NCBI GenBank assembly: GCA_949358305.1
Contig: OX442324.1
Location: 8,467,601-8,531,600, forward strand
Length of the DNA stretch: 64,000 bases
From: Strigamia acuminata
Lineage: Eukaryota > Arthropoda > Chilopoda > Geophilomorpha > Linotaeniidae
Reading direction: 5' to 3'
Shown here piece after piece: positions 1-64,000 of this stretch. Within the stretch, counting starts at the first letter, position 1, and each line of letters begins with the position of its first letter. The notes under the pieces are model-generated. The model did not search any database. It had not been told where the DNA came from and was given only the letters and a program-made list of their open reading frames with translations. A program made the position numbers and the translations under genes.

Positions 1-53
1 GGCAATAAAGAAATTGTACAATGCATGTTACTGCAAAAAGAGGTTCTATCCTT

Positions 54-600
54 ATGTGAGAATGAATATTGTTACAAGGCTCGAATTGCGCCGTGTGCCG
101 GCCGTCTCTCTCCTCGCCTAATGTTTATAATTGCAATTCGGATAACACTCACCAGATGGTGTCCAATAGAATTAGTTAATGGACTAATCAACTATTATTG
201 ACACAGGGTGATTTCAGTATAAAAGAGCTAGCAGAGCGGATTTTCACTCAGTTCTCCTAAGATGGTCGAAGTCGGTCAGCATATGGCACAGCTAGATTAC
301 TCTCTTACATTTATATATTTATCAGGTGTTATTCATGTCTTGAGTTTCCAGTGTTCATTATTATTTGATACCATTTAGTTATTTATGATTTAATTAAATT
401 AAGAATAGTTAAACTCTCAACTCTGTCTCTCTCTCTCGCTCATTAGCTTAGTTAAATAAAGTTGCGTGGTCCATTTTGGCCACAGAGTCTGATAACAATA
501 TTACAACTTTGTTATATGGCTGTCCAAACTAGACTGAACTTTATTACGAACTTAGATACAAACAGAACAAATCCGAATAATGTCCCCCAGGAGGAGCTCT
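54..600 (-). repeat. Old LTR fragment with polypurine tract, split by a solo LTR
   Basis: Bases 54-69 plus 502-590 match 29641-29745 almost base for base once the solo LTR at 70-497 is removed. Both copies end at a C-run (TGTCCCCC, about 581-588) that reads on the minus strand as a polypurine tract. In the other copy the tract is followed by a Ty3/gypsy integrase C-terminus, so this is probably the 3' LTR end of the same minus-strand gypsy family. Its own outer border is not visible. Confidence 0.55.
70..497 (+). mobile_element. Solo LTR, Ty3/gypsy type, TSD ATAT
   Basis: Starts TGTTACAAGG, ends GATAACA, and is flanked by direct repeats ATAT (66-69 and 498-501). Removing it restores the older LTR as seen at 29641. 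It has a TATA box (TATAAAAG near 217), an arthropod-like initiator (TCAGTT near 248) and AATAAA near 456, so the LTR reads on the plus strand. No internal region remains, so it arose by LTR-LTR recombination. Confidence 0.8.
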
Positions 601-1175
601 ATGCTCAGACGACCCCTCTTCCCTGATTGTCGTCCCCGGCAATATGTTACGGCACACGATGGCTCCATAATTAAGAGTCAAATTGCTTTCCTGACTCGTA
701 CATACGACCTTATATCTCGTTTTTGACCACTTACTTCCGTTTTACGGTGTTTCTTCTCTGATCTCGTAATTTGCTGATTTTATCACCTCTTCGTGTCTTG
801 TTTTGATCCCATCGATATTCGCGTCGACCTCCGTATCAACTTCATCAGCTGTCGTAATAAACTCTTCGATTTCCGTATCAAATTCGATGTGTTCCGTATC
901 GACTTCATTCTTATCCAAATTTGCGTCAGTTCTATCGAATTTTATCGATCCTCGCACGTTCTCGTGTATTTTGATTACGGCGCTCGTTTTCATTTTCGTC
1001 TTGTTTCGTCTCGTTTTTTCCACTCAAATTTTTTCTATCAATCTTCCCGTTTTCTTTTCGTCGGTGCACGAGCTACTCCCTCTTTTAAAAATTGTACAGT
1101 TTGATTGATGATTCGCAAATTTGTCCTTCATTATTTTTACATCCCCATTCGCTAAAAACAGCCAGCAAAAGCCCT
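601..1175. other. Unassigned stretch
   Basis: No recognisable gene. Open frames at 742-1108 on both strands come from imperfect short repeats rich in TCGA-like steps and encode only low-complexity acidic or Ser/Phe-rich peptides. It could be leftover retroelement sequence next to the LTR fragment. Confidence 0.4.
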
Positions 1176-1565
1176 CACTGCAAAAAAATTAGATTTCCGT
1201 CAAAAAATTATTTTGAAAATATAACTGAAATATAAAATTTCCAATCCCGAAAGTTATATTTCCAAATTGTACACAATATCAAATTTTCAGTGACTTTCCA
1301 AGTCTGAATGCAATAGTTTCCAAATGACTTTTATAGCACGATATGTTAAATTTCCAAACAGTTAAACACATATTTCTCAACTAAGTTAAGATTTCCAAAT
1401 GTAAAATATGAGTTTCCCATCAGGAAATAACAACTTTCCAAATATAAAATTTAATATTTCTTTTTTTTTATAAAAATTCTAAATAAATTAAATTTCAAAA
1501 TAAATATTATAAAAATAAATCCCTAGAAATTTCCATAAAAATTCAACACATCCTAAAAAAATATG
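1176..1565. mobile_element. AT-rich end of a CACTG-type DNA element
   Basis: Begins CACTGCAAAAAAATTAG and continues with spaced TTTCCAAA-like words. This closely resembles the ends of the 3.2-kb element at 23562-26750 (CACTGAAAAAAAAATCAG). The other terminus was not found; the satellite that follows may be the inside of the same element. Confidence 0.45.
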
Positions 1566-2548
1566 CAAAGGATTCATTCCTGAATCCATGGAATTTGAAT
1601 TCATTCCTAAATCCTGAATTCATTTTTGAATCCTGAATTTATTTTGAATCCTGAATTTATTTCTGAATCCTGAATTCATTCCTGAATCCTGAATTTATTC
1701 CTGAATCCTGAATTCATTCCTGAATTCATTCCTGAATCCTGAATTTATTCCTGAATTCATTCCTAAATCCTGAATTCATTCCTGAATTCTGAATTCATTC
1801 TTGAATTCTGAATTCATTCTTGAATTCTGAATTCATTCCTGAATCCTGAATTCATTCCTGAATCCTGAATTCTTTCTTCAATCCTGAATTCATTCTTGAA
1901 TCCTGAATTCATTCCTGAATCCTGAATTTATTTCTGAATCCTGAATTTATTCCTGAATCCTGAATTCATTCCTGAATCCTGAATTCATTCCTGAATCCTG
2001 AATTCATTCCTGAATCCTGAATTCATTCCTGAATCCTGAATTCATTCCTGAATCCTGAATTCATTCTTGAATCCTAAATTCCTTCCTAAATCCTGAATTC
2101 ATTCCTGAATCCTGAATTCATTCCTGAATCCTGAATTCATTCCTGAATTCTGAATTCATTCCTGAATCCTGAATTCATTTCTGAATCCTGAATTCATTCC
2201 TGAATCCTGAATTCATTCCTGAATCCTGAATTCATTCCTGAATCCTGAATTCATTCCTGAATCCTGAATTCATTCCTGAATCCTGAATTCATTCCTGAAT
2301 CCTGAATTCATTCCTGAAACCTGAATTCATTCCTGAATCCTGAATTCATTCCTGAATCCTGAATTCATTTCTGAATCCTGAATTCATTCCTGAATCCTGA
2401 ATTCATTCCTGAATCCTGAATTCATTCCTGAATCCTGAATTCATTCCTGAATCCTGAATTCATTCCTGAATCCTGAATTCATTCCTGAATCCTGAATTCA
2501 TTCCTGAATCCTGAATTCATTCCTGAATCCTGAATTCATTCCTGAATT
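1566..2548. repeat. 19-bp satellite array
   Basis: About 50 head-to-tail copies of a 19-bp unit, TGAATTCATTCCTGAATCC, with a GAATTC core. Early units carry variants such as TTTATT, and later units are nearly uniform. Every frame is a simple repeat, so it is not coding. Confidence 0.9.
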
Positions 2549-2888
2549 ATGCACATGATTGGTGGAACTGATACCAAGTGACATATCTCAAAGTGCAAAA
2601 TTGCTAAAATTGCAAAATTACAAAATTGCCTTAATTAATGAAATCCCCTAAGAGAAATGAAATTTTTTTTATATTTTTTATGATTTAGAGCACATGGTGT
2701 CAAACTTTTTTCCAGCCAAAATGACATTTTCTGAACAATTTTTTTTATTTCTTAAATTTGATTTGAGTTACTGTCTTTTAAACAATGCTTTAATGTCATG
2801 ATATAAACCTGTAAATAAATTTTCAAGTCAAAATTTGACTTGCAACCAAGACACTTGTAGTGGTCTCAAACGTTTTTCCGTCACTGTA
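2549..2888. mobile_element. Probable mariner/Tc1 terminus
   Basis: The stretch ends with TTTTTCCGTCACTGTA (2873-2888), which reversed reads TACAGTGACGGAAAAA, a typical Tc1/mariner-like terminus next to a TA. The rest is AT-rich, and no transposase or partner inverted repeat is visible. It abuts the terminus of the next Tc1 element. Confidence 0.4.
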
Positions 2889-3127
2889 GACAATTCAGAA
2901 TATAGACTTTATTCCTTCATGTATTGATAGTTTGTGACCAAAAATTCAAATGAACAGGTCAAACCGTTTGTTCAGAAAAAATTTTTCTGTCCAACCTAGG
3001 AGGGAAAGAAATATTAGAACATGATAAATGTTGGAAAAAAGTTTTCAAACATGAAAATAATACGCAAATTTTTAGCAGCGAAATTAATTTCACTAGTCCA
3101 CTCTTACTCTTATAAGAATTTGAAAAA

Positions 3128-3319
3128 ATGGCTCCAATTAAGGAATACGACAAAGACATTAAAAACCGAATTGTGTGTCTCATAAAAAAGGGGAAAACCC
3201 AGAGAGAAGTTGCTAAATATGTAGGTTGTGCCCTATCAACTGTCAATTACACTTGGAAAATATTTCAGGAGGCAGGAGACACAACAAATCGCCCAAGAAG
3301 CGACCGACCCAAAAAAACC
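3128..3319 (+). pseudogene. Tc1-like transposase, N-terminal HTH part
   Basis: From the ATG at 3128 the frame gives about 64 residues with a helix-turn-helix of the Tc1/paired type (KTQREVAKYVG, then STV) and the basic GRPKK-like hook (RPRSDRPKKT). This domain binds the terminal inverted repeats. An inserted element at 3318 interrupts the frame. Confidence 0.75.
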
Positions 3320-3741
3320 GGTTATAGTCATTTTAGCGATGCTCATTTTAGCGATTTTTACAAAAAGGTCCCATTTTAGCGATCACGTTTTAGCGACAAT
3401 AAGGTAATTTTCCAGTAGTGATCAACACGTTTTAGCGACGCGACACGATTTACAGCGACAAGCCAGCTCAAAAAAGTGGTTTGCATAAAAAAACCCGTAA
3501 GGTTAGGTTCGCGGAGGGTCAAGGGGGGCTGCGCCTCCCCTTGTTAGCCTTTCTTAGGAATTAAATGTAAACTATATGGTTAGGTTAATATTAGTGTTAG
3601 TATTAGTGCCATTTTAGCGACCATCACTTTAGCGAACATGTCATTTTAGCGATTTTTGTGTCGCTAAAATGACATGATTGATAAAATGGTGTGTCGCTAA
3701 AATGAAATCGCTAAAATGAAATCGCTAAAATGAGGTACATC
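3318..3741. mobile_element. CATTTTAGCGA-motif MITE, TSD CAAAAAAA
   Basis: A 424-bp element inside the Tc1 transposase, flanked by 8-bp direct repeats CAAAAAAA (3310-3317 and 3742-3749). Both ends are clusters of CATTTTAGCGA, direct at the left and as its complement at the right. The core has GGTTAGGTT and a G/C-rich block. An 8-bp duplication suggests a hAT-, P- or Merlin-like superfamily; no transposase is present to decide. Confidence 0.7.
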
Positions 3742-3749
3742 CAAAAAAA

Positions 3750-3985
3750 TAGCAAAATTCAAGACAGGTCACTAAGGAAAATTTGCTTGAAAAATCAAAA
3801 AAAGAGATCAAAACAGCTGAATGCAGAATGGAAGAAGAACAAGACCAATGTTTGTGATCAAACAGTCAGGAACAGGTTAAACAGCATGGGCTATTCATTT
3901 TGTAAAGCTCCATAAGAAAAATCGCCTAAAATGGGCTAGGTTGCACAAAAACTGGAAGATGGCTGGAAGGAAGTTATTTTTTCCG
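3750..3985 (+). pseudogene. Tc1-like transposase, second fragment
   Basis: Continues the transposase: a second HTH region (RSLRKIC, QLNAEW, VCDQTVRNRLNSMGY), then in a shifted frame the segment before the DDE core (LKWARLHKNW). It stops where the next element enters the IFSDES motif. At least one frameshift is present (near 3912). Confidence 0.7.
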
Positions 3986-4147
3986 GATCCCTCCTTATTA
4001 GCGACGCCTGTTTTAGCGAATTTTAATTTTTAAGGCTCATCTGAGCGATCTCATTTTAGCGAAAATGAGATCACATTTCCGCAGCAGAGGACACGTTTTA
4101 GCGAAACCCCATTTTAGTGACCACACTATTTTAGCGAATTTAGTCGC

Positions 4148-4378
4148 ATCATTCTGTAGTTCGCAGAGCGCTTGCTCTAAGCGGGTGCCGTAGCGGGCAT
4201 TCTCATCATCCTGACCCAGTTGTACATCACTCTCCAACTTTTTCTCTCGAAACCGTCGTCGTCGTCCTTTCGTTGCCGGCCGAGCCCCGGTTGCACCTCG
4301 CCCCCCGCCACTCTTTCCATCCACTCATCGTCATGATACAACGGCCACTATCACCGCATCGCTGGGACCTGGGACCAA
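4148..4378. other. G/C-rich core of the nested element, left half
   Basis: Higher G/C than its surroundings, continuing at 28012-28243 on the far side of Copia-A. The right half has an open stretch (28130-28240) that could encode a Ser/Pro/Thr-rich peptide, but I recognise no protein. It may be captured sequence or a retroelement ORF1 remnant. Confidence 0.3.
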
Positions 4379-4383
4379 TATAT

Positions 4384-5249
4384 TGTAGGGCGGTAGCAGA
4401 GGAAAACGACCGAAACAGCTCGAAATATCGAGCGAAATGTGACGAAAATATTCGCAAAGGCGTCGCATTACTCGTGCGAACGTGTGGGCGACGTCGAAGG
4501 CGAAAAACGAACAAAACGACCGCGCAAATGCGCTTATATGTCGTGAAATCAAATGAACAAATGCTTAAAAGCATAAAAGTAATTTACTAAACCAAAATAC
4601 TCACTTATGAGTCCAAAATACATTGAAAAGAGGTGGCGAGCACGAATACAACACGATGGTGTTATATTCGAATTCAGATTCGAATTCAGATTTTGTCCTA
4701 AATATTTAAAAAGTTAAACCAACGCCAATATTAATGGAAGAAAAATCTTTATTTAATGAATTTATGCATCCCAGGTCATCATATCAAAGTTGGGGTCGTG
4801 GTTTGTGTACAAAATCAATGGTTTGCGATACATATATACCACCAAGAAACGTTATGTTTCTAAAACGTTTCTAAAACGTGTTCCTATTGGTTCAATCGAA
4901 AAGTTGTTCCTTGTGGATCAAATATAACACCATCGTGTTGTATTCGAATACAACACGAGGGTCGTGTTGTATTCGAATACAACACGATCCAGTACTATTC
5001 GGGTTAAGACGGTAGTGTCGTGAAATGGCGTTATGGAATTGGAAATTCCATAAAACCTAACAAAAGGTTAGACATACAATAGCATGATGCCTCATGCATA
5101 AATACAATAATAGAGTGTAAATACTTTGAAACGATATAAACAATCAAATATAAATAAATATCGGAATAAATAAACGAATATAATAAATTAGGAGATCATA
5201 ATGTGATTCTATATCACATTGATATACTTCACGGTCTTATAGACCAACA
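4384..5249 (-). repeat. Copia-A outer 3' LTR, interrupted by palindromic repeats
   Basis: On the minus strand it begins TGTTGGTCTATAAGACC and ends CCCTACA, like the 5' LTR at 27460-28006, but is 866 bp instead of 547. The extra sequence (about 4649-5012) is a block of GAATACAACAC palindromes that replaces part of the LTR. Confidence 0.75.
4649..5012. repeat. Palindrome block GAATACAACAC / GTGTTRTATTC
   Basis: Contains repeated palindromic words, each an arm TCGAATACAACAC followed by its complement with 2-6 bases between. The same family lies at 33190-33660. It ends GGGTTAAGACGG, and the other block ends with a similar GGGGGAAGACGG. It is inserted in the Copia-A LTR and has no coding capacity. 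Confidence 0.7.
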
Positions 5250-5566
5250 CAAAATACATTGAAAAGAGGTGGCGAGCACGAAACGATGGTCGCCGCCATC
5301 TTGTAAAGTGAGAAAGAATACAGTAACGACACCTAGTGTCGTGAAATGGCGTTATGGAATTGAAAATTCCATAAAACCTAACAAAAGGTTAGAGGTAGCA
5401 TGATACCTCATGCATAAATACAATAATAGAGTGTAAATACTCTGAAACTATATAAATAATCAAATATAAATAAACATCGGGATAGATAAGCGAATATAAT
5501 TAAATTAGGAGATCATAATGTGATTCTATATCACATCGATATACTTCACGGTCTTATAGACCAACA
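5250..5566 (-). repeat. Copia-A inner 3' LTR, truncated
   Basis: Begins on the minus strand at 5566 (TGTTGGTC) directly after the polypurine tract and follows the LTR sequence for 317 bp, then stops exactly where the outer LTR starts. An AAGATGGCGGC word (5292-5302, minus), a YY1-type site, is kept here and in the 5' LTR (27732-27742). Confidence 0.75.
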
Positions 5567-5580
5567 ATTCCCCCTTTCGA
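5567..5580 (-). promoter_or_regulatory. Copia-A polypurine tract
   Basis: Minus-strand GAAAGGGGGAATT lies directly upstream of the LTR start TGTTGG, the expected position of the plus-strand DNA primer in a Copia element. Confidence 0.75.
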
Positions 5581-5773
5581 TGGAAATAGAATCAGGGGAA
5601 AAGAAATACGATTACTGGAATTACAGTGTGTGATGACAATCGAAATAAACAATAAAGTCGAATCGCCGAGCCGGGTACTGTTATTGAAAAACTCCACGTA
5701 AGCCCGAATATTCCCGCAGAAACTCGGTGATCCTCGAAGTCGGGTAAATAACAAAAGAATGTCACGATAAAGT

Positions 5774-6488
5774 CTAAAGTCGGAACACGCTAGAGATCAA
5801 CGACTGAAGACGCTCTGAGCTGAGCCACTTAGTGAAGATGTCCGCGACGTTGTGCTCGCTGGACACTTTTTGGAGATCAAAACAGCCTGCCGTATACCAT
5901 TCCCTGAGCCAGTGATACTTGACGCGGATATGCTTCGTCTTCGAGTTTTCCACGTCATTGGATGTGAATTGTATACTGGCTAGGGCATCGGAGTAAATGA
6001 TCGGACGAGACAGACGGTTAAGAATCGGGAATTCGGTGAAGATGTTATCGAGCCAAAAGGTTTCCTTTACGCATTCAACTAGGGCGATGAATTCCGCTTC
6101 CATAGTTGAACACGCGACAGTCGATTGTTTTCGACATGACCAGCCAATTGGCACGTTCCTGATATACGTTATGTAGCCGCCGAAACTTAAAGACGTTGCC
6201 AAATCGCTAGCCCACGATGCATCCGTATACGCCCATAATTGGCTTGACGCACAATTCGATAGTTCGATACGATAGTCTACAGTATTCGCCACGTACCGAA
6301 GAACTTGAAGTAGGGCTCGGATGTGGGTGTTGTCATAGCAAGTGTTGAATTGCGATAGCGAAATGACGGAGAATAAGATGTCGGGGCGCGTTCTCGATGC
6401 CAGGAAGAGTAATGACCCGATAAGTGAGCGGTAGGAAAAATCGATCAGGTCTTCTGTCGATGCTCGAACTAATGTGGTTCCGGGTGTG
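5774..6488 (-). pseudogene. Copia-A RNase H domain and pol C-terminus
   Basis: Encodes the connection (YRSLIGSLLFLASRTRPDI) and RNase H of Ty1/copia type: YTDASWASD, the STMEAEF glutamate motif, a YSDALAS aspartate motif, KTKHIRVKYHWLRE, and the NVADIFTKWL end. RNase H removes the RNA strand during reverse transcription. The domain itself is open; it is cut off from RT by Copia-C at 6494. Confidence 0.85.
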
Positions 6489-6493
6489 ACTGT

Positions 6494-6945
6494 TGGAAAT
6501 AGGCTGGTGAGTGTTGTGAAATAATGGCAGACAGTTGTATAAAACTTGCACTTGAAAACCATGCAAGTGGCCATTTTAATCCAGGCATTACAAGTGAACA
6601 AAAACTACATGAGTAGAGGCTATTTTGCACTCTATCTCTACCAATAGGACAAATCAATGATTACCATCAGTTGATTTATCCTGTACAAAGTTAAAACACA
6701 AATAACTCAAAACAGAACAAATTATATGAACAAAATGCTCATTTGAACAGAAGACAATCTAGTAAATCATTACACAGATAGGAATCGGTTGTAGCAACGT
6801 AACACGCATTAATATAAATCATAACCAACCGATTCTCAATTCCAAGACATAATGTAACAATAAACAAGTTGCATAACAATCGCACTAATACGGAAATGTG
6901 CGATGTGAACAATACAAGCACCATACGGTTGATCAAATCTCTACA
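6494..6945 (-). repeat. Copia-C 3' LTR (452 bp)
   Basis: On the minus strand it begins TGTAGAGATTTGATC right after GATCAGAGGGGGATT (6946-6960) and ends CCTATTTCCA at the target duplication. It shares a core (GGAYAAATYAA, TGATGG, ATTGATTTGT) with the LTRs of Copia-E, so these families are related. Confidence 0.75.
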
Positions 6946-7063
6946 AATCCCCCTCTGATCAACGTATAGTAATACTGGAGCAAAAGAAAAACAACAACTC
7001 CATCTATTCGATTATTCCACAACATCCCAAACGAAAAACAAAAGATGGTCTGACCAAACACGA

Positions 7064-8552
7064 TTACACTCTAAATAATTCGACAACACTGGCCCATTGT
7101 GTGTAACTATCCATTTGGTGTGTTGTGGATTGTCTCCTCCACATATTCATGTCTAATTCTTGTTTAAATCTTACGTCCATGTCGTCTTCAGTTGTAAGAC
7201 TTAAACACCGCTCTATTTCAGTTTTTTCATCACCCAATATCAGTTCATTAATTGCTAATCGATATTCATCGTCCTTTGTTTTCATTAAAGCAACATTCTT
7301 GTTTTTCCTCCACCTGTTCTTACGTCTTTTTGTCCTTTCACATTCCCCCTCTATCCCAATAGATTTGTTTTCACTCACATTTATCAATGTCTCTATCGGT
7401 GTTGGGGAAATGTCATCTTCCAGTGACGTTGAAGAAATTTCACAAACTTTTATGGGATCGACCTGTTCAAACCCTTCATCAGACTTGGGCTTAAATTCCA
7501 ATGTAAACTGGTCCAATTTTTCTCTTTCGTTTGCAATTGTCTCAGACTCCTCATGTGTTAACTCCAGAGGAATTTCTATTGGCAAATCATTTTCCTTATC
7601 GCTAAAATTCCTTTTAAACTCTCCCTCTGTCTCAATCATTTTACCCTCGCCTGATGATGGGGAAATTTCATCTTCCACTGTGTTCACTAAAGAGGAAGAT
7701 TCCTGTTCACAAGCGAATCCCTCATAAACCTCTTCATCACTTGTGGCAAGTGTTTTTAAGTGTTCCCCCTCGTTTGCAACACTACCACACTTATTAAAGT
7801 CAACTTCTTCACTCAGCGACAATGAGGGAATTTGCAATGTTGAATTAATTTCCTCATTGCTGAAATCCTGTTCTCCATTGCTAAAATCGATGTGTGGGTC
7901 ACATTGATTTGATTCAACCATCTCCAAATTTTCCCCCTCATTTCCAGTAAACATATGCTCATTGATGTTAACTTCTTCATAAGTCAACAATGGGGGAATT
8001 TCAAACTTCATTTTCAAAGGGGAAGGCACTTCCAGCTGAGGGGATATTGGCACTCCAACAACCTTCGATGGAATTTCAGCTTTCAAACTCCCAATGCAAC
8101 TACCATTGTTGGAAATTTCCAGAGAGGGTTTTAATTCCCCCTCGTGCCAATAACTCCACTCATGTATCTTAACATTATCTGTCAGAAATATTCTATTTCT
8201 CTCCGGGTCCCAGACCCGGTATTTTCTCCTAAATGTTGAATATCCCACTAAGGCACCAACCCAGGAACATTTCAGTTTACCTTTAACATAAAACACCTTA
8301 ACTTTGGACCCAATGCATCTAAGATGCCGTACCGATACACATCGGTCAAACAACACATTGTATGGGGACTTCCAATCCAAATTAATCCTGGGGGCTCTAT
8401 TCTTTAAATAGACCATTGTGTTGGCCAGCTCCAACCACAAATAACTTAGAAATTTATTTTCTACAATCAAATTTTCCACCCCATTTATGATATCTGTATT
8501 AGCCCTCTCAGAGATAGAGTCAGCCATTGGGTTATCAGAATCTACACTGCCA
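7064..8552 (-). pseudogene. Copia-C integrase end and long acidic linker
   Basis: From the 5' border the frame shows the end of the integrase core (SERANTDII, holding the last catalytic Glu; LWLELANTMVYLKNRAP) and its C-terminal region (YNVLFDR, VGYSTFRRKYRVWDP). About 350 residues of acidic linker follow, with a degenerate repeat (forms of EIP..L..EE...NEGE). No MBD-like segment, RT or RNase H is present; the frame ends at 7064. Confidence 0.7.
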
Positions 8553-8557
8553 ACTGT

Positions 8558-8670
8558 AATCCCAAAATTAACGAGTCGATTGGTCGATGTTCCGTATTTC
8601 TGTACGAGTTTAGCGATATACGCACGTTGAGAGATGTAAGTGCGTCCCATCTCGCGAATAAACTCAACAC
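8558..8670 (-). pseudogene. Copia-A RT, C-terminal end
   Basis: KLLGVEFIREMGRTYISQRAY is the conserved segment after the RT active site. It is joined directly to the first part of RT (QGFRQTFG), so the palm with the YVDD motif has been deleted at about 8670, with a frame change. Confidence 0.75.
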
Positions 8671-9741
8671 CTAACAGTTTCCGAAGGTTTGGCGAAAGCC
8701 TTGGGCGACGAGTCGAGCACGATATCGAGTAATCTTGCCGGTCGCGTCTGATTTGAGTTTAAAGATCCATTTACAGCCCAAGATAGTCGTATTGGGCGGT
8801 TTCGGCACTTCGACATAAATCTCCCGCTCTTTAAAAGTTCCTAACTCTTCACCGATGGCTTCACGCCACTTTGGTGCGTCGTCGAATTTGGGAATTTCCG
8901 CATACGATGACGGTTCGGTGCGACAGAGATGAGCGGCATGTCGAGTTGGAGGAATCAACGGTAGCGTATGCTCTATGTTGCCGAAAAAGAATAACTCGGG
9001 GTCGTAAGGGAGATTGTTCATAACGCAGAATTCTTCGACATCTATGCGAGATCGGAGTCGAAGGCCGGGTTCCGGGAAATAGTAGACATCAATGTCTATC
9101 GAACCTGGCTGCTGGTCTTTTCGCAGGTGTTCTTCGCAAACCCATCTGCGAAACACTGTGTTCCCGCCGATATAACGCCAATAGAATGATGTCTTGCCGG
9201 CGGAAGGGGCTGCAACATGTGTTGCGCCAGGAGGCAATGGAGACATTTGCCCCTGATCGAAGATTGGCATTGTGTGCTGCAAAATATTTGGACCAGCTTT
9301 CTTTCGTAACGTGATAAAACGATTCGGTGATATCGGTGGTGAAAAACCGGGAGAACTGGCATTGGACGTTTCCGGTGACACATGGGCAGACTGATTCAGT
9401 TGCAATTCTTCCGCGTCCGGTTGAACCGCAAATTCCTCGATCTGTTCAACGTCATCGTCGGTGTCGTCCCCAATTGGTCCTGCAGCGGCCTCTTGATTTT
9501 CCTCATAAGTGATCGGTTGTGATATGGAACGACGAGCTGGTGTTGGCAATGTTGATGCACAAAGTTCTAACAATTGTCGTTCCGGTGTTGATGGCGGTGG
9601 AATATGAACGATCGGTATCGATGGCGTCTTTGATTTGGATGCCGACTTAGATACTGATTTTTCCTCGGATATTGAAAGTTCATCATCTGACGCTGGCTTG
9701 ATCGACCAGTCTGCATATTGGACAGTGTCGTTGAATGACAC
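8671..9741 (-). pseudogene. Copia-A linker, MBD-like segment and RT start
   Basis: About 356 residues. A Ser/Pro-rich linker is followed by an MBD-like segment (residues about 200-255), then the start of RVT_2 (WREAIGEELGTF, LGCKWIFKLK, RARLVAQGF). RT ends abruptly in a deletion. Integrase, expected just before the linker, is absent: the preceding piece runs from the protease region straight into the linker. Confidence 0.7.
8983..9150 (-). other. MBD-like segment in Copia-A
   Basis: Shows W (residue 200), an R in the first loop, DVYYFPEPG, LRLRSR and DPELFFFG, following the MBD order W...R...DVYY..P.G...RS...(D)FDF. The first loop is about two residues longer than in MeCP2. The second arginine (R133 of MeCP2) and the Ser after it are kept. 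This is a weaker match than Copia-B or -E. Confidence 0.5.
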
Positions 9742-10535
9742 TCTTTGTTGTTCATTGTTGGGATCAGAAAAGAATTCATTGTTGCCATTTGGTACATTTC
9801 GTAGAGATTTGCGATACGTGGTGATGTAGAAGGATTACTGCGAGGAGGAGGCGAGGCAGGGGGTATGGCAGGAGGTGTGTTAGGCAAGAGCGTTGTCGGG
9901 ATGTACTGGAGAACGTCGGAATAGGACTGGATGGGAGGATCAGGTTGGACGTTTGTGGATTTGGGGGTAGCTTGAGACTGGATAGGATTGACGATTTGAT
10001 TCGGAATTTGCTTCGGAATTGATGGCATTTCTATACGAAAATCCGTAATGTCTCCTTGTTTCGATTTCCCCTTTTTCAGTTTCGGAATGTTCTCGAAATC
10101 CACTTCTGTGGTGACATAAGTCAGTGCTGGCGTTTGCTCATTGGGTGTCGGAGCCGTCGTCGACATTGGAATCGTAATCGCCGCAGACACGGAAGGGGTC
10201 GAACACAAACCGTCCACATAATACAACCCAGCTTTCTCCTTTGCTCGAAGAATAGAGCTTCGAATGTCCGTTTGATAAATGTTGACCTCACCATTGTAAA
10301 AGTGTATGTGATGACGTGTTTTATCAATTTTAGAAACCGAAATCAAATTTGCTTCGAAGTTCGGTGCAAAAAGTACATTCGTCAAATTCACGATACAATT
10401 GCAGTCATCTATCCTTGTGAGAAGTCGGACTTGCCTTGTCCGAGTTCGATGTCGAAAGGCACGATGTCCACAAAATCCGTAAACCAAACCCGAACATATG
10501 AAATGTGGTCCGTCGCGCCACAGTCGACAATCCAT
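9567..10535 (-). pseudogene. Copia-A protease end and low-complexity linker
   Basis: The frame carries the end of the protease/pre-integrase region (VLFAPNFEANLISVSKIDK, GLYYVDGL) and then a Thr/Pro/Gln-rich linker. The zinc-binding HHCC and the D,D,E core of integrase are missing, so this copy could not integrate by itself. Confidence 0.65.
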
Positions 10536-11020
10536 TCGTTGGATTGCATAAAATGAGCAACTGGGCGCGCTGGGGCTTGTGGGGCACTGGCGAAGAATGT
10601 CCCTTCTCGTGTCGGACGAGAACAGCCTCGCGGACGCGTATCATCTGGTTTTGACGCGGAATATTTGTTGCGCTTCTTGCTCTTGCTTCGAGAGCGTTGG
10701 AAAGAAGCTGATGCCTGATTACTCTTGTCGCGTGGGGGATATGGGCATTTGTTGGCATAATGCCCCATCTCATTGCAGTTGAAACATTTAATTTCCGATA
10801 AGGGTCGACGAGGCCGAGAACTCTTCCGGGATTGTTGTTGGCCTTTTGCAGACGTATGCACAGAAGACGAGTGTACATTATGCAATCCCATCGGCTTTAA
10901 TCGCAGATATTCGGAAATCAACTGTTCAGCAACTTTAGTCGGTGTGAAATCCTGGTCAGGCCAGTGATATATGGCAAACGTTGCTTGTGCATATTCAGGC
11001 GGGAGTCGGGTGAGGTATTG
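10409..11020 (-). pseudogene. Copia-A gag C-terminus and protease start
   Basis: Shows the end of the UBN2-type gag (YLTRLPPEYAQATFAIYHW), a CCHC zinc knuckle (CFNCNEMGHYANKC) and the aspartic protease motif in altered form (VDCGATDH instead of DSGATDH). The 5' half of gag lies at 17562-18014 beyond Copia-B. The two halves are one base out of frame at the junction. Confidence 0.8.
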
Positions 11021-11025
11021 ATATG

Positions 11026-11324
11026 TGTGGAAAAGTTGAAAATAAGAGGCAAAATGATAAAAAGCATCGGGAGCTTTATTCGCATCCATTGTGGTGAAAA
11101 CAGGAAAACGCAAGTAATAACAAAGGCAATGATAAAAAGAGATACATAATCGGGCAGAACTAAAACCCGATAAACGAAATCTAAACAAAGCAAAATATAG
11201 GATCTCATAGGATCCAATCAATAAACGATGTCTACAAATTAAGTAACTGATAAATATCGAACATTAGAGTAAACATCGAGTATAAGCAACTATAAATAAA
11301 TCTCGGGGAACAAAAAGGCCAACA
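11026..11324 (-). repeat. Copia-B 3' LTR
   Basis: Minus strand TGTTGGCC to TTTTCCACA, 299 bp, apparently identical to 17258-17556. The tract GAATGGGGGGCTAT on the minus strand (11325-11338) is the polypurine tract. Confidence 0.9.
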
Positions 11325-11500
11325 ATAGCCCCCCATTCTCCGAGATAATAAATAAATCTCAGTCGAAAAGAAACACAAAAACCCAAAAACAATATCGATA
11401 GTCAATTGGTTGCGGTACATAACAAGCAGTGATAAAAATCGGAATCAACCAATTGACAAATGCACAAATGCGGGAAAACAAAAAACTATAATCGAAGAAA

Positions 11501-14500
11501 TTACCGGAAGAAATGTTTGCATAAAAATTGCAAACGGGCAGGCGAGAAAAACTTAGTGAAAATGTCGGCAGGATTTAAATCGCCGGAAATCTTTCGCAAA
11601 ACAAAAACGCCCTCGGTAAGCCAATCCCGCAAAAAGAAATAGCGCACATCGATATGTTTGGTCCGACGATTTTCGATGTCATTCCTCGTAAAATAAATCG
11701 TAGACAACGAATCAGAAAACATCGTCGGAGTGGGCAAACGAAAAATTCGGGTCCGATCGATCGCGCCGTGGAGCCAAACGATCTCCTTCGCGCCATCGAG
11801 AAGTGCCAAAAACTCGGCCTCCATGATGCTTAAAGCACAATAGCGCTGCTTACAGCAGCCCCAGGAGATGGGAACCCCGAAAATCGAAATCGTAAATCCT
11901 CCAAAGCTCTTTCTTGTATCTCGGTCCGAGATCCAAGAGGCGTCGGAGTGCCCTGACAGGATGTCTCCAGTGACCGCGGAAAGGGAAATCGAATAATTCC
12001 GCGTGTTCTTCAAATACTGGAGAACCTGAAGAAGAAGGGCCACGTGCTTTGAGGTGAAGCACGTGTTGTACTGGGACAACAAGATCACCGGAAAGAGGAT
12101 ATCGGGGCGCGTGCGAGAAGCCAAAAACAGAAGCGACCCAATGAGAGAACGGTAAGGGAACTCGTCGTCGTTCAGCACACGTTCTCCCTCTCTAGCGCAA
12201 TTAATCATTGTGCCAACGGTGATCGGGACCCTGCACAGACGCTCGGAGGAAATTCCAAAATCTTCCGCGATCCGATCAATATAATCGCGTTGATGAATGG
12301 AAATATGTCCACCATCGCGATCAAACTGGACGCCTAACAGCTTCGATACCGGACCAAGATCTGTTATCGTGAAAAATCCACGAAGGGCCTTAACAGTTCA
12401 GTCTCGAGGACCGGGTCCTTTGGTGAATAACACCATGTCATCGACATAAACCAGGATGACGGCATCGTAAGTGTCGGAAATGAAAACGCCATTTACACCT
12501 AGAAGCTTGTGGAAATTAATCTCCAACAAGACTTCGACGAGACGAAAATTCCATTGTCGCCCGCTCTGATGAAGGCCGTAAAGAGCCTTATGAAGCCGCC
12601 ACACTTTTCCAGTGTTTTGAGGAGTTTCCCAGCCCCTGGGAATCCTCATGAAGATGGCTTCATCCAAGTTGCCATAAAGATAGGCACCCTTGACATCAAG
12701 GTGTGTGTCTAGCCAGCCAAGAACAACCACTAGAAGCACGAAAAATAGGCGAATCAAGACGTAATTGACCACGGGACTGAAAACCTCGGAATAGTCAACT
12801 CCGTACTTCTGGCTGAAACCCTGAGCCACTAACATCGCCCTAAAACGGCGCACAATGCTTTCTGCATCACGCTTGATGTAGTAGACCCATTTATTCCCCA
12901 CAATGTTTACATCAGGAGGAGGTTTTTCAACTTCCTCGTAAACACCTCGCTCACGAAAGAGATCAAGCTCTTCCTCCATGGCTTTCTGCCAATGGACACG
13001 GTCGGGGCTAGAAATAGCTTCCTTGTAGGTGCGAGAAACCTGGGCAAACAAGGAATGCGCGTACCGTGGTGGTTCGGTAGAATAGCAATCCGCAAACGCT
13101 TCTTCTTCCGAAGTCGTAGGACTGCGAGGAAGAGAAACATTAGGATCTACCGGTGGGGGATCAACCATTTGAACTGGCACATTTCGGGTGCTAAAGTCAA
13201 AGGAATCTCGATCGTATGCTAAACGATTGTCGACGCAATATCGCTCTACGTCGCCATGACTCCGCAATCTGGTACGATCCGGTGGGAAAAAATACACATC
13301 AGTGTGACCCATAGACGCACCAGACTGTCGAATCACCTCAGAACGAGTCCACTTGCCCCCCACAGCCGGAGAACCAGGCGGAGGCTGACGCAGTGGCGAG
13401 TGAACAGGAGGTGGAGGTCCAGGAGGTGGAAGTCCAGGAGGTGGAGGAGGAGGAGCTTGGAGTGCAGGAGCACCACCTTGGGGAACGGGAGGCAATTGGT
13501 CGGAAATAAAATCCGGCTCAAGCTCCACCGATATCGCACCTTCATCAGTGATCTCGGTGCCCTCATAAAAACGAGGATGTCCCCACATGCATTCCTCATC
13601 GAAACGGACATGTTTCGACTCGAAAACCTCTCTGCGCTTAGGGCACCACACGCGATAACCCCGCGTGCGAAAAGCATAGCCAACCACGACGCCAGTCCAG
13701 GCTCGGGATTCGAATTTCGAACCACGGACTTGCTTCGGGATGTGCACGAAACACCTTGACCCAATCACCTTAAGGTGTTTGAGTGGAACAGTCTTGCCAT
13801 ACCACAGACAATAGGGGACAAGATTGTTCAGTGACTTATGTGGGAAGCGGTTCTTCAAATAAATCATAGTAACCGCGAGCTCAGCCCACAGCACTCGAGG
13901 CAAAGACGTCGACAAAAAGAAAGAACGCACGCCCTCAAGTAAGGTGCGGTTAAGGCGTTCCGCGACGCCATTCTGCTCTGGTGTATAGACATTCGTGCGC
14001 TGTGCTTTGATGCCGCGCTGGACTAGGAAATTTTTGAAATTTTTGGAACAAAATTCCATGCCATTATCAGTCCTGACTGCTTTAATGCAGCCAGCCCCCC
14101 ATAAAGTCTCCATCCGAGCATGGAATAGCTTAAAAACTTCGAAAACTTCCCCCTTCGTTTTCATGGGCACAACAAAGGAGTAACGGGAAAAGTCGTCTAC
14201 GATCGTCAGTAAATAACGAGCGCCACCGATGGATGTGGTATTCGAATGACCCCAAACATCCATATGAAGCAAATCTAAAGGCTTCTTGGAAGAAATACCT
14301 TCCTTAATGCTTGGAAATGAAGCACGGGTGGATTTGGCGCGGGCACACACAGCACATGCTGGCAATGCGGAAGTAGAAATTTCTATTCCGGAAGCATTCG
14401 GAGATTTCGCCAAGTGACGGATACCGTCGGCATTAAAATGCCCAAATCTCCGGTACCAAAGCTCCAAATCAGACAACTTTCCCTTCGGGGGTTTGGGAGA

Positions 14501-15931
14501 AGAGGTTGAAACAAGTTCCTCGGCAAAAGTAACATGCCGGACAGGTGACTGCAAAGTCGACGCAGAAAGAACCTGTTTGGGAACTGGGGCGGATGTAGCC
14601 GTAGGAGGCGTCGCAGATGTAAGATCCGCGGGCAAAACATTCCGAAGGGCATATAAATCACCCTTCAGTTTGGCCGTCAAAAGAAATTGTTTGGCTTTAT
14701 CATCAGGGTGATAAATGGACATAACACCATTCGCGGCTGCCAAATGCAGTCCGGCACGATCGATCTTCGATAGGCTCACCAAATTACGCGAGAAAGCAGG
14801 GGCATGCAAAACATTATGCATAGTCACGGGAAAATTAGATCCCCCAGCGCCGCCACGGCCAACTCGCAACACCACATCTCCAATACTATCCACTCGAGAA
14901 CGACCTTCACCTAAAATGATGAAATAATTGGAGACCGGCTTGTAATTGGTGAAACGATCACGCACTGGACACACATGGTCGGAAGAACCCGAATCGATGA
15001 GCCACTCATTCGACGAAGCTGAAGACACATTCGATTCCGATCGCGCGAAGAAATTGATCCCGGTCACCACATTCGAAGAAACAGTAGCCGTCTGCGAAGC
15101 ACCACCATCGCGTCCAAGCTTGCGGTTGCGCGAATTCGAGCGTCGACCACGATTGGCGGATGGAGCGGAAGAGGCAGCGCCTTGGACTCGGGGTTTGGGG
15201 CACTTGTTCGCGTAGTGTCCCATTTCTTTGCAATTGAAACACTGAATTTGCGATAACGGCCGAAAAGGCTTATTCGGCGTACCCGAAGTCGAACTAGTAG
15301 ACTGCAAACTAGTCGATGATCCCGAATCCGCATTCTTCATCTTTAAACGATTAAATTCCGAGAGAAGATGGTCGGTGACTGCCTTTAAGGTGAAATCCGC
15401 CTTGGACCAATGGTAGATCGTTTGCACGGTCGCCTCGTACGAATCCGGTAAAAAATCCAGAAGTTGATAGGCGACATCCGAATCCGAAAATTTGACATCC
15501 AATTCAATCAAAACCGTACGGGCTTTGGTAACCCGGCTAACGAAAACTGACATGTCTTCATTTGGGAGCAAACGCATCATTAGGAAATCTCGGCGGAGTT
15601 TGGCAATTCGGGCAAGAGAAGTCGGTTGAAATGTGGCTTTCAATGCCACCCAGGCGTCGCGAGCGGTGTCGGCAGCGAGAACGATGTCCTGATATTGTGG
15701 CTCAACAAATAAGCCAAGCAAGGCTTTTGCACGTTTGGAGCGGTCATCGTGCAGTTGTTTGCGAGTATCATCCCACGCATCGTTTTTCACAGGAGGTTTC
15801 TCGTCGATAAACTGGTCGACACCTTTCTCGAGCAACAAAAACTGGATGTTGCGAGACCAGGACTCGTAATTATCTGCATTGAGCCGTGCGATGGAGAAAT
15901 GATGCGTGGTTGCCTTGTCGGATTCAGCCAT
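11501..15931 (-). CDS. Copia-B Gag-Pol polyprotein with one premature stop
   Basis: A single frame of 1477 codons from ATG at 15931 to the stop at 11501, interrupted only by TGA at 12398-12400 (codon 1178), just after the RT active site. Gag: UBN2-type capsid, then CCHC knuckle (CFNCKEMGHYANKC, residue about 230). Protease: IDSGSSDH (about 308). Integrase: zinc-binding HHCC, then catalytic D (LLHMDVWG), D (VRTDNG) and E (NGVAERLN). An MBD-like segment lies at 859-914. RT: FSPVVN to YVDDM (about 1163). RNase H: HSDASW, MEAEFLA, DIFTKFF. The length is typical of Copia plus an extra linker domain. Expressed as one polyprotein, it would now end inside RT. Confidence 0.9.
12398..12400 (-). other. 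Premature TGA in Copia-B pol
   Basis: The reading frame is the same before and after (…GPGPRD, stop, TVKALRGFF…), so this is a point change rather than a frameshift. It removes the last fifth of pol, including all of RNase H. A sequencing error would look the same. Confidence 0.8.
13190..13357 (-). other. MBD-like domain in Copia-B Pol
   Basis: Residues 859-914 of the polyprotein align without gaps to the methyl-CpG-binding domain pattern as I know it from MeCP2. W861 matches W104, R868 matches R111, G871 and G875 match G114 and G118, D878 matches D121, Y880 matches Y123, P884 matches P127, R890-S891 match R133-S134 and Y898 matches Y141. The segment closes with SFDFS, the MBD FDF motif. R111 and R133 are the arginines that read methyl-CpG, with D121 and Y123 positioning them. 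It lies after integrase and a Pro-rich linker and before RT. Binding to methylated DNA is inference. Confidence 0.75.
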
Positions 15932-15944
15932 TTCGAGCGGTAAT

Positions 15945-17244
15945 GAAGAGCGGTGTCACTTTGAAAAATGTCGACCGTGGCAAAGAAAAATGCAATTACG
16001 CGCAAGGAAACCGTTGACGATGTTCGAGGCGGATATCCAACGAATGGGCTATACAGGTTACTAGTTAACCCGTCTAAACAATGGCCGTTTAGGAGTTGTC
16101 GGGAATTAACGGCCCTGTGGCCCCCGGATACCCCACTGTCGGGCACGGCAAAATAAATACAATGGTCAAAGTGCAATGACCAAGGCAAGGAATTAAATCT
16201 GCAAAAATAATTAAACTTTTGCAAAAATAATCCCAGGATCCTAAACCGGGTCCCCCAAAAGTTTCACAAAGTTTCACGACTGGGAAGGCGAAAAATATGA
16301 AAATAAGAAAACAAAAGAGGCGAATTAAACAAAATTCGCAGGAGATTCTCTGTTGCGCACACCGGGGTGCGAAAATCCTTCGAAATCGTTGAAAATCCTC
16401 GGCAATCGTCAGCCGCTTCGCACACGTCGTGCGGGAATAATCCAACAAAAAACAGCTAGAAAAATAGATGAAAACATTAGAAATAAGTTCACAAATGTTC
16501 ATGTGCTGGGAAATTGTCGAAAAGTTCAAAAAATCGTCGTACACGGCGCCTCGTGTTCGTATTGCGAGCGAACACGGAAAAATGACGAAAAATCGACGAT
16601 AAACACTCAAAATAAATTCTACAGTACTCACAAATGCTTGTGAAAACAAGCATACAATCCAACAATCCCTGACACAACACAAAAGCACTAAACACAGTGA
16701 AGATCTCGATGAATGTCGACTTGGAAATCCTCGCAATGCGCACGGGCTTACGGCGCAAAAACGATGAAAATCGGCTCGAAAAACTCGGAAATCACCACGA
16801 AAAGTACTCACAATTGTGTGCACAACACGTACACTGCTAAACATAAGCAGGACTCAGTCGCACACAGACGAAAATACGGTGAGAAACGTCGAATCGGGCG
16901 GCTGAAATCATCGTGAACTCGGTTCATCGCAAACATGCACTTTGTCGGCGATCATCGGGAAAAATTGATGGAATTAAATTCCAAAAAGTACTCACACTAG
17001 CTGTACTAAGGCCACAGAACATCCACGAAAATTTGCAGCGTTGAAATCCGTTGCAAATTGCGGAAAAACGATCAAAATCGTCGGGTGTGCAGGCGTGAAG
17101 AAACGAGGTCGGCCATTTTCCCCAGAAGCGAGCAATCGATCAGCGACGAGCAGCAACGTCCCGGACGAAAATCCAAGGGGAAAACGATGTTGGCAACTGC
17201 CAAAAACAACAAAATCGAACTCACAATGATGGAATACACTCTAG
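15945..17244 (-). other. Copia-B leader (untranslated)
   Basis: About 1.3 kb between the primer site and the gag ATG, unusually long for a Copia element. Open frames on either strand are short and resemble no protein. Words of the type CGAAAATCG recur throughout. It may hold packaging and promoter signals. Confidence 0.6.
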
Positions 17245-17257
17245 TCCTCTGCTACCA
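17245..17257 (-). promoter_or_regulatory. Copia-B primer binding site
   Basis: Minus strand TGGTAGCAGAGGA directly after the 5' LTR. It complements the 3' end of initiator tRNA-Met including CCA (13 nt). Confidence 0.85.
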
Positions 17258-17556
17258 TGTGGAAAAGTTGAAAATAAGAGGCAAAATGATAAAAAGCATC
17301 GGGAGCTTTATTCGCATCCATTGTGGTGAAAACAGGAAAACGCAAGTAATAACAAAGGCAATGATAAAAAGAGATACATAATCGGGCAGAACTAAAACCC
17401 GATAAACGAAATCTAAACAAAGCAAAATATAGGATCTCATAGGATCCAATCAATAAACGATGTCTACAAATTAAGTAACTGATAAATATCGAACATTAGA
17501 GTAAACATCGAGTATAAGCAACTATAAATAAATCTCGGGGAACAAAAAGGCCAACA
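17258..17556 (-). repeat. Copia-B 5' LTR
   Basis: 299 bp, apparently identical to the 3' LTR, TGTTGG...CCACA on the minus strand. Confidence 0.9.
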
Positions 17557-17561
17557 ATATG

Positions 17562-18014
17562 CGTGATGCCTGTTGTAACTTCTTTAATGTCTGCTAGTTG
17601 ACGAACAAAATGATCTACTCGATTGATAAAATCCTGCATTTCCTCATTGGGTTCGAGATGTAAAGTCAAGAACTCCGACCGCATTGCTGCCCCACGTGCC
17701 CGCGAACTGGGCGCGTACGCTTTTGCCAGGACGTCCCATGCCTGTTTAGGAGTATCACAATTATCCAGAGCTGAACGCTTAGGTTCGCTGACGTGAATGT
17801 AGATATGTCCGAGAGCTTTGTCCTTCTTGATCATGTAACGTTCCTTTTCCTTTTCAGATAATGTTAACAGGTGGTCTGCCTCTTTCTCCTCCGTTACATG
17901 TCTCCAAAGGCCCTCGGATTTCAAAAGCATCCGCATCGCTCTCTGCCAGGGCTCGTAATTCCCGACAGAGAGGATGGGAATCCTGCTAATCGTCGCTTCC
18001 GTTGTCTTATGCAT
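17562..18014 (-). pseudogene. Copia-A gag N-terminus
   Basis: Starts at ATG 18014 (MHKTTEATIS) and encodes the first 150 residues of a UBN2/DUF4219-type Copia capsid (VGNYEPWQRAMRMLLKSEG, AWDVLAKAYAP, FLTLHLEPNEEM). It stops at the Copia-B insertion and continues at 11020. The Copia-A leader before it (18015-18093, then 27025-27438) is split by Copia-D. Confidence 0.8.
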
Positions 18015-18093
18015 CGTTGTGAAAACTTGGCGCACCGCACAAAACACACGGACTCAGGAAAATGGTATAACGGCGTTCGAAGCACTTCACTAA

Positions 18094-18400
18094 TGTTGAA
18101 TTGTGTTGGAAATCACAATGCATTCCGCGTTTCTGCAGTGGTGTAGAAAACTCCAAGTTAGAAATAAACGACACGACTTGTTAACTGGTTTGAAACATAG
18201 AGAAGAGTGAGTGATTTATTCTGAGTCATGTGACATACCAAAAAGTATACGACGCCACCTTATGGTAACAAATACAAACACACTTGTAAATAGAGCCGTG
18301 GCTATTTGTTTAGCCAAAAGCAAAAGTAAACAAAAGGTCACAATAAATATAAAGTGTTACTGCTTGACAATACGATACGTAAATACATAATATTTCAACA
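18094..18400 (-). repeat. Copia-D 3' LTR
   Basis: Minus strand TGTTGAAATATTATG to CACAATTCAACA, preceded by the polypurine tract ACGAGGGGGCCGAT (18401-18414). Confidence 0.9.
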
Positions 18401-18418
18401 ATCGGCCCCCTCGTATTA

Positions 18419-19161
18419 TCAAGCGCTTAATACATTCATGTCAACCAGGAAACGATTACAGAAATACACAAGATCGGTTTTATCCACGGATTTCGTGAAA
18501 ATATCCGCAAAATTGCACTTAGTGCCCACATGTGTAATTCGAAGGTTATCTCTTCTTACGAGCTCCCGAATGAAGTGATATCTCACGTCGATGTGTTTTG
18601 TTTTGCGGTTTTCGACGTTAGACTTTGTGAAATCAACCGTCGAGATGTTGTCGCATAACACATGGTGATTAAATTTGTCTGCCAGTTCGGAAACAATTTC
18701 GTGTAGTACTTTTAGAATCCATATGTAGTCTTTTACTGTTTCAGTAAGAGCTACATACTCTGCCTCCATGGTCGATAAAGTGACGTTCTCCAATACACGG
18801 GAGAATTTCCTAATAATACAATAGTTCGTCCAATAGAGATTCGGTTGTCCCTATTGTTGGCATAATCGGAATCGCTGTAGCCAACGACCTCAACACGATC
18901 ATTCGGGAAAAGCATCAATCCAAGAGACTTTGTTGTTCTGAGGTAACTGAGTAAATCCAGCAATGCGATCCAATGCTCCCATCCTGGATTAGATTGAAAT
19001 TGGCTAAGGATATTGATGGCATAGGTTAAGTCGGGTCTGGTTCTTGATCCAATAAATGTCAAACACCCAAGTAGATTCCGGTAGGGTATTTTTTCCATAA
19101 TCCTAAAGTCTTCGATCGTGTTCGGACATTGTTGTTTGGTGAGGATGGTAGATTTTACCAT
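18419..19161 (-). pseudogene. Copia-D connection and RNase H
   Basis: Two overlapping frames: YRNLLGCLTFIGSRTRPDLTY, YSDSDYANN and then STMEAEYVALTE, LCDNIS, KTKHIDVRYHFIRE, NFADIFTK. The frame shifts near 18780. The first catalytic Asp appears as YSDSDYA, a common Copia variant. Confidence 0.8.
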
Positions 19162-19170
19162 TGGCTGCGA

Positions 19171-19914
19171 TCAAATCTTCACTGACTTCAAGTGGTCGTC
19201 GAATCTCAGCAAGACCTTGTTGATATAGGTCTTTTGATGTAAGACCATTTGCTCTCTATATGAGAAAAATTCGACGCCTAATAATTTTCTCATCTGTCCC
19301 AAAATGACCAAATCAAATTGTGTTTTGATCATGTTTAATACATTCATTGCATCCTCATGTTGTTTTCCAAAAACGACGATATCGTCGACGTAGACTATCA
19401 AATATGCGATGTTTCCATATTTGTAGACACAGTTGCACCAATTTACGTGTTGCAGCCCGAGTTTCAGCAAAGTGTCCTCCAATTCAATGCCCCACTCCCT
19501 TCCTGACTGGTGCAAACCGTAGATTGCTCGGAGAAGTTTGCAGACGTAACCTTCTTTGTCTCGACAAATAAAGCCTTTTGGCTGGCGCATGTATATCGTT
19601 TTATGTAATTTTGCATACAGGTAAGCACACTTTACGTCGGCCTGGATATAACTCCACTTGAGCATGCAAACAAGCAACGTAAACATAAAACGAACGATGA
19701 AGTCTACTACCGGCGAAAAAGTTTCTTCGTATGACTCGCCATATACTTGTGAGAAGCCTTGCGCGACGAGTCGTGCTTTGTATCGTGCAATCTCCTGCTT
19801 GTCATTCTGTTTGACAGTGTAGATCCACTTACAACCTATCACTTTCGTATCGGGTGGCGGTGGTACCAACTCCCACACTTCACGCTTGTGCATCGTATCA
19901 ATCTCGTCACACAT
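19171..19914 (-). pseudogene. Copia-D reverse transcriptase
   Basis: An RVT_2-type RT with LVPPPPDTKVIGCKWIYTVK, YKARLVAQGFSQ, the first Asp in DVKCAYLYAKL, YGLHQSGREW and the active site YVDDIVVF. The palm motifs are present; the frame is separated from the linker (stop at 19987) and from the next piece by small lesions. Confidence 0.85.
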
Positions 19915-19986
19915 TGCTTGATCCTACTCTTGTTTTTCAGGTGAATTGGCTACTTGTTCAAAGCGCGTCGGTATAAAAACTTCAAG

Positions 19987-21537
19987 TTAATTCGCTTCTA
20001 AGTCAATGTTAATGTCATCTGCAGTAACGTTGGATTCAGAAGGCGTCTTTTTTCTTTTGTTTTCAAAGAGGTGTTCCGGAATGCGAAGATTGTGATCCAC
20101 ACAATAGCGTTTCACTTCCGGAATTGAACGCAATCTTGGTTTATCATATCCTTCGATTGTGTATTCAATGTCTTTTTGACCTGTTGGTCTTGTCTTCTCG
20201 GTCTTTTTCCATACGAGAGCTGGTATGGTCGGAATTGGGTTTGGAAATGCTTGTCCAGGTTGTTGCAAAACGTTTGGTTGCTTCGCTGCTGGCAAGTTGT
20301 GCAATTTATCTTCCGGCTGTCTGAACTTTAACTTAACCGGAGGTAATTCTTCTCCCTTTTTCCTTTTGATAGGCTGTGGCGGGGGTAGCGGTGGCCTCAC
20401 GTCCTCGTCGGAGTAGTATTGACGGTCGTTGTCATAGTCCAAATTATCATTGAGATTATCTATGTACGTCGTGTATCTCTCCGGTAGACCCAGCACGCCT
20501 TCAACTCCGCGCCTGCTCTCAACGAATTTGACATCGCTGGTCTCAATAACTTTTGAAAATTCAGGTAACCAGACTCTGTATCCTTTTGTGATTCTGGAAT
20601 ATCCTAACATGATCCCATGCAGTCCTTTGTTGTCTATTTTTCCATCACGTACTCTCTTCTGCACGAAACAGAGACTTCCAAATTTCCGTAAATGTCGAAG
20701 TGATGGTTTGCGACCATAATATAACTCCATTGGTGTTTTATCTGAGTTTAACTTCGCAATCCTATTCCTAAGATAGTTGAAAGTTAAAATTGCCTCGCCC
20801 CAAAAACGGTGTTCCAGTTGTGCGTCGTAAATGAGAGCTCGCATCCCATTTGCTAATGTCTGGTTCAATCTTTCAGATACGCCGTTTTGGGCGGGTGTGT
20901 ACGCATTTGTCCTTTCGTGTGCGATTCCTTGTTGATCAAGATATTCTCCAAACTTGTTGGAACAAAACTCCATCCCATTGTCCGTGCGGATGGCCAAGAT
21001 TGACTTTCCGAGTAGTCTTTCAATCCGTTTTGCGTGTTTTTGAAAAATGTGGAACACTTTGTCCTTTTGTTTCATTAGGTAAACCGTGGAGTAACGGGAA
21101 AAATCATCCGTAATGGTAAGAAAATACCTATTTCCCGAAAGTGTTGCTGTGTTAAAGGCTCCACATACATCCATGTGCAAGAGCTCCAATGGTTGCTTCG
21201 ACCTAATTCCAGGCAATGATTTATGAGAGATTGACTTTTTCTTCGCCAACGTGCAAACATCACATTGTGTGATTGGCACGTTCAAAATCGGTAGTCCAAC
21301 TACTGCATCCCGCTTGCTCATTTCTTGCACGCTTGGGAAGTGGATATGTCCAAGTCTCTCATGCCATAATCTCGCTTCTTCTGGATTGGATGCCTTCTTA
21401 GTTGAGCTAGTTGATTCTTGTGTTTGTTGTTCTCCAGTACTCGCCTTGTTGCTTTCTTTTAATTTCAATTTTTCAATGTCGAGTTTCAAATCACTTGTTT
21501 TGATATAATAAAGTCTGTCTCTTTTAACTGCTTCCAT
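19987..21537 (-). CDS. Copia-D integrase and MBD-like linker (one open frame)
   Basis: 516 residues without a stop. The zinc-binding region (LWHERLGHIHF, CDVCTLAK) is followed by catalytic D (LLHMDVCG), D (IRTDNGMEF) and E (NGVSERLN), the C-terminal GYRVW region, a Pro-rich linker, and a reduced MBD-like segment at residues about 443-490. It is out of frame with gag and RT in this copy. Confidence 0.85.
   Translation of the reverse strand: MEAVKRDRLYYIKTSDLKLDIEKLKLKESNKASTGEQQTQESTSSTKKASNPEEARLWHERLGHIHFPSVQEMSKRDAVVGLPILNVPITQCDVCTLAKKKSISHKSLPGIRSKQPLELLHMDVCGAFNTATLSGNRYFLTITDDFSRYSTVYLMKQKDKVFHIFQKHAKRIERLLGKSILAIRTDNGMEFCSNKFGEYLDQQGIAHERTNAYTPAQNGVSERLNQTLANGMRALIYDAQLEHRFWGEAILTFNYLRNRIAKLNSDKTPMELYYGRKPSLRHLRKFGSLCFVQKRVRDGKIDNKGLHGIMLGYSRITKGYRVWLPEFSKVIETSDVKFVESRRGVEGVLGLPERYTTYIDNLNDNLDYDNDRQYYSDEDVRPPLPPPQPIKRKKGEELPPVKLKFRQPEDKLHNLPAAKQPNVLQQPGQAFPNPIPTIPALVWKKTEKTRPTGQKDIEYTIEGYDKPRLRSIPEVKRYCVDHNLRIPEHLFENKRKKTPSESNVTADDINIDLEAN
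20065..20211 (-). other. Reduced MBD-like segment in Copia-D
   Basis: W443 to the ELF-like end (EHLFE). W, the first-loop R, D of KDIEY, PRLRS and KRYC follow the MBD order, but the first DNA-contact loop is about four residues shorter and the Tyr equivalent to Y123 is Glu. The position between integrase and RT is the same as in Copia-B. It could be a degenerate or redirected version. Confidence 0.45.
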
Positions 21538-21607
21538 CAGTTGTCGCTTTCATTGTGGATCGTAAACCTTAACCAAACCCGAACCAATTGCCACCTTACA
21601 CCTTGCT

Positions 21608-22852
21608 TCATCGATGCAGGGTCCCGATAACACATTTCTTCTTAAATCCGGTGCGTAATACACTTTCTTCAGTGTGACTGGAATTGTGTCGTTTCCCACC
21701 ACACACATTACACACATCTCCAACTCCTTGGATTTGTATTAATGTTTTCTTGTCCGCTTGGCTTATGGTTCCTGACATTTCTTTGAAATTTACGAATTGA
21801 TTCCTGTCTTTACAGAAATGTCCAGTGGCCCTGGTGTCATAGATCCAACAATTGTTGGCTGCGATGCACTGCAGCATCTCCTCTTCACTTAATTCGGTGA
21901 GGAAACCAACATCCATCATGTTCGTGTCCAATTCCTCGACAGTATTCGTGGTTTGGCTATTAGTTGGCGTGAGTTGGACGGTGCAATCCCTCGCCCAATG
22001 ACCTGGCTGACTGCAACGGAAACACGGCCCCCGTCCCAATGATCCGGTGGTGTTTCCTCGAATATTTCTTGCGTTTTTGTTTCCACGATAATTCGATCGT
22101 CCACCCTTTTGTCCGCCTGTGAAACTACGACTATTCTGACTACTATTTCCTTGTTGTTGTTGTTGTTGTTGGAATCTTGCCATGTTGTTGTCATTCTTTG
22201 TGTTGGAGTTGTTCGGCCCCGTACTGAAGGCATCGACGATTGGTCCCTGGCCTGAATCCCGCCTTTGTTGTGCAAGTCTTCCTTCTTCGGCCACTAACTC
22301 CACTTCCACTTTTTCCAAAGTAAAGTCTTTGTCTTCCCATCTATATATACTCTGCACAATTGATTGAAACTCTTGCGGCAAGTAACAAATCAACTGAAAG
22401 GCTTGATATAGATTTTCCAATTGATGTTTAACGTCCGCCAATTTTTTTGCAGCATTCCTAAACTCCGCGGCAAAAATTCCAATCGTCTCCGTGGCTGGAT
22501 CGTACTTGAGGCTAAAAAATTCATCCAGTAGACGTATTATGCATGCTCTCGATACCGGCTCAAAATTAGTTTTCAAGGTATCCCACGCTGTCTTGGCGTC
22601 TTCAATCCCGTTGAGCAGCTCGTGGTATTGCTCCTTGATTGAATAATAAATCAGACTAAAAGCTCTTCCTTTTCGCAGCTGATAGTCGGATCGGTCTCTC
22701 CACGACGCTCCAGGTGCTAGTGCTTCTTCTGTTCTGTCTGTAAACGCCCAACATCCGTGGTGCATCAACAGAACCTTAATCTGTTGCTTCCAGCCGTCAT
22801 AATTCGTCCTGTTGAGCAATGTTATCTTCCTTTCTAGTTTTTCTGAATCCAT
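21608..22852 (-). pseudogene. Copia-D gag and protease, mutated active site
   Basis: From ATG 22852 (MDSEKLERKITLL): UBN2-type capsid, a poly-Gln stretch, CCHC knuckle (CFRCSQPGHWARDC), then the protease motif reads DTRATGH where DTGATGH/DSGATDH is expected, so the catalytic Gly is Arg. A frameshift follows near 21716. The longer start at 22915 has no gag-like residues before this Met. Confidence 0.8.
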
Positions 22853-23508
22853 TATGTCCTCTCGTTCGAATTTGTTGAAGAAGGACACGTAAAACGACTT
22901 CACGTTGGATTTCAAGCAAAAACACTCCTATATACGCTCAAGAAATGATATATCGCTACAGGTTCCCCCAGAAATTTATCCTGACACAACACTAAACTAA
23001 GGAAATCTTAACCTAGTAATAGTATTCGAAAAAACACAAAAATTGTTCATGAGTGTTGTTTTTCCTTCTTGTGAATTGTCCGCGTGTTTTCAGTTCTCTT
23101 GGAATTCCTTTCCGCTTATCCCCGTCCAACGATTGCTGTTCACACTTCACGTGTGGTTGACGATGATCCTCGTCGTCGTATCGCACTTGTTTGTAATCGA
23201 AAAATATCGTCACGTCGACGATACATATTGCGCTTTGCAATATCGGGATAAACGTCCAAAATTTGGAAAAAAAGAAAATATAAATGAAAGTTTTATATTG
23301 TTCTAACCCACTAATGTTCCTGTGTCGTTAGATGACTCGAAATTGTTTCCAAACGCTGATTATAATGGCACAAACACAAGCTGGTCACATTCATCATGGG
23401 TGCCGCCATTTTGAATAATTAGAGCAAATTTTCCAAAACTTCTCTAATTGGTTCTAATTTGGTGAAAAACATCTTAAATGGTTTTTCTCACGTTTTCCCA
23501 CGTTGTCC

Positions 23509-23519
23509 GGCCCATAACC
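23509..23519 (-). promoter_or_regulatory. Copia-D primer site, half-tRNA type
   Basis: Minus strand GGTTATGGGCC directly after the 5' LTR. This matches the anticodon arm of initiator tRNA-Met, the mode used by Drosophila copia (cleaved tRNA), not the tRNA 3' end used by Copia-A, -B and -E. Confidence 0.8.
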
Positions 23520-24012
23520 TTGTTGAATTGTGTTGGAAATCCCAATGAATTCCGCGTTTCTCACTGAAAAAAAAATCAGATTTACTCACTTGTAAAGAAT
23601 TGTAAATATATAGGTAGATGGATTTTACAAGTTTGTAAATTAGATTTACAAACAATTGAAAATAAGTCTTTTCCAAACATATTTACAATCTGGAAAGTGA
23701 CCATTTCCGTGACTTTTTTTTACAATAACTTTACAAACATTTTCAATCTTGTAATTATAAAATTTTATAATATATTTCCAATGTATTTCCAATATATTTC
23801 CAATATATTTTCAATATATTTCTAATAATAAAATCTACTACCCTCCATTTTGAAAAATTTAAATACATAATCTCAATTTTTTTTTTAAACTGTTTGATTT
23901 TTTTTCAAACACCATTCAATAATTAGTTTTCATTGATTTGATCACAATTTGTATGTTTTATTAACAGTTTTATTTAAATTTATTTTAATCTCATAGTTTT
24001 CCTTTTTCTTAC

Positions 24013-24088
24013 CTTGACCTCTGCTGGAATTGAACCTGGGACCCTTTGTTCTAAAGACCACTGCCCTATCCACTAGGCTAGTATGGCT
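24013..24088 (-). repeat. tRNA-derived (SINE-like) fragment
   Basis: The minus strand reads TAGCCTAGTGG (A-box consensus) and, 34 bases later, GGTTCAATTCC (B-box consensus), with a pyrimidine/purine-rich middle like an anticodon arm. The acceptor stem is not convincing, so I call it a tRNA-like promoter remnant rather than a tRNA gene. Confidence 0.55.
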
Positions 24089-24189
24089 TGTAATAGTTTT
24101 ATGCATAACTTCCTATAAATAGTAACTTCTTTGTTAAATAATCTATTTGAGATTCATTGTATTTAAAATACAATCAATTTCACATTGAT

Positions 24190-24242
24190 TACCGTCGATG
24201 AAACAATCCGACTCCTGGAGACGGATTGTTTCATCGACGGTA
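24190..24242. repeat. Perfect 21-bp hairpin
   Basis: TACCGTCGATGAAACAATCC at 24190 is followed after an 11-base loop by its exact complement (24222-24242). The inner word TTTCATCGAC appears once more just downstream. Function unknown. Confidence 0.85.
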
Positions 24243-24639
24243 CGTTTCATCGACACGAATTTTTTCGTCCCTGCGCCCTGATTGGCCCGATTTCAAATTG
24301 TCCATGTCGGTTCGAAATTGGACCGTTTTATACATTATTTTCTCTTCTGAGTTCAAATTTGATACAATTTTATTGTTCCTGACTGTATTTTACTTTGTTC
24401 TTGTTACATTTCAGAAATTTAAATGTTACATTTAAATTTCAGGTATTTTCTTGCTTTTACATTATTTTTACAATCACTAGGTGCATTCAAAGTCAAATGA
24501 ATTATTTGTCTGAAATGACTGATTTGACTGATTTGACTAATTTGACTTAACAGTCACAGGAAATGATGCAATTTACATCATCAGATGATAATCGAAATTT
24601 GAAAAATCATAATTTGCTTATTTTCATGATTTTTTACAA

Positions 24640-25020
24640 GCTTTTCAAGACTTTTCACCCAGTTTTTGACGATTTTTGACGATTTTTACACAGTTTTTGA
24701 CGATTTTTACACAGTTTTTGACGATTTTTACACAGTTTTTGACGATTTTTACACAGTTTTTGACGATTTTTACTGAGGCTTTCACGATTTTTACCCAGTT
24801 TGTCACGATTTTTACCTTTTTCACCCAGTTTTTCATGATTTTACACGATTTTTACCCGGTTTTTCATTATTTTACACGATTTTTACCCAGTTTTTCACGA
24901 TTTTACATGATTTTTATCGTTTTTCACGATTTTACACGATATTTACCGAGTTTTTCACAATTTTTATCTTGTTTTTCACGATTTTTTACGATTTTCACCC
25001 AGTTTTTCATGATTTTTACC
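24640..25020. repeat. Degenerate tandem repeat, ACACAGTTTTTGACGATTTT
   Basis: A 21-22-bp unit, regular in the first five copies and then drifting (CACGATTTTTACCCAGTTT). Open frames here are repeat artefacts. Confidence 0.8.
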
Positions 25021-26474
25021 TACTAGTTTTTAATGATTTATTTTATCCATTTTTACATATATAAAAAATATGTTTTAAAATCTGTTAAAAAGCATGCATT
25101 TTTTTAAAAAAATATTTACTAAATAGCACTCATGTATTTTTTGATATTTACAGAAAAACATTCATTTATTTAAAAAATATTGATTTAATATGTTCACAAA
25201 AAAATTAACTTACTTTAATATATTCACAAAAAAAAAACATATTTTATTTAATTTATTTAATTTAATTTAATTTAATCCAATATATTTACTGAAAAATTAA
25301 CTCTTTATAAAAATAAAAATATTAATGTTGAAAAAGTACTATTTTCACTAAAAAAAAATCCACTGCCCAGTGGAAATGCTCAAAACATAAATTACATGCA
25401 AACGAGGTTCAATGTTTGCAGGTTAGTAGCGCTCTTATAATTAGGTTAGTAAAATGCTAACACAACACTAAGCTAGTTTACAATAATATTCAATGAATAA
25501 ATTCAAAAAAAAATTTAAAAAAAAATTCAAAAATTCAAATAAATCAAGAAAATCTTCAAAAATGATGTTTTCAAGAAGTTGAAAGGTTTGTGAAGTCATC
25601 TGGTGCACTTCACGTGCTTTTCCTTGAAAATCTGGTCCAAAATATCCATAATTCTACTGGTTGAAATATCCGAAACAATCCACACACTTCACGTGTTTTT
25701 TTCTGGTCAAAATGTCCGAAATTCGCAATTTTCGCTGGTCTATGGTGTCCAAATCGATTCCCACACTTCACGTGTGTTTTCCTCTCGAAATTTGGGTCCA
25801 AAAAACGTCCAAAAACATGCAAAACGTTCAAAAATGCCTCGCACGAGTCCAAATGGTACAAATCGTCGTCTGGGCGCTTTCTGTGCTGCACGTTCCTCGT
25901 TGTTCGCGAACGTTCGTGCGACGTTCCTCGTTGTCCGCGAACGTCCGTGCGACGTTCCTCGTCGATTAGCGGTTGACGCCGCGAACGTGTCGGAAATGTG
26001 CGGTCCTGGCAATCGTACGATCGGCGTGCGCTCGAAAACATAAATTTGTGTTTAAAAATGTCAGCAATTACTAACCTTGCATTTGCTTAAGTATGGCTGT
26101 TCAGCTAGGTAATGAGCACTGCTCATTTTTTGAGTCCTTGACCAGTTTCTTGCTGGATTCCTCTTTTCATGATAGACTGACTGGGGGCATCCATCTTGAA
26201 TGACTTATTCCAGTGGCCAAATAATTCATGTGCTCAGCCATGATTGGAGGAATTTTTCCATCAGCCACTTATTGATAAGTCATGATTGGAGTGACTTATC
26301 AATAGGCCACTTATTGCAATTGAATTATCTTTTCAGTGATGTAAATTACATCATTTCCTGTGACTGGTAAGATATTTCAGCCACATCAGCCAAATAATTG
26401 TTCACTTTGTATGGAGTTTAGCCAAATGACTTATATGAATTATTGATAATTCAGATTATGATAAGTCAAATTTG
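25021..26474. other. Interior of the nested element
   Basis: 25020-25560 is very AT-rich. 25590-26040 is richer in G/C, with CACTTCACGTG words spaced 80-90 bp and repeats of CGAACGTTCGTGCGACGTTC. I recognise no gene; open frames at 25603-26043 on both strands are probably chance. Confidence 0.4.
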
Positions 26475-27024
26475 GATTTTAACTTTGAATGCACCTAGTG
26501 TGAAATGAAGTTTACAATACATTTCCATCCAAAAGAAAATTGATTGGAAACAACATTTCAAACAACAGATTTACAACCAATTGAAAATATGACTTTTCAT
26601 CTCTAGGATTTACTACACATTTTCAGAAGTTTGGAAATATATAAATATTTCCAACATATTTCCAACAAATTTCCGCATCATAGTAAATTCAACTTTTCCA
26701 TATAAATTTTCAACTTGGAAATGTTTGGAAATATGCTTTTTTTTCCAGTGTCTGCAGTGGTGTAGAAAACTCCAAGTTAGAAATAAACGACACGACTTGT
26801 TAACTGGTTTGAAACATAGAGAAGAGTGAGTGATTTATTCTGAGTCATGTGACATACCAAAAAGTATACGATGCCACCTTATGGTAACAAATACAAACAC
26901 ACTTGTAAATAGAGCCGTGGCTATTTGTTTAGCCAAAAGCAAAAGTAAACAAAAGGTCACAATAAATATAAAGTGTCACTGCTTGACAATACGATACGTA
27001 AATACATAATATTTCAACAACTAA

Positions 27025-27438
27025 TCGGTGGCACAAAAAAATCGTTGTGAACACAGAACGGAGCACAGCACTTCCAACGTAGTTCAAAGCGAATATCAAC
27101 ACAAAGGGGGCAGTCAATGCTAAAATTGACCAAAAAACCTTTGACAAGTGTCCTCCTAACGCCCTTTGCAAGCCACCTGGGGCCACGGAAACGTTAGGTG
27201 AGGCAGGGCTGAGCCTTGTCAAAGAATACAACCACAGCTGAGACGAAATTAACTGGAGAATCTCGTGAAGTGCAGCACAGGTTGCTTGTGAACGTCGTCA
27301 GCACGTTGTCGACGTTCAAATCACGGAAATCCAGCTTGAGAATGACGAGAAACCTGAAAATATAAATTCGCCGCAAAATTCGCGAAATTCGCGGAATTTT
27401 CAGCGATAATTAGTAGCAAATGAAGCGTACAGAGGATT
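27025..27438 (-). other. Copia-A leader, part next to the primer site
   Basis: Untranslated sequence between the Copia-A primer site and the Copia-D insertion. It continues at 18093-18015 up to the gag ATG, giving a leader of about 490 bp. Confidence 0.65.
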
Positions 27439-27457
27439 AAACCATCCTCTGCTACCA
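27439..27457 (-). promoter_or_regulatory. Copia-A primer binding site
   Basis: Minus strand TGGTAGCAGAGGATGGTTT: 19 bases fully complementary to the 3' end of initiator tRNA-Met with CCA, two bases after the 5' LTR. Confidence 0.9.
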
Positions 27458-27459
27458 AT

Positions 27460-28006
27460 TGTAGGGCGGTAGCAGAGGAAAACGACCGAAACGGCTCGAA
27501 ATATCGAGCGAAACGTGACGAAAATGTTCGCAAAGGCGTCGCACTACTCGTGCGAACGTGTGGGCGACGTCGAAGGCGAAAAACGAACAAAACGACCGCG
27601 CAAATGCGCTTATATGTCGTGAAATCAAATGAACAAATGCTTAAAAGCATAAAAGTAATTTACTAAACCAAAATACTCACTTATGAGTCCAAAATACATT
27701 GAAAAGAGGTGGCGAGCACGAAACGATGGTCGCCGCCATCTTGTAAAGTCAGAAAGAATACAGTAACGACACCTAGTGTCGTGAAATGGCGTTATGGAAT
27801 TGAAAATTCCATAAAACCAAACAAAAGGTTAGAGGCAGCATGATACCTCATGCATAAATACAATAATAGAGTGTAAATACTCTGAAACGATATAAATAAT
27901 CAAATATAAATAACCATCGGGATAGATAAGCTAATATAATTAAATTAGGAGATCATAATGTGATTCTATATCACATCGATATACTTCACAGTCTTATAGA
28001 CCAACA
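27460..28006 (-). repeat. Copia-A 5' LTR (547 bp)
   Basis: Minus strand TGTTGGTCTATAAGAC to CCCTACA, followed at its outer edge by TATAT, the target duplication shared with 4379-4383. Confidence 0.88.
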
Positions 28007-28375
28007 TATATCCCCGTCTGCCTCTACACACCACGTTTCGTCTCTGCGGTCTCCTCTAAGATGGCCAAACAGGGCAGCGGCACATCTTCTGTGCACGAGG
28101 GTTACTGGCGATAGCCACCGTCTCCCATGACCTCGCCAGCAAACCCCCATGCCTCCAAAAAACTGTCTCTCTCCGACACCGACAGGTCCCCGCCTCTCGA
28201 TGCAATCTCTCCTCCAACGACAAATAAGGCTACTGTGGCCGAACTCATTTTAGCGAAATCCCATTTTAGCGACTACACCATTTTGTCGCTAAAATGATGT
28301 AGTCGCTAAAATGGGATTTTGCTAAAATGAGTTTGCTAAAATGAAATTGTTAAAATAAGGTGCATTCATTTTTTC

Positions 28376-28930
28376 AGATGAGAGTCAGATCTGTGTTGGA
28401 TGTGGTGATGATGCAGGAAAATTTGTTTGGTGGCAAACAAATGAAAAATTTAATGATGATTACAAAACCAAGTTTCCTCATAGGTTAATGATATGGAGCT
28501 GTATGTCAGCTAAAGGACTTGGAAAAATGTGCATTTTTAAAGGAACAGTTAATGCTGAAGCTTATGAAGAAGTTTTAGACCTCTTTCTTCTTCCCTGCAT
28601 CGAGGACCGGTTTGGTGATGACGTTGTTATCTTTCAAGATGATAATGCATCTTGTTACCGTGGTAACCAAATCAAGAGTTTTCTTTAAACAAGGAGCATT
28701 AAATCATTAACCTGGCCTGCCAACAGTCCTGATTTGAACCGGAATGAAAATTTGTGACATATACTGAAGAAACTTGTTGATCAAAAGAGACCGACGTCAA
28801 ATTAAGAACTTAAAGATGCAATTGTGTCCAGCTGGGCCAATATTTATAAGAAATGTGTAAGAATCTTGTTGAATCAATGCCAAAGCGCATTAAAGCTAGC
28901 GGAAGCCCAATACAATATTAGAAGCAGTTA
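28376..28930 (+). pseudogene. Tc1-like transposase, catalytic C-terminal part
   Basis: Continues from 3985: SDESQICVGCGDDAGKFVWW, LMIWSCMSAKGLG, then FQDDNASCYRG (catalytic D of the DDE fold; the usual form is QQDNAPCH) and WPANSPDLNRNENL with the region of the last acidic residue. The expected D of DLNPIE is present; an E-to-N change follows. Stops at 28686 and 28756 break it. Confidence 0.8.
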
Positions 28931-29124
28931 CTGTTATGTTTTAGGTAATTATTATTTTCATGTTTGAAAACTTTTTCCAACATTTATCATGGTCTAATAC
29001 TTTTTTCCCTCCTAGGTCGGACAGAAAAATTTTTTCTAGACAAACGGTTTGACCAGTTTATTTGAATTTTTGGCCACAAACTATCAATACATAAAGGAAT
29101 AAAGTGTATATTCTGAATTGTCTA

Positions 29125-29640
29125 TAAGAATAAAAGAGGTCCAAACTCAAAGTTAAATAAATCATATCTCACGTTTGAATACTTTTTGTCAGGCGTAGTA
29201 TCTTTGTGATCAGCTAGCAACACCTTCACCAAATCCAGTTTAATCGTACTCGTCGAAGCTAATTCCCGATGATCCACTTCTGCCTTAAGAAACGCCACCC
29301 CAAGCAGTCGCAACACCTCTTCTTCGCACGACCACACCGGCATACTGAACTGGCTTTGTATCTCCAACAATGAATTCATCACCACACCGATCCAAATAAA
29401 CACCACAACAATGATCCAAAACGTTATCTACATGTGTTTATCGTATAACGTCTGTCGTTCGTTTTTACTTGATTTTCGAAACTTTTTGTTTCCTTCGTTT
29501 CCGTTTCCAATTGTCCGTTATAACGTATAACGTTACGTAGCTCATTTTTTTTTTATTTCCGAAACTTTTGTTTCTTTTGTCTCCATCTCCAATTTCCTTC
29601 CCACTCTTCCCTTTTTCAAGTTCTTTTTGTCGACTGTGTC
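29125..29640. other. Unassigned stretch
   Basis: The minus strand has a 95-codon open frame (29406-29122) with no family I recognise. It enters the Tc1 end, so it is at best a fragment. The rest is T-rich with repeated ATAACGT words. Confidence 0.3.
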
Positions 29641-29751
29641 ATGTGAGAATGAATATGAGAACCTTGTTATATGGCTGTCCAAACTAGACTGAACTTTATT
29701 ACGATATTAGATACAAACAAATCCGAATAATGTCCCCCAAGGAGAGCTCTA
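29641..29751 (-). repeat. Gypsy LTR end and polypurine tract
   Basis: Same sequence as 54-69 plus 502-600 without the solo LTR. Minus strand AGAGCTCTCCTTGGGGGACA is the polypurine tract. Confidence 0.6.
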
Positions 29752-29896
29752 CACTCACACCTTACTTCTATGAATCGTTGGAAAAACGGTAGAAGTCTGT
29801 GGATTTTTTTGTTCTCTGCGGATATGGACTGCAAGCCAGTTCCAGTGGAAGTGGAGGCGGAGGTGGAGTCGTCGATCAAACAGGTGAGTTTGGAAT

Positions 29897-30530
29897 TTAA
29901 ATCGGTGGTAAGGTTGCAATGTTTGGTTGCTGAGCCGGTGGTGTAGTCGTCGGCGTTGAGAAGAACTGAGGTGGCAATACAAACGGCAAATCGTTCAAAC
30001 TTTTCTCTTTTATTGGGAGCGGTTTTCCAATTGTTAAATGTTTTCTAATCTGGTCCATGTGTCTTGACCAAACTACGTCGTTAGCAACCTCAACTTCATA
30101 TGTTGTTGTTGAAACTTGACATGTAATTACCACCGATACCCATTTGTCATGTTGTCTGTAATCTCAAATATACATGTATATTATATCATCAAAATCAAAC
30201 CTTCTAGCAGTGTCCTTGAGTGCAACATCAGGAAGCAGCTATTGGTTAAGCAGGTGTAGACGAGTTTGCAAGGTGTGGCCAAGAAAAATTTTGGCAGGCA
30301 TGTTGCGTGTTGTGACATGTGGGGTGGAACAATAACTGCAGAAAAATTGGTCTAAAACTTCTGGAGTAGACAATTTCAAAGCAATTAGTTTGTCGATTTG
30401 TTGTTTGAAGGTCTTGACAAAGCCTTCGACTGCTCCGCGATCATGGCTGGGGGGTGTGGAAGGGAAAGGTTTGGCAGAGGCCATTTTTATGTCAAGAAGT
30501 CCCAAAATTCAGCTATGATAAATCCAATTG
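29897..30530 (-). pseudogene. Ty3/gypsy integrase, C-terminal half
   Basis: Shows the end of the rve core (FIIAEFWDFL; VEGFVKTFKQQIDKL; FCSYCSTPHVTTRNMPAKIFLG) and the C-terminal region that precedes gypsy LTRs (TYEVEVANDVVWSRHMDQIRKH). Several lesions. The upstream side is fused to a Copia fragment at about 30530. Confidence 0.75.
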
Positions 30531-31361
30531 CATTGTCCACTAGACAAAACAATTGACGGAAACTTGCGAGGACTTTTCTTTGCAGTCATAAATTGTCAGT
30601 TTGCCGTTGATAAATCTACCAGACAAAACAGCCTTGTCAATTTTTGCAATACTCATGATATTGCGTTTGAAACCCTAGACGTAGTAAACATTCAACTAGG
30701 TTACCTTTTGTGTATCACCATCCATGTTTGATTGCAAAACGACTTTTCCCTTTCCAATAATGATGGAAGTTTCCTCTCCCAATTCGAGACGTACTGGGGT
30801 ACAGGAGAAAATTTGGTGAATAGGTCATGAGACCCGCAGACGTGAATCGCTTGAATGCAAATAACAAGCGTCGTTCGACAGAGTTATTTCCACCTGGACA
30901 TTTGCCAAGAACGTGGTATCGCCGCTACCACTAGTTTGTTGACTGCTATGTTTGCCTGTGTGCGTCTTGTTTTTACTTTGAGTCGATGCAGGCTGGTACT
31001 GTTTTGGACTCGCACAGTCATTCGAATAATGCCCCCGACCCTGACAGTTGAAACGGGTCACGTTTGATACTGAGGCCCGCTTTTCCTCCTGATTTGAAAA
31101 GCCTTTGCCACCTTGACGTGGCTTGTTGTCAGTTGTCGTTTGGAGGGCACTGGCAGTAGACTGCTCGCCATTAATTTAAAATGGTGTCGAGCATTTGTTG
31201 CTTTATCATCTTGCTTTGGCTCTGACTTATCGTGGAATTCCCACAAATTTAGCCCTTGCATTAGAAGCATAATATTCCACTTCCAACTTTCGTAGTTGGT
31301 GTGGTCTAAATGTGATATACTGCTTGCTGCAGATGATGTATTTGTACTGGATATCTTTGCC
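30531..31361 (-). pseudogene. Copia-F gag and protease remnants
   Basis: ATG at 31361 (MAKISSTN) starts a UBN2-type gag (LDHTNYESWKWNIMLLMQG). An internal deletion brings the zinc knuckle region close, where the first Cys is lost (RFNCQGRGHYSNDC). Then come protease-like VRLELGEETSIIIGKG and NVYYV. At about 30530 it joins gypsy integrase in the same orientation. Confidence 0.65.
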
Positions 31362-31474
31362 ATTTGAAAGCAAAAGACTTGTTGCCAGTCAAATGATAAT
31401 AATTTAATCCAGATATCCTTTCTGGCACCAGAGGTCATTGACAGCATCAATTCAAAGATGAAATGATTGGACAA

Positions 31475-31977
31475 GAAAGAAGAAATTATTTAATAAAGCA
31501 TCTGAGTAATATTTATTATCAATCCTAGTTAGAAAAATACCAAATTTTATGATTTCAATAAGAATGGTGAAAAATTAAAGAAACAATTTAAAAACATGTT
31601 CACATGTGAGATATCTATTTCGTGAAAATTCTTCAGAAATTTGAAATTCAAAAATTTTGTATTTATGTTTTATGAGTATGTAGCACAAAAATTTAAAATA
31701 TAACAGGAAGTGATTTGATAAGTTGTGAAGTGATGTCATATAACTACAGATAAAATTTTAATATACGAGTGCTTAAATTTTAACTGAATTTTGCTTCAAT
31801 TTTTATGAAACTTTGTATACAAATGTAATGCGTAACTACACTTAAAATTGAAGTAAAATAGAGGTTAGGAAAATTGTATTTTAGTTTGTATTTTTACCAA
31901 TTTTAGTTTTATAGACAGGAAATGATGTCATTTTTGTTTTAAAATGGAACTAAAATGCAAAATGTTTTAATTTTTGA
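31475..31977. other. AT-rich stretch without recognisable content
   Basis: Long A/T runs, no open frame of interest, no inverted or tandem repeat that I can see. It could include the LTR of Copia-F, but no TG...CA pair is clear. Confidence 0.4.
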
Positions 31978-32129
31978 ATGCAGCTAATGTGTGTTTTCAA
32001 ACACACACTCTCCAATTGGCTAAGAGTGTCAGACTGCAGTCCGCCAAGTGGGGAAAAAGGGGAAACATTCCAATTGGCTTGCCTTTTTTATTCCAAACAT
32101 TGGAGTAGTTCATTTGTGCATCGGACTGA

Positions 32130-32515
32130 TCGACAAAGCCTTGAGGCAGCGCTTTATCACCATCCCGGTGACATTGCACCCCAATACAGCACAAATATTA
32201 GACTGTTCTCGAGAAGCGATTTGCTTACCAAGATTCGTAGAAGAAACCAAGAATTGATATATCCCATTACCTTCATTTATAATGATAATCAAGGGATAAA
32301 ACAATTGAGGACAAATAAGATAAATTTAATATCACACAGATATTTGATATCATTTCATTGGTGAAGTTCAGGTAAACGGACAGATCGAGTCGAGAATATA
32401 CAAACGGACAAGATGCCAGCAGACATTTTAACCAAAGGTTTATTTGCTCCCAAACAAGAAAAATTTATTTCAGAAATGGGTCTCGTGCGAATAAACTTAA
32501 TCGTAATAGCTTGAG
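32130..32515 (+). pseudogene. Copia-G RNase H, decayed
   Basis: Plus-strand remnants of the pol end: DCSREAICLPRFVEETKN (following the usual EAEY motif), NDNQGIKQL, then IQTDKMPADILTKGL, the standard Copia C-terminus. Several stops and shifts. Confidence 0.65.
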
Positions 32516-32521
32516 TGGGTG

Positions 32522-32708
32522 TGTTAAAATGTCAAACATTCCTACACATTATATCGTAATGTCTGACGTACATTACAATCCAAAAAACGTCTGTAGGAGA
32601 TTTGGTGGGTCTATAAAACCCTAAAATGTAGGAATAAAAATCAGTTCTAAGCTTATTCTCAAGTTGTTCTTGTATGAAACAATCGTTCCTCTCAGCAACA
32701 TAACAACA
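32522..32708 (+). repeat. Copia-G 3' LTR
   Basis: Starts TGTTAAAATGTC right after TTGAGTGGG and ends CATAACAACA. Contains a TATA box (TCTATAAAACCC near 32610) and AATAAA near 32633. About 187 bp; the exact 3' border could be 32700. Confidence 0.6.
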
Positions 32709-32905
32709 TCAACCCGTGGCCCAAGGGCAGCATGTGTTCCAGCACATGAATGTAGCTCAACACACTTAAAATATTAACAGTTTTTACTGCTTCACTGCCT
32801 TTAACATTGGGTATTGTCCTGTGGACAGAGCCCACAAGAGTTCCAGTCTTACTGTAACAAACAATGGACATGCTATTACTACTTTAAGAGCATAACATAA
32901 GGTTA
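32709..32905. other. Unassigned stretch
   Basis: Unique-looking sequence between the Copia-G LTR and a mariner-like element. No open frame or repeat recognised. Confidence 0.35.
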
Positions 32906-32907
32906 TA

Positions 32908-33747
32908 CAGGGTGGTGCAGAAAGTCTGGTTCACAGTAAATAATTCCCAAACTATTTTAGATGTTGATTCAGCAAAATGATTGTTAAGGTAGTATGTTGG
33001 GGGAAATCCAATTATGACATCCAAATTGACCTCTGAGGTCATCTTCAAGGTCATCCATATTGTAACTCGAGAACCGTGACAGTTAGAGCAAAAAAGTGAA
33101 CTAGAAAGTTGTAGAGCATCATCCAATTAGTCTAGAACTGTTCATAAAAAAATTATTTCTTAGGGAAAAGTTTTGAGAAAAAAGGTCTGAATTCGAATAT
33201 AACACCATGGTGTTGTATTCGTCAAATAACACCATGGTGTTGTATTCGTCAAATAACATGTAAGTTTGGAAAAAAAGAAAATTGTTAATATACAGTATAT
33301 TGAAAACTGTGATTAAAAAAACAAACAATATCTTGTATGTTTTTATTTTTTGTATTTTATTTAAAGTAACAAAAACAACAATAAAAAATAAACTAAATGA
33401 AAACGAACGTGTGCTGTTCGGTAATGATTTGAAGGCGTACACTGTACGTCTTTAATAGTTTTCTAAAAATTCGAATATAACACCATGGTGTTGTATTCGA
33501 AAACAATAAAAAATTTGAAGAAACATTATGGGGTGTATTCGAATTTAACACCATGGTGTTATAGCTGAAGTGGTGTTATATTCGAATTTTTGCTCAATGT
33601 TTACAAACTTGTCATTTTGAGCAAAACTCGAATACAACACCATGGTGTTATATTCGGGGGAAGACGGAAGAACTACATTCGTTTCATTCACCTCACTCAA
33701 ATAGTATTTTCGGTATTTGACAGGCTTCGTTCATTTTGAACACCCTG
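32908..33747. mobile_element. Mariner-like non-autonomous element, TSD TA
   Basis: 840 bp from CAGGGTGGTGCAGAAAG to GAACACCCTG, flanked by TA (32906-32907, 33748-33749). The left part (GAGGTCATCTTCAAGGTCAT, GTTGTAGAGCATC) resembles the mariner-type ends at 35928 and 63737. The middle holds the palindrome block 33190-33660. No transposase. Confidence 0.7.
33190..33660. repeat. Palindromes AACACCATGGTGTT
   Basis: Five copies of a palindrome centred on CCATGG with arms TCGAATAYAAC, at about 33193, 33224, 33473, 33542 and 33630. Same family as 4649-5012, where the centre is often CGATGG or CCATCG. Confidence 0.8.
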
Positions 33748-33850
33748 TATAATACAAATTCAGTAATTCCAAATTTTAATTTAAAAATGACCCTTTCAAA
33801 ATTTAATTTTGAAAATTTTACATTTGTGTTAATATTATTAAAATTAATAC

Positions 33851-34131
33851 AGGTATCGTATGTTATCGATTAAGAGCCGCGGCTTTTATTCAAAACTGCC
33901 ATTTTTGTCAGCAATTACAATTTTGGTTTTTTGTTTCTTACATTTGTTTAATGTATTACAAACGAAGTCTGAACATCACGAACGAAGCATACGTTCATCG
34001 TTCGTTAGGTTAAAGACGGAAACAATACCGTACTTTTGCAAAAATACGTTATTCTTGGTGTCTCAGCCGCGGCTACTATTCAAGGGCAGCTACAATTTGA
34101 GGGCGACTCTTAATCAGTAAAATACGGTATT
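33851..34131. mobile_element. Small inverted-repeat element (possible MITE)
   Basis: Imperfect inverted ends: GTATCGTATGTTATCGATTA with AGAGCCGCGGC at the left, GCCGCGGCT and CTCTTAATCAGTAAAATACG at the right. The duplication is unclear. It lies about 250 bp before the first MON2 exon. Confidence 0.45.
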
Positions 34132-34382
34132 TTGACTTTTAAAACTTCATCTTCCCAAGACAAACTCATATGTTTTATCAATGTTCAATATTTCAATAAT
34201 GTTACGTAACATTATTGAGAACCTGTCGTAACATCCCATAACAAAATTTGAAACCCTCTTCCCCAAAGTGTTACGTAATTTATGGACGCTTCTTTCATAA
34301 ATTTTTTATTTTAATGAATATCTAATAAGTTTCTCCTATTTCCATTAATTAATTTAGGCAATTTTTTAGTGGAACATTTCAG

Positions 34383-34627
34383 ATTATTTATTTCAAAATA
34401 AGGATAAAATAAAGGATAAATGGGATTTTGATGCAAGACCACAAACATCTACTAGCTCATTGCCTGAGTTTGATCAACTTTGGATGTGCTTGTATATACA
34501 ATTAGGAGACCTATGTATTGATTCCAGACCACCTGTTCGGAAAAGTGCTGGACAAACTCTTTTTACTACTATAAGTGTCCATGGGTCTATTTTATCTTTA
34601 CCTACTTGGCATGCAGTTTTATGGCAG
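34383..34627 (+). CDS. MON2: MON2 internal exon
   Basis: Encodes DYLFQNKDKIKDKWDF, a variable part, then LWMCLYIQLGDLCIDSRP, PVRKSAGQTLFTTISVHGS and TWHAVLWQ, which I recognise as the middle of MON2, a large HEAT/Sec7-related scaffold acting with the flippase Neo1/ATP9 in endosome-to-Golgi transport. Acceptor ACATTTCAG (ends 34382, codon phase 1) and donor GTAAGG at 34628 (phase 0). The surrounding introns are long and full of transposons. Earlier exons are not visible in the window. Confidence 0.88.
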
Positions 34628-34687
34628 GTAAGGATTCATTACCTGTAATGTATAATATTTTTTAAAGTTTATAGTTTTGGTTTTCAG

Positions 34688-35040
34688 GTGTTATTTCCTT
34701 TACTAGACCGGGTTCGTAATTTATTCTTTGCAGCAATGTCTGATAAAGCAGAAGTGGAAGGAAATATTTTAATACATCATTCAAGAAACACTGCTAAAAA
34801 GCAATGGGCAGAGACTGAAGTTTTGACATTATCTGGAGTAGCAAGAGTTTTTAATATTAAACGAGATATTCTTCTGGAATTGGATAATTTCTCTCAATCG
34901 TGGGCATTACTTTTAGAGTTCATAGAAGTTTCTGCTCTCAGCAAAAATAATGAAGTGTCCTTAGCAGCATTGAAGAGTTTTCAGGAAATATTACAAATCC
35001 GTAAATACCAAGATGAAAATAATGAAGAAACCAGTAATCG
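34688..35040 (+). CDS. MON2: MON2 internal exon, next in order
   Basis: After a 60-bp intron (acceptor TTTTCAG) it continues [46 protein letters not shown] and [19 protein letters not shown], a highly conserved MON2 stretch. I place the donor at 35041 (CG then GTAAAC), because phase 2 there joins in frame to the exon at 49900 through one Arg codon. A donor at 35016 (GTAAAT) is possible but would lose conserved spacing. Confidence 0.88.
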
Positions 35041-35055
35041 GTAAACTGTTAATAT

Positions 35056-35579
35056 TGTTACGTGTGACATGGGGTTGCCAAACATAACAATTATTCTAAT
35101 TGTTTAGGCTTAATTAGCTGAGAGTTTGTAAAGAAAGAAAGAAATCCAAGTTGTCATTTTAACTCAATCAAAATGCTTTTATTCATGGGATTAAATACAT
35201 GTAATCACAAATTAAATCCGAAATGAAAAACTCAGATTTAATCTATCTTAACTTAACAAAAAGACAAGAGACAAACAAATAAGCAATCAACAGGTTATCA
35301 TAAATAAGTGGGTTTTGGTCAAAGGAGCCAAGCACTGAAAGTGCTGGCCCCAATGAACCAAATGATGTTCATAGCTTGGTGCCTGGAACAGATCTGACTA
35401 AACTAACTAAAAAGGTTTTCCAAGTTGACTGGGTTTTCCCCCATCACATCAGAGTTGAATCTCCCAGTGGTGCTGAGTGCAAAAGCACTCTAGTGCCAAC
35501 TGGTGAGAAATTTCGTAACCTCTAATTTTAACTAAGCATTCGGAGTCGCTACTTCTTAGCGCAGTCCGGGCGCGTAACA
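35056..35579 (-). mobile_element. Solo LTR, TSD ATAT, 15 bp after a MON2 donor
   Basis: 524 bp, TGTTACGTGTG to CGCGTAACA, flanked by ATAT (35052-35055, 35580-35583). On the minus strand it has ATGAATAAAAGC, a poly-A-type signal. It is antisense to MON2 and sits right behind the exon donor. Confidence 0.8.
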
Positions 35580-35583
35580 ATAT

Positions 35584-35925
35584 CAATTACAGTGTGCAGC
35601 ACTTTGTGCAGCCCGGACGTTGTTTGTTTCAGGCAGCTTTGGAGTTTACAACCAAGACGTTGATTCATTTTGTCACCAATTACATCGTCTGCGCGTTTTT
35701 TAGACTGTGTCCACACCACTCCGATTTTTTTTTCATCTTTTTTTTAACAAGGGGGATTTAGGCCCTTGCCTCCCACAAACCAAACCTAACCATTTGTTTA
35801 AACGAATACCAGGTGGCCCAAATTAAATCGGTCCGACAATAAAGTGTCTCATAAAAATGAAAACACTGTTTAATTAAATATTTATTAGTCATCACTTATG
35901 GACAGTCCCAGGTACTGTAGCATTA
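35584..35925. other. Intron sequence without recognised content
   Basis: Contains a T-run and a short unique stretch; no gene or repeat border recognised. Confidence 0.4.
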
Positions 35926-35927
35926 TA

Positions 35928-36678
35928 CAGGATGTCCTAAAAGTCTGGACCCTTAAGTAATTTCTAAAATACTTGAAATATCAGAAAGCTGAAAAAAAAC
36001 TCATACAGGAAATCATTCATTGCGAATCTAATGGCATCCTCAGATTTGACCTCTGACCTTGGAAAGGGCAGAATTCAATTTGTAACTTTTGAACGGTAAG
36101 ATATAGAGCAATAATTCCAATTAGAAAGTGGTAGAGCACGGCCTAATTAGTCTAAAAATATGATTTACTAAAAATATTTCCCGACGAAATTTTTGGAAAA
36201 ACATACTAAAATTGTCTCTACAGCTGCGTGATGAAACTAAGTAAACACAGTAAATAAGCTTTTCCAAAATTTCAACAAAGTTATCAAAATAATCTGCAAA
36301 CATCAGATTTTCTTTAAACTAAAAAACGTAAATGAAAACAAATTAAACAATGAAAGCATCTGTTTGATTAGCTTGTTACTAATCAAGCAAATGCTTTAAT
36401 TGTTTAATTTGTTTATTGTTTATTGTTAAAATGTTTAGAAAATCATGTTTTTAGACTAATTAGGCCATGCTTTACCACTTTCTAATTGGAATTATTGCTC
36501 TATCTCTTACCGTTCAAAAGTTCCAAATTGAATTCTGTCCTTTCCAAGGTCAGAGGTTAAATTTGAAGATGCCATCAGATTTGCAATGAATGATTTTCTA
36601 TATTTGTTTTTTATCAGTTTTCCGATATCTCAAGTATTTTGGAAATTACTTGAGGGTCCAGACTATTGAGACACCCTG
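35928..36678. mobile_element. Fold-back mariner-type MITE, TSD TA
   Basis: 751 bp with inverted arms of about 270 bp (GGTCAGAGGT, AATTCAATTTG, CCAATTAGAAAGTGGTAGAG recur inverted), ends CAGGATGTCC and GACACCCTG, flanked by TA. The arms differ by scattered substitutions. No coding region. Confidence 0.8.
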
Positions 36679-36680
36679 TA

Positions 36681-37083
36681 TATTGCGCCAATATTGGACC
36701 AGTACTGAATATCTTGGGCACTGGCTGGCCAATACAGCCTGTTGCAGTCTGACTTCACCGTATGACAAAAGTGGCGAGAAAACGCAGACTCAGCCTCGCT
36801 TTCAATCGCCCAAGGTCGTATAGTGGTGTGCGTAGGAAACTGTGCTGAAAACTCACACACTTGGCCCGAAAATTGTTATAGAAGAAAACCACTGTTGTAA
36901 ACCTTTGTATAAAGTATCCAAAGGGTTGCAGAATCATAAGTAGGCCTGGGAAAAATTTGTCTCTACTCAAAACACATTGAAAGCGGGTTGAAATGAGCAA
37001 AAAACGGGAGTTAAAACAAAACAACCATTTAAATGCAAGGTTAGATAATAACTGAATAAAAAACACTGGGTTACATAGGATAT
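36681..37083. other. Intron sequence without recognised content
   Basis: Begins CAATATTGGACCAGTACTG, later unique-looking. No open frame of note. Confidence 0.35.
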
Positions 37084-37540
37084 TGTCACGTGGCCCATTG
37101 GCCAATGTTGGACCACGTAATGTTTTACTTTCAAGTTACTTTACTATACTAAATCAACTTAAACTAAAGAGTGAAATGAATGAGAGAGTCAGAAGTTTGG
37201 GTTGAAATCAAACAGTATCTTTATTCTTTAAATCAAACTCACAAATACAAATCATAAAACTAAACCTAGAGACATGAATAACACTTTCTTTCTGAATTGG
37301 AGGGAACGATCGCATCACGCCATATGCTGGCTGATGCTAACCGCTTTGATATCATGGGAAAACTGAGCTCCATGAGCCAGAGTGGCTCTTTTATATTGAA
37401 ATACCCCCCTGATTAATTATAATTGAACAATCCGTGATGAAATCACCACGGACGCTATCTAGTGATAGATTTTAGCAATTTCTATAATACTTGCGCTGGT
37501 TTGAGACGGTCGGCAGACGATGCGACTCAACTGTGTGACA
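37084..37540 (-). mobile_element. Solo LTR, TSD ATAT
   Basis: 457 bp, TGTCACGTGG to GTGTGACA, flanked by ATAT (37080-37083, 37541-37544). On the minus strand a TATA box (CAATATAAAAGAGCC near 37390) and AATAAAG near 37216, so it is antisense to MON2. Confidence 0.8.
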
Positions 37541-37544
37541 ATAT

Positions 37545-38264
37545 TGCGCGGGCAACAATGAAACAGCATGCGCTCAACAATTAAAATCTAAAAATACACA
37601 TTACATCATCAATCGGTTGCTAGGCAATAAAAGAGAAATAAAACACAGCAAGATTGTCAATTCGCAAACTCTACATCAAAATTAAAATAAAATACATCAA
37701 AATGATCACTGAGATACAGAGAACAAAAAATCCAAACGTAACTAAGGTGAATAACACTTTAAATTAGATGAAGTAGAGCAAGAGTGCACAAATTAGGCCT
37801 AACTCATTGCCAACAGACGAAAAAGGTAAGAATATGACATTTAGAGTCATCAATTCATTAAAACAACATCAGAAATGAACTCAGTAGGCAAAATTACACT
37901 GGAAACATGAGAATTAAAATTTTCAAACAAGAATTTTAACCCCAAACAACACACATTCAAAATCTTCACAAAAGTAAACTGGAAACTGAAAATGGCATTA
38001 TACACATTGCACAACTGAACTGGAAAATCATAGTTACAAGAAACATACACGAAAATTTACAGAATAAACAGGTAAATGAATAGAAATAGAAATTCAACAC
38101 AGAATAAATACTAAACATGAATAAATTGAATAATTTCAGGTTATCAACAAAATATGACACAAAACACTTGGAATAAATGAATAAAATGCATAAAACAAAC
38201 AAATTTCATGACACTAAATTCTCAAAAACATACTATAAGTTTAATAAAGCACAGAACAAACATA
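37545..38264. other. AT-rich intron sequence
   Basis: Rich in AAAACAAATG-like words, without an open frame, clear repeat border or RNA gene. Confidence 0.4.
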
Positions 38265-38557
38265 AGGGCGACGAAATGAAGGGCGACGAAATGATATGAT
38301 TAAAAACAAAAAAAAACCGAAATGCCTAATGGTTAGTTTAGGTTAGGTTAGGGCAGATCAGGTTAGATCAGGTTAGATCAAGTCAGGTTAGGTCAGGTTA
38401 GGTTAGGTTAGGTCAGGTTAGGTTAGGTTAGGTCAGGTTAGGTCAGGTTAGGTCAGGTTAGGTCAGGTTAGGTCAGGTTAGGTCAGGTTGGGTCAGATTA
38501 GGTCAGGTTAGGCAACGCAATGATATGGCGACGGAATGAGGGCGACGAAATGAAGAA
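38265..38557. repeat. GGTTAGGTCA array between GGCGACGAAATGA motifs
   Basis: 38334-38512 is an array of GGTTAGG and GGTCAGG units, largely a 10-bp period GGTTAGGTCA, close to the arthropod telomere repeat TTAGG. Both sides carry GGGCGACGAAATGA words (38265-38300 and 38527-38555), reminiscent of the CATTTTAGCGA-type ends at 3318. It may be a transposable element with a telomere-like core. Confidence 0.7.
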
Positions 38558-39190
38558 ATTATTCCCAATTTTCACTGTATGAAAAAATTTTAGAAGGGTG
38601 TCGCATCCTACTTGGAATAGGTTTATATGTGCTAACGTGTGATACTTTACCTGTGATCTATTATGCAAATACCCAAAGGAATACTAAATGTATGTAAATG
38701 AACAAAAGGTTCATTCAAGAGGCCTTATGCCTCAAATACACTCAGTTATAATTCTAGAGTCGACTTGGTCAGAGTCGAACAAAGGATTTCTCAAGATGGC
38801 GTCCTTAGTTCCGCGTGGTCGGCAGAACAATGATGGAGTCTCGAGTTGTCGTTAATTCGTCACGGATTTGTCGTTTACGGACGCGGTGGAATGCTCTTTC
38901 GAGTCTTCTATCCGTGCCTGTTGTCTAGGGCTTATGTTTTAGCATCTCAAGGTTTTGTCCAGGAACAGGGGGTTCCTTACAGAGCACTCGGACACTTCGG
39001 TGGCGGAATAATCGTAGGGCGATTATTCGGCGTGAATTCATAAGGACTATTCTCTGGCATTTGCTGGAATAGTTCTCAGGTAAATTCGAGAGAGTTACAG
39101 TTGCACTTGACTCAGCAATCCTCGATCAATCCTAACTTGTACTTGAAGTTGGCCTGACGGTGAGGTACTTGCTGTGTTCTTGGTGTCGTT
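38558..39190. other. Sequence before Copia-E, perhaps more LTR
   Basis: Includes AAGATGGCGTC (38793-38803) and stretches in Copia-LTR style, but no TG...CA border with a duplication was found. The open frame 38846-39043 has no recognisable homology. Confidence 0.35.
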
Positions 39191-39568
39191 TGTTGGTATT
39201 TGGAGCAGACATATGGTCACAGCCAGTTAATCCTGCGTGTTTCTATATTGTAAGCGGCTCATGTAGCGCGGTGATCGATTGTTGAGTCGTCTGCTCGAAA
39301 GAGCTTATTGTTTAGTCTGTTTTGGTGTGTTATCACTTGATAATACATGGTTTTATCTTTATTTATGTAAAGGACAAATTAATGATGGTTATCCATTGAT
39401 TTGTTCTCTTTTGTTATGTATTTGACTTGAGGAGAACAAATCTCAAGTCATGACACTTGTTTTTATGATTTGGTCAAATAAAATGGCTGCCGACAGTTTG
39501 TCAGCAATGTCAGCACATTTTAACTATGGCTGCATTTTTCCAACTCACTACACATTTAGTAAATCCCA
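39191..39568 (+). repeat. Copia-E 5' LTR
   Basis: TGTTGGTATTTGG to TAAATCCCA, ending four bases before the primer site. The start is set by the TGTTGG motif only. Confidence 0.55.
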
Positions 39569-39572
39569 ATAA

Positions 39573-39591
39573 TGGTAGCAGAGGATGGTTT
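39573..39591 (+). promoter_or_regulatory. Copia-E primer binding site
   Basis: TGGTAGCAGAGGATGGTTT, identical to the Copia-A site, complementary to the 3' end of initiator tRNA-Met over 19 bases. Confidence 0.9.
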
Positions 39592-39599
39592 ACAACGTT

Positions 39600-41130
39600 A
39601 GGACAACATTGTAACAACTTCTATTGGGTCGACAGTGAGTAGGAAGTCGTTTCACTTCATTTTCGCGAAGTTGCGAAAAGCACGGGAATTCACGGACACG
39701 CGGGCCGAAGCGGGGACGCCTTCTTGGGCATCGAGTGACGACGATCTCCCGTCGAAACGGAAGAAGTGATTTTGAACGAAATTTTCGCCGATTTGAGTGC
39801 CGAAACGTTGAGGGAAAGCATTAATACGACCGTAAGAACTGAATTATATAGTTTGTCGAATTTATCACGGTGCATTTTTAGTAAAATGACCACATCAAGT
39901 GCTTCACCCACAAACATTTCCAAGATGGCGGCGCCCATCTCGATCCGCACCAGCGGCCATGTTTAGACTGTTTCCAAGTTGTGCAGTGGATCCCAGCGCT
40001 GGAAATAACAACGTGGGATCACATAAGAAGGCAAGGAAGCATTTGGAACCGGTTTGGAGTCGAATCGGATTGTTTTTCGGTCGGAAACGAGGTTTTTGGC
40101 CGGCGACGAATGCGAACATAGTTCGCCAACGTTTAGAGGCACACCGCACGTATTAAATACGTGCCCACCGATTCAAAAACGTTTAGGAAACGTATTTCGG
40201 TGGAAGGAGAAGATTTTCGTGTCCGGGACACGGAAAATAAACGACGAACGTCGGCGATAAGAAGCGACGGACGAAAACGGCGTTATTTACGAGGAAACTC
40301 GTCGTAGGAAGTGGAATACATCCGCTGGATTTACCAGGGACGGTAGGAATACAATTCCTAAAGTATTTATTTCGATATTTGTGCAGGAAAATAGAAGGAA
40401 ACGAACGGCGCATTTTTCAATTTTCCAAAATGGCGGCGCCCAGTGCGATACGAGTTTGAGGCCGTGTTCGTGCGATTTTAGAGCCGAGAAGTGGTTGACA
40501 GCGTTGGAATTGACGACGTGGGACCATAAGAAGTCCCAAGGAATCGATTGGGATCGGTTTCGAAACAATTTGAGCGATTTTTCGGCGAAAACGAAGCGTT
40601 TTTCGACGGCGGCGATCGAGATTGGATCCCCGCAGCATTTTGAAGACGTCGCTCACCGTAATTGAGCATCCCAGCGTGGAATAACGTCAGGTAGACGTTT
40701 TACAAGTCGGCAGAAAACGTTTCAGCGACGTTTAGGATTATTTCGAGGACATTGCGATTTTTGGCGAGCGTTTTGGCGCACGCGGCGTGCGAATTGAAAT
40801 TCGCCGATCACGGATTAGCCCGGGACGGGTATCTGTGCAACGGAGGGACAGGTTTAGTCTTATGCCAGGTGCACAAGTGAATTGCATCGGATTCAAGCGA
40901 CGTTTCAGCGACGTCAACGCGGGATTTGCGACGCAAAAATCCCGCAAGAAGACAACTTGCCAGCAAAGTGTTTATTTTTATTTCTGGGTTGTCGTGAAAC
41001 TTTGTATAGTTTATAAGTTTTTGTTTTGGGGTCCCTTTGTTTGTTTTCCGCCCTTTACGCAGTCGAGTAGCGGAATCCTATTTCCACAAAGGCTTTCCCA
41101 GGCCACAGTGTTACTGACGACCCAGTAATT
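39600..41130 (+). other. Copia-E leader without gag
   Basis: Between primer site and pol there is no capsid, zinc knuckle, protease or integrase. Instead it is a C/G- and CGA-rich sequence with two related parts: AAGATGGCGGCGCCC near 39922 and AAAATGGCGGCGCCC near 40427, each followed by CGTTGGAA/GCTGGAA words. Resembles the style of the Copia-B leader. Confidence 0.5.
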
Positions 41131-41514
41131 CAGAAAGCTCCGGAGATCCCGGAACCCCCTCCTGTGATACAGGAAGTCCCACAACCTGTTCTGCAGCAGA
41201 AAGTGAAACCCGCATTGCCCACGACCCCAAAGCCTGCTTTTAGACCTGAATTAAGGCCAGTCGCCAAACAGGCAGCTCAGCAACCCCCACTTATACCCGT
41301 TGAGGGGAACCCTGTTCTTGGGGATAGGGATACAGGGGATGAGCCTGTTGAAGAAATTGGTGGGGCGAAGGGGGATGATGGGAATTACTTCAACGTCTAT
41401 CCTGACGATGATGGGGAACCTGAAATTCCTCCTGGGATTCAAACGCGACGTGGATCACGATCAAAGAAAAAGAAAGGGGACGTGAGGCTACACCCGGAAC
41501 TACTGCCGTTAAAT

Positions 41515-41685
41515 ATGGCGGAATGGGAACGCCACGCATCCGTCCGTAAAGACGGAGCGACGGCGGGACAAATAGATGTTGTTTACATCACGCCCTTAAA
41601 GGATAAGATAAGAAGTCGAGTTGACATCGCACGGTGGTGCGATGAAGAAGGGTACGCATATGATGCGACCTTATTTGACTTTAAG
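41515..41685 (+). other. MBD-like domain in Copia-E
   Basis: W121, R128 (R111 of MeCP2), G131, G135, D138 (D121), Y141 one place later than Y123, P144, R150-S151 (R133-S134), W158 at the Tyr141 place, ending TLFDFK. No gaps relative to MeCP2 from W to W158. The end DATLFDFK is very close to human MBD1 (DLTLFDFK). Located before RT as in Copia-B. Confidence 0.72.
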
Positions 41686-42102
41686 ACATTAGAGGGGGAC
41701 GGTGAACCGTTAGGGTTTGCAGGTTTCTGTGCCGTCGAGCCAGAAACCTACGAAGAAGCCATGTACCACATCAAGCGCCCTGATTGGATTAAAGCTATGA
41801 GGGAAGAAATTTATGTATTTGATGAAAGAACGGTTTACAAGGAAGTTGACAAAACAACTTTAGACGAGGGTACGACTCTCTTGGGATCGAAATGGATATA
41901 CAAAATGAAACGCGACCACACGGGTGTTATCCAACGCTATCGAGCCCGACTCGTCGCACAGGGCTTTAAGCAAAAGCCCGGAGTTGACTTTACGGAGGTG
42001 TTCTCCCCCGTCGTCAACTTTGTGCTAGTAATAGTGTTCTTTTGCACTTTGGTAATACTCAAGGGATGGCGAGAATTACACCTGGATATTAAGGCCGCGT
42101 AC

Positions 42103-42932
42103 CTTTACGGGGACCTCAAAACGGTACAGTACATGGAGATCCCCAAGGGATATCGTACCGCCCATAATCGGCATAAATGCTGGATGCTTTTAAAAGCACT
42201 TTATGGATTACACCAGTCCGGTCGTATGTGGTACCAGGTCCTCCACATACGACTACTTGAATTGGGCTTTCAGCCGTTGTTGGGTTTAAACTGTGTCTAT
42301 GCCCTAGACAACGACGCGATAGTCATCTTCTACGTGGACGATATCGTGCTGTTTTCCAAGGATGACTATGTGGAACAATGCGTTTTAAAGTGGTTACGGG
42401 AATCGTTTGAAGTAGTGAGTCTGGGAATCGTAACTTTACTTTTAGGAATCGAGTTTGATAGGTCCAGGGACATGATTAAAATCCACCAACGGAAATATAT
42501 TGAAAAGCTTTGTAAAGCTTTACGGGGACCTCGAAACGGTACAGTACATGGAGATCCCCAAGGGATATCGTACCGCCCATAATCGGCATAAATGCTGGAT
42601 GCTTTTAAAAGCACTTTATGGATTACACCAGTCCGGTCGTATGTGGTACCAGGTCCTCCACATACGACTACTTGAATTGGGCTTTCAGCCGTTGTTGGGT
42701 TTAAACTGTGTCTATGCCCTAGACAACGACGCGATAGTCATCTTCTACGTGGACGATATCGTGCTGTTTTCCAAGGATGACTATGTGGAACAATGCGTTT
42801 TAAAGTGGTTACGGGAATCGTTTGAAGTAGTGAGTCTGGGACCCGTAACTTTACTTTTAGGAATCGAGTTTGATAGGTCCAGGGACATGATTAAAATCCA
42901 CCAACGGAAATATATTGAAAAGCTTTGTAAAG
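42103..42932 (+). repeat. 415-bp tandem duplication inside RT
   Basis: 42103-42517 and 42518-42932 are near-identical; I see CTCAAAACGG versus CTCGAAACGG and GGGAATCGTA versus GGGACCCGTA. The junctions share GTAAAG and CTTTAC/CGTACG. The length, not a multiple of three, shifts the frame. Confidence 0.9.
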
Positions 42933-43707
42933 CGTACGGGATTGACTCGTGCCATCGAGTGAAAGTTACAGTAACTCCGGGAACCATGATTCAAAGTGTG
43001 AGAACCGGGGAAAAAGTCGATACTTCATTCCCGTACAGATCTTTGGTCGGAAGTCTATTGTTCATCGCCAGCCGAACCAGACCCGACATACTGTTTTCAG
43101 TAATAGTGCTTTCTCAGTATAACGAGACGCATTCGACGCGCCATGTCAATATGTTACTACAGGTCCTACGATATTTGGCCACCACGTCGAATTATTCGAT
43201 TAACTTGTCGAACTGTAAAAACGAGAATTTGACAGTTTACACCGACGCGTCGTTTGCCCTAGATCAAGACAGATGACGAAGCTTTGGGGGACATATTGTC
43301 TATATGGGTGGCATTCCCATCTCGTGGAATTGCCACAAACAATCGATGACCTCCCTGTCGATCATGGAGAGCGAATTTATCGCCGTGGTCGATGGGGTGA
43401 AAGAAGTTATTTGGCTCAAGCGCCTTTACGACGCGAAAATAATGTTTTGTCTCGAGCGAAATACGCCCTGTGTTTTTGCGGATAGCCAGCCGGCTATCCA
43501 ATACTGTAAGAATAGGATTGAGAACAGGGCAAATAAACATATAGACGTGAAGCTTCATTTCGTTAGAGATTGGTTCGAGAAAGGAACGTTTTTAATCGAA
43601 CATGTTTCCGGCGAATTAAATGTCGCCGATATTCTGACGAAATGGTTAGCTAAACCCAGACTGAACGCGCTATGCGAATACATCTTTGTAATTGACAAAT
43701 AGCTAAA

Positions 43708-43719
43708 CGAAGGGGGATT
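43708..43719 (+). promoter_or_regulatory. Copia-E polypurine tract
   Basis: CGAAGGGGGATT directly before TGTTGGGTTGG. Confidence 0.8.
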
Positions 43720-44130
43720 TGTTGGGTTGGCGTTTTCCTGTTTGTCCTCGTATGCACGCATATTATCAGATTGCATATTGTGGATAAATGCAATCAGTGT
43801 GTTGCCATGTTGACGTCCCGTATTGCAGTCGGTTGATTCTGAATTTTAATCCCAATGCTGGTCTTGTACCGCAACCGACTCTCATTACGTGACAACACAC
43901 ACAATCTGCCGTCTGCTCAAAGGAGCAGTTATTGTTTATGTTGTTCTGTTTGTTTCATCCATTAGTTTTGTCTTTCTGTAAAGAACAAGTCAGTGTATTG
44001 AAACAATGATTTGTTCTATGATTTCATTGTGTTTTGAGATCGAGGGCGATTAGCCTCGAACCAGGTTTTATGTTACACATACTTTTGTAATAAAAGATGG
44101 CGGACGCGTGTCCGATTTATCCGCCCAGCC
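43720..44130 (+). repeat. Copia-E 3' LTR
   Basis: Begins TGTTGGGTTGGCG; ends near CCGCCCAGCCA, where gypsy sequence takes over (exact border uncertain). Contains AATAAAAGATGGCGGA (YY1-type word, 44094-44104). Confidence 0.6.
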
Positions 44131-44172
44131 AAAAATGATGTTTCCAGTTATTTCTGCAGCGCACAGGCCCTT

Positions 44173-44835
44173 TCAGCTCTTCAGAAGCTTCTTCGCCATC
44201 GTTTTGTCCCGGATGCCATTTACAATCTTGTCGCGGATAAACTCGTCATACAATGCATCCAAATTGCAGTGTTTGGCCGCTGTATGCAATGCCGTGATGT
44301 ATTTGTCCATTGTTTCACCGTCCTTTTGCTGGCGGTTGTAGAACATGGCTCGCTCATAAATCACGTTTGTTGTCGTAACAAATTTCGCCTCAAAAGCTGC
44401 CTTCATTTTTGCGTAATCGTGCTTGTCCGGATCCGCCAATTTGAATGAAGCATAAATGTCATTTGCCGTGTCCCCCATGTGGTAAAGGAGTGAAGCCGCT
44501 TGCTTTTTGCCTGGCTGTGTGTCCAAATCCACCATGGAGCGAAATAACTCAAATCTGGCAATCCATCTTGGCCAATCTGCTGCATTTTTAAAATCAAATT
44601 CATCCGGTGGTTTGCAAATGCTGTGCTCCACTTTTGCCATGACTGGTGGAATGTTTTTCTCTTCCTTCTCCTCCTCTTGGTCCTCTAGTATGGGCTCAAT
44701 GATGAGCAAGGCTACAATTCTTTTTTCTCTTCCTTCTCCTCCTCTTGGTCCTCTAGTATGGGCACAATGATGAGTAAGGATACAATTCCTTGTCTTCTTC
44801 AAACAAAAGGCACATTTGCTGGCGCCAACAGACAA
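44173..44835 (-). pseudogene. Ty3/gypsy gag fragment
   Basis: Minus strand: after an acidic Glu-rich start, PPDEFDFKNAADWPRWIARFELF, YHMGDTANDIYASF, VIYERAMFYNRQQKDGE, TMDKYITALHTAAKHCN and FIRDKIVNGIRDK, which I recognise as the capsid of K02A2.6-like gypsy elements. The downstream part is cut by Copia-E. The start codon is uncertain because of an internal 60-bp duplication (CTTCCTTCTCCTCCTCTTGG at 44663 and 44727). Confidence 0.75.
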
Positions 44836-45091
44836 AAATCGCCGAAAATTTTCGAATCTCGAAGAATACTCGGCGTATAATCGGCGTGCTCGAGCTCACG
44901 TATCAACGTTGCCTCTGTTGCTCACGATCGCACGTCGTTTTTAGTCCCAAACGTCCGAGTTGTGTGTTGCCTACCGTCCTTATTGACGTTACTCCACCCA
45001 GTTGATCTTTCCAACCAATTTCCAGAGTGATTTCCGCTGCCACCATGTGTTGTTAGTTGCTCAAATCTGGAGGCTGATGAAATAACAGGAG
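44836..45091 (-). other. Gypsy leader and possible primer site
   Basis: Minus-strand leader before the gag. TGGTGGCAGCGGAAATCA (about 45030-45047) directly after an ACACA could be the primer site with an LTR end at 45048, but no second LTR is present to confirm. Confidence 0.35.
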
Positions 45092-45333
45092 TACAGTCGT
45101 GTTCAAAAAAACTGGACCCTCACTCTGTGCTGGCAATTGAAATTGTGAGTAATTCCGTGTTTTGCCACTAGGTGAAACACCAGACATCAACAAGTGATAA
45201 TATAGCCTTGTTTACAGTGATCCTTTCATAAGTTAATTTAGTGGACAGTTTTAAAAAGGAAAATATAAGTTATTTTTATAGAAAAAGTGTATGGATATTT
45301 AATACTAAGAAATAAAAAATTAATTTGTTTAAT

Positions 45334-45771
45334 ATTTTCTAACAATAAAGAATATTTTCTAACAATAAAGAATATTTTCTAACAATAAAGAATATTTTCT
45401 AACAATAAAGAATATTTTCTAACAATAAAGAATATTTTCTAACAATAAAGAATATTTTCTAACAATAAAGAATATTTTCTAACAATAAAGAATATTTTCT
45501 AACAATAAAGAATATTTTCTAACAATAAAGAATATTTTCTAACAATAAAGAATATTTTCTAACAATAAAGAATATTTTCTAACAATAAAGAATATTTTCT
45601 AACAATAAAGAATATTTTCTAATAATAAAGAATATTTTCTAACAATAAAGAATATTTTCTAACAATAAAGAATATTTTCTAACAATAAAGAATATTTTCT
45701 AACAATAAAGAATATTTTCTAACAATAGAGAATATTTTCTAACAATAAAGAATATTTTCTAACAATAAAGA
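45334..45771. repeat. 20-bp satellite, left arm
   Basis: About 22 copies of AATATTTTCTAACAATAAAG. The mirrored array in the right arm (46808-46929) has only about six. Confidence 0.9.
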
Positions 45772-45854
45772 GAATTTACCACTAGCTTTGTCTAAAAATA
45801 GCCGCGAATGAGATTAGGGCTAACAAAACAACAATCGGTCTCCGACCAATCCTT

Positions 45855-46715
45855 TCACTATCTCATTTTTACTATCTTATTTTCACTATCTCATCTTCAC
45901 TATCTCATCTTCACTATCTCATCTTCACTATCTCATCTTCACTATCTCATCTTCACTATCTCATTTTCTTTATCTCATTTTCTCTATCTCATTTACACTC
46001 TCATTTTTACTATCTCATTTTCACTATCTCATTTTTACTATCTCATTTTCGCTATCTCATTTTCGCTATCTCATTTTCACGATCTCATCTTCACTAGTGA
46101 TAGTGATCTTACCTGACAGTGAAAATGAGATAGTGAAAATGAAATTGTGAAAATGAGATCGTGAAGATGAGATAGTGTAAATGAGATTGTAAAAATGAGA
46201 TAGTAAAAATAAGATAGTGTAAATGAGATAGAGAAAATGAGATAGCAAAGATGAGATAGTGAAGATGAGATGGTGAAGATGAGATGGTGAAGATGAGATG
46301 GTGAAGATGAGATGGTGAAGATGAGATGGTGAAGATGAGATGGTGAAGATGAGATAGTGAAGATGAGATAGTGAAGATGAGATAGTGAAGATGAGATAGT
46401 GAAGATGAGATAGTGAAGATGAGATAGTGAAGATGAGATAGTGAAGATGAGATAGCAAAGATGAGATGGTGAAGATGAGATGGTGAAGATGAGATGGTGA
46501 AGATGAGATGGTGAAGATGAGATGGTGAAGATGAGATGGTGAAGATGAGATGGTGAAGATGAGATGGTGAAGATGAGATAGTGAAGATGAGATAGTGAAG
46601 ATGAGATAGTGAAGATGAGATAGTGAAGATGAGATAGTGAAGATGAGATAGTGAAGATGAGATAGTGAAGATGAGATAGTGAAGATGAGATAGTGAAAAT
46701 AAGATAGTAAAAATG
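45855..46715. repeat. 16-bp satellite, inverted around the centre
   Basis: TCTCATCTTCACTATC units to about 46100, then the complement GATAGTGAAGATGAGA to 46715, with GATGGTGAAGATGAGA variants in two blocks. The right arm is about 2.5 times longer than the left. Confidence 0.9.
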
Positions 46716-47167
46716 AGATAGTGAAAGGATTGGTCGGAGACCGATTGTTGTTTTGTTAGCCCTAATCTCATTCGCGGCTATTTTTAGACAAAGCTAGTGG
46801 TAAATTCTCTTTATTGTTAGAAAATATTCTTTATTGTTAGAAAATATTCTTTATTGTTAGAAAATATTCTTTATTGTTAGAAAATATTCTTTATTGTTAG
46901 AAAATATTCTTTATTGTTAGAAAATATTAAACAAATTAATTTTTTATTTCTTAGTATTAAATATCCATACACTTTTTCTATAAAAATAACTTATATTTTC
47001 CTTTTTAAAACTGTCCACTAAATTAACTTATGAAAGGATCACTGTAAACAAGGCTATATTATCACTTGTTGATGTCTGGTGTTTCACCTAGTGGCAAAAC
47101 ACGGAATTACTCACAATTTCAATTGCCAGCACAGAGTGAGGGTCCAGTTTTTTTTAACACGACTGTA

Positions 47168-47312
47168 CATTTCCATTATCTGCTTCACCTGATTTGTGCT
47201 CTCTCCAAGGCATTTTTCATGACACATCTTAGTGTTTGAGATTTCAGCATTCTGATTTTAGCTTGAATATTTTTCTTCAGTTCTAGGAGTGTCTGATTTC
47301 TTGCTGTGGGGG
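47168..47312 (-). pseudogene. Mariner/IS630-type transposase C-terminus, fragment
   Basis: Minus strand: TARNQTLLELKKNIQAKIR, TLRCVMKNALERAQIR. The spacing and the VM.N....R end are typical of the last 40 residues of mariner-family transposases. The rest is missing. Confidence 0.5.
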
Positions 47313-47319
47313 GGATGTA

Positions 47320-48886
47320 CAATCGTGGCCATAAAAATTGTCGCGTCTTACTTGCTGCAGAAATTGAAATGATTATTTCCAATTTTTGCCACAAGGGCGA
47401 ACAGATAAGTCTATTATGTATTGTGGGTGGTCAATTAACCTGTTTTATTCGTTGTATTGTCGTCGAGACGACATTTTAAAAAAAAAATGCATTTGCGGGG
47501 CAAAAAATTGCAGTTTTAGACGAAATAAAATGCGTTTGTAGATAGAAAATTCTAAAGTGATGAGATGGTTGTTTGTTGTGTTTTTATTAATTGTTGTTTG
47601 TTTTTTTTTAAAAGAAAAAAGAAAAGAAAAAAGAAAACAATATTAAATACTCCGTAGTGTTTAAAATTAATTTTATTAGAGATAAAAATTTATCTTTGCA
47701 CAGGAATTTTATTTTTTTGTACGAAATTCTGCATTTTTCTAATTAAATCATCCATCATGCATCATGCAGGACTCAGTTTCTACTGGGCGTTGTCCCTATT
47801 CCGTGTATATTTTCCGAATTAAATAACTTATTATAATATATTAATATCCGCATTGGTTCCTCATCCGCACGGGGGTTCCTTATCTACCATTTAGCGTTAA
47901 CGTAACTTTAATGCAACGTTACGTTACTTTAACGTTATGTTTATGCTCGGTTATCGGTAAAAAGGTAATTTTAGTGGCAAAAAAGAAGCTTCTAGTTAGC
48001 ATTTTTAGCGACAAAATTTCATTTTAACGAGCAAAGCCAAACATAGACAATGCATTTTTTCCCACAAAAACAAGCTCTTTAAACTGCCCTCAGTTTGTAA
48101 AGCAAAGCAAACACAACTTACAAATTAATTTCAATTTGTATTTGGTATATTGGTGAATAGCTGGATTCAGTTATTCAAATCAATAACCATCCCAAATTAA
48201 GGCAGTGCAACAAAGACAACTGCACCTCTCGGAGCAAAACAGACGATACATTACGTGACGAACCAGGACCACAAAGCCGTCACTAGATGACATTAATATT
48301 TCTACACATAACAATGCAACATCTTGTGTATAAGTATAGTATTTATTTGTATTGGCCGGTATAATTATTACGATAATTATATCCGGTACTCAATAAATTG
48401 TAGTGTATTGATAACTTGCCATCGTATTAATTTATCTCATGTCGTTTACTTGCCACAATCTATTCTTTCTACTGACAAATGGCCTTTTGCACACAAATCG
48501 TCCATTTTTGTGGTCCTTTTATGACCATTGTTAATTAATTTGAAAAACTATTTAGTTTAATTTAAAAAGCTGTTGGTATATTTGATTGATTTTATTTTTA
48601 GTAATTTTAAAATACTGATTTTTTTTAAAGTTAGTTGATTTTGTTTCATTTAATTTTCAAAATATATACTCCATAATTTATTAGATTTTTTTAGTTAACT
48701 TAAAAAAATGACAGCTACTATTTATAAAAGTTTCAATTTGACATTTGATCAGTTGCAGCTAAAGTAATCCCTAAAAAAAGTAGACTTGCCCAAGTCCTCT
48801 AGTGGTTGCAATCAGAACTGGTCATTTGCAATTTCAGCAGCAAGCTGAGTATGACCAGGCAGCGACAATTTTTATGGCCACGATTG
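47320..48886. mobile_element. Tc1/mariner-like non-autonomous element, TSD TA
   Basis: 1567 bp with perfect 25-bp inverted ends beginning CAATCGTGGCCATAAAAATT, flanked by TA (47318-47319, 48887-48888). AT-rich inside, with a purine run (47614-47640) and TTTTAGCGAC words near 48005. No transposase. A single related end lies at 51788. Confidence 0.8.
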
Positions 48887-48888
48887 TA

Positions 48889-49085
48889 CATCATTTTAGC
48901 GATTTCATTTTAGCGACACACCATTTAGCGAACATGTCATTTTAGCGACACAAAAACCTAGGTTTAATTCCTAAGAAGGGCTAACAAGTGTAGTGCAGTA
49001 AATGCCGCCGAAAGCCGACCCGCCCAGGAGGGGGTCGACTCGGAAAAATTAATAAATGCCCCGGCGTTAAATCAAGGCAGTACGG
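48889..49085. mobile_element. CATTTTAGCGA-type element, remnant
   Basis: Has the terminal motifs of the element at 3318 in the opposite orientation (CATCATTTTAGCGATTTC, GACACACCATTTAGCG, AACATGTCATTTTAGCG), then TTCCTAAGAAGGGCTAAC. Its first bases, GGATGTA, lie at 47313-47319 on the far side of the TA-inserted element. Confidence 0.6.
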
Positions 49086-49090
49086 TAGTA

Positions 49091-49870
49091 TTACAGTATT
49101 AATAGAAGTATTAATAGAAGTATTGTTACGTGGATCCTGGGTGCCAATCCGAGTCCCACGCAACTGTGTTTTGAATGAGTGAGAGGAATGAATGAGGCGT
49201 TGTTTATGTTTTTAAATTCAACTCTAATCTTTATTAGACCGGACAGACAAAGTCTGTTCGACCTTCCTTAAATGTGCGCTTTACAAATCAGATAATTAAA
49301 CATTATGAACTTTGAATGAAATGACATTTACATTATTTAAATAAACACTTTAACAACTGGGTGATAAATTGTATAATTCATGAATACAGAAGATAGCCGT
49401 CAGCCGTACCCTTTGTTTATTGGGCGACATTAGGCTAGTAAATTAAATTGATGTTTCCTGTAAAGCAACATAAGATTAAGTGAGCTGTCTTAGAGCGGGT
49501 TAGTTCATAGGAAATCTCCTATTCTACCCTTAATCGAATTGATCGGTCCAACAGACGACGATGACGGTTTCCAATCGCCCGCGCCATCTGTTGCCGAAAT
49601 TTAGCAACATTTAACTAATAATAGATCGAATTACGTGTTACGAATCGCGCATTAATTGGCACGGTTCGTACACGTGACAGTATTAATAAAAGTATTAATA
49701 GAAGTATTAATAGAAGTATTAATAGAAGTATTAATAGAAGTATTAATAGAAGTATTAATAGAAGTATTAATAGAAGTATTAATAGAAGTATTAATAGAAG
49801 TATTAATAGAAGTATTAATAGAAGTATTAATAGAAGTATTAACAGAAGTATTAACAGAAGTATTAATAGA
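49091..49870. repeat. 12-bp satellite GTATTAATAGAA, split by a solo LTR
   Basis: About 2.5 units before the solo LTR (from 49096) and about 16 after it (49680-49870). It runs to 30 bp before the MON2 acceptor at 49899. Confidence 0.9.
49124..49679 (-). mobile_element. Solo LTR in satellite, TSD GTAT
   Basis: 556 bp, TGTTACGTGG to ACACGTGACA, flanked by GTAT (49120-49123, 49680-49683), which is also the satellite unit start. Minus-strand AATAAAGATTAG near 49230 suggests antisense orientation to MON2. Confidence 0.8.
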
Positions 49871-49899
49871 AGATGTTATTGTTTTATTTTTTTTTACAG

Positions 49900-50088
49900 A
49901 TTAGATTTGGTTTATACGAACCTCTGGATAGCTGCTTGGAAAGTTTGGTATACAATTGGCAACAAAAGTACTACACCTCCAGAAGATTATGATAAACAAG
50001 CAGTGACAATGCTATTTTTACCGTCACAATCATTCTTGACAGCACTAGTACAAATATTTCCTGCATTGTTTCAATTCATCAAAATTAG
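49900..50088 (+). CDS. MON2: MON2 internal exon after the long intron
   Basis: Acceptor TTTTTACAG at 49899. Encodes [20 protein letters not shown], then [20 protein letters not shown], matching the MON2 block that follows the previous exon. Donor GTATAT at 50089. The intron before it is 14,859 bp. No further MON2 exon is seen to the end of the window. Confidence 0.88.
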
Positions 50089-50130
50089 GTATATTCTATA
50101 TTTTGTTTTCTCCTGTGAACATTTTTTTAA

Positions 50131-50594
50131 AAAAGAGAATTTATCTAGAACGGCCGAAACCGGTCAAAATGACAGGTCAAAATAAGGTTAACAATATGTG
50201 CACAATGCGTGTACCAAATGTACACCAAACGTGCACAATACATGCACAATACGTGCATACAATGTTTGGGCGTCAAATTAATGAAACATGCGAAAAAAAA
50301 ATAAAAAAAAAATTGATGGATTTTATAAAACCAGATAGAATTAAAAACAGAAATTTTGGTTTCAAACACATGTAATTTTGGATAGATCTGGTTCCCCAAT
50401 ATAGATGATTAAACTATATCTAATCATTCATAAAATGTATATAGAGTACAGTATGTATATAAATATTTCATTATTGTACAATAATTTATTATTAAGTGAA
50501 ACAAATTATTAAATTATGATTTTTTTTCAACCGGTCAATATGACTGGTTTTGGGCGTTCTAGGTAGGGGAAAATTCTGGCTGTTCTAGTGTTAA
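50131..50594. mobile_element. Possible piggyBac-like MITE
   Basis: Inverted sub-terminal motifs: CTAGAACGGCCGAAACCGGT (50142-50161) and, inverted, CTAGAACGCCCAAAACC (50545-50561). TTAA lies just outside on the right (50590) and left (50131). Inside, a run of GTGCACAATACATGCAC-like words. Border bases do not fully match. Confidence 0.5.
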
Positions 50595-50625
50595 ATCTAT
50601 AATAAACAAATTGAAATCTATAATA

Positions 50626-51194
50626 TGTGAGAGTGGACGGACATTGTTCAGGCACGGGAATGCCTAAACAGCGCCGGACGCTCGACACGTATAGATAGGA
50701 GACTACAAGAGACTGTGTTTGAGGTTTTAGGCCTTTATTCAGTTGTCTAGGGGTCAATATCTTGTGTCTCTCCCATGCTCCTGCTGCATTGCTGCAGCAG
50801 ACCTGTGACCACACGCGGCACACACGTGGTTAGGGTTAACCTGGTTGTGCGGCGTGGTCATGTCGATGTTCATTTGGCCCATGGTAATCGCTCACGGTAC
50901 TGGGACTGGCGAACCGGCCAAGTCCCTAAGTGACACCATGGTGAACAAGAGTGTGGACCGGTCTGATGTTGGTCAGGACCGTTCCTGTGGAACTCTGGCC
51001 AGAAACAGGATGTTGGGCCTTTTATATCCCACTCTTGCACCATGGGTACGAGAGTACCTCTTCCCATTGGTTGTGGGGTTGGTGACCGGATATGACGTCA
51101 TCCTGGTCACCATCCCTCAACCGTCAACGCCACCTGGCGGGTGAGGTTGGGCTGGGCCATGTGGGCGTGTTGCAGTGGCCGATAATCGGTCACA
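50626..51194 (-). mobile_element. Solo LTR, TSD AATA
   Basis: 569 bp, TGTGAGAGTGG to CGGTCACA, flanked by AATA (50622-50625, 51195-51198). Minus-strand TATA box (GGGATATAAAAGGCCC near 51015) and TGAATAAAGGCC near 50735. Confidence 0.82.
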
Positions 51195-51300
51195 AATAAA
51201 CAAATTTAAATTTATAATAAACAAACTTAAATCTATAATAAACAAACTTATATCTATAATAAACAAACTTAAATCAAAGTTAGCAAACTCAAATTAAAGA
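51195..51300. repeat. Short tandem repeat, AAATCTATAATAAACAAACT
   Basis: Four to five copies of a 20-bp unit; two more copies precede the solo LTR (50594-50625), so the LTR inserted into this array. Confidence 0.8.
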
Positions 51301-51787
51301 TTCCTAAATCTATGATAATTATCAATTACACAAATATAAACTTAACTTAAAACTGGAGCAGTATTTAATAAAAGAAAGTTTGGAAGAGACTTAAAGCCCC
51401 ACTTAAACCAAGGTGGCATCAGGTCTGGAGTCCAAGCGAGAATTGATTTATGTAGAGTTCTCATCTCATAGAAAATGTTCCTTTCTACCTTTAATGTTAA
51501 AGTCTTTCATGGCTTGCTATGCCACCTGTTAATAGAATTTAGAACTAGTTTAATCAAAATGCCATGTATTTGTTGAATTTGGAAATGACTTAAATAAAAT
51601 GCGCGTTAAGGGGCACCCGATAGCCTGAGCGACCTGTACGCAAGATCCAAAATTAATAAGTTGGATAAAAAATCCTGTACCAGTTAAGGTGGACGTTTGC
51701 CCAATAAGCATCCGTCTTGCCTTCTATCGGATCCGATGGCTCATAAACACAAACCTCTGTCAACGTCTCTGTCATATCCAATATGTA
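51300..51787. other. Intron sequence, unassigned
   Basis: No gene recognised. A 60-codon minus frame (51653-51835) has no known motif. Confidence 0.35.
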
Positions 51788-51895
51788 CAATCGTGGACAA
51801 AAAATGTTGCATTTGGCATGCTGCTCACACTGCAATGAGTAATTCTAATTTTTGCCACAAGGAACAATGAACAAGTCTATTGTGTAGGGTTAAGC
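51788..51895. mobile_element. Single end of the CAATCGTGG family
   Basis: TACAATCGTGGACAAAAAATG, then TTTTTGCCACAAGG and AAGTCTATTGTGTA, the same order as the left end of the element at 47320. Confidence 0.6.
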
Positions 51896-51905
51896 TGTAT
51901 TGAAA

Positions 51906-52202
51906 ATGAATGCAGTCTGTCAGTTGCAGCCAGTTATCGTGAATCCGAATCTGAACCCCCAAGCTAGTCCAACTCGATTCGTGTTGTCACGATCTCCTAC
52001 GACGCCGATAAGTCGTTATCAGCAAAGAAAAGCTGCTTCAGATCCCATTTGGGCTCAACAAAATAATGTTCCGATAAATGCTCAAGTACGTGTAGCTAAT
52101 TATGTAAATAATCAAGCACAAACAAGATTGGGATTACCGAATCAAGCTTTGGCGCCAATTGGCACCAGACCTGTTTCGCTCAATCCTAAGCAACACGGTG
52201 GT
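51906..52202 (+). pseudogene. Ty3/gypsy-like gag, first part (Gypsy-H)
   Basis: Encodes an Asn/Gln/Pro-rich segment (VNPNLNPQASPTRFV, RSPTTPISRYQQRK, NPKQHGGSH) that runs on at 57873 as GNHQNGSHRNQQ. Only the low-complexity N-terminal region of gag is here. The break contains a palindromic MITE, a complete Copia and a solo LTR. Confidence 0.55.
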
Positions 52203-52327
52203 TCTCATAGGTAATATACTGAGCGCGACGTGTAATTGTCGGGACAATTAGGGCAGCACGAATCTTATCTGTCAAGAAGATGAGTGCTGACCTAATTTCG
52301 ACAATTACTCAAGCGCGAGGTGTATTT
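52203..52327. repeat. Short inverted repeat
   Basis: GAGCGCGACGTGTAATTGTC and, inverted, GACAATTACTCAAGCGCG with about 60 bases between. Could be the outer part of the adjacent MITE. Confidence 0.4.
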
Positions 52328-52484
52328 GATACGAGAATTTACCGATAGAAACTAACGTACATCGTCAATCGTATCCAAACTGGCCTCGCTCCATCGTAAC
52401 GAAGCAGCCGCCATAATAGCCCCGAATGAGATTAGGCCTAACAAAACAGCAATCGTTTTGCCGACCAATCCTGATGCGCAAAAC

Positions 52485-52608
52485 TGAAGAGTCAGATATG
52501 CAATGGAGCTTTCATATATTCATACATTCATCTTGAATTTTTAATAACACACGTTTCATACATAGTTACCAAAATACATTGTTGATTTTATAAAGTATTG
52601 TTCCAACA
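52485..52608 (-). repeat. Copia-J 3' LTR
   Basis: Minus strand TGTTGGAACAATAC to GACTCTTCA. Unusually short at 124 bp. The tract before it is GAAGGGCGAGAA (52609-52620). Confidence 0.92.
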
Positions 52609-52618
52609 TTCTCGCCCT

Positions 52619-55600
52619 TCATCGTAACGATGAATCACATAGTCGCAAATTAATAAAATCCTTTGTGGTGATCAATTTCAAACCACCTGTTGCCTTGGTC
52701 ATAATATCTGCAGGCATCTCTTCTGTAGACATATAGTTGATATCATAAGTTCCGTCTTGAACATCCTCACGTAAAAATAACACTCTCCTGTGAAAGTGTT
52801 TTGTGCGCCCATGGTACTGGGGGTTCTTAGTGAGGGCGATGGCGGCTTGATTATCGGAAAAGATTTGAATCGGTCTTTGAATTAAATTGGTCATTTCAAG
52901 CTGTTCCAGCAATGATGTTATCCATTTCAGTTCTTTTGCTAACTCTACCATTGCTACAAATTCCGATTCACATGTTGATAAGGCAATTAGCTTTTGCTTC
53001 TTTGATTGCCAAGTGATGGTTGAATTTCCCAGCATGGTGATAAATCCTGCATAGCTCTTTGCATCAACCGAGGCACTGTTCCAAGATGCATCGGCATATC
53101 CTCGCAATAATCCAAATCCCTGAGAATAAATTAACGACAAATCAGCCGTTCCTTTTAAATAGTGAAGGATCTTCTTTGCTGCTGTCCAGTGAGCATCATG
53201 CGGATTCTGCAACCACTGCGATAGATAGGATACCGCATAGGCGATATCTGGTCGAGTAGCTTGAGCCAAGTAGGATAAGGAGCCTATTAATTCTCGATAG
53301 GGCTCGTTAGTTAATGGTAATCCGAGCGGATAATTAGGGTCCTCCAGCTTCTGGGATGGGTCCATGGGTGCTCTACTTGTCTTTGCATTCATCATGTTGA
53401 ATTTAAGCAAGACCTCAAATATATACTTGGATTGGTCCAACAAAAGTGCATATGGATGGGTCTGTCGCCTAATCCTGATGCCCAAAATCTCTGTGACTTC
53501 TCCAAGGTCGATCAGATTAACTTGCTTCATCACTTTCCCCATTATCTGATCGAGCATCCGTGTGGCGTTAGTTGCCGGCATCAAATCGTCAACATAAGTG
53601 CCCATTATTATAATGTCGGTACCATTTTTCCACAGATGAACGCATGGATCAACTACCAACTTCTTAAATCCCGCTTGTGCAAGTACCTTGTTCAGGGCTT
53701 CATGCCAAGCGCGGCCTGCCTGAGGTAAACCATAAACTGCTTTATTTAGGAGCCAAACGTCGTTTTCTCGCCCAGGTTGAATAAAACCTTGAGGTTGCTC
53801 CATGTAGACTACCTCCTTCAATTTTGCATGAAGGTATGCTGATTTGACATCGTAGTGCTTGACTATAAAGCCAAACATTGCAGCAATGGCTAAGATAATT
53901 CTGATGGTGGCCAATCGAGCCACAGGGGAAAAAGACTCTGAATAGTCAATGCCCTTGTGGACATTGTAGCCTTGAACAACTAGACGGGCTTTATATTTCT
54001 TCTTAAACTTGTATACCCAGCGAGAGCCAATTACTTTTGCATCCTGTGGTCTTGGAACCAAAGTCCAAGTATTTTGTTGGGTGTGGGAGGCTATTTCCTC
54101 TTCCATAGCCTTTACCCATTGGCTCGCCTGGTCAGATGCCACTGCCTCAGCAAATGTCTTTGGCTCATAAATCGGTACTTCAACCTGTGGGTTGGTGTTC
54201 ACCACATGTGCTCGCTGGTTCTGCCAACGTTGTGTGCGATGCTGTCGCCAATCAATTGCTTGATAAGGCTGGACCTGACGTCGTATCCTTGAAGGATATC
54301 TCCGTTCTGGACCCGGTGTTGGTCGGGTGGGTTGCCGAAAAACAACTGGGGGTTGGGAGCTTACATCTCCCTCAGGTATGTACACCATTTCTGGTTCACG
54401 ATCAGGTTTTACATTCTGTCCTGATAATAATTCCACTCCCAATCTGGACTCATTGAATTTAACATCTCGTGCCACAATGATATTATTGGTATCTGGGTCA
54501 TAAAACTTCCAGCCCGGCTTCAACAAGGGATAGTCCATGAAAATGACCGGTTTAGCACGAGAATCCAACTTATTCCTATGTTGCTTTGGAACCCATGCGT
54601 AAGCAATAGTGCCAAAAATCCTCATATTAGATATGTCTGGTTTTCTTCCAGTAAGTCTTTCATAGGGTGTCTCATCCGGAAATCTACGTGTTGGTGAGCG
54701 ATTTATTGCATAGGCAGCACATGCTGCAGCTTCAGCCCAAAACTTGTGTGGCAACCTGGAATCATTCAATAGTGTCCTTGTCTTGTCAAGGAGGGATCTA
54801 TTTGCCCTTTCAGAGACTCCATTTTGGGATGGACTATAGATGACGGTAGTTTGATGTTGAATTCCCCTTGTGTCCAAAATTGTCCTAAAGTGTTGATTTA
54901 AAAATTCAGTCCCGTTGTCTGAGCGGACCATCTTGACTTTGGCTTCAAACTTATTTTGATGTGTGTCTATAAATTGTTCAAAAACACGCGAAGTCTCAGC
55001 CTTTGAGACCAAAAAACGAGGAAACAAACACCTTGAATAGTCATCTACAATCATGAAGATATACTCTGATCTTCCAATTGAAGGGTGTGGCATGGGACCA
55101 CACAGGTCTACATGCAGCATCTGTAGCGGTCCACTTGCTCTAATTGATGGTGCAGGCAAAAACGGGCTTCTGGTGTGCTTTGCTGTCACACATTCCTCAC
55201 ACAATGTCCATTTGTGAACTTTATCAATTGTCATCCCTGTCACCATATTTTTCTTTACTAAATCCTTTAAGGCACGATTGTTTATGTGTGCCAACCTGCG
55301 GTGCCACAACTCTGATCCCGCCAATGGAGGTTGTGATTGGATAGCCATCACTACTGCTTTGTCTTCCATTGTGGGTGCATTGGGGCTTCTTGCTTGTAAT
55401 TTGAACAATCCCCGATGGGATGAAACTTGGAACACTTGTACATTGTCAATTGTAGAAACTGTACAGCCACGGGCAGTAAATGCGACTTTATAGCCCAAAT
55501 TAGTCATTCTGCTTATTGATAACAGGTTACCACTCAATTCAGGCACATAATAGGTGTCTTCCAACTTCAGTACTCTGGCTTGGTCACCAAACCAAATATT

Positions 55601-56755
55601 TAGCATAATTACACCAGTTCCTGATGCTTTGATCTCTCTGCCATCAGCCAATGAAACCATCTTGACAAATGAGTCATCCAATGTTGTAAATAAACTCCTG
55701 TCTCCACTCATATGTGAAGTTGCACCTGAATCCAGATACCATATGTAAGGGTCAAATTGTTCTTGGTCTATTAAAAGTTCGTTCTTCCTGTCCACTTGAT
55801 CAGGGTCACTGTCCGTTGCAACAAGAGCGAACTGTGGTGTTTGATCTTCCACATCTGTCACTCGCTTGGATGTGGACGGTCCAGATGATCCTCGTCCTCT
55901 GGGAACCCAAGGTCTTGACCGAGGAGGAAAACCACGATTGGCAGATGTGGATGGTTGAGTGTCTTGGTTCTGCTGGGGTGGGCGGCGACAATCCACTTGT
56001 CTATGGCCTGGGATCCCACAATTCCAACATTTGAGTTGGATTCGACCTCTGGCTGGTCTGCCACCTCTGCCCCGTTGATAGGAGGTTGCACCTCGTACCC
56101 AATTGGCACTCTCCAGCTTTGGAGTTGTCTGTTGTGGCTTTCTTGCTTCCTCAGCCAATAAGGCACGTTGCAAAACTTGAATTGTCATTGCTGCCACTCC
56201 CAGTACATCACAGCTACGTACAACATTAATATAATCAGCAGTTAATCCTTTCAAGATGTGTGAGCAAAGTTCTGGTTCTTCAGTCACTACTCCCAATGAT
56301 TGCAGTTCCTGAGCTACTGCTGTGGCACGCCCAATATATTCCAGAATTGTCTCTCTAGGTTTCATCTGAATTCTACCCAAGTCAGTCTTTAATTGAACTT
56401 TTAATTCTGCTAAGACACCTTGGTTCTGGACTTGCAATTTCTTCCATGCTTCTGATGCAGTAACAACATTCATAACATATTTCATTTGAGTAGCATCTAT
56501 TGTAGATAAAATTGTATTCAGCACTTCCACATCTTTAACCTGCCATACATCCAATCTGGTATTGAAGGTTTTCTCATCTTCAGTTGCCAATTTAATAGGC
56601 ATCACTGGTGATGCAGTTGGATCCCACTTGTGCTTGGATCTCAGTAGAATTGCCACTCTAAATTTCCATGCACCATAGTTTCTGCCATTCAACTTCTCAA
56701 CTGGAATTACAAATTGATCTGCCATCATTTCCTCAGAAATAGCACTTAAAATCAA
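52619..56755 (-). CDS. Copia-J Gag-Pol polyprotein
   Basis: 1378 residues, no stop. Capsid (UBN2 type, LNGRNYGAWKFRV), CCHC knuckle (CWNCGIPGHRQVDC, about 242-255), protease LDSGATSHM (about 341), integrase zinc site (LWHRRLAHINN, CEECVTAKH) and D (HVDLCGP), D (VRSDNGTEF), E (NGVSERANR), a basic linker (RRYPSRIRRQVQP) without an MBD, RT with RARLV-like KARLVVQGY, DVKSAYLHAKL, GLPQAGRAW and YVDDLMP (about 1052), RNase H with YADASWN, STCESEFVA, FSDNQAAI and the DIMTKA end. The start could be Met-11 (56725), which gives the usual MADQF start. All catalytic motifs are intact. Confidence 0.93.
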   Translation of the reverse strand: MILSAISEEMMADQFVIPVEKLNGRNYGAWKFRVAILLRSKHKWDPTASPVMPIKLATEDEKTFNTRLDVWQVKDVEVLNTILSTIDATQMKYVMNVVTASEAWKKLQVQNQGVLAELKVQLKTDLGRIQMKPRETILEYIGRATAVAQELQSLGVVTEEPELCSHILKGLTADYINVVRSCDVLGVAAMTIQVLQRALLAEEARKPQQTTPKLESANWVRGATSYQRGRGGRPARGRIQLKCWNCGIPGHRQVDCRRPPQQNQDTQPSTSANRGFPPRSRPWVPRGRGSSGPSTSKRVTDVEDQTPQFALVATDSDPDQVDRKNELLIDQEQFDPYIWYLDSGATSHMSGDRSLFTTLDDSFVKMVSLADGREIKASGTGVIMLNIWFGDQARVLKLEDTYYVPELSGNLLSISRMTNLGYKVAFTARGCTVSTIDNVQVFQVSSHRGLFKLQARSPNAPTMEDKAVVMAIQSQPPLAGSELWHRRLAHINNRALKDLVKKNMVTGMTIDKVHKWTLCEECVTAKHTRSPFLPAPSIRASGPLQMLHVDLCGPMPHPSIGRSEYIFMIVDDYSRCLFPRFLVSKAETSRVFEQFIDTHQNKFEAKVKMVRSDNGTEFLNQHFRTILDTRGIQHQTTVIYSPSQNGVSERANRSLLDKTRTLLNDSRLPHKFWAEAAACAAYAINRSPTRRFPDETPYERLTGRKPDISNMRIFGTIAYAWVPKQHRNKLDSRAKPVIFMDYPLLKPGWKFYDPDTNNIIVARDVKFNESRLGVELLSGQNVKPDREPEMVYIPEGDVSSQPPVVFRQPTRPTPGPERRYPSRIRRQVQPYQAIDWRQHRTQRWQNQRAHVVNTNPQVEVPIYEPKTFAEAVASDQASQWVKAMEEEIASHTQQNTWTLVPRPQDAKVIGSRWVYKFKKKYKARLVVQGYNVHKGIDYSESFSPVARLATIRIILAIAAMFGFIVKHYDVKSAYLHAKLKEVVYMEQPQGFIQPGRENDVWLLNKAVYGLPQAGRAWHEALNKVLAQAGFKKLVVDPCVHLWKNGTDIIIMGTYVDDLMPATNATRMLDQIMGKVMKQVNLIDLGEVTEILGIRIRRQTHPYALLLDQSKYIFEVLLKFNMMNAKTSRAPMDPSQKLEDPNYPLGLPLTNEPYRELIGSLSYLAQATRPDIAYAVSYLSQWLQNPHDAHWTAAKKILHYLKGTADLSLIYSQGFGLLRGYADASWNSASVDAKSYAGFITMLGNSTITWQSKKQKLIALSTCESEFVAMVELAKELKWITSLLEQLEMTNLIQRPIQIFSDNQAAIALTKNPQYHGRTKHFHRRVLFLREDVQDGTYDINYMSTEEMPADIMTKATGGLKLITTKDFINLRLCDSSLR

Positions 56756-56953
56756 CTAATCAGTCCAGGGCTTAATGTTGCACAGGCTTATCACTTTATT
56801 AGTTCAGGGTGAGGCTTATCACTCAGGCAATTCTGGGCCTAATTCTCATGGAACTTTTAAAACTGCATTAAAACTTCAGATTTCCAACCTTTCTTCACAA
56901 TATGCAATTGTTCAGCCAAAAAACAGTCCATATTTCACATAATAAATTTGTGT

Positions 56954-56969
56954 CTGGGCTCATAACCCA
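56954..56969 (-). promoter_or_regulatory. Copia-J primer site, half-tRNA type
   Basis: Minus strand TGGGTTATGAGCCCAG next to the 5' LTR. Matches the anticodon arm of initiator tRNA-Met with one mismatch (A for G). Confidence 0.65.
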
Positions 56970-57093
56970 TGAAGAGTCAGATATGCAATGGAGCTTTCAT
57001 ATATTCATACATTCATCTTGAATTTTTAATAACACACGTTTCATACATAGTTACCAAAATACATTGTTGATTTTATAAAGTATTGTTCCAACA
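56970..57093 (-). repeat. Copia-J 5' LTR
   Basis: 124 bp, apparently identical to the 3' LTR. Confidence 0.92.
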
Positions 57094-57287
57094 AAAACAA
57101 ATTGCATTTGACGTTTGATGCTTGGTTCGTAAAGGCCCCACCGGGGGGCGCCACGACCAGAAACATTGACCGGGAAGAGTGGAAAGAGTGCATGGCGCAA
57201 GGAATTTCTTCCCGGTAAGCACCAATCAGACGTCAAAAGCGGTTTGTTACGCGCCTCGGGATTGGTCGGGAGACCGATTGTTGTTAT

Positions 57288-57817
57288 TGTTCATTTTCTG
57301 TGGAATAACACTGGTGAGTCCTGAATTTGGCTTTGGCAAAAATTGCTCAAACTGAGCAGCCATGTTTATTCATGAAAGAAAAATTTGTCAAGTGACTGGG
57401 AATCAGTCACATGGCTAATCATACATGTGATTCTCAAAATACTAGAACAAATCCCAATTGCAACAAACTATACAAATAACTATAATGGTAAAAGGATTTG
57501 TCCAAATCAATTACATGAATAAAACAACATAAAAGCAGTAATAGAGACAGCACTATTGATTTAAATAATGACACGTGAATTATTAAACCCAAACAATTCC
57601 ATCTGACTCTTATATTACTGGACACATGTATGGCAATGTAAACCGGCAATGTCTACCCCAATGTTATGATTCTCAATACCTTGGAAAAGGGGAGAAACAC
57701 CGCACAAACTAAACAATGCTCACAATGCGAACCGCGCACTAAACCTGAAACATGCGCGTTTAAACAATGCTGATTGTAAACCATTTGTCTATGATAACAT
57801 ATTTCTGATTTCCTACA
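57288..57817. mobile_element. Solo LTR, Copia type, TSD GTTAT
   Basis: 530 bp, TGTTCATTTTCTG to GATTTCCTACA, with 5-bp repeats GTTAT (57283-57287, 57818-57822). Removal restores the palindromic MITE. Contains AGAACAAATCC and GGATTTGTCC words seen in the Copia-C and -E LTRs. Confidence 0.78.
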
Positions 57818-57872
57818 GTTATGTTAGCCCTAATCTCATTCGTGGCTATTTTTAGACAAAGCTAGTGGTAAA

Positions 57873-58246
57873 TTCTCATGGTAACCACCAAAATGGATCT
57901 CATAGAAATCAACAAAGTGGTCCTCACTTTAACCATTCGAATAATCATTCGAATACTGGTTCACATAATAATGTGCCGCCAAATTCTGGTAATACAAATT
58001 CTAATAATTCACACCAAAATAATTCGAGTAATCAGTCGAATAACCATCATTCTGGAGATTCAATGCCTTCAACTTTGTCCGCAGAAGAATATGGAAAGTT
58101 GTTATTAACAATAAAAACCATGATTCAAACTGAGAAAGGTACGTCTCAGGACTATCATATGAAAGCCCCAGAAATGCCGATCTTTACGGGATTAACCACT
58201 GAAAGTGAATATTTCCTTTCCATTACAAAGAGTGTGGCCTCTCTTA
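57873..58246 (+). pseudogene. Gypsy-H gag, second part
   Basis: His/Asn/Gln-rich (GNHQNGSHRNQQ, NHSNNHSN) and then a structured part (SAEEYGKLLLTIKTMIQ, MPIFTGLTTESEYFLSI). A Harbinger-type MITE cuts it at VASL; it continues at 58593. Confidence 0.65.
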
Positions 58247-58592
58247 TGCTGGGCGCACACATACCGCAATTTCGCGTCCCGTCGCAATCGCGTTGCCATT
58301 GCGCATGCGCAGGTGGCGTCATTTCTTTCGCGCCGGTTCAAAATCTACTTTTGGAAATAGTATTTGTCCCACGTACTATTTCGCCCGCGATTCATGTTGC
58401 AGCCAATCCCGTGAGCTGTTTGGAATGATGTCATTTCATCAACATTTTCGGTTGCTGTGTGAATGACGTCATAAGATTGAATTAGCAGAGCTGAAATAGC
58501 TACATGTGTGTAGCATTGCACGTGATTTACAGCGCTATTTTGCTTGCGAAATTGCGACGCGACGCGAAATCGCGGTATATGTGCGCCCAGCT
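58247..58592. mobile_element. Harbinger-type MITE, TSD TTA
   Basis: 346 bp with ends GCTGGGCGCACATA and the complement, sub-terminal CGCAATTTCGCG/CGCGAAATTGCG, and 3-bp repeats TTA (58244-58246, 58593-58595). Removal restores VASL-KKIPLDD in frame. A 3-bp TTA duplication is typical of PIF/Harbinger. No transposase. Confidence 0.8.
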
Positions 58593-59859
58593 TTAAGAAA
58601 ATCCCACTCGATGACATGGTACATAATATTTCACCAAGCTTTATGATTGATGACACAAATTTGTGGTATCAAGAGAATAAAAGTAAATGTCCAAATTGGA
58701 TTACTTTCGAACAATTATTTCGAGTAAGATTCGTAGCCAGCAAACTAGAGCGATTAACTCAGCAAGTGGCTACTAGACAGCAAGAATCTGAAAGTCTGTA
58801 TGCTTTCATACTTCGATACTTTAAAGTTTGTAATTTACAATCCAACATAGACGCTCAAAGCGCGACTACTATACTGTTTACAAACATTACTCGAGAAAGT
58901 GTAAGACTTCTACACTGACAAAAAATGGCAGATTATCCATTGACCCAAATTTATGAGATTGCAAGTAACAATCGAGCATTGTATGACGATGCCTAGACGA
59001 ACCCAAAAAACAAAATGTAGTTCGACGGCCTTTTCCTCCTAAAAAGCCGGAAACTAGGTTTCCAGTCAAGTCTGGTATTAAAGCCTTAGATTATGAAATG
59101 TCAGAAGACACTCAAGAGTTTGAGGAAATACCGGAAGAATGTGAAACTCTTTACTCGGTAAACGGAGTTGTGGATCCAGCTAAAAGAGGACCCATGGTCT
59201 GTTACAATTGCAAACAGCCCGGACATTTCCGACGGGACTGTACTACTCTGAAACCCAGACCTAACTTCCATTCGGAAGGAGCATCCAAACGGGTAACGCA
59301 AGAATCATTAGATCTTACACTTAATTCTAAGTTTAACAGTTTCAATTCTAAACTCAATAATTTTGAGACAAAACTACAAAGTAGTTTGACGAACACATTA
59401 ACTAATTCATTAGTTGAGACTATGAAGAAGTTAGGCAAAAATGAATCAAACGATTCAGATAAGTAGAAACCAACAAACTAGATCGGGGGATAAAGGAATT
59501 ATCCAGCCCCCAGAAATAGTGCAAACTATATCGGAAGTAATGGATGTTGACATTCTCGAAGAATCCACTAGCACTAGCGGTGGAGTAAATGAAAATTTAC
59601 AAAAGATGACGGAGCAGTTAAATAATTTGACTCTTTTTCCGAACGGATATTTCTTGAAGAAATTTTGTATGGTTTCTCGACTCAATAAAGAGATGGCTAT
59701 AGAAAGAATTCATCAGATTTCTTTGAAAAATAATAGTGATGATCCTCGAATGAAGATCACGATTGGTGGACTCACTTACAATGCACTTATGGATTCTGGT
59801 GCTACATAGTGTTACATTGGAGAACAACTCTTGTCAGAAACTCATGCTTTGCCAAAATA
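58593..59859 (+). pseudogene. Gypsy-H gag end, zinc knuckle and protease
   Basis: Capsid C-terminal part (NWITFEQLFRVRFVASKLERL, SLYAFILRYFK), an acidic section, CCHC knuckle CYNCKQPGHFRRDC (59200-59241), and the aspartic protease core LTYNALMDSGAT (59770-59805) followed by a stop. Three frame breaks. Ended by a mariner-type terminus at 59862. Confidence 0.75.
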
Positions 59860-59861
59860 TA

Positions 59862-59908
59862 CAGGGTGAGTCAAAAGTCTGGAAACACTTGTGTTTTTCC
59901 TTATTATT
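59862..59908. mobile_element. Mariner-type terminus
   Basis: CAGGGTGAGTCAAAAGTCTG after TA (59860-59861), nearly identical to 63737. It continues after the solo LTR at 61208; the other end was not found. Confidence 0.6.
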
Positions 59909-61203
59909 TGTGACGGTGACGACCACAACTCCTATTTAACAATGGTACCGGGAATAGATCGCAATAAAAGACAGTGAATATAATACGAGAGATAAATAAA
60001 TACAAGAGACAAGAATGTTATCAATACACTACAGTTTATTGTTGGCATACAATATAATCGAGACTAAATTTTACATACAAGTTAGGTTTTGCTGTCACTG
60101 ATAAAAGATAAAGATTAGGCTTTTCGTCGCAATCACACAGTTGCCGTCGATAGAAAATGCCTTGCCATGCAGAACGGTATCAAGCGTCCCCTGCGTAGCA
60201 GCACGGTCGTTCATCTAGTGATTGACGGTACCACGTACACAGGAGTCGATAGCTTGCCGCTCCACACAGCAGTTTAGCCCTTCGCGGTACTAATTACAAA
60301 CCGACTGCTTTGGCACCAAATACCATGAGATTCAGCTTGCCAAACACTTGGTGCTACTCACGGTTACTGTAAAACAGACTGCTTTGGCACCATCAGGTGA
60401 AGGAACCAATTCTCAACAATACCGGTGCTTAATTACGGTTACGGAATGTGTTCATACCGAAAATGGCCACTCAGTCCTGCCCGGAGGATACTGAATTGCA
60501 CAGAAGGCAGGTTCGCCTCGGCGAGACCGTAAACTGAAACATTAGAATCCAGTATTTCATCTTCAATCGATGGACAGCATGATTCTGTAGAATCATGCAA
60601 CGGTTCTTTGTGAATAAATCAGCAAAGAACCAAATGGTTTAAATGGGCAAAGAATCATATTTCGTAAGTAACAATACCAAAACAAAATAATCAAACAGAG
60701 CCGCCGAATGGTCGGTTGTTTCGGTATATGTACCCCGGCTGGGTTAAGGATTAATCCAGTCATCCAATTGGAACATAGGTTCCACGAATCCCTCCAATCC
60801 CGTAATACCGGAAATGGATACGGGGAACATAATGTAGATTATACTAATCTTTATTATAACCGGAACTGGATACCCAGGACCGGAAATGCATTCCACCAAT
60901 CAGATCGATTAAATGATCGATTGATTTCTGAATCTCCTTTTCTATCGAAATGGAGATTAAGTCGTAACTTAATAATGAATAACTATTAATATATATCTAT
61001 ATTAATGTCGGCTAAGTTCTAATTCACTCCTATAAATATATTCTTTTATTTATTTGCAAGAATCTAACTCGCAATTCGAATTTACCGCTAAATTGTGATC
61101 GCGCCATCTAGTGGCGGAATGGAGCATTGATAAAAGCGGGTTTCGCTACAAAACCTTATCAAATGGTCGTGATATTCATAAATACCACTTCTAAACCGTC
61201 ACA
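59909..61203. mobile_element. Solo LTR, 1295 bp, TSD TATT
   Basis: TGTGACGGTGACG to AAACCGTCACA with 4-bp repeats TATT (59905-59908, 61204-61207). The terminal TGTGACGG/CCGTCACA is an 8-bp inverted repeat. It contains GACTGCTTTGGCACCA twice (60304, 60370) but no open frame of interest. Long for a solo LTR, still within the gypsy range. Confidence 0.7.
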
Positions 61204-61207
61204 TATT

Positions 61208-61460
61208 GTTTTCAATATCGGTCACTAGATTGTGCTGGTATTATTACAAAATGTGCTTTATGTATTTCCTCCTTGTAAAAGGAGTCAATTCCGTAAGTTT
61301 TCATCATTAAATAGTGTATATTTTGTATAATTATTGTTAGATTCATGTTTGCACGTTAGTTAAGTGCAAACAACCGTGTTTAGTGAACAAACACGTCTTT
61401 TTCACGCGTACATACTCGTACGCATATCCACGCACGAGAATTCAACGTGCGCTGTTTTTC
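61208..61460. other. Unassigned stretch
   Basis: Probably the inside of the mariner-type element plus the edge of the gypsy fragment; no motif recognised. Confidence 0.35.
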
Positions 61461-61474
61461 AACATGCTTCCTAC

Positions 61475-62989
61475 ACCTTTTCAGGTGGTATTTTTGCGCC
61501 AGATTGCTACAGAATCCATTTGACTGTTGATGCAGGCCCGAACGGGCTGGGAGCAATTTTGGCCCAGCTTAAGAGTGGAGAGACGGAACCACGGGTTGTG
61601 GCTTATGCAAGCCGTGCATTAACAGAAGTCAAAAGGAGATATTATCAAATTGAGCGGAAGACGTTGGCGGCCGTGTGGACCATTGAGCACTTTTATTTGT
61701 ACTTATATGGAAAAACTTTAGTCTTGTTTACAGATCATAAGCCTCTTATCAGCATCTTCGGGAATCGGAAGTCGCGACCCTTAGCTCGAATAGAACGCCT
61801 CTGCTTACGGATACAGCAATATGTGTTCGAGAGGAAGTACACCAGGATAAACACAAATCTAAGTGACTATATGTCGAGGCATTCAGGAGGTGAAATGGGA
61901 CGTGGAGCGACAATATTAATTTTGTTGTGAGAACGTGTGTGCCGAAATGGTTGACACGGATGCAGATGGCGAGGGCGACAGCTGAGGATGAGTGTTCACA
62001 ATTGTTGCGGACGGTGCTGAGTCGAGTGGGAGGCGAACGGGACAAGATGTGGAAGCACGAATGCCTGAGACCGTTTGAGACGTTACAAGAGGAGTTGACG
62101 AGTTCGGAAGACGGAATTGTTTTGCGCGGAGACCGGATTGTCGTCCCGGAGTAATTAAGAGATGAAGTGATAACCCTTGCACACTGTGGACATCAAGAAA
62201 TTGTGAAAACGAAAATGTTGCTGCGGCAAAAAGTATGGTTTCCGGGGTTAGATGCGTGGGTCGAACGGGCGGTCGCAGGATGTATTCTGTGCCAAGCTTG
62301 TGCATCAGTGCGGACAAGAACTCCACTGATGATGACGGATCTTCTGGATATGGCAGCGGCTTGCCGTTGATTTCCTGACACCGTTCCCAGATGAGAAGAT
62401 TTTGTTCGTATTAATCGATGAATACTTTCGTTTCCCATATGTAGATGAAGTCTAGTCAACTGGAGCTCGTGGCGTCATCAAATTGATGAGGAAGCGTTTT
62501 TTGGAATTGGGCATTCCGGAGGCCGTAAAGTCGGACAACGAGCCGCCATTTGCATCGGACGAGTTCACCGAATTTCTGAAGGACATGGGAATACGACATT
62601 AGCGCGTGACACCGTTGTGGCCGGAGGCCAATGGCAAAGTGAAACGCTTTATGAGGACTTTAAATAAAGCCATCTTGACGGCCGTGACGGAGGGCCGGAG
62701 ATGGCACAAAGAAATTTTTGAATTCTTTCTAAATTACAGAGCAACGCCTCATACGACAACGGGTGTTCCGCCGGCCGAATTGTTACTCAATCGACCAAAA
62801 AAGACCAGATTACCGCAGTTTTTTGCATTACAGGAGGACGAAATAATGAGAAAGAGGGATGAAGAAAAGAAGATGGGGATGAAGACATTAGCGGACGAAA
62901 AGAGACAAGCCAGCGAGCATGGATTGGCAGTGGGGGATTTTGTTGCTGGTCAAGAGGAAGAAAATGAACAAATTGACCACTCCTTATGA
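61475..62989 (+). pseudogene. Ty3/gypsy RNase H and integrase (Gypsy-I)
   Basis: RNase H: LTVDAGPNGLGAILAQ, VVAYASRALTEVKRRY, LFTDHKPLISIFG. Then the integrase zinc site (LAHCGHQEIVKTKMLL, CILCQAC), the core (IDEYFRFPYVDE, VKSDNEPPFAS, LWPEANGKVKRFM with the catalytic Glu replaced by Lys) and NYRATPHTTTGVPPAELLLN. Frame breaks near 61930, 62155, 62370, 62455 and 62602. Typical of K02A2.6-like elements. Confidence 0.8.
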
Positions 62990-63470
62990 CCTGATACCAT
63001 TTAAAATAATATCGATTATGGAGGCATCCATCTTGGATGCAGAACATGAACAGAATGACACCTAGTGTCAGAATATCAAAATACAAAATAGGAAATACAC
63101 TGAAATAAGCTATGCAGATGGCCAAAGCATGATACTACATGCTATACAACTTAAATAATAACAAATAACCAGAAATGTAATAAACAATACAACTGATCGA
63201 TAAATAAAGTCTAAAATGGAAAAATACATTGGAAAACTAGATAAATTGACTACAATAGGCGAATCTATATTGCAGCGACATGAAGATTGGTTTGAAAACC
63301 AACAATTTTGTGCCAACAACAAAGACAACTGGAGGAAAGAAGAAGAAGAAATAGTGAAATATATTGTGTGTCGATTTATGAACTTATTGTGAAACTTCGT
63401 ATTTATTAATGATGATCTTTTCCTCAAATTGTATAATATTTATCTTTATTGTTTTAGCTTGTAACAGTTG
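62990..63470. other. Gypsy 3' region with a decayed Copia-A-like LTR
   Basis: GACACCTAGTGTC and GCATGATACTACATGC recall the Copia-A LTR (GACACCTAGTGTCG, GCATGATACCTCATGC), so a diverged LTR may lie at 63018-63220. The remainder is unassigned. Confidence 0.35.
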
Positions 63471-63485
63471 TATTGGGGGGAGGGA
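63470..63485 (+). promoter_or_regulatory. Gypsy-I polypurine tract
   Basis: GTATTGGGGGGAGGGA just before the LTR start TGTAGTGTCGG. Confidence 0.75.
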
Positions 63486-63614
63486 TGTAGTGTCGGAATA
63501 GCCCACGAGAGGGCAAGATTGTCAAGGCCAAGCTTAAGGCCATTTGGAGGAATAAAGATCATTTGTTAACGAGCAGTAGATTGGAGAGGTTCTCCTTTAT
63601 TTCACAATACTACA
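63486..63614 (+). repeat. Gypsy-I 3' LTR (129 bp)
   Basis: TGTAGTGTCGG to AATACTACA, with AATAAAG near 63552. Short, and directly behind the polypurine tract. Confidence 0.72.
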
Positions 63615-63734
63615 ACCGTGAGGTTCATACCTGGCTTGACCATTTAGATTAAACAAGCCACAACTTCCTCTATGATACATTCGCAACCGCCGCTAAACTT
63701 TCGAACGACAAATGCCCCACCACCCCACACAACA
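63615..63734. other. Unassigned spacer
   Basis: Between the gypsy LTR and the next mariner-type terminus; no motif recognised. Confidence 0.35.
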
Positions 63735-63736
63735 TA

Positions 63737-64000
63737 CAGAGTGAGTCAAAAGTCTGGAAACACCTTATTTTCTTGAAAATGACTGAAGATATATCAATTC
63801 TCTTGATGTAAACATATAGGAAGTCAATGGTGGGCTATCCAGTGGTAATCTTAAATTTGACCCGGAAAGTCATCTTCAAGGTCATTTACTTTCTAACTTT
63901 TAAACCGTTTAAGATACAGCAAAATTTCCAATTACAAAGTTGTAGAGCACCATCAAATTAGTATTATCCAACTTATCTTAGTCACCTTAAGTTAAATTTT
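63737..64000. mobile_element. Mariner-type element, left end
   Basis: CAGAGTGAGTCAAAAGTCTG after TA (63735-63736), then TCATCTTCAAGGTCATTTAC and GTTGTAGAGCACCATC as in 32908 and 35928. Runs off the window. Confidence 0.65.

Follow-up and report, generated by a model that had tools for sequence, protein, structure and literature searches.

The 64,000-nucleotide stretch of Strigamia acuminata DNA analyzed here (the window) belongs to contig C12, which is the X chromosome (C13 is the Y), and carries a Copia retrotransposon on its minus strand (Table 1). Pfam matches to gag, a zinc knuckle (residues 230–246), the integrase core, an SH3-like domain and RVT_2 (residues 998–1171) follow each other in Copia order, in agreement with the label given by an earlier note on this DNA; the arrangement Gag, integrase, RVT_2, the LTRs and the target-site duplication are those of a Copia LTR element. 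The whole insertion with both LTRs measures 6531 bp, and it is considered young because its 299-bp LTRs are identical and a 5-bp target duplication is preserved.

A gag match in ORF 17496–18047(−) and a zinc knuckle in ORF 10409–11221(−) lie on opposite outer sides of the insertion, and their order and orientation suggest that the element was inserted into a gag belonging to a different Copia, possibly that with the MBD-like segment 8983–9144(−). Two LTR-like pairs (18129–18401/26748–27020 and 5250–5549/27690–27989; 98–99% alike) also flank the element in the region 4382–27989, which suggests Copia elements nested within each other.

Table 1. Coordinates of the Copia element under study and of other Copia features in the window.
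Feature	Position	Strand	Basis or remarks
Copia gag-pol open frame, 1177 aa, stops inside RT	12398..15931	-	ORF; Pfam domains
Gag (Retrotran_gag_2), residues 30-200	15332..15844	-	E 1.8e-21
Integrase core (rve), residues 550-651	13979..14284	-	E 5e-14
SH3-like domain, residues 711-783	13583..13801	-	E 2.2e-25
MBD domain, residues 857-918, between SH3 and RT	13178..13363	-	PF01429 E 5e-9; MBD2 6c1a E 1.5e-7
Reverse transcriptase (RT), interrupted	12239..12937	-	RVT_2 E 4.5e-43 to open-frame end; own RT model, stops as X
Extra open piece of same element, behind RT, 235 aa	11501..12208	-	RNase H part by position; without Pfam match
3' LTR of minus-strand element	11026..11324	-	299 bp, identical to other LTR, TG...CA
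5' LTR	17258..17556	-	299 bp, identical to other LTR, TG...CA
Target-site duplication ATATG	11021..11025; second copy 17557-17561	.	5 bp
MBD of second MBD-Copia (ORF 41164-42582), Val at Tyr position	41521..41682	+	Pfam E 3.2e-9; own model
MBD-like segment of third, decayed Copia	8983..9144	-	E 8.9e-11 with own MBD model; no Pfam match
Degenerate MBD-like segment of fourth Copia	20083..20184	-	weak match, E 3.6e-4 with own model
Copia without MBD, 1378 aa, comparison element	52619..56755	-	Pfam domains; own MBD model: no match

The earlier note had described a methyl-CpG-binding domain (MBD) at 13190–13357 of the minus strand, that is, residues 859–914 of ORF 12398–15931(−), and these coordinates agree with ours. 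The HMMER comparison with the Pfam family that it proposed as a check was significant: PF01429 matched with 36.1 bits against a curated cut-off of 21, the 56-residue segment by itself reached 38.2 bits (E 1.1e-9, hmmscan), and our own MBD model placed the domain at 13193–13354(−). Every residue listed in the note (W861, R868, G871, G875, D878, Y880, P884, R890, S891 and Y898) is present in the translation, as is the terminal FDF motif, at residues 911–913; the MeCP2 counterparts as numbered in the note are W104, R111, G114, G118, D121, Y123, P127, R133, S134 and Y141. The claim of a match free of gaps holds as far as Tyr898, beyond which three additional residues stand ahead of FDF in comparison with MBD2. 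The set that reads methyl-CpG (Arg-Asp-Tyr-Arg, comprising two Arg fingers, Asp and Tyr) is entire.

Among the sequences of solved structures MBD2 is the best match (6c1a), followed by MBD3 and MBD1, and chains of MeCP2 appear only from E 0.0043 on; MeCP2 was thus rejected as the closest kin, since MBD2 and MBD3 score better. Of the 189 candidates from a protein search with residues 840–990, none reached E 0.001. Judged by its sequence, the polyprotein holds a domain of the MBD1/2/3 type whose nearest solved relative is MBD2/3 rather than MeCP2. A chance match or artefact was rejected on the basis of the Pfam score, the MBD2 match and the genome search described below.

Our own RT model located Copia RT segments at five places of the window, one of them split in two pieces, and upstream of four of the five lies an MBD or a segment resembling one, degenerate in one case; in ORF 19987–21537 of the fourth Copia, Pfam gave no MBD match. 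The distance from SH3 to RT is 123 residues in the MBD-less ORF 52619–56755(−) versus 214 in the MBD element. The CpG observed/expected ratio (o/e) of that MBD-less frame is 0.49, despite its uninterrupted 1378 aa, against 1.07–1.21 in segments from the two clearer MBD elements. The RT of the second MBD-Copia was found as two pieces, at an identical 300-base direct repeat (42103–42402 and 42518–42817, 415 bases apart). Arrays of tandem repeats (units of 19, 20 and 14 bases) occur at about 1578–2700, 45211–45890 and 45812–46800.

The repertoire of MBD-bearing Copia elements was then surveyed in the complete assembly (237,517,015 bases, 157 contigs). A search with PF01429 gave 1092 candidate places, and the best 150, all scored, were above the cut-off (150/150), many of them in open frames of at least 1500 aa. 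The sets obtained with PF01429, the window segment, MBD2 and Integrase_H2C2 represent the best 150 of 1092, 1572, 869 and 4147 candidates, respectively, and one further set of 150 the best-scoring places of 2633 candidates. With the window MBD segment as query, 81 of the 150 rows were used (identity of at least 73%). Among these best 150 of 1572 there are at least 37 matches with 91% identity or more, which constitute the window family (six are partial, and two of the six, on C11, may be a single copy), and at least 44 matches with 73–78% identity, which constitute a sister family; 11 of the 37 lie in open frames of 1513–1523 aa. A fusion confined to the window copy was rejected in view of the many copies retrieved by both searches.

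An RT accompanies the MBD at each of the 39 loci that were read (they represent 37 distinct places, as L073 and L074 duplicate L003 and L004), and no MBD was found within 1.5 kb of the 30 best-scoring RVT_2 loci. These 39 and 30 loci, together with the window segments, provided 69 rows and 36 distinct sequences for an RT tree (excluding L002 and L006, below 60 bits; L007 and L076, shorter than 140 aa; window 8680–8814, of insufficient length; and the second piece, at 42518). The 23 MBD-bearing RTs occupy one side of a branch with support 100/99, present in 100% of 200 bootstrap trees. This grouping, which covers this genome alone and a sample of its best-scoring RVT_2 families, fits a single capture of the MBD among the Copia elements of S. 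acuminata without proving it, and several independent captures by Copia lineages of this genome are not supported. The capture does not look recent, because no other RT in the tree is more than 56% identical to the window RT; the finer placing is unsure owing to the long branches of window 19198, 12239 and 53363 and of L001. Among 24 distinct MBDs, 61 usable pairs of 276 gave a median dN/dS of 0.098, all below 1 (the stop codon of L002 was skipped). The MBD is under purifying selection (dN/dS about 0.1) and is a fixed part of one Copia clade, spread over several subfamilies.

The residues involved in methyl-CpG recognition vary among these subfamilies. The two Arg bind guanines and the Tyr confers methyl selectivity, and MBD3, with Phe at the Tyr position, has little methyl selectivity (PMC5240623, PMC9520026). 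Residues were counted in 23 of the 24 distinct 54-residue MBDs, many of which are near relatives (L002 was excluded for its stop, and the gapped domains of L006, window 8983, window 20083 and a host exon were also set aside). No variation was seen at Trp, at either Arg finger, at the two Gly or at Pro and Ser (23/23); Asp occurs in 21 and is replaced by Phe in the other two; the Tyr position is occupied by Val (11), Tyr (6), Ile (3), His (2) or Trp (1). The window family and its sister retain both Tyr and Asp. Two MBD-Copia copies, L085 (C1:64159250–64159560) and L088 (C12:464680–465000), lack Asp and Tyr and retain both Arg fingers.

A host MBD2/3 gene occurs at C5:5733000–5735000 (L095), with exons near C5:5734570 and C5:5734413(−). 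Its product reads ...GKIDVFYY + SPSGKKFRSK..., with the Phe of MBD3 where MBD2 has Tyr. The second exon is the only match above 49% identity to MBD2 among the best 150 of 869 candidates, and this gene is the sole host MBD2/3 found by a search that a second gene split by introns could escape. Since the window family keeps the full reading set, other families have Val, Ile, Trp or His at the Tyr position and the host protein has Phe, it may be speculated that MBD-Copia subfamilies of one genome diverged in reader specificity, that the element family provides the most methyl-selective MBD2/3-type reader of this genome, and that subfamilies split chromatin targets according to the residue at the Tyr position. 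This proposal is regarded as doubtful.

The location of the copies was examined in the chromosome-level assembly, reported to comprise 237.5 Mb in 158 scaffolds with an X of 9.63 Mb and a Y of 10.34 Mb (PMC10556566). The median distance to the chromosome end is 2.46 Mb for MBD-Copia (134/150 placed) versus 7.06 Mb for other Copia (147/150 placed; p 1e-15), and 38 of 134 versus 7 of 147 lie within 1 Mb of an end; these values are based on sets of the 150 best-scoring places each and on five chromosome lengths that were rounded. Among the matches listed, the median is 2.34 Mb for the window family (35/37 placed) and 1.56 Mb for the sister family (33/44 placed). The X, 4% of the genome, carries 9 of the 37 window-family matches listed (binomial p 1.3e-5).

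This crowding was rejected as proof of MBD targeting, as Gypsy-type elements (Integrase_H2C2, the best 150 of 4147) are concentrated there as well: their autosomal median is 3.34 Mb versus 2.67 Mb for MBD-Copia (p 0.28), and 28 of these 150 are on the Y. End crowding therefore needs no MBD, because elements of Gypsy type share both the ends and the Y. Two or more Gypsy-type matches within 250 kb are commoner around MBD-Copia places (26/134; window family 4/35, sister family 8/33) than around other Copia places (3/147) or random points (270/5000). End crowding is alike for the Tyr-type families and for the PF01429 set, in which 25 of the 30 loci read are of the Val or Ile type. CpG density in flanks 12 kb away from MBD-Copia is not significantly higher, at 62.5 per kb compared with 48.75 (20 flanks in each set, p 0.24). 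A chromodomain that would explain the crowding was not seen in the Gypsy frames, the 92 Chromo matches (PF00385) being in frames of at most 530 aa. Most of these are repeated open frames of about 321–330, 373 or 437–485 aa, 20 of the 92 are on the Y, and they resemble a mobile frame that carries a chromodomain and exists in many copies; no MBD-Copia match was found within 6 kb of the 64 of 92 Chromo places tried. Taken together, the location pattern fits heterochromatin targeting without proving it, and a similar picture would arise if copies survived in gene-poor ends.

The host has candidates for a methylation machinery: 11 DNA_methylase matches, DNMT1, 2 and 3 counted together, occur in five neighborhoods of the S. 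acuminata genome. Of 719 domain-bearing transposable elements (TEs) of the congener S. maritima, 75.8% belong to the highly methylated class (PMC7343188). The window has a CpG o/e of 1.01, MBD loci L007–L030 one of 0.96, the other Copia loci 1.21 and the methylase loci 1.43; because no strong CpG loss is apparent, these ratios are weak evidence on methylation either way.

Binding of methylated DNA for the targeting of integration is most likely among the readings considered. An ancestral Copia would have taken up an animal MBD1/2/3-type domain between integrase and reverse transcriptase and then kept it, and the window element would be a young member of the resulting clade. The MBD in Pol, adjoining the integrase, would be present in the integration complex and hold it on methylated CpG in silent, repeat-rich chromatin, thus choosing the target, and new copies would land in already silenced DNA with little harm to the host. 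We assign this explanation a probability of roughly 0.6. It is favored because the reading residues are complete, the MBD is under purifying selection, the host has DNA_methylase genes, TEs of S. maritima are methylated, MBD copies are nearer to the ends than other Copia and a published precedent exists; it is weakened by the ends and Y shared with Gypsy-type elements, by the flank CpG result and by the Val/Ile families that crowd the ends too.

The residue counts also suit another role, namely that the MBD serves as a module with general affinity for DNA or for CpG which in most subfamilies does not read methylation, any methyl selectivity being incidental: the Tyr position is non-Tyr in 17 of the 23 distinct MBDs while the Arg fingers do not vary, and the low selectivity of MBD3 with its Phe points the same way. 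The conservation of Tyr and Asp in the window family and its sister speaks against such a role, which we hold to be unlikely. Selection on the MBD is equally compatible with a different task, such as marking or shielding the chromatin of the element, or competing with host MBD readers to escape silencing. That targeting by the MBD does not follow from an end crowding shared with Gypsy-type elements agrees with this, as does a Tyr in the window family that the host MBD2/3 lacks; the position in Pol next to the integrase fits integration better, and such a task appears quite improbable. That the resemblance is fortuitous, or a decayed fragment devoid of function, could draw on the interruption inside RT of that one window copy alone, and is already refuted by significant Pfam and MBD2 scores, numerous copies, a single clade and purifying selection; practically no weight is left to it.

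The targeting reading reportedly has a published counterpart. The earlier note was right on the identity of the domain, as the Pfam and structure-sequence matches indicate, and its statement that no report of this architecture was known fails, because MBD-carrying arthropod retrotransposons were published in 2019 (de Mendoza, Pflueger and Lister 2019, Genome Res 29:1277-1286); a 2020 article cites that work for a relatively recent TE family of S. maritima (PMC7343188). For S. acuminata itself, no report of MBD-Copia was found in the literature searched, mostly by queries that did not name Strigamia. The authors of the 2019 study are said to have described Copia elements with an MBD in S. maritima and in the spider Stegodyphus, and reportedly observed binding to methylated DNA of high CpG density, as well as young copies in regions dense in CpG; the targeting idea, too, was reportedly theirs.

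The architecture is thus already known and the S. acuminata element is an addition to a published kind, extending a narrow case of methylation-reading retrotransposon to a second centipede, one assembled to chromosome level. As in the 2019 family, an MBD was captured by a retrotransposon and lies inside Pol in many copies, with a link to the congener S. maritima; the species differs, and the likeness is one of architecture. The natural variation of the methyl-reading Tyr within a single genome would permit a direct test of whether methyl reading sets the landing site. The MBD2/MBD3 proteins share the domain and are its nearest solved sequences, the window copy having the two Arg fingers, the Asp and the Tyr that MBD2 has, but they are host NuRD subunits outside any polyprotein and lack the three residues inserted ahead of FDF. 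Chromodomain-bearing Gypsy retrotransposons (chromoviruses), in which a chromatin reader in Pol directs integration, are alike in idea and differ in reading histone marks, in superfamily and in the position within Pol. Retrotransposons bearing a DNMT in dinoflagellates and charophytes (PMC5890265) likewise captured a part of the 5mC machinery, in their case a writer enzyme and not a reader.
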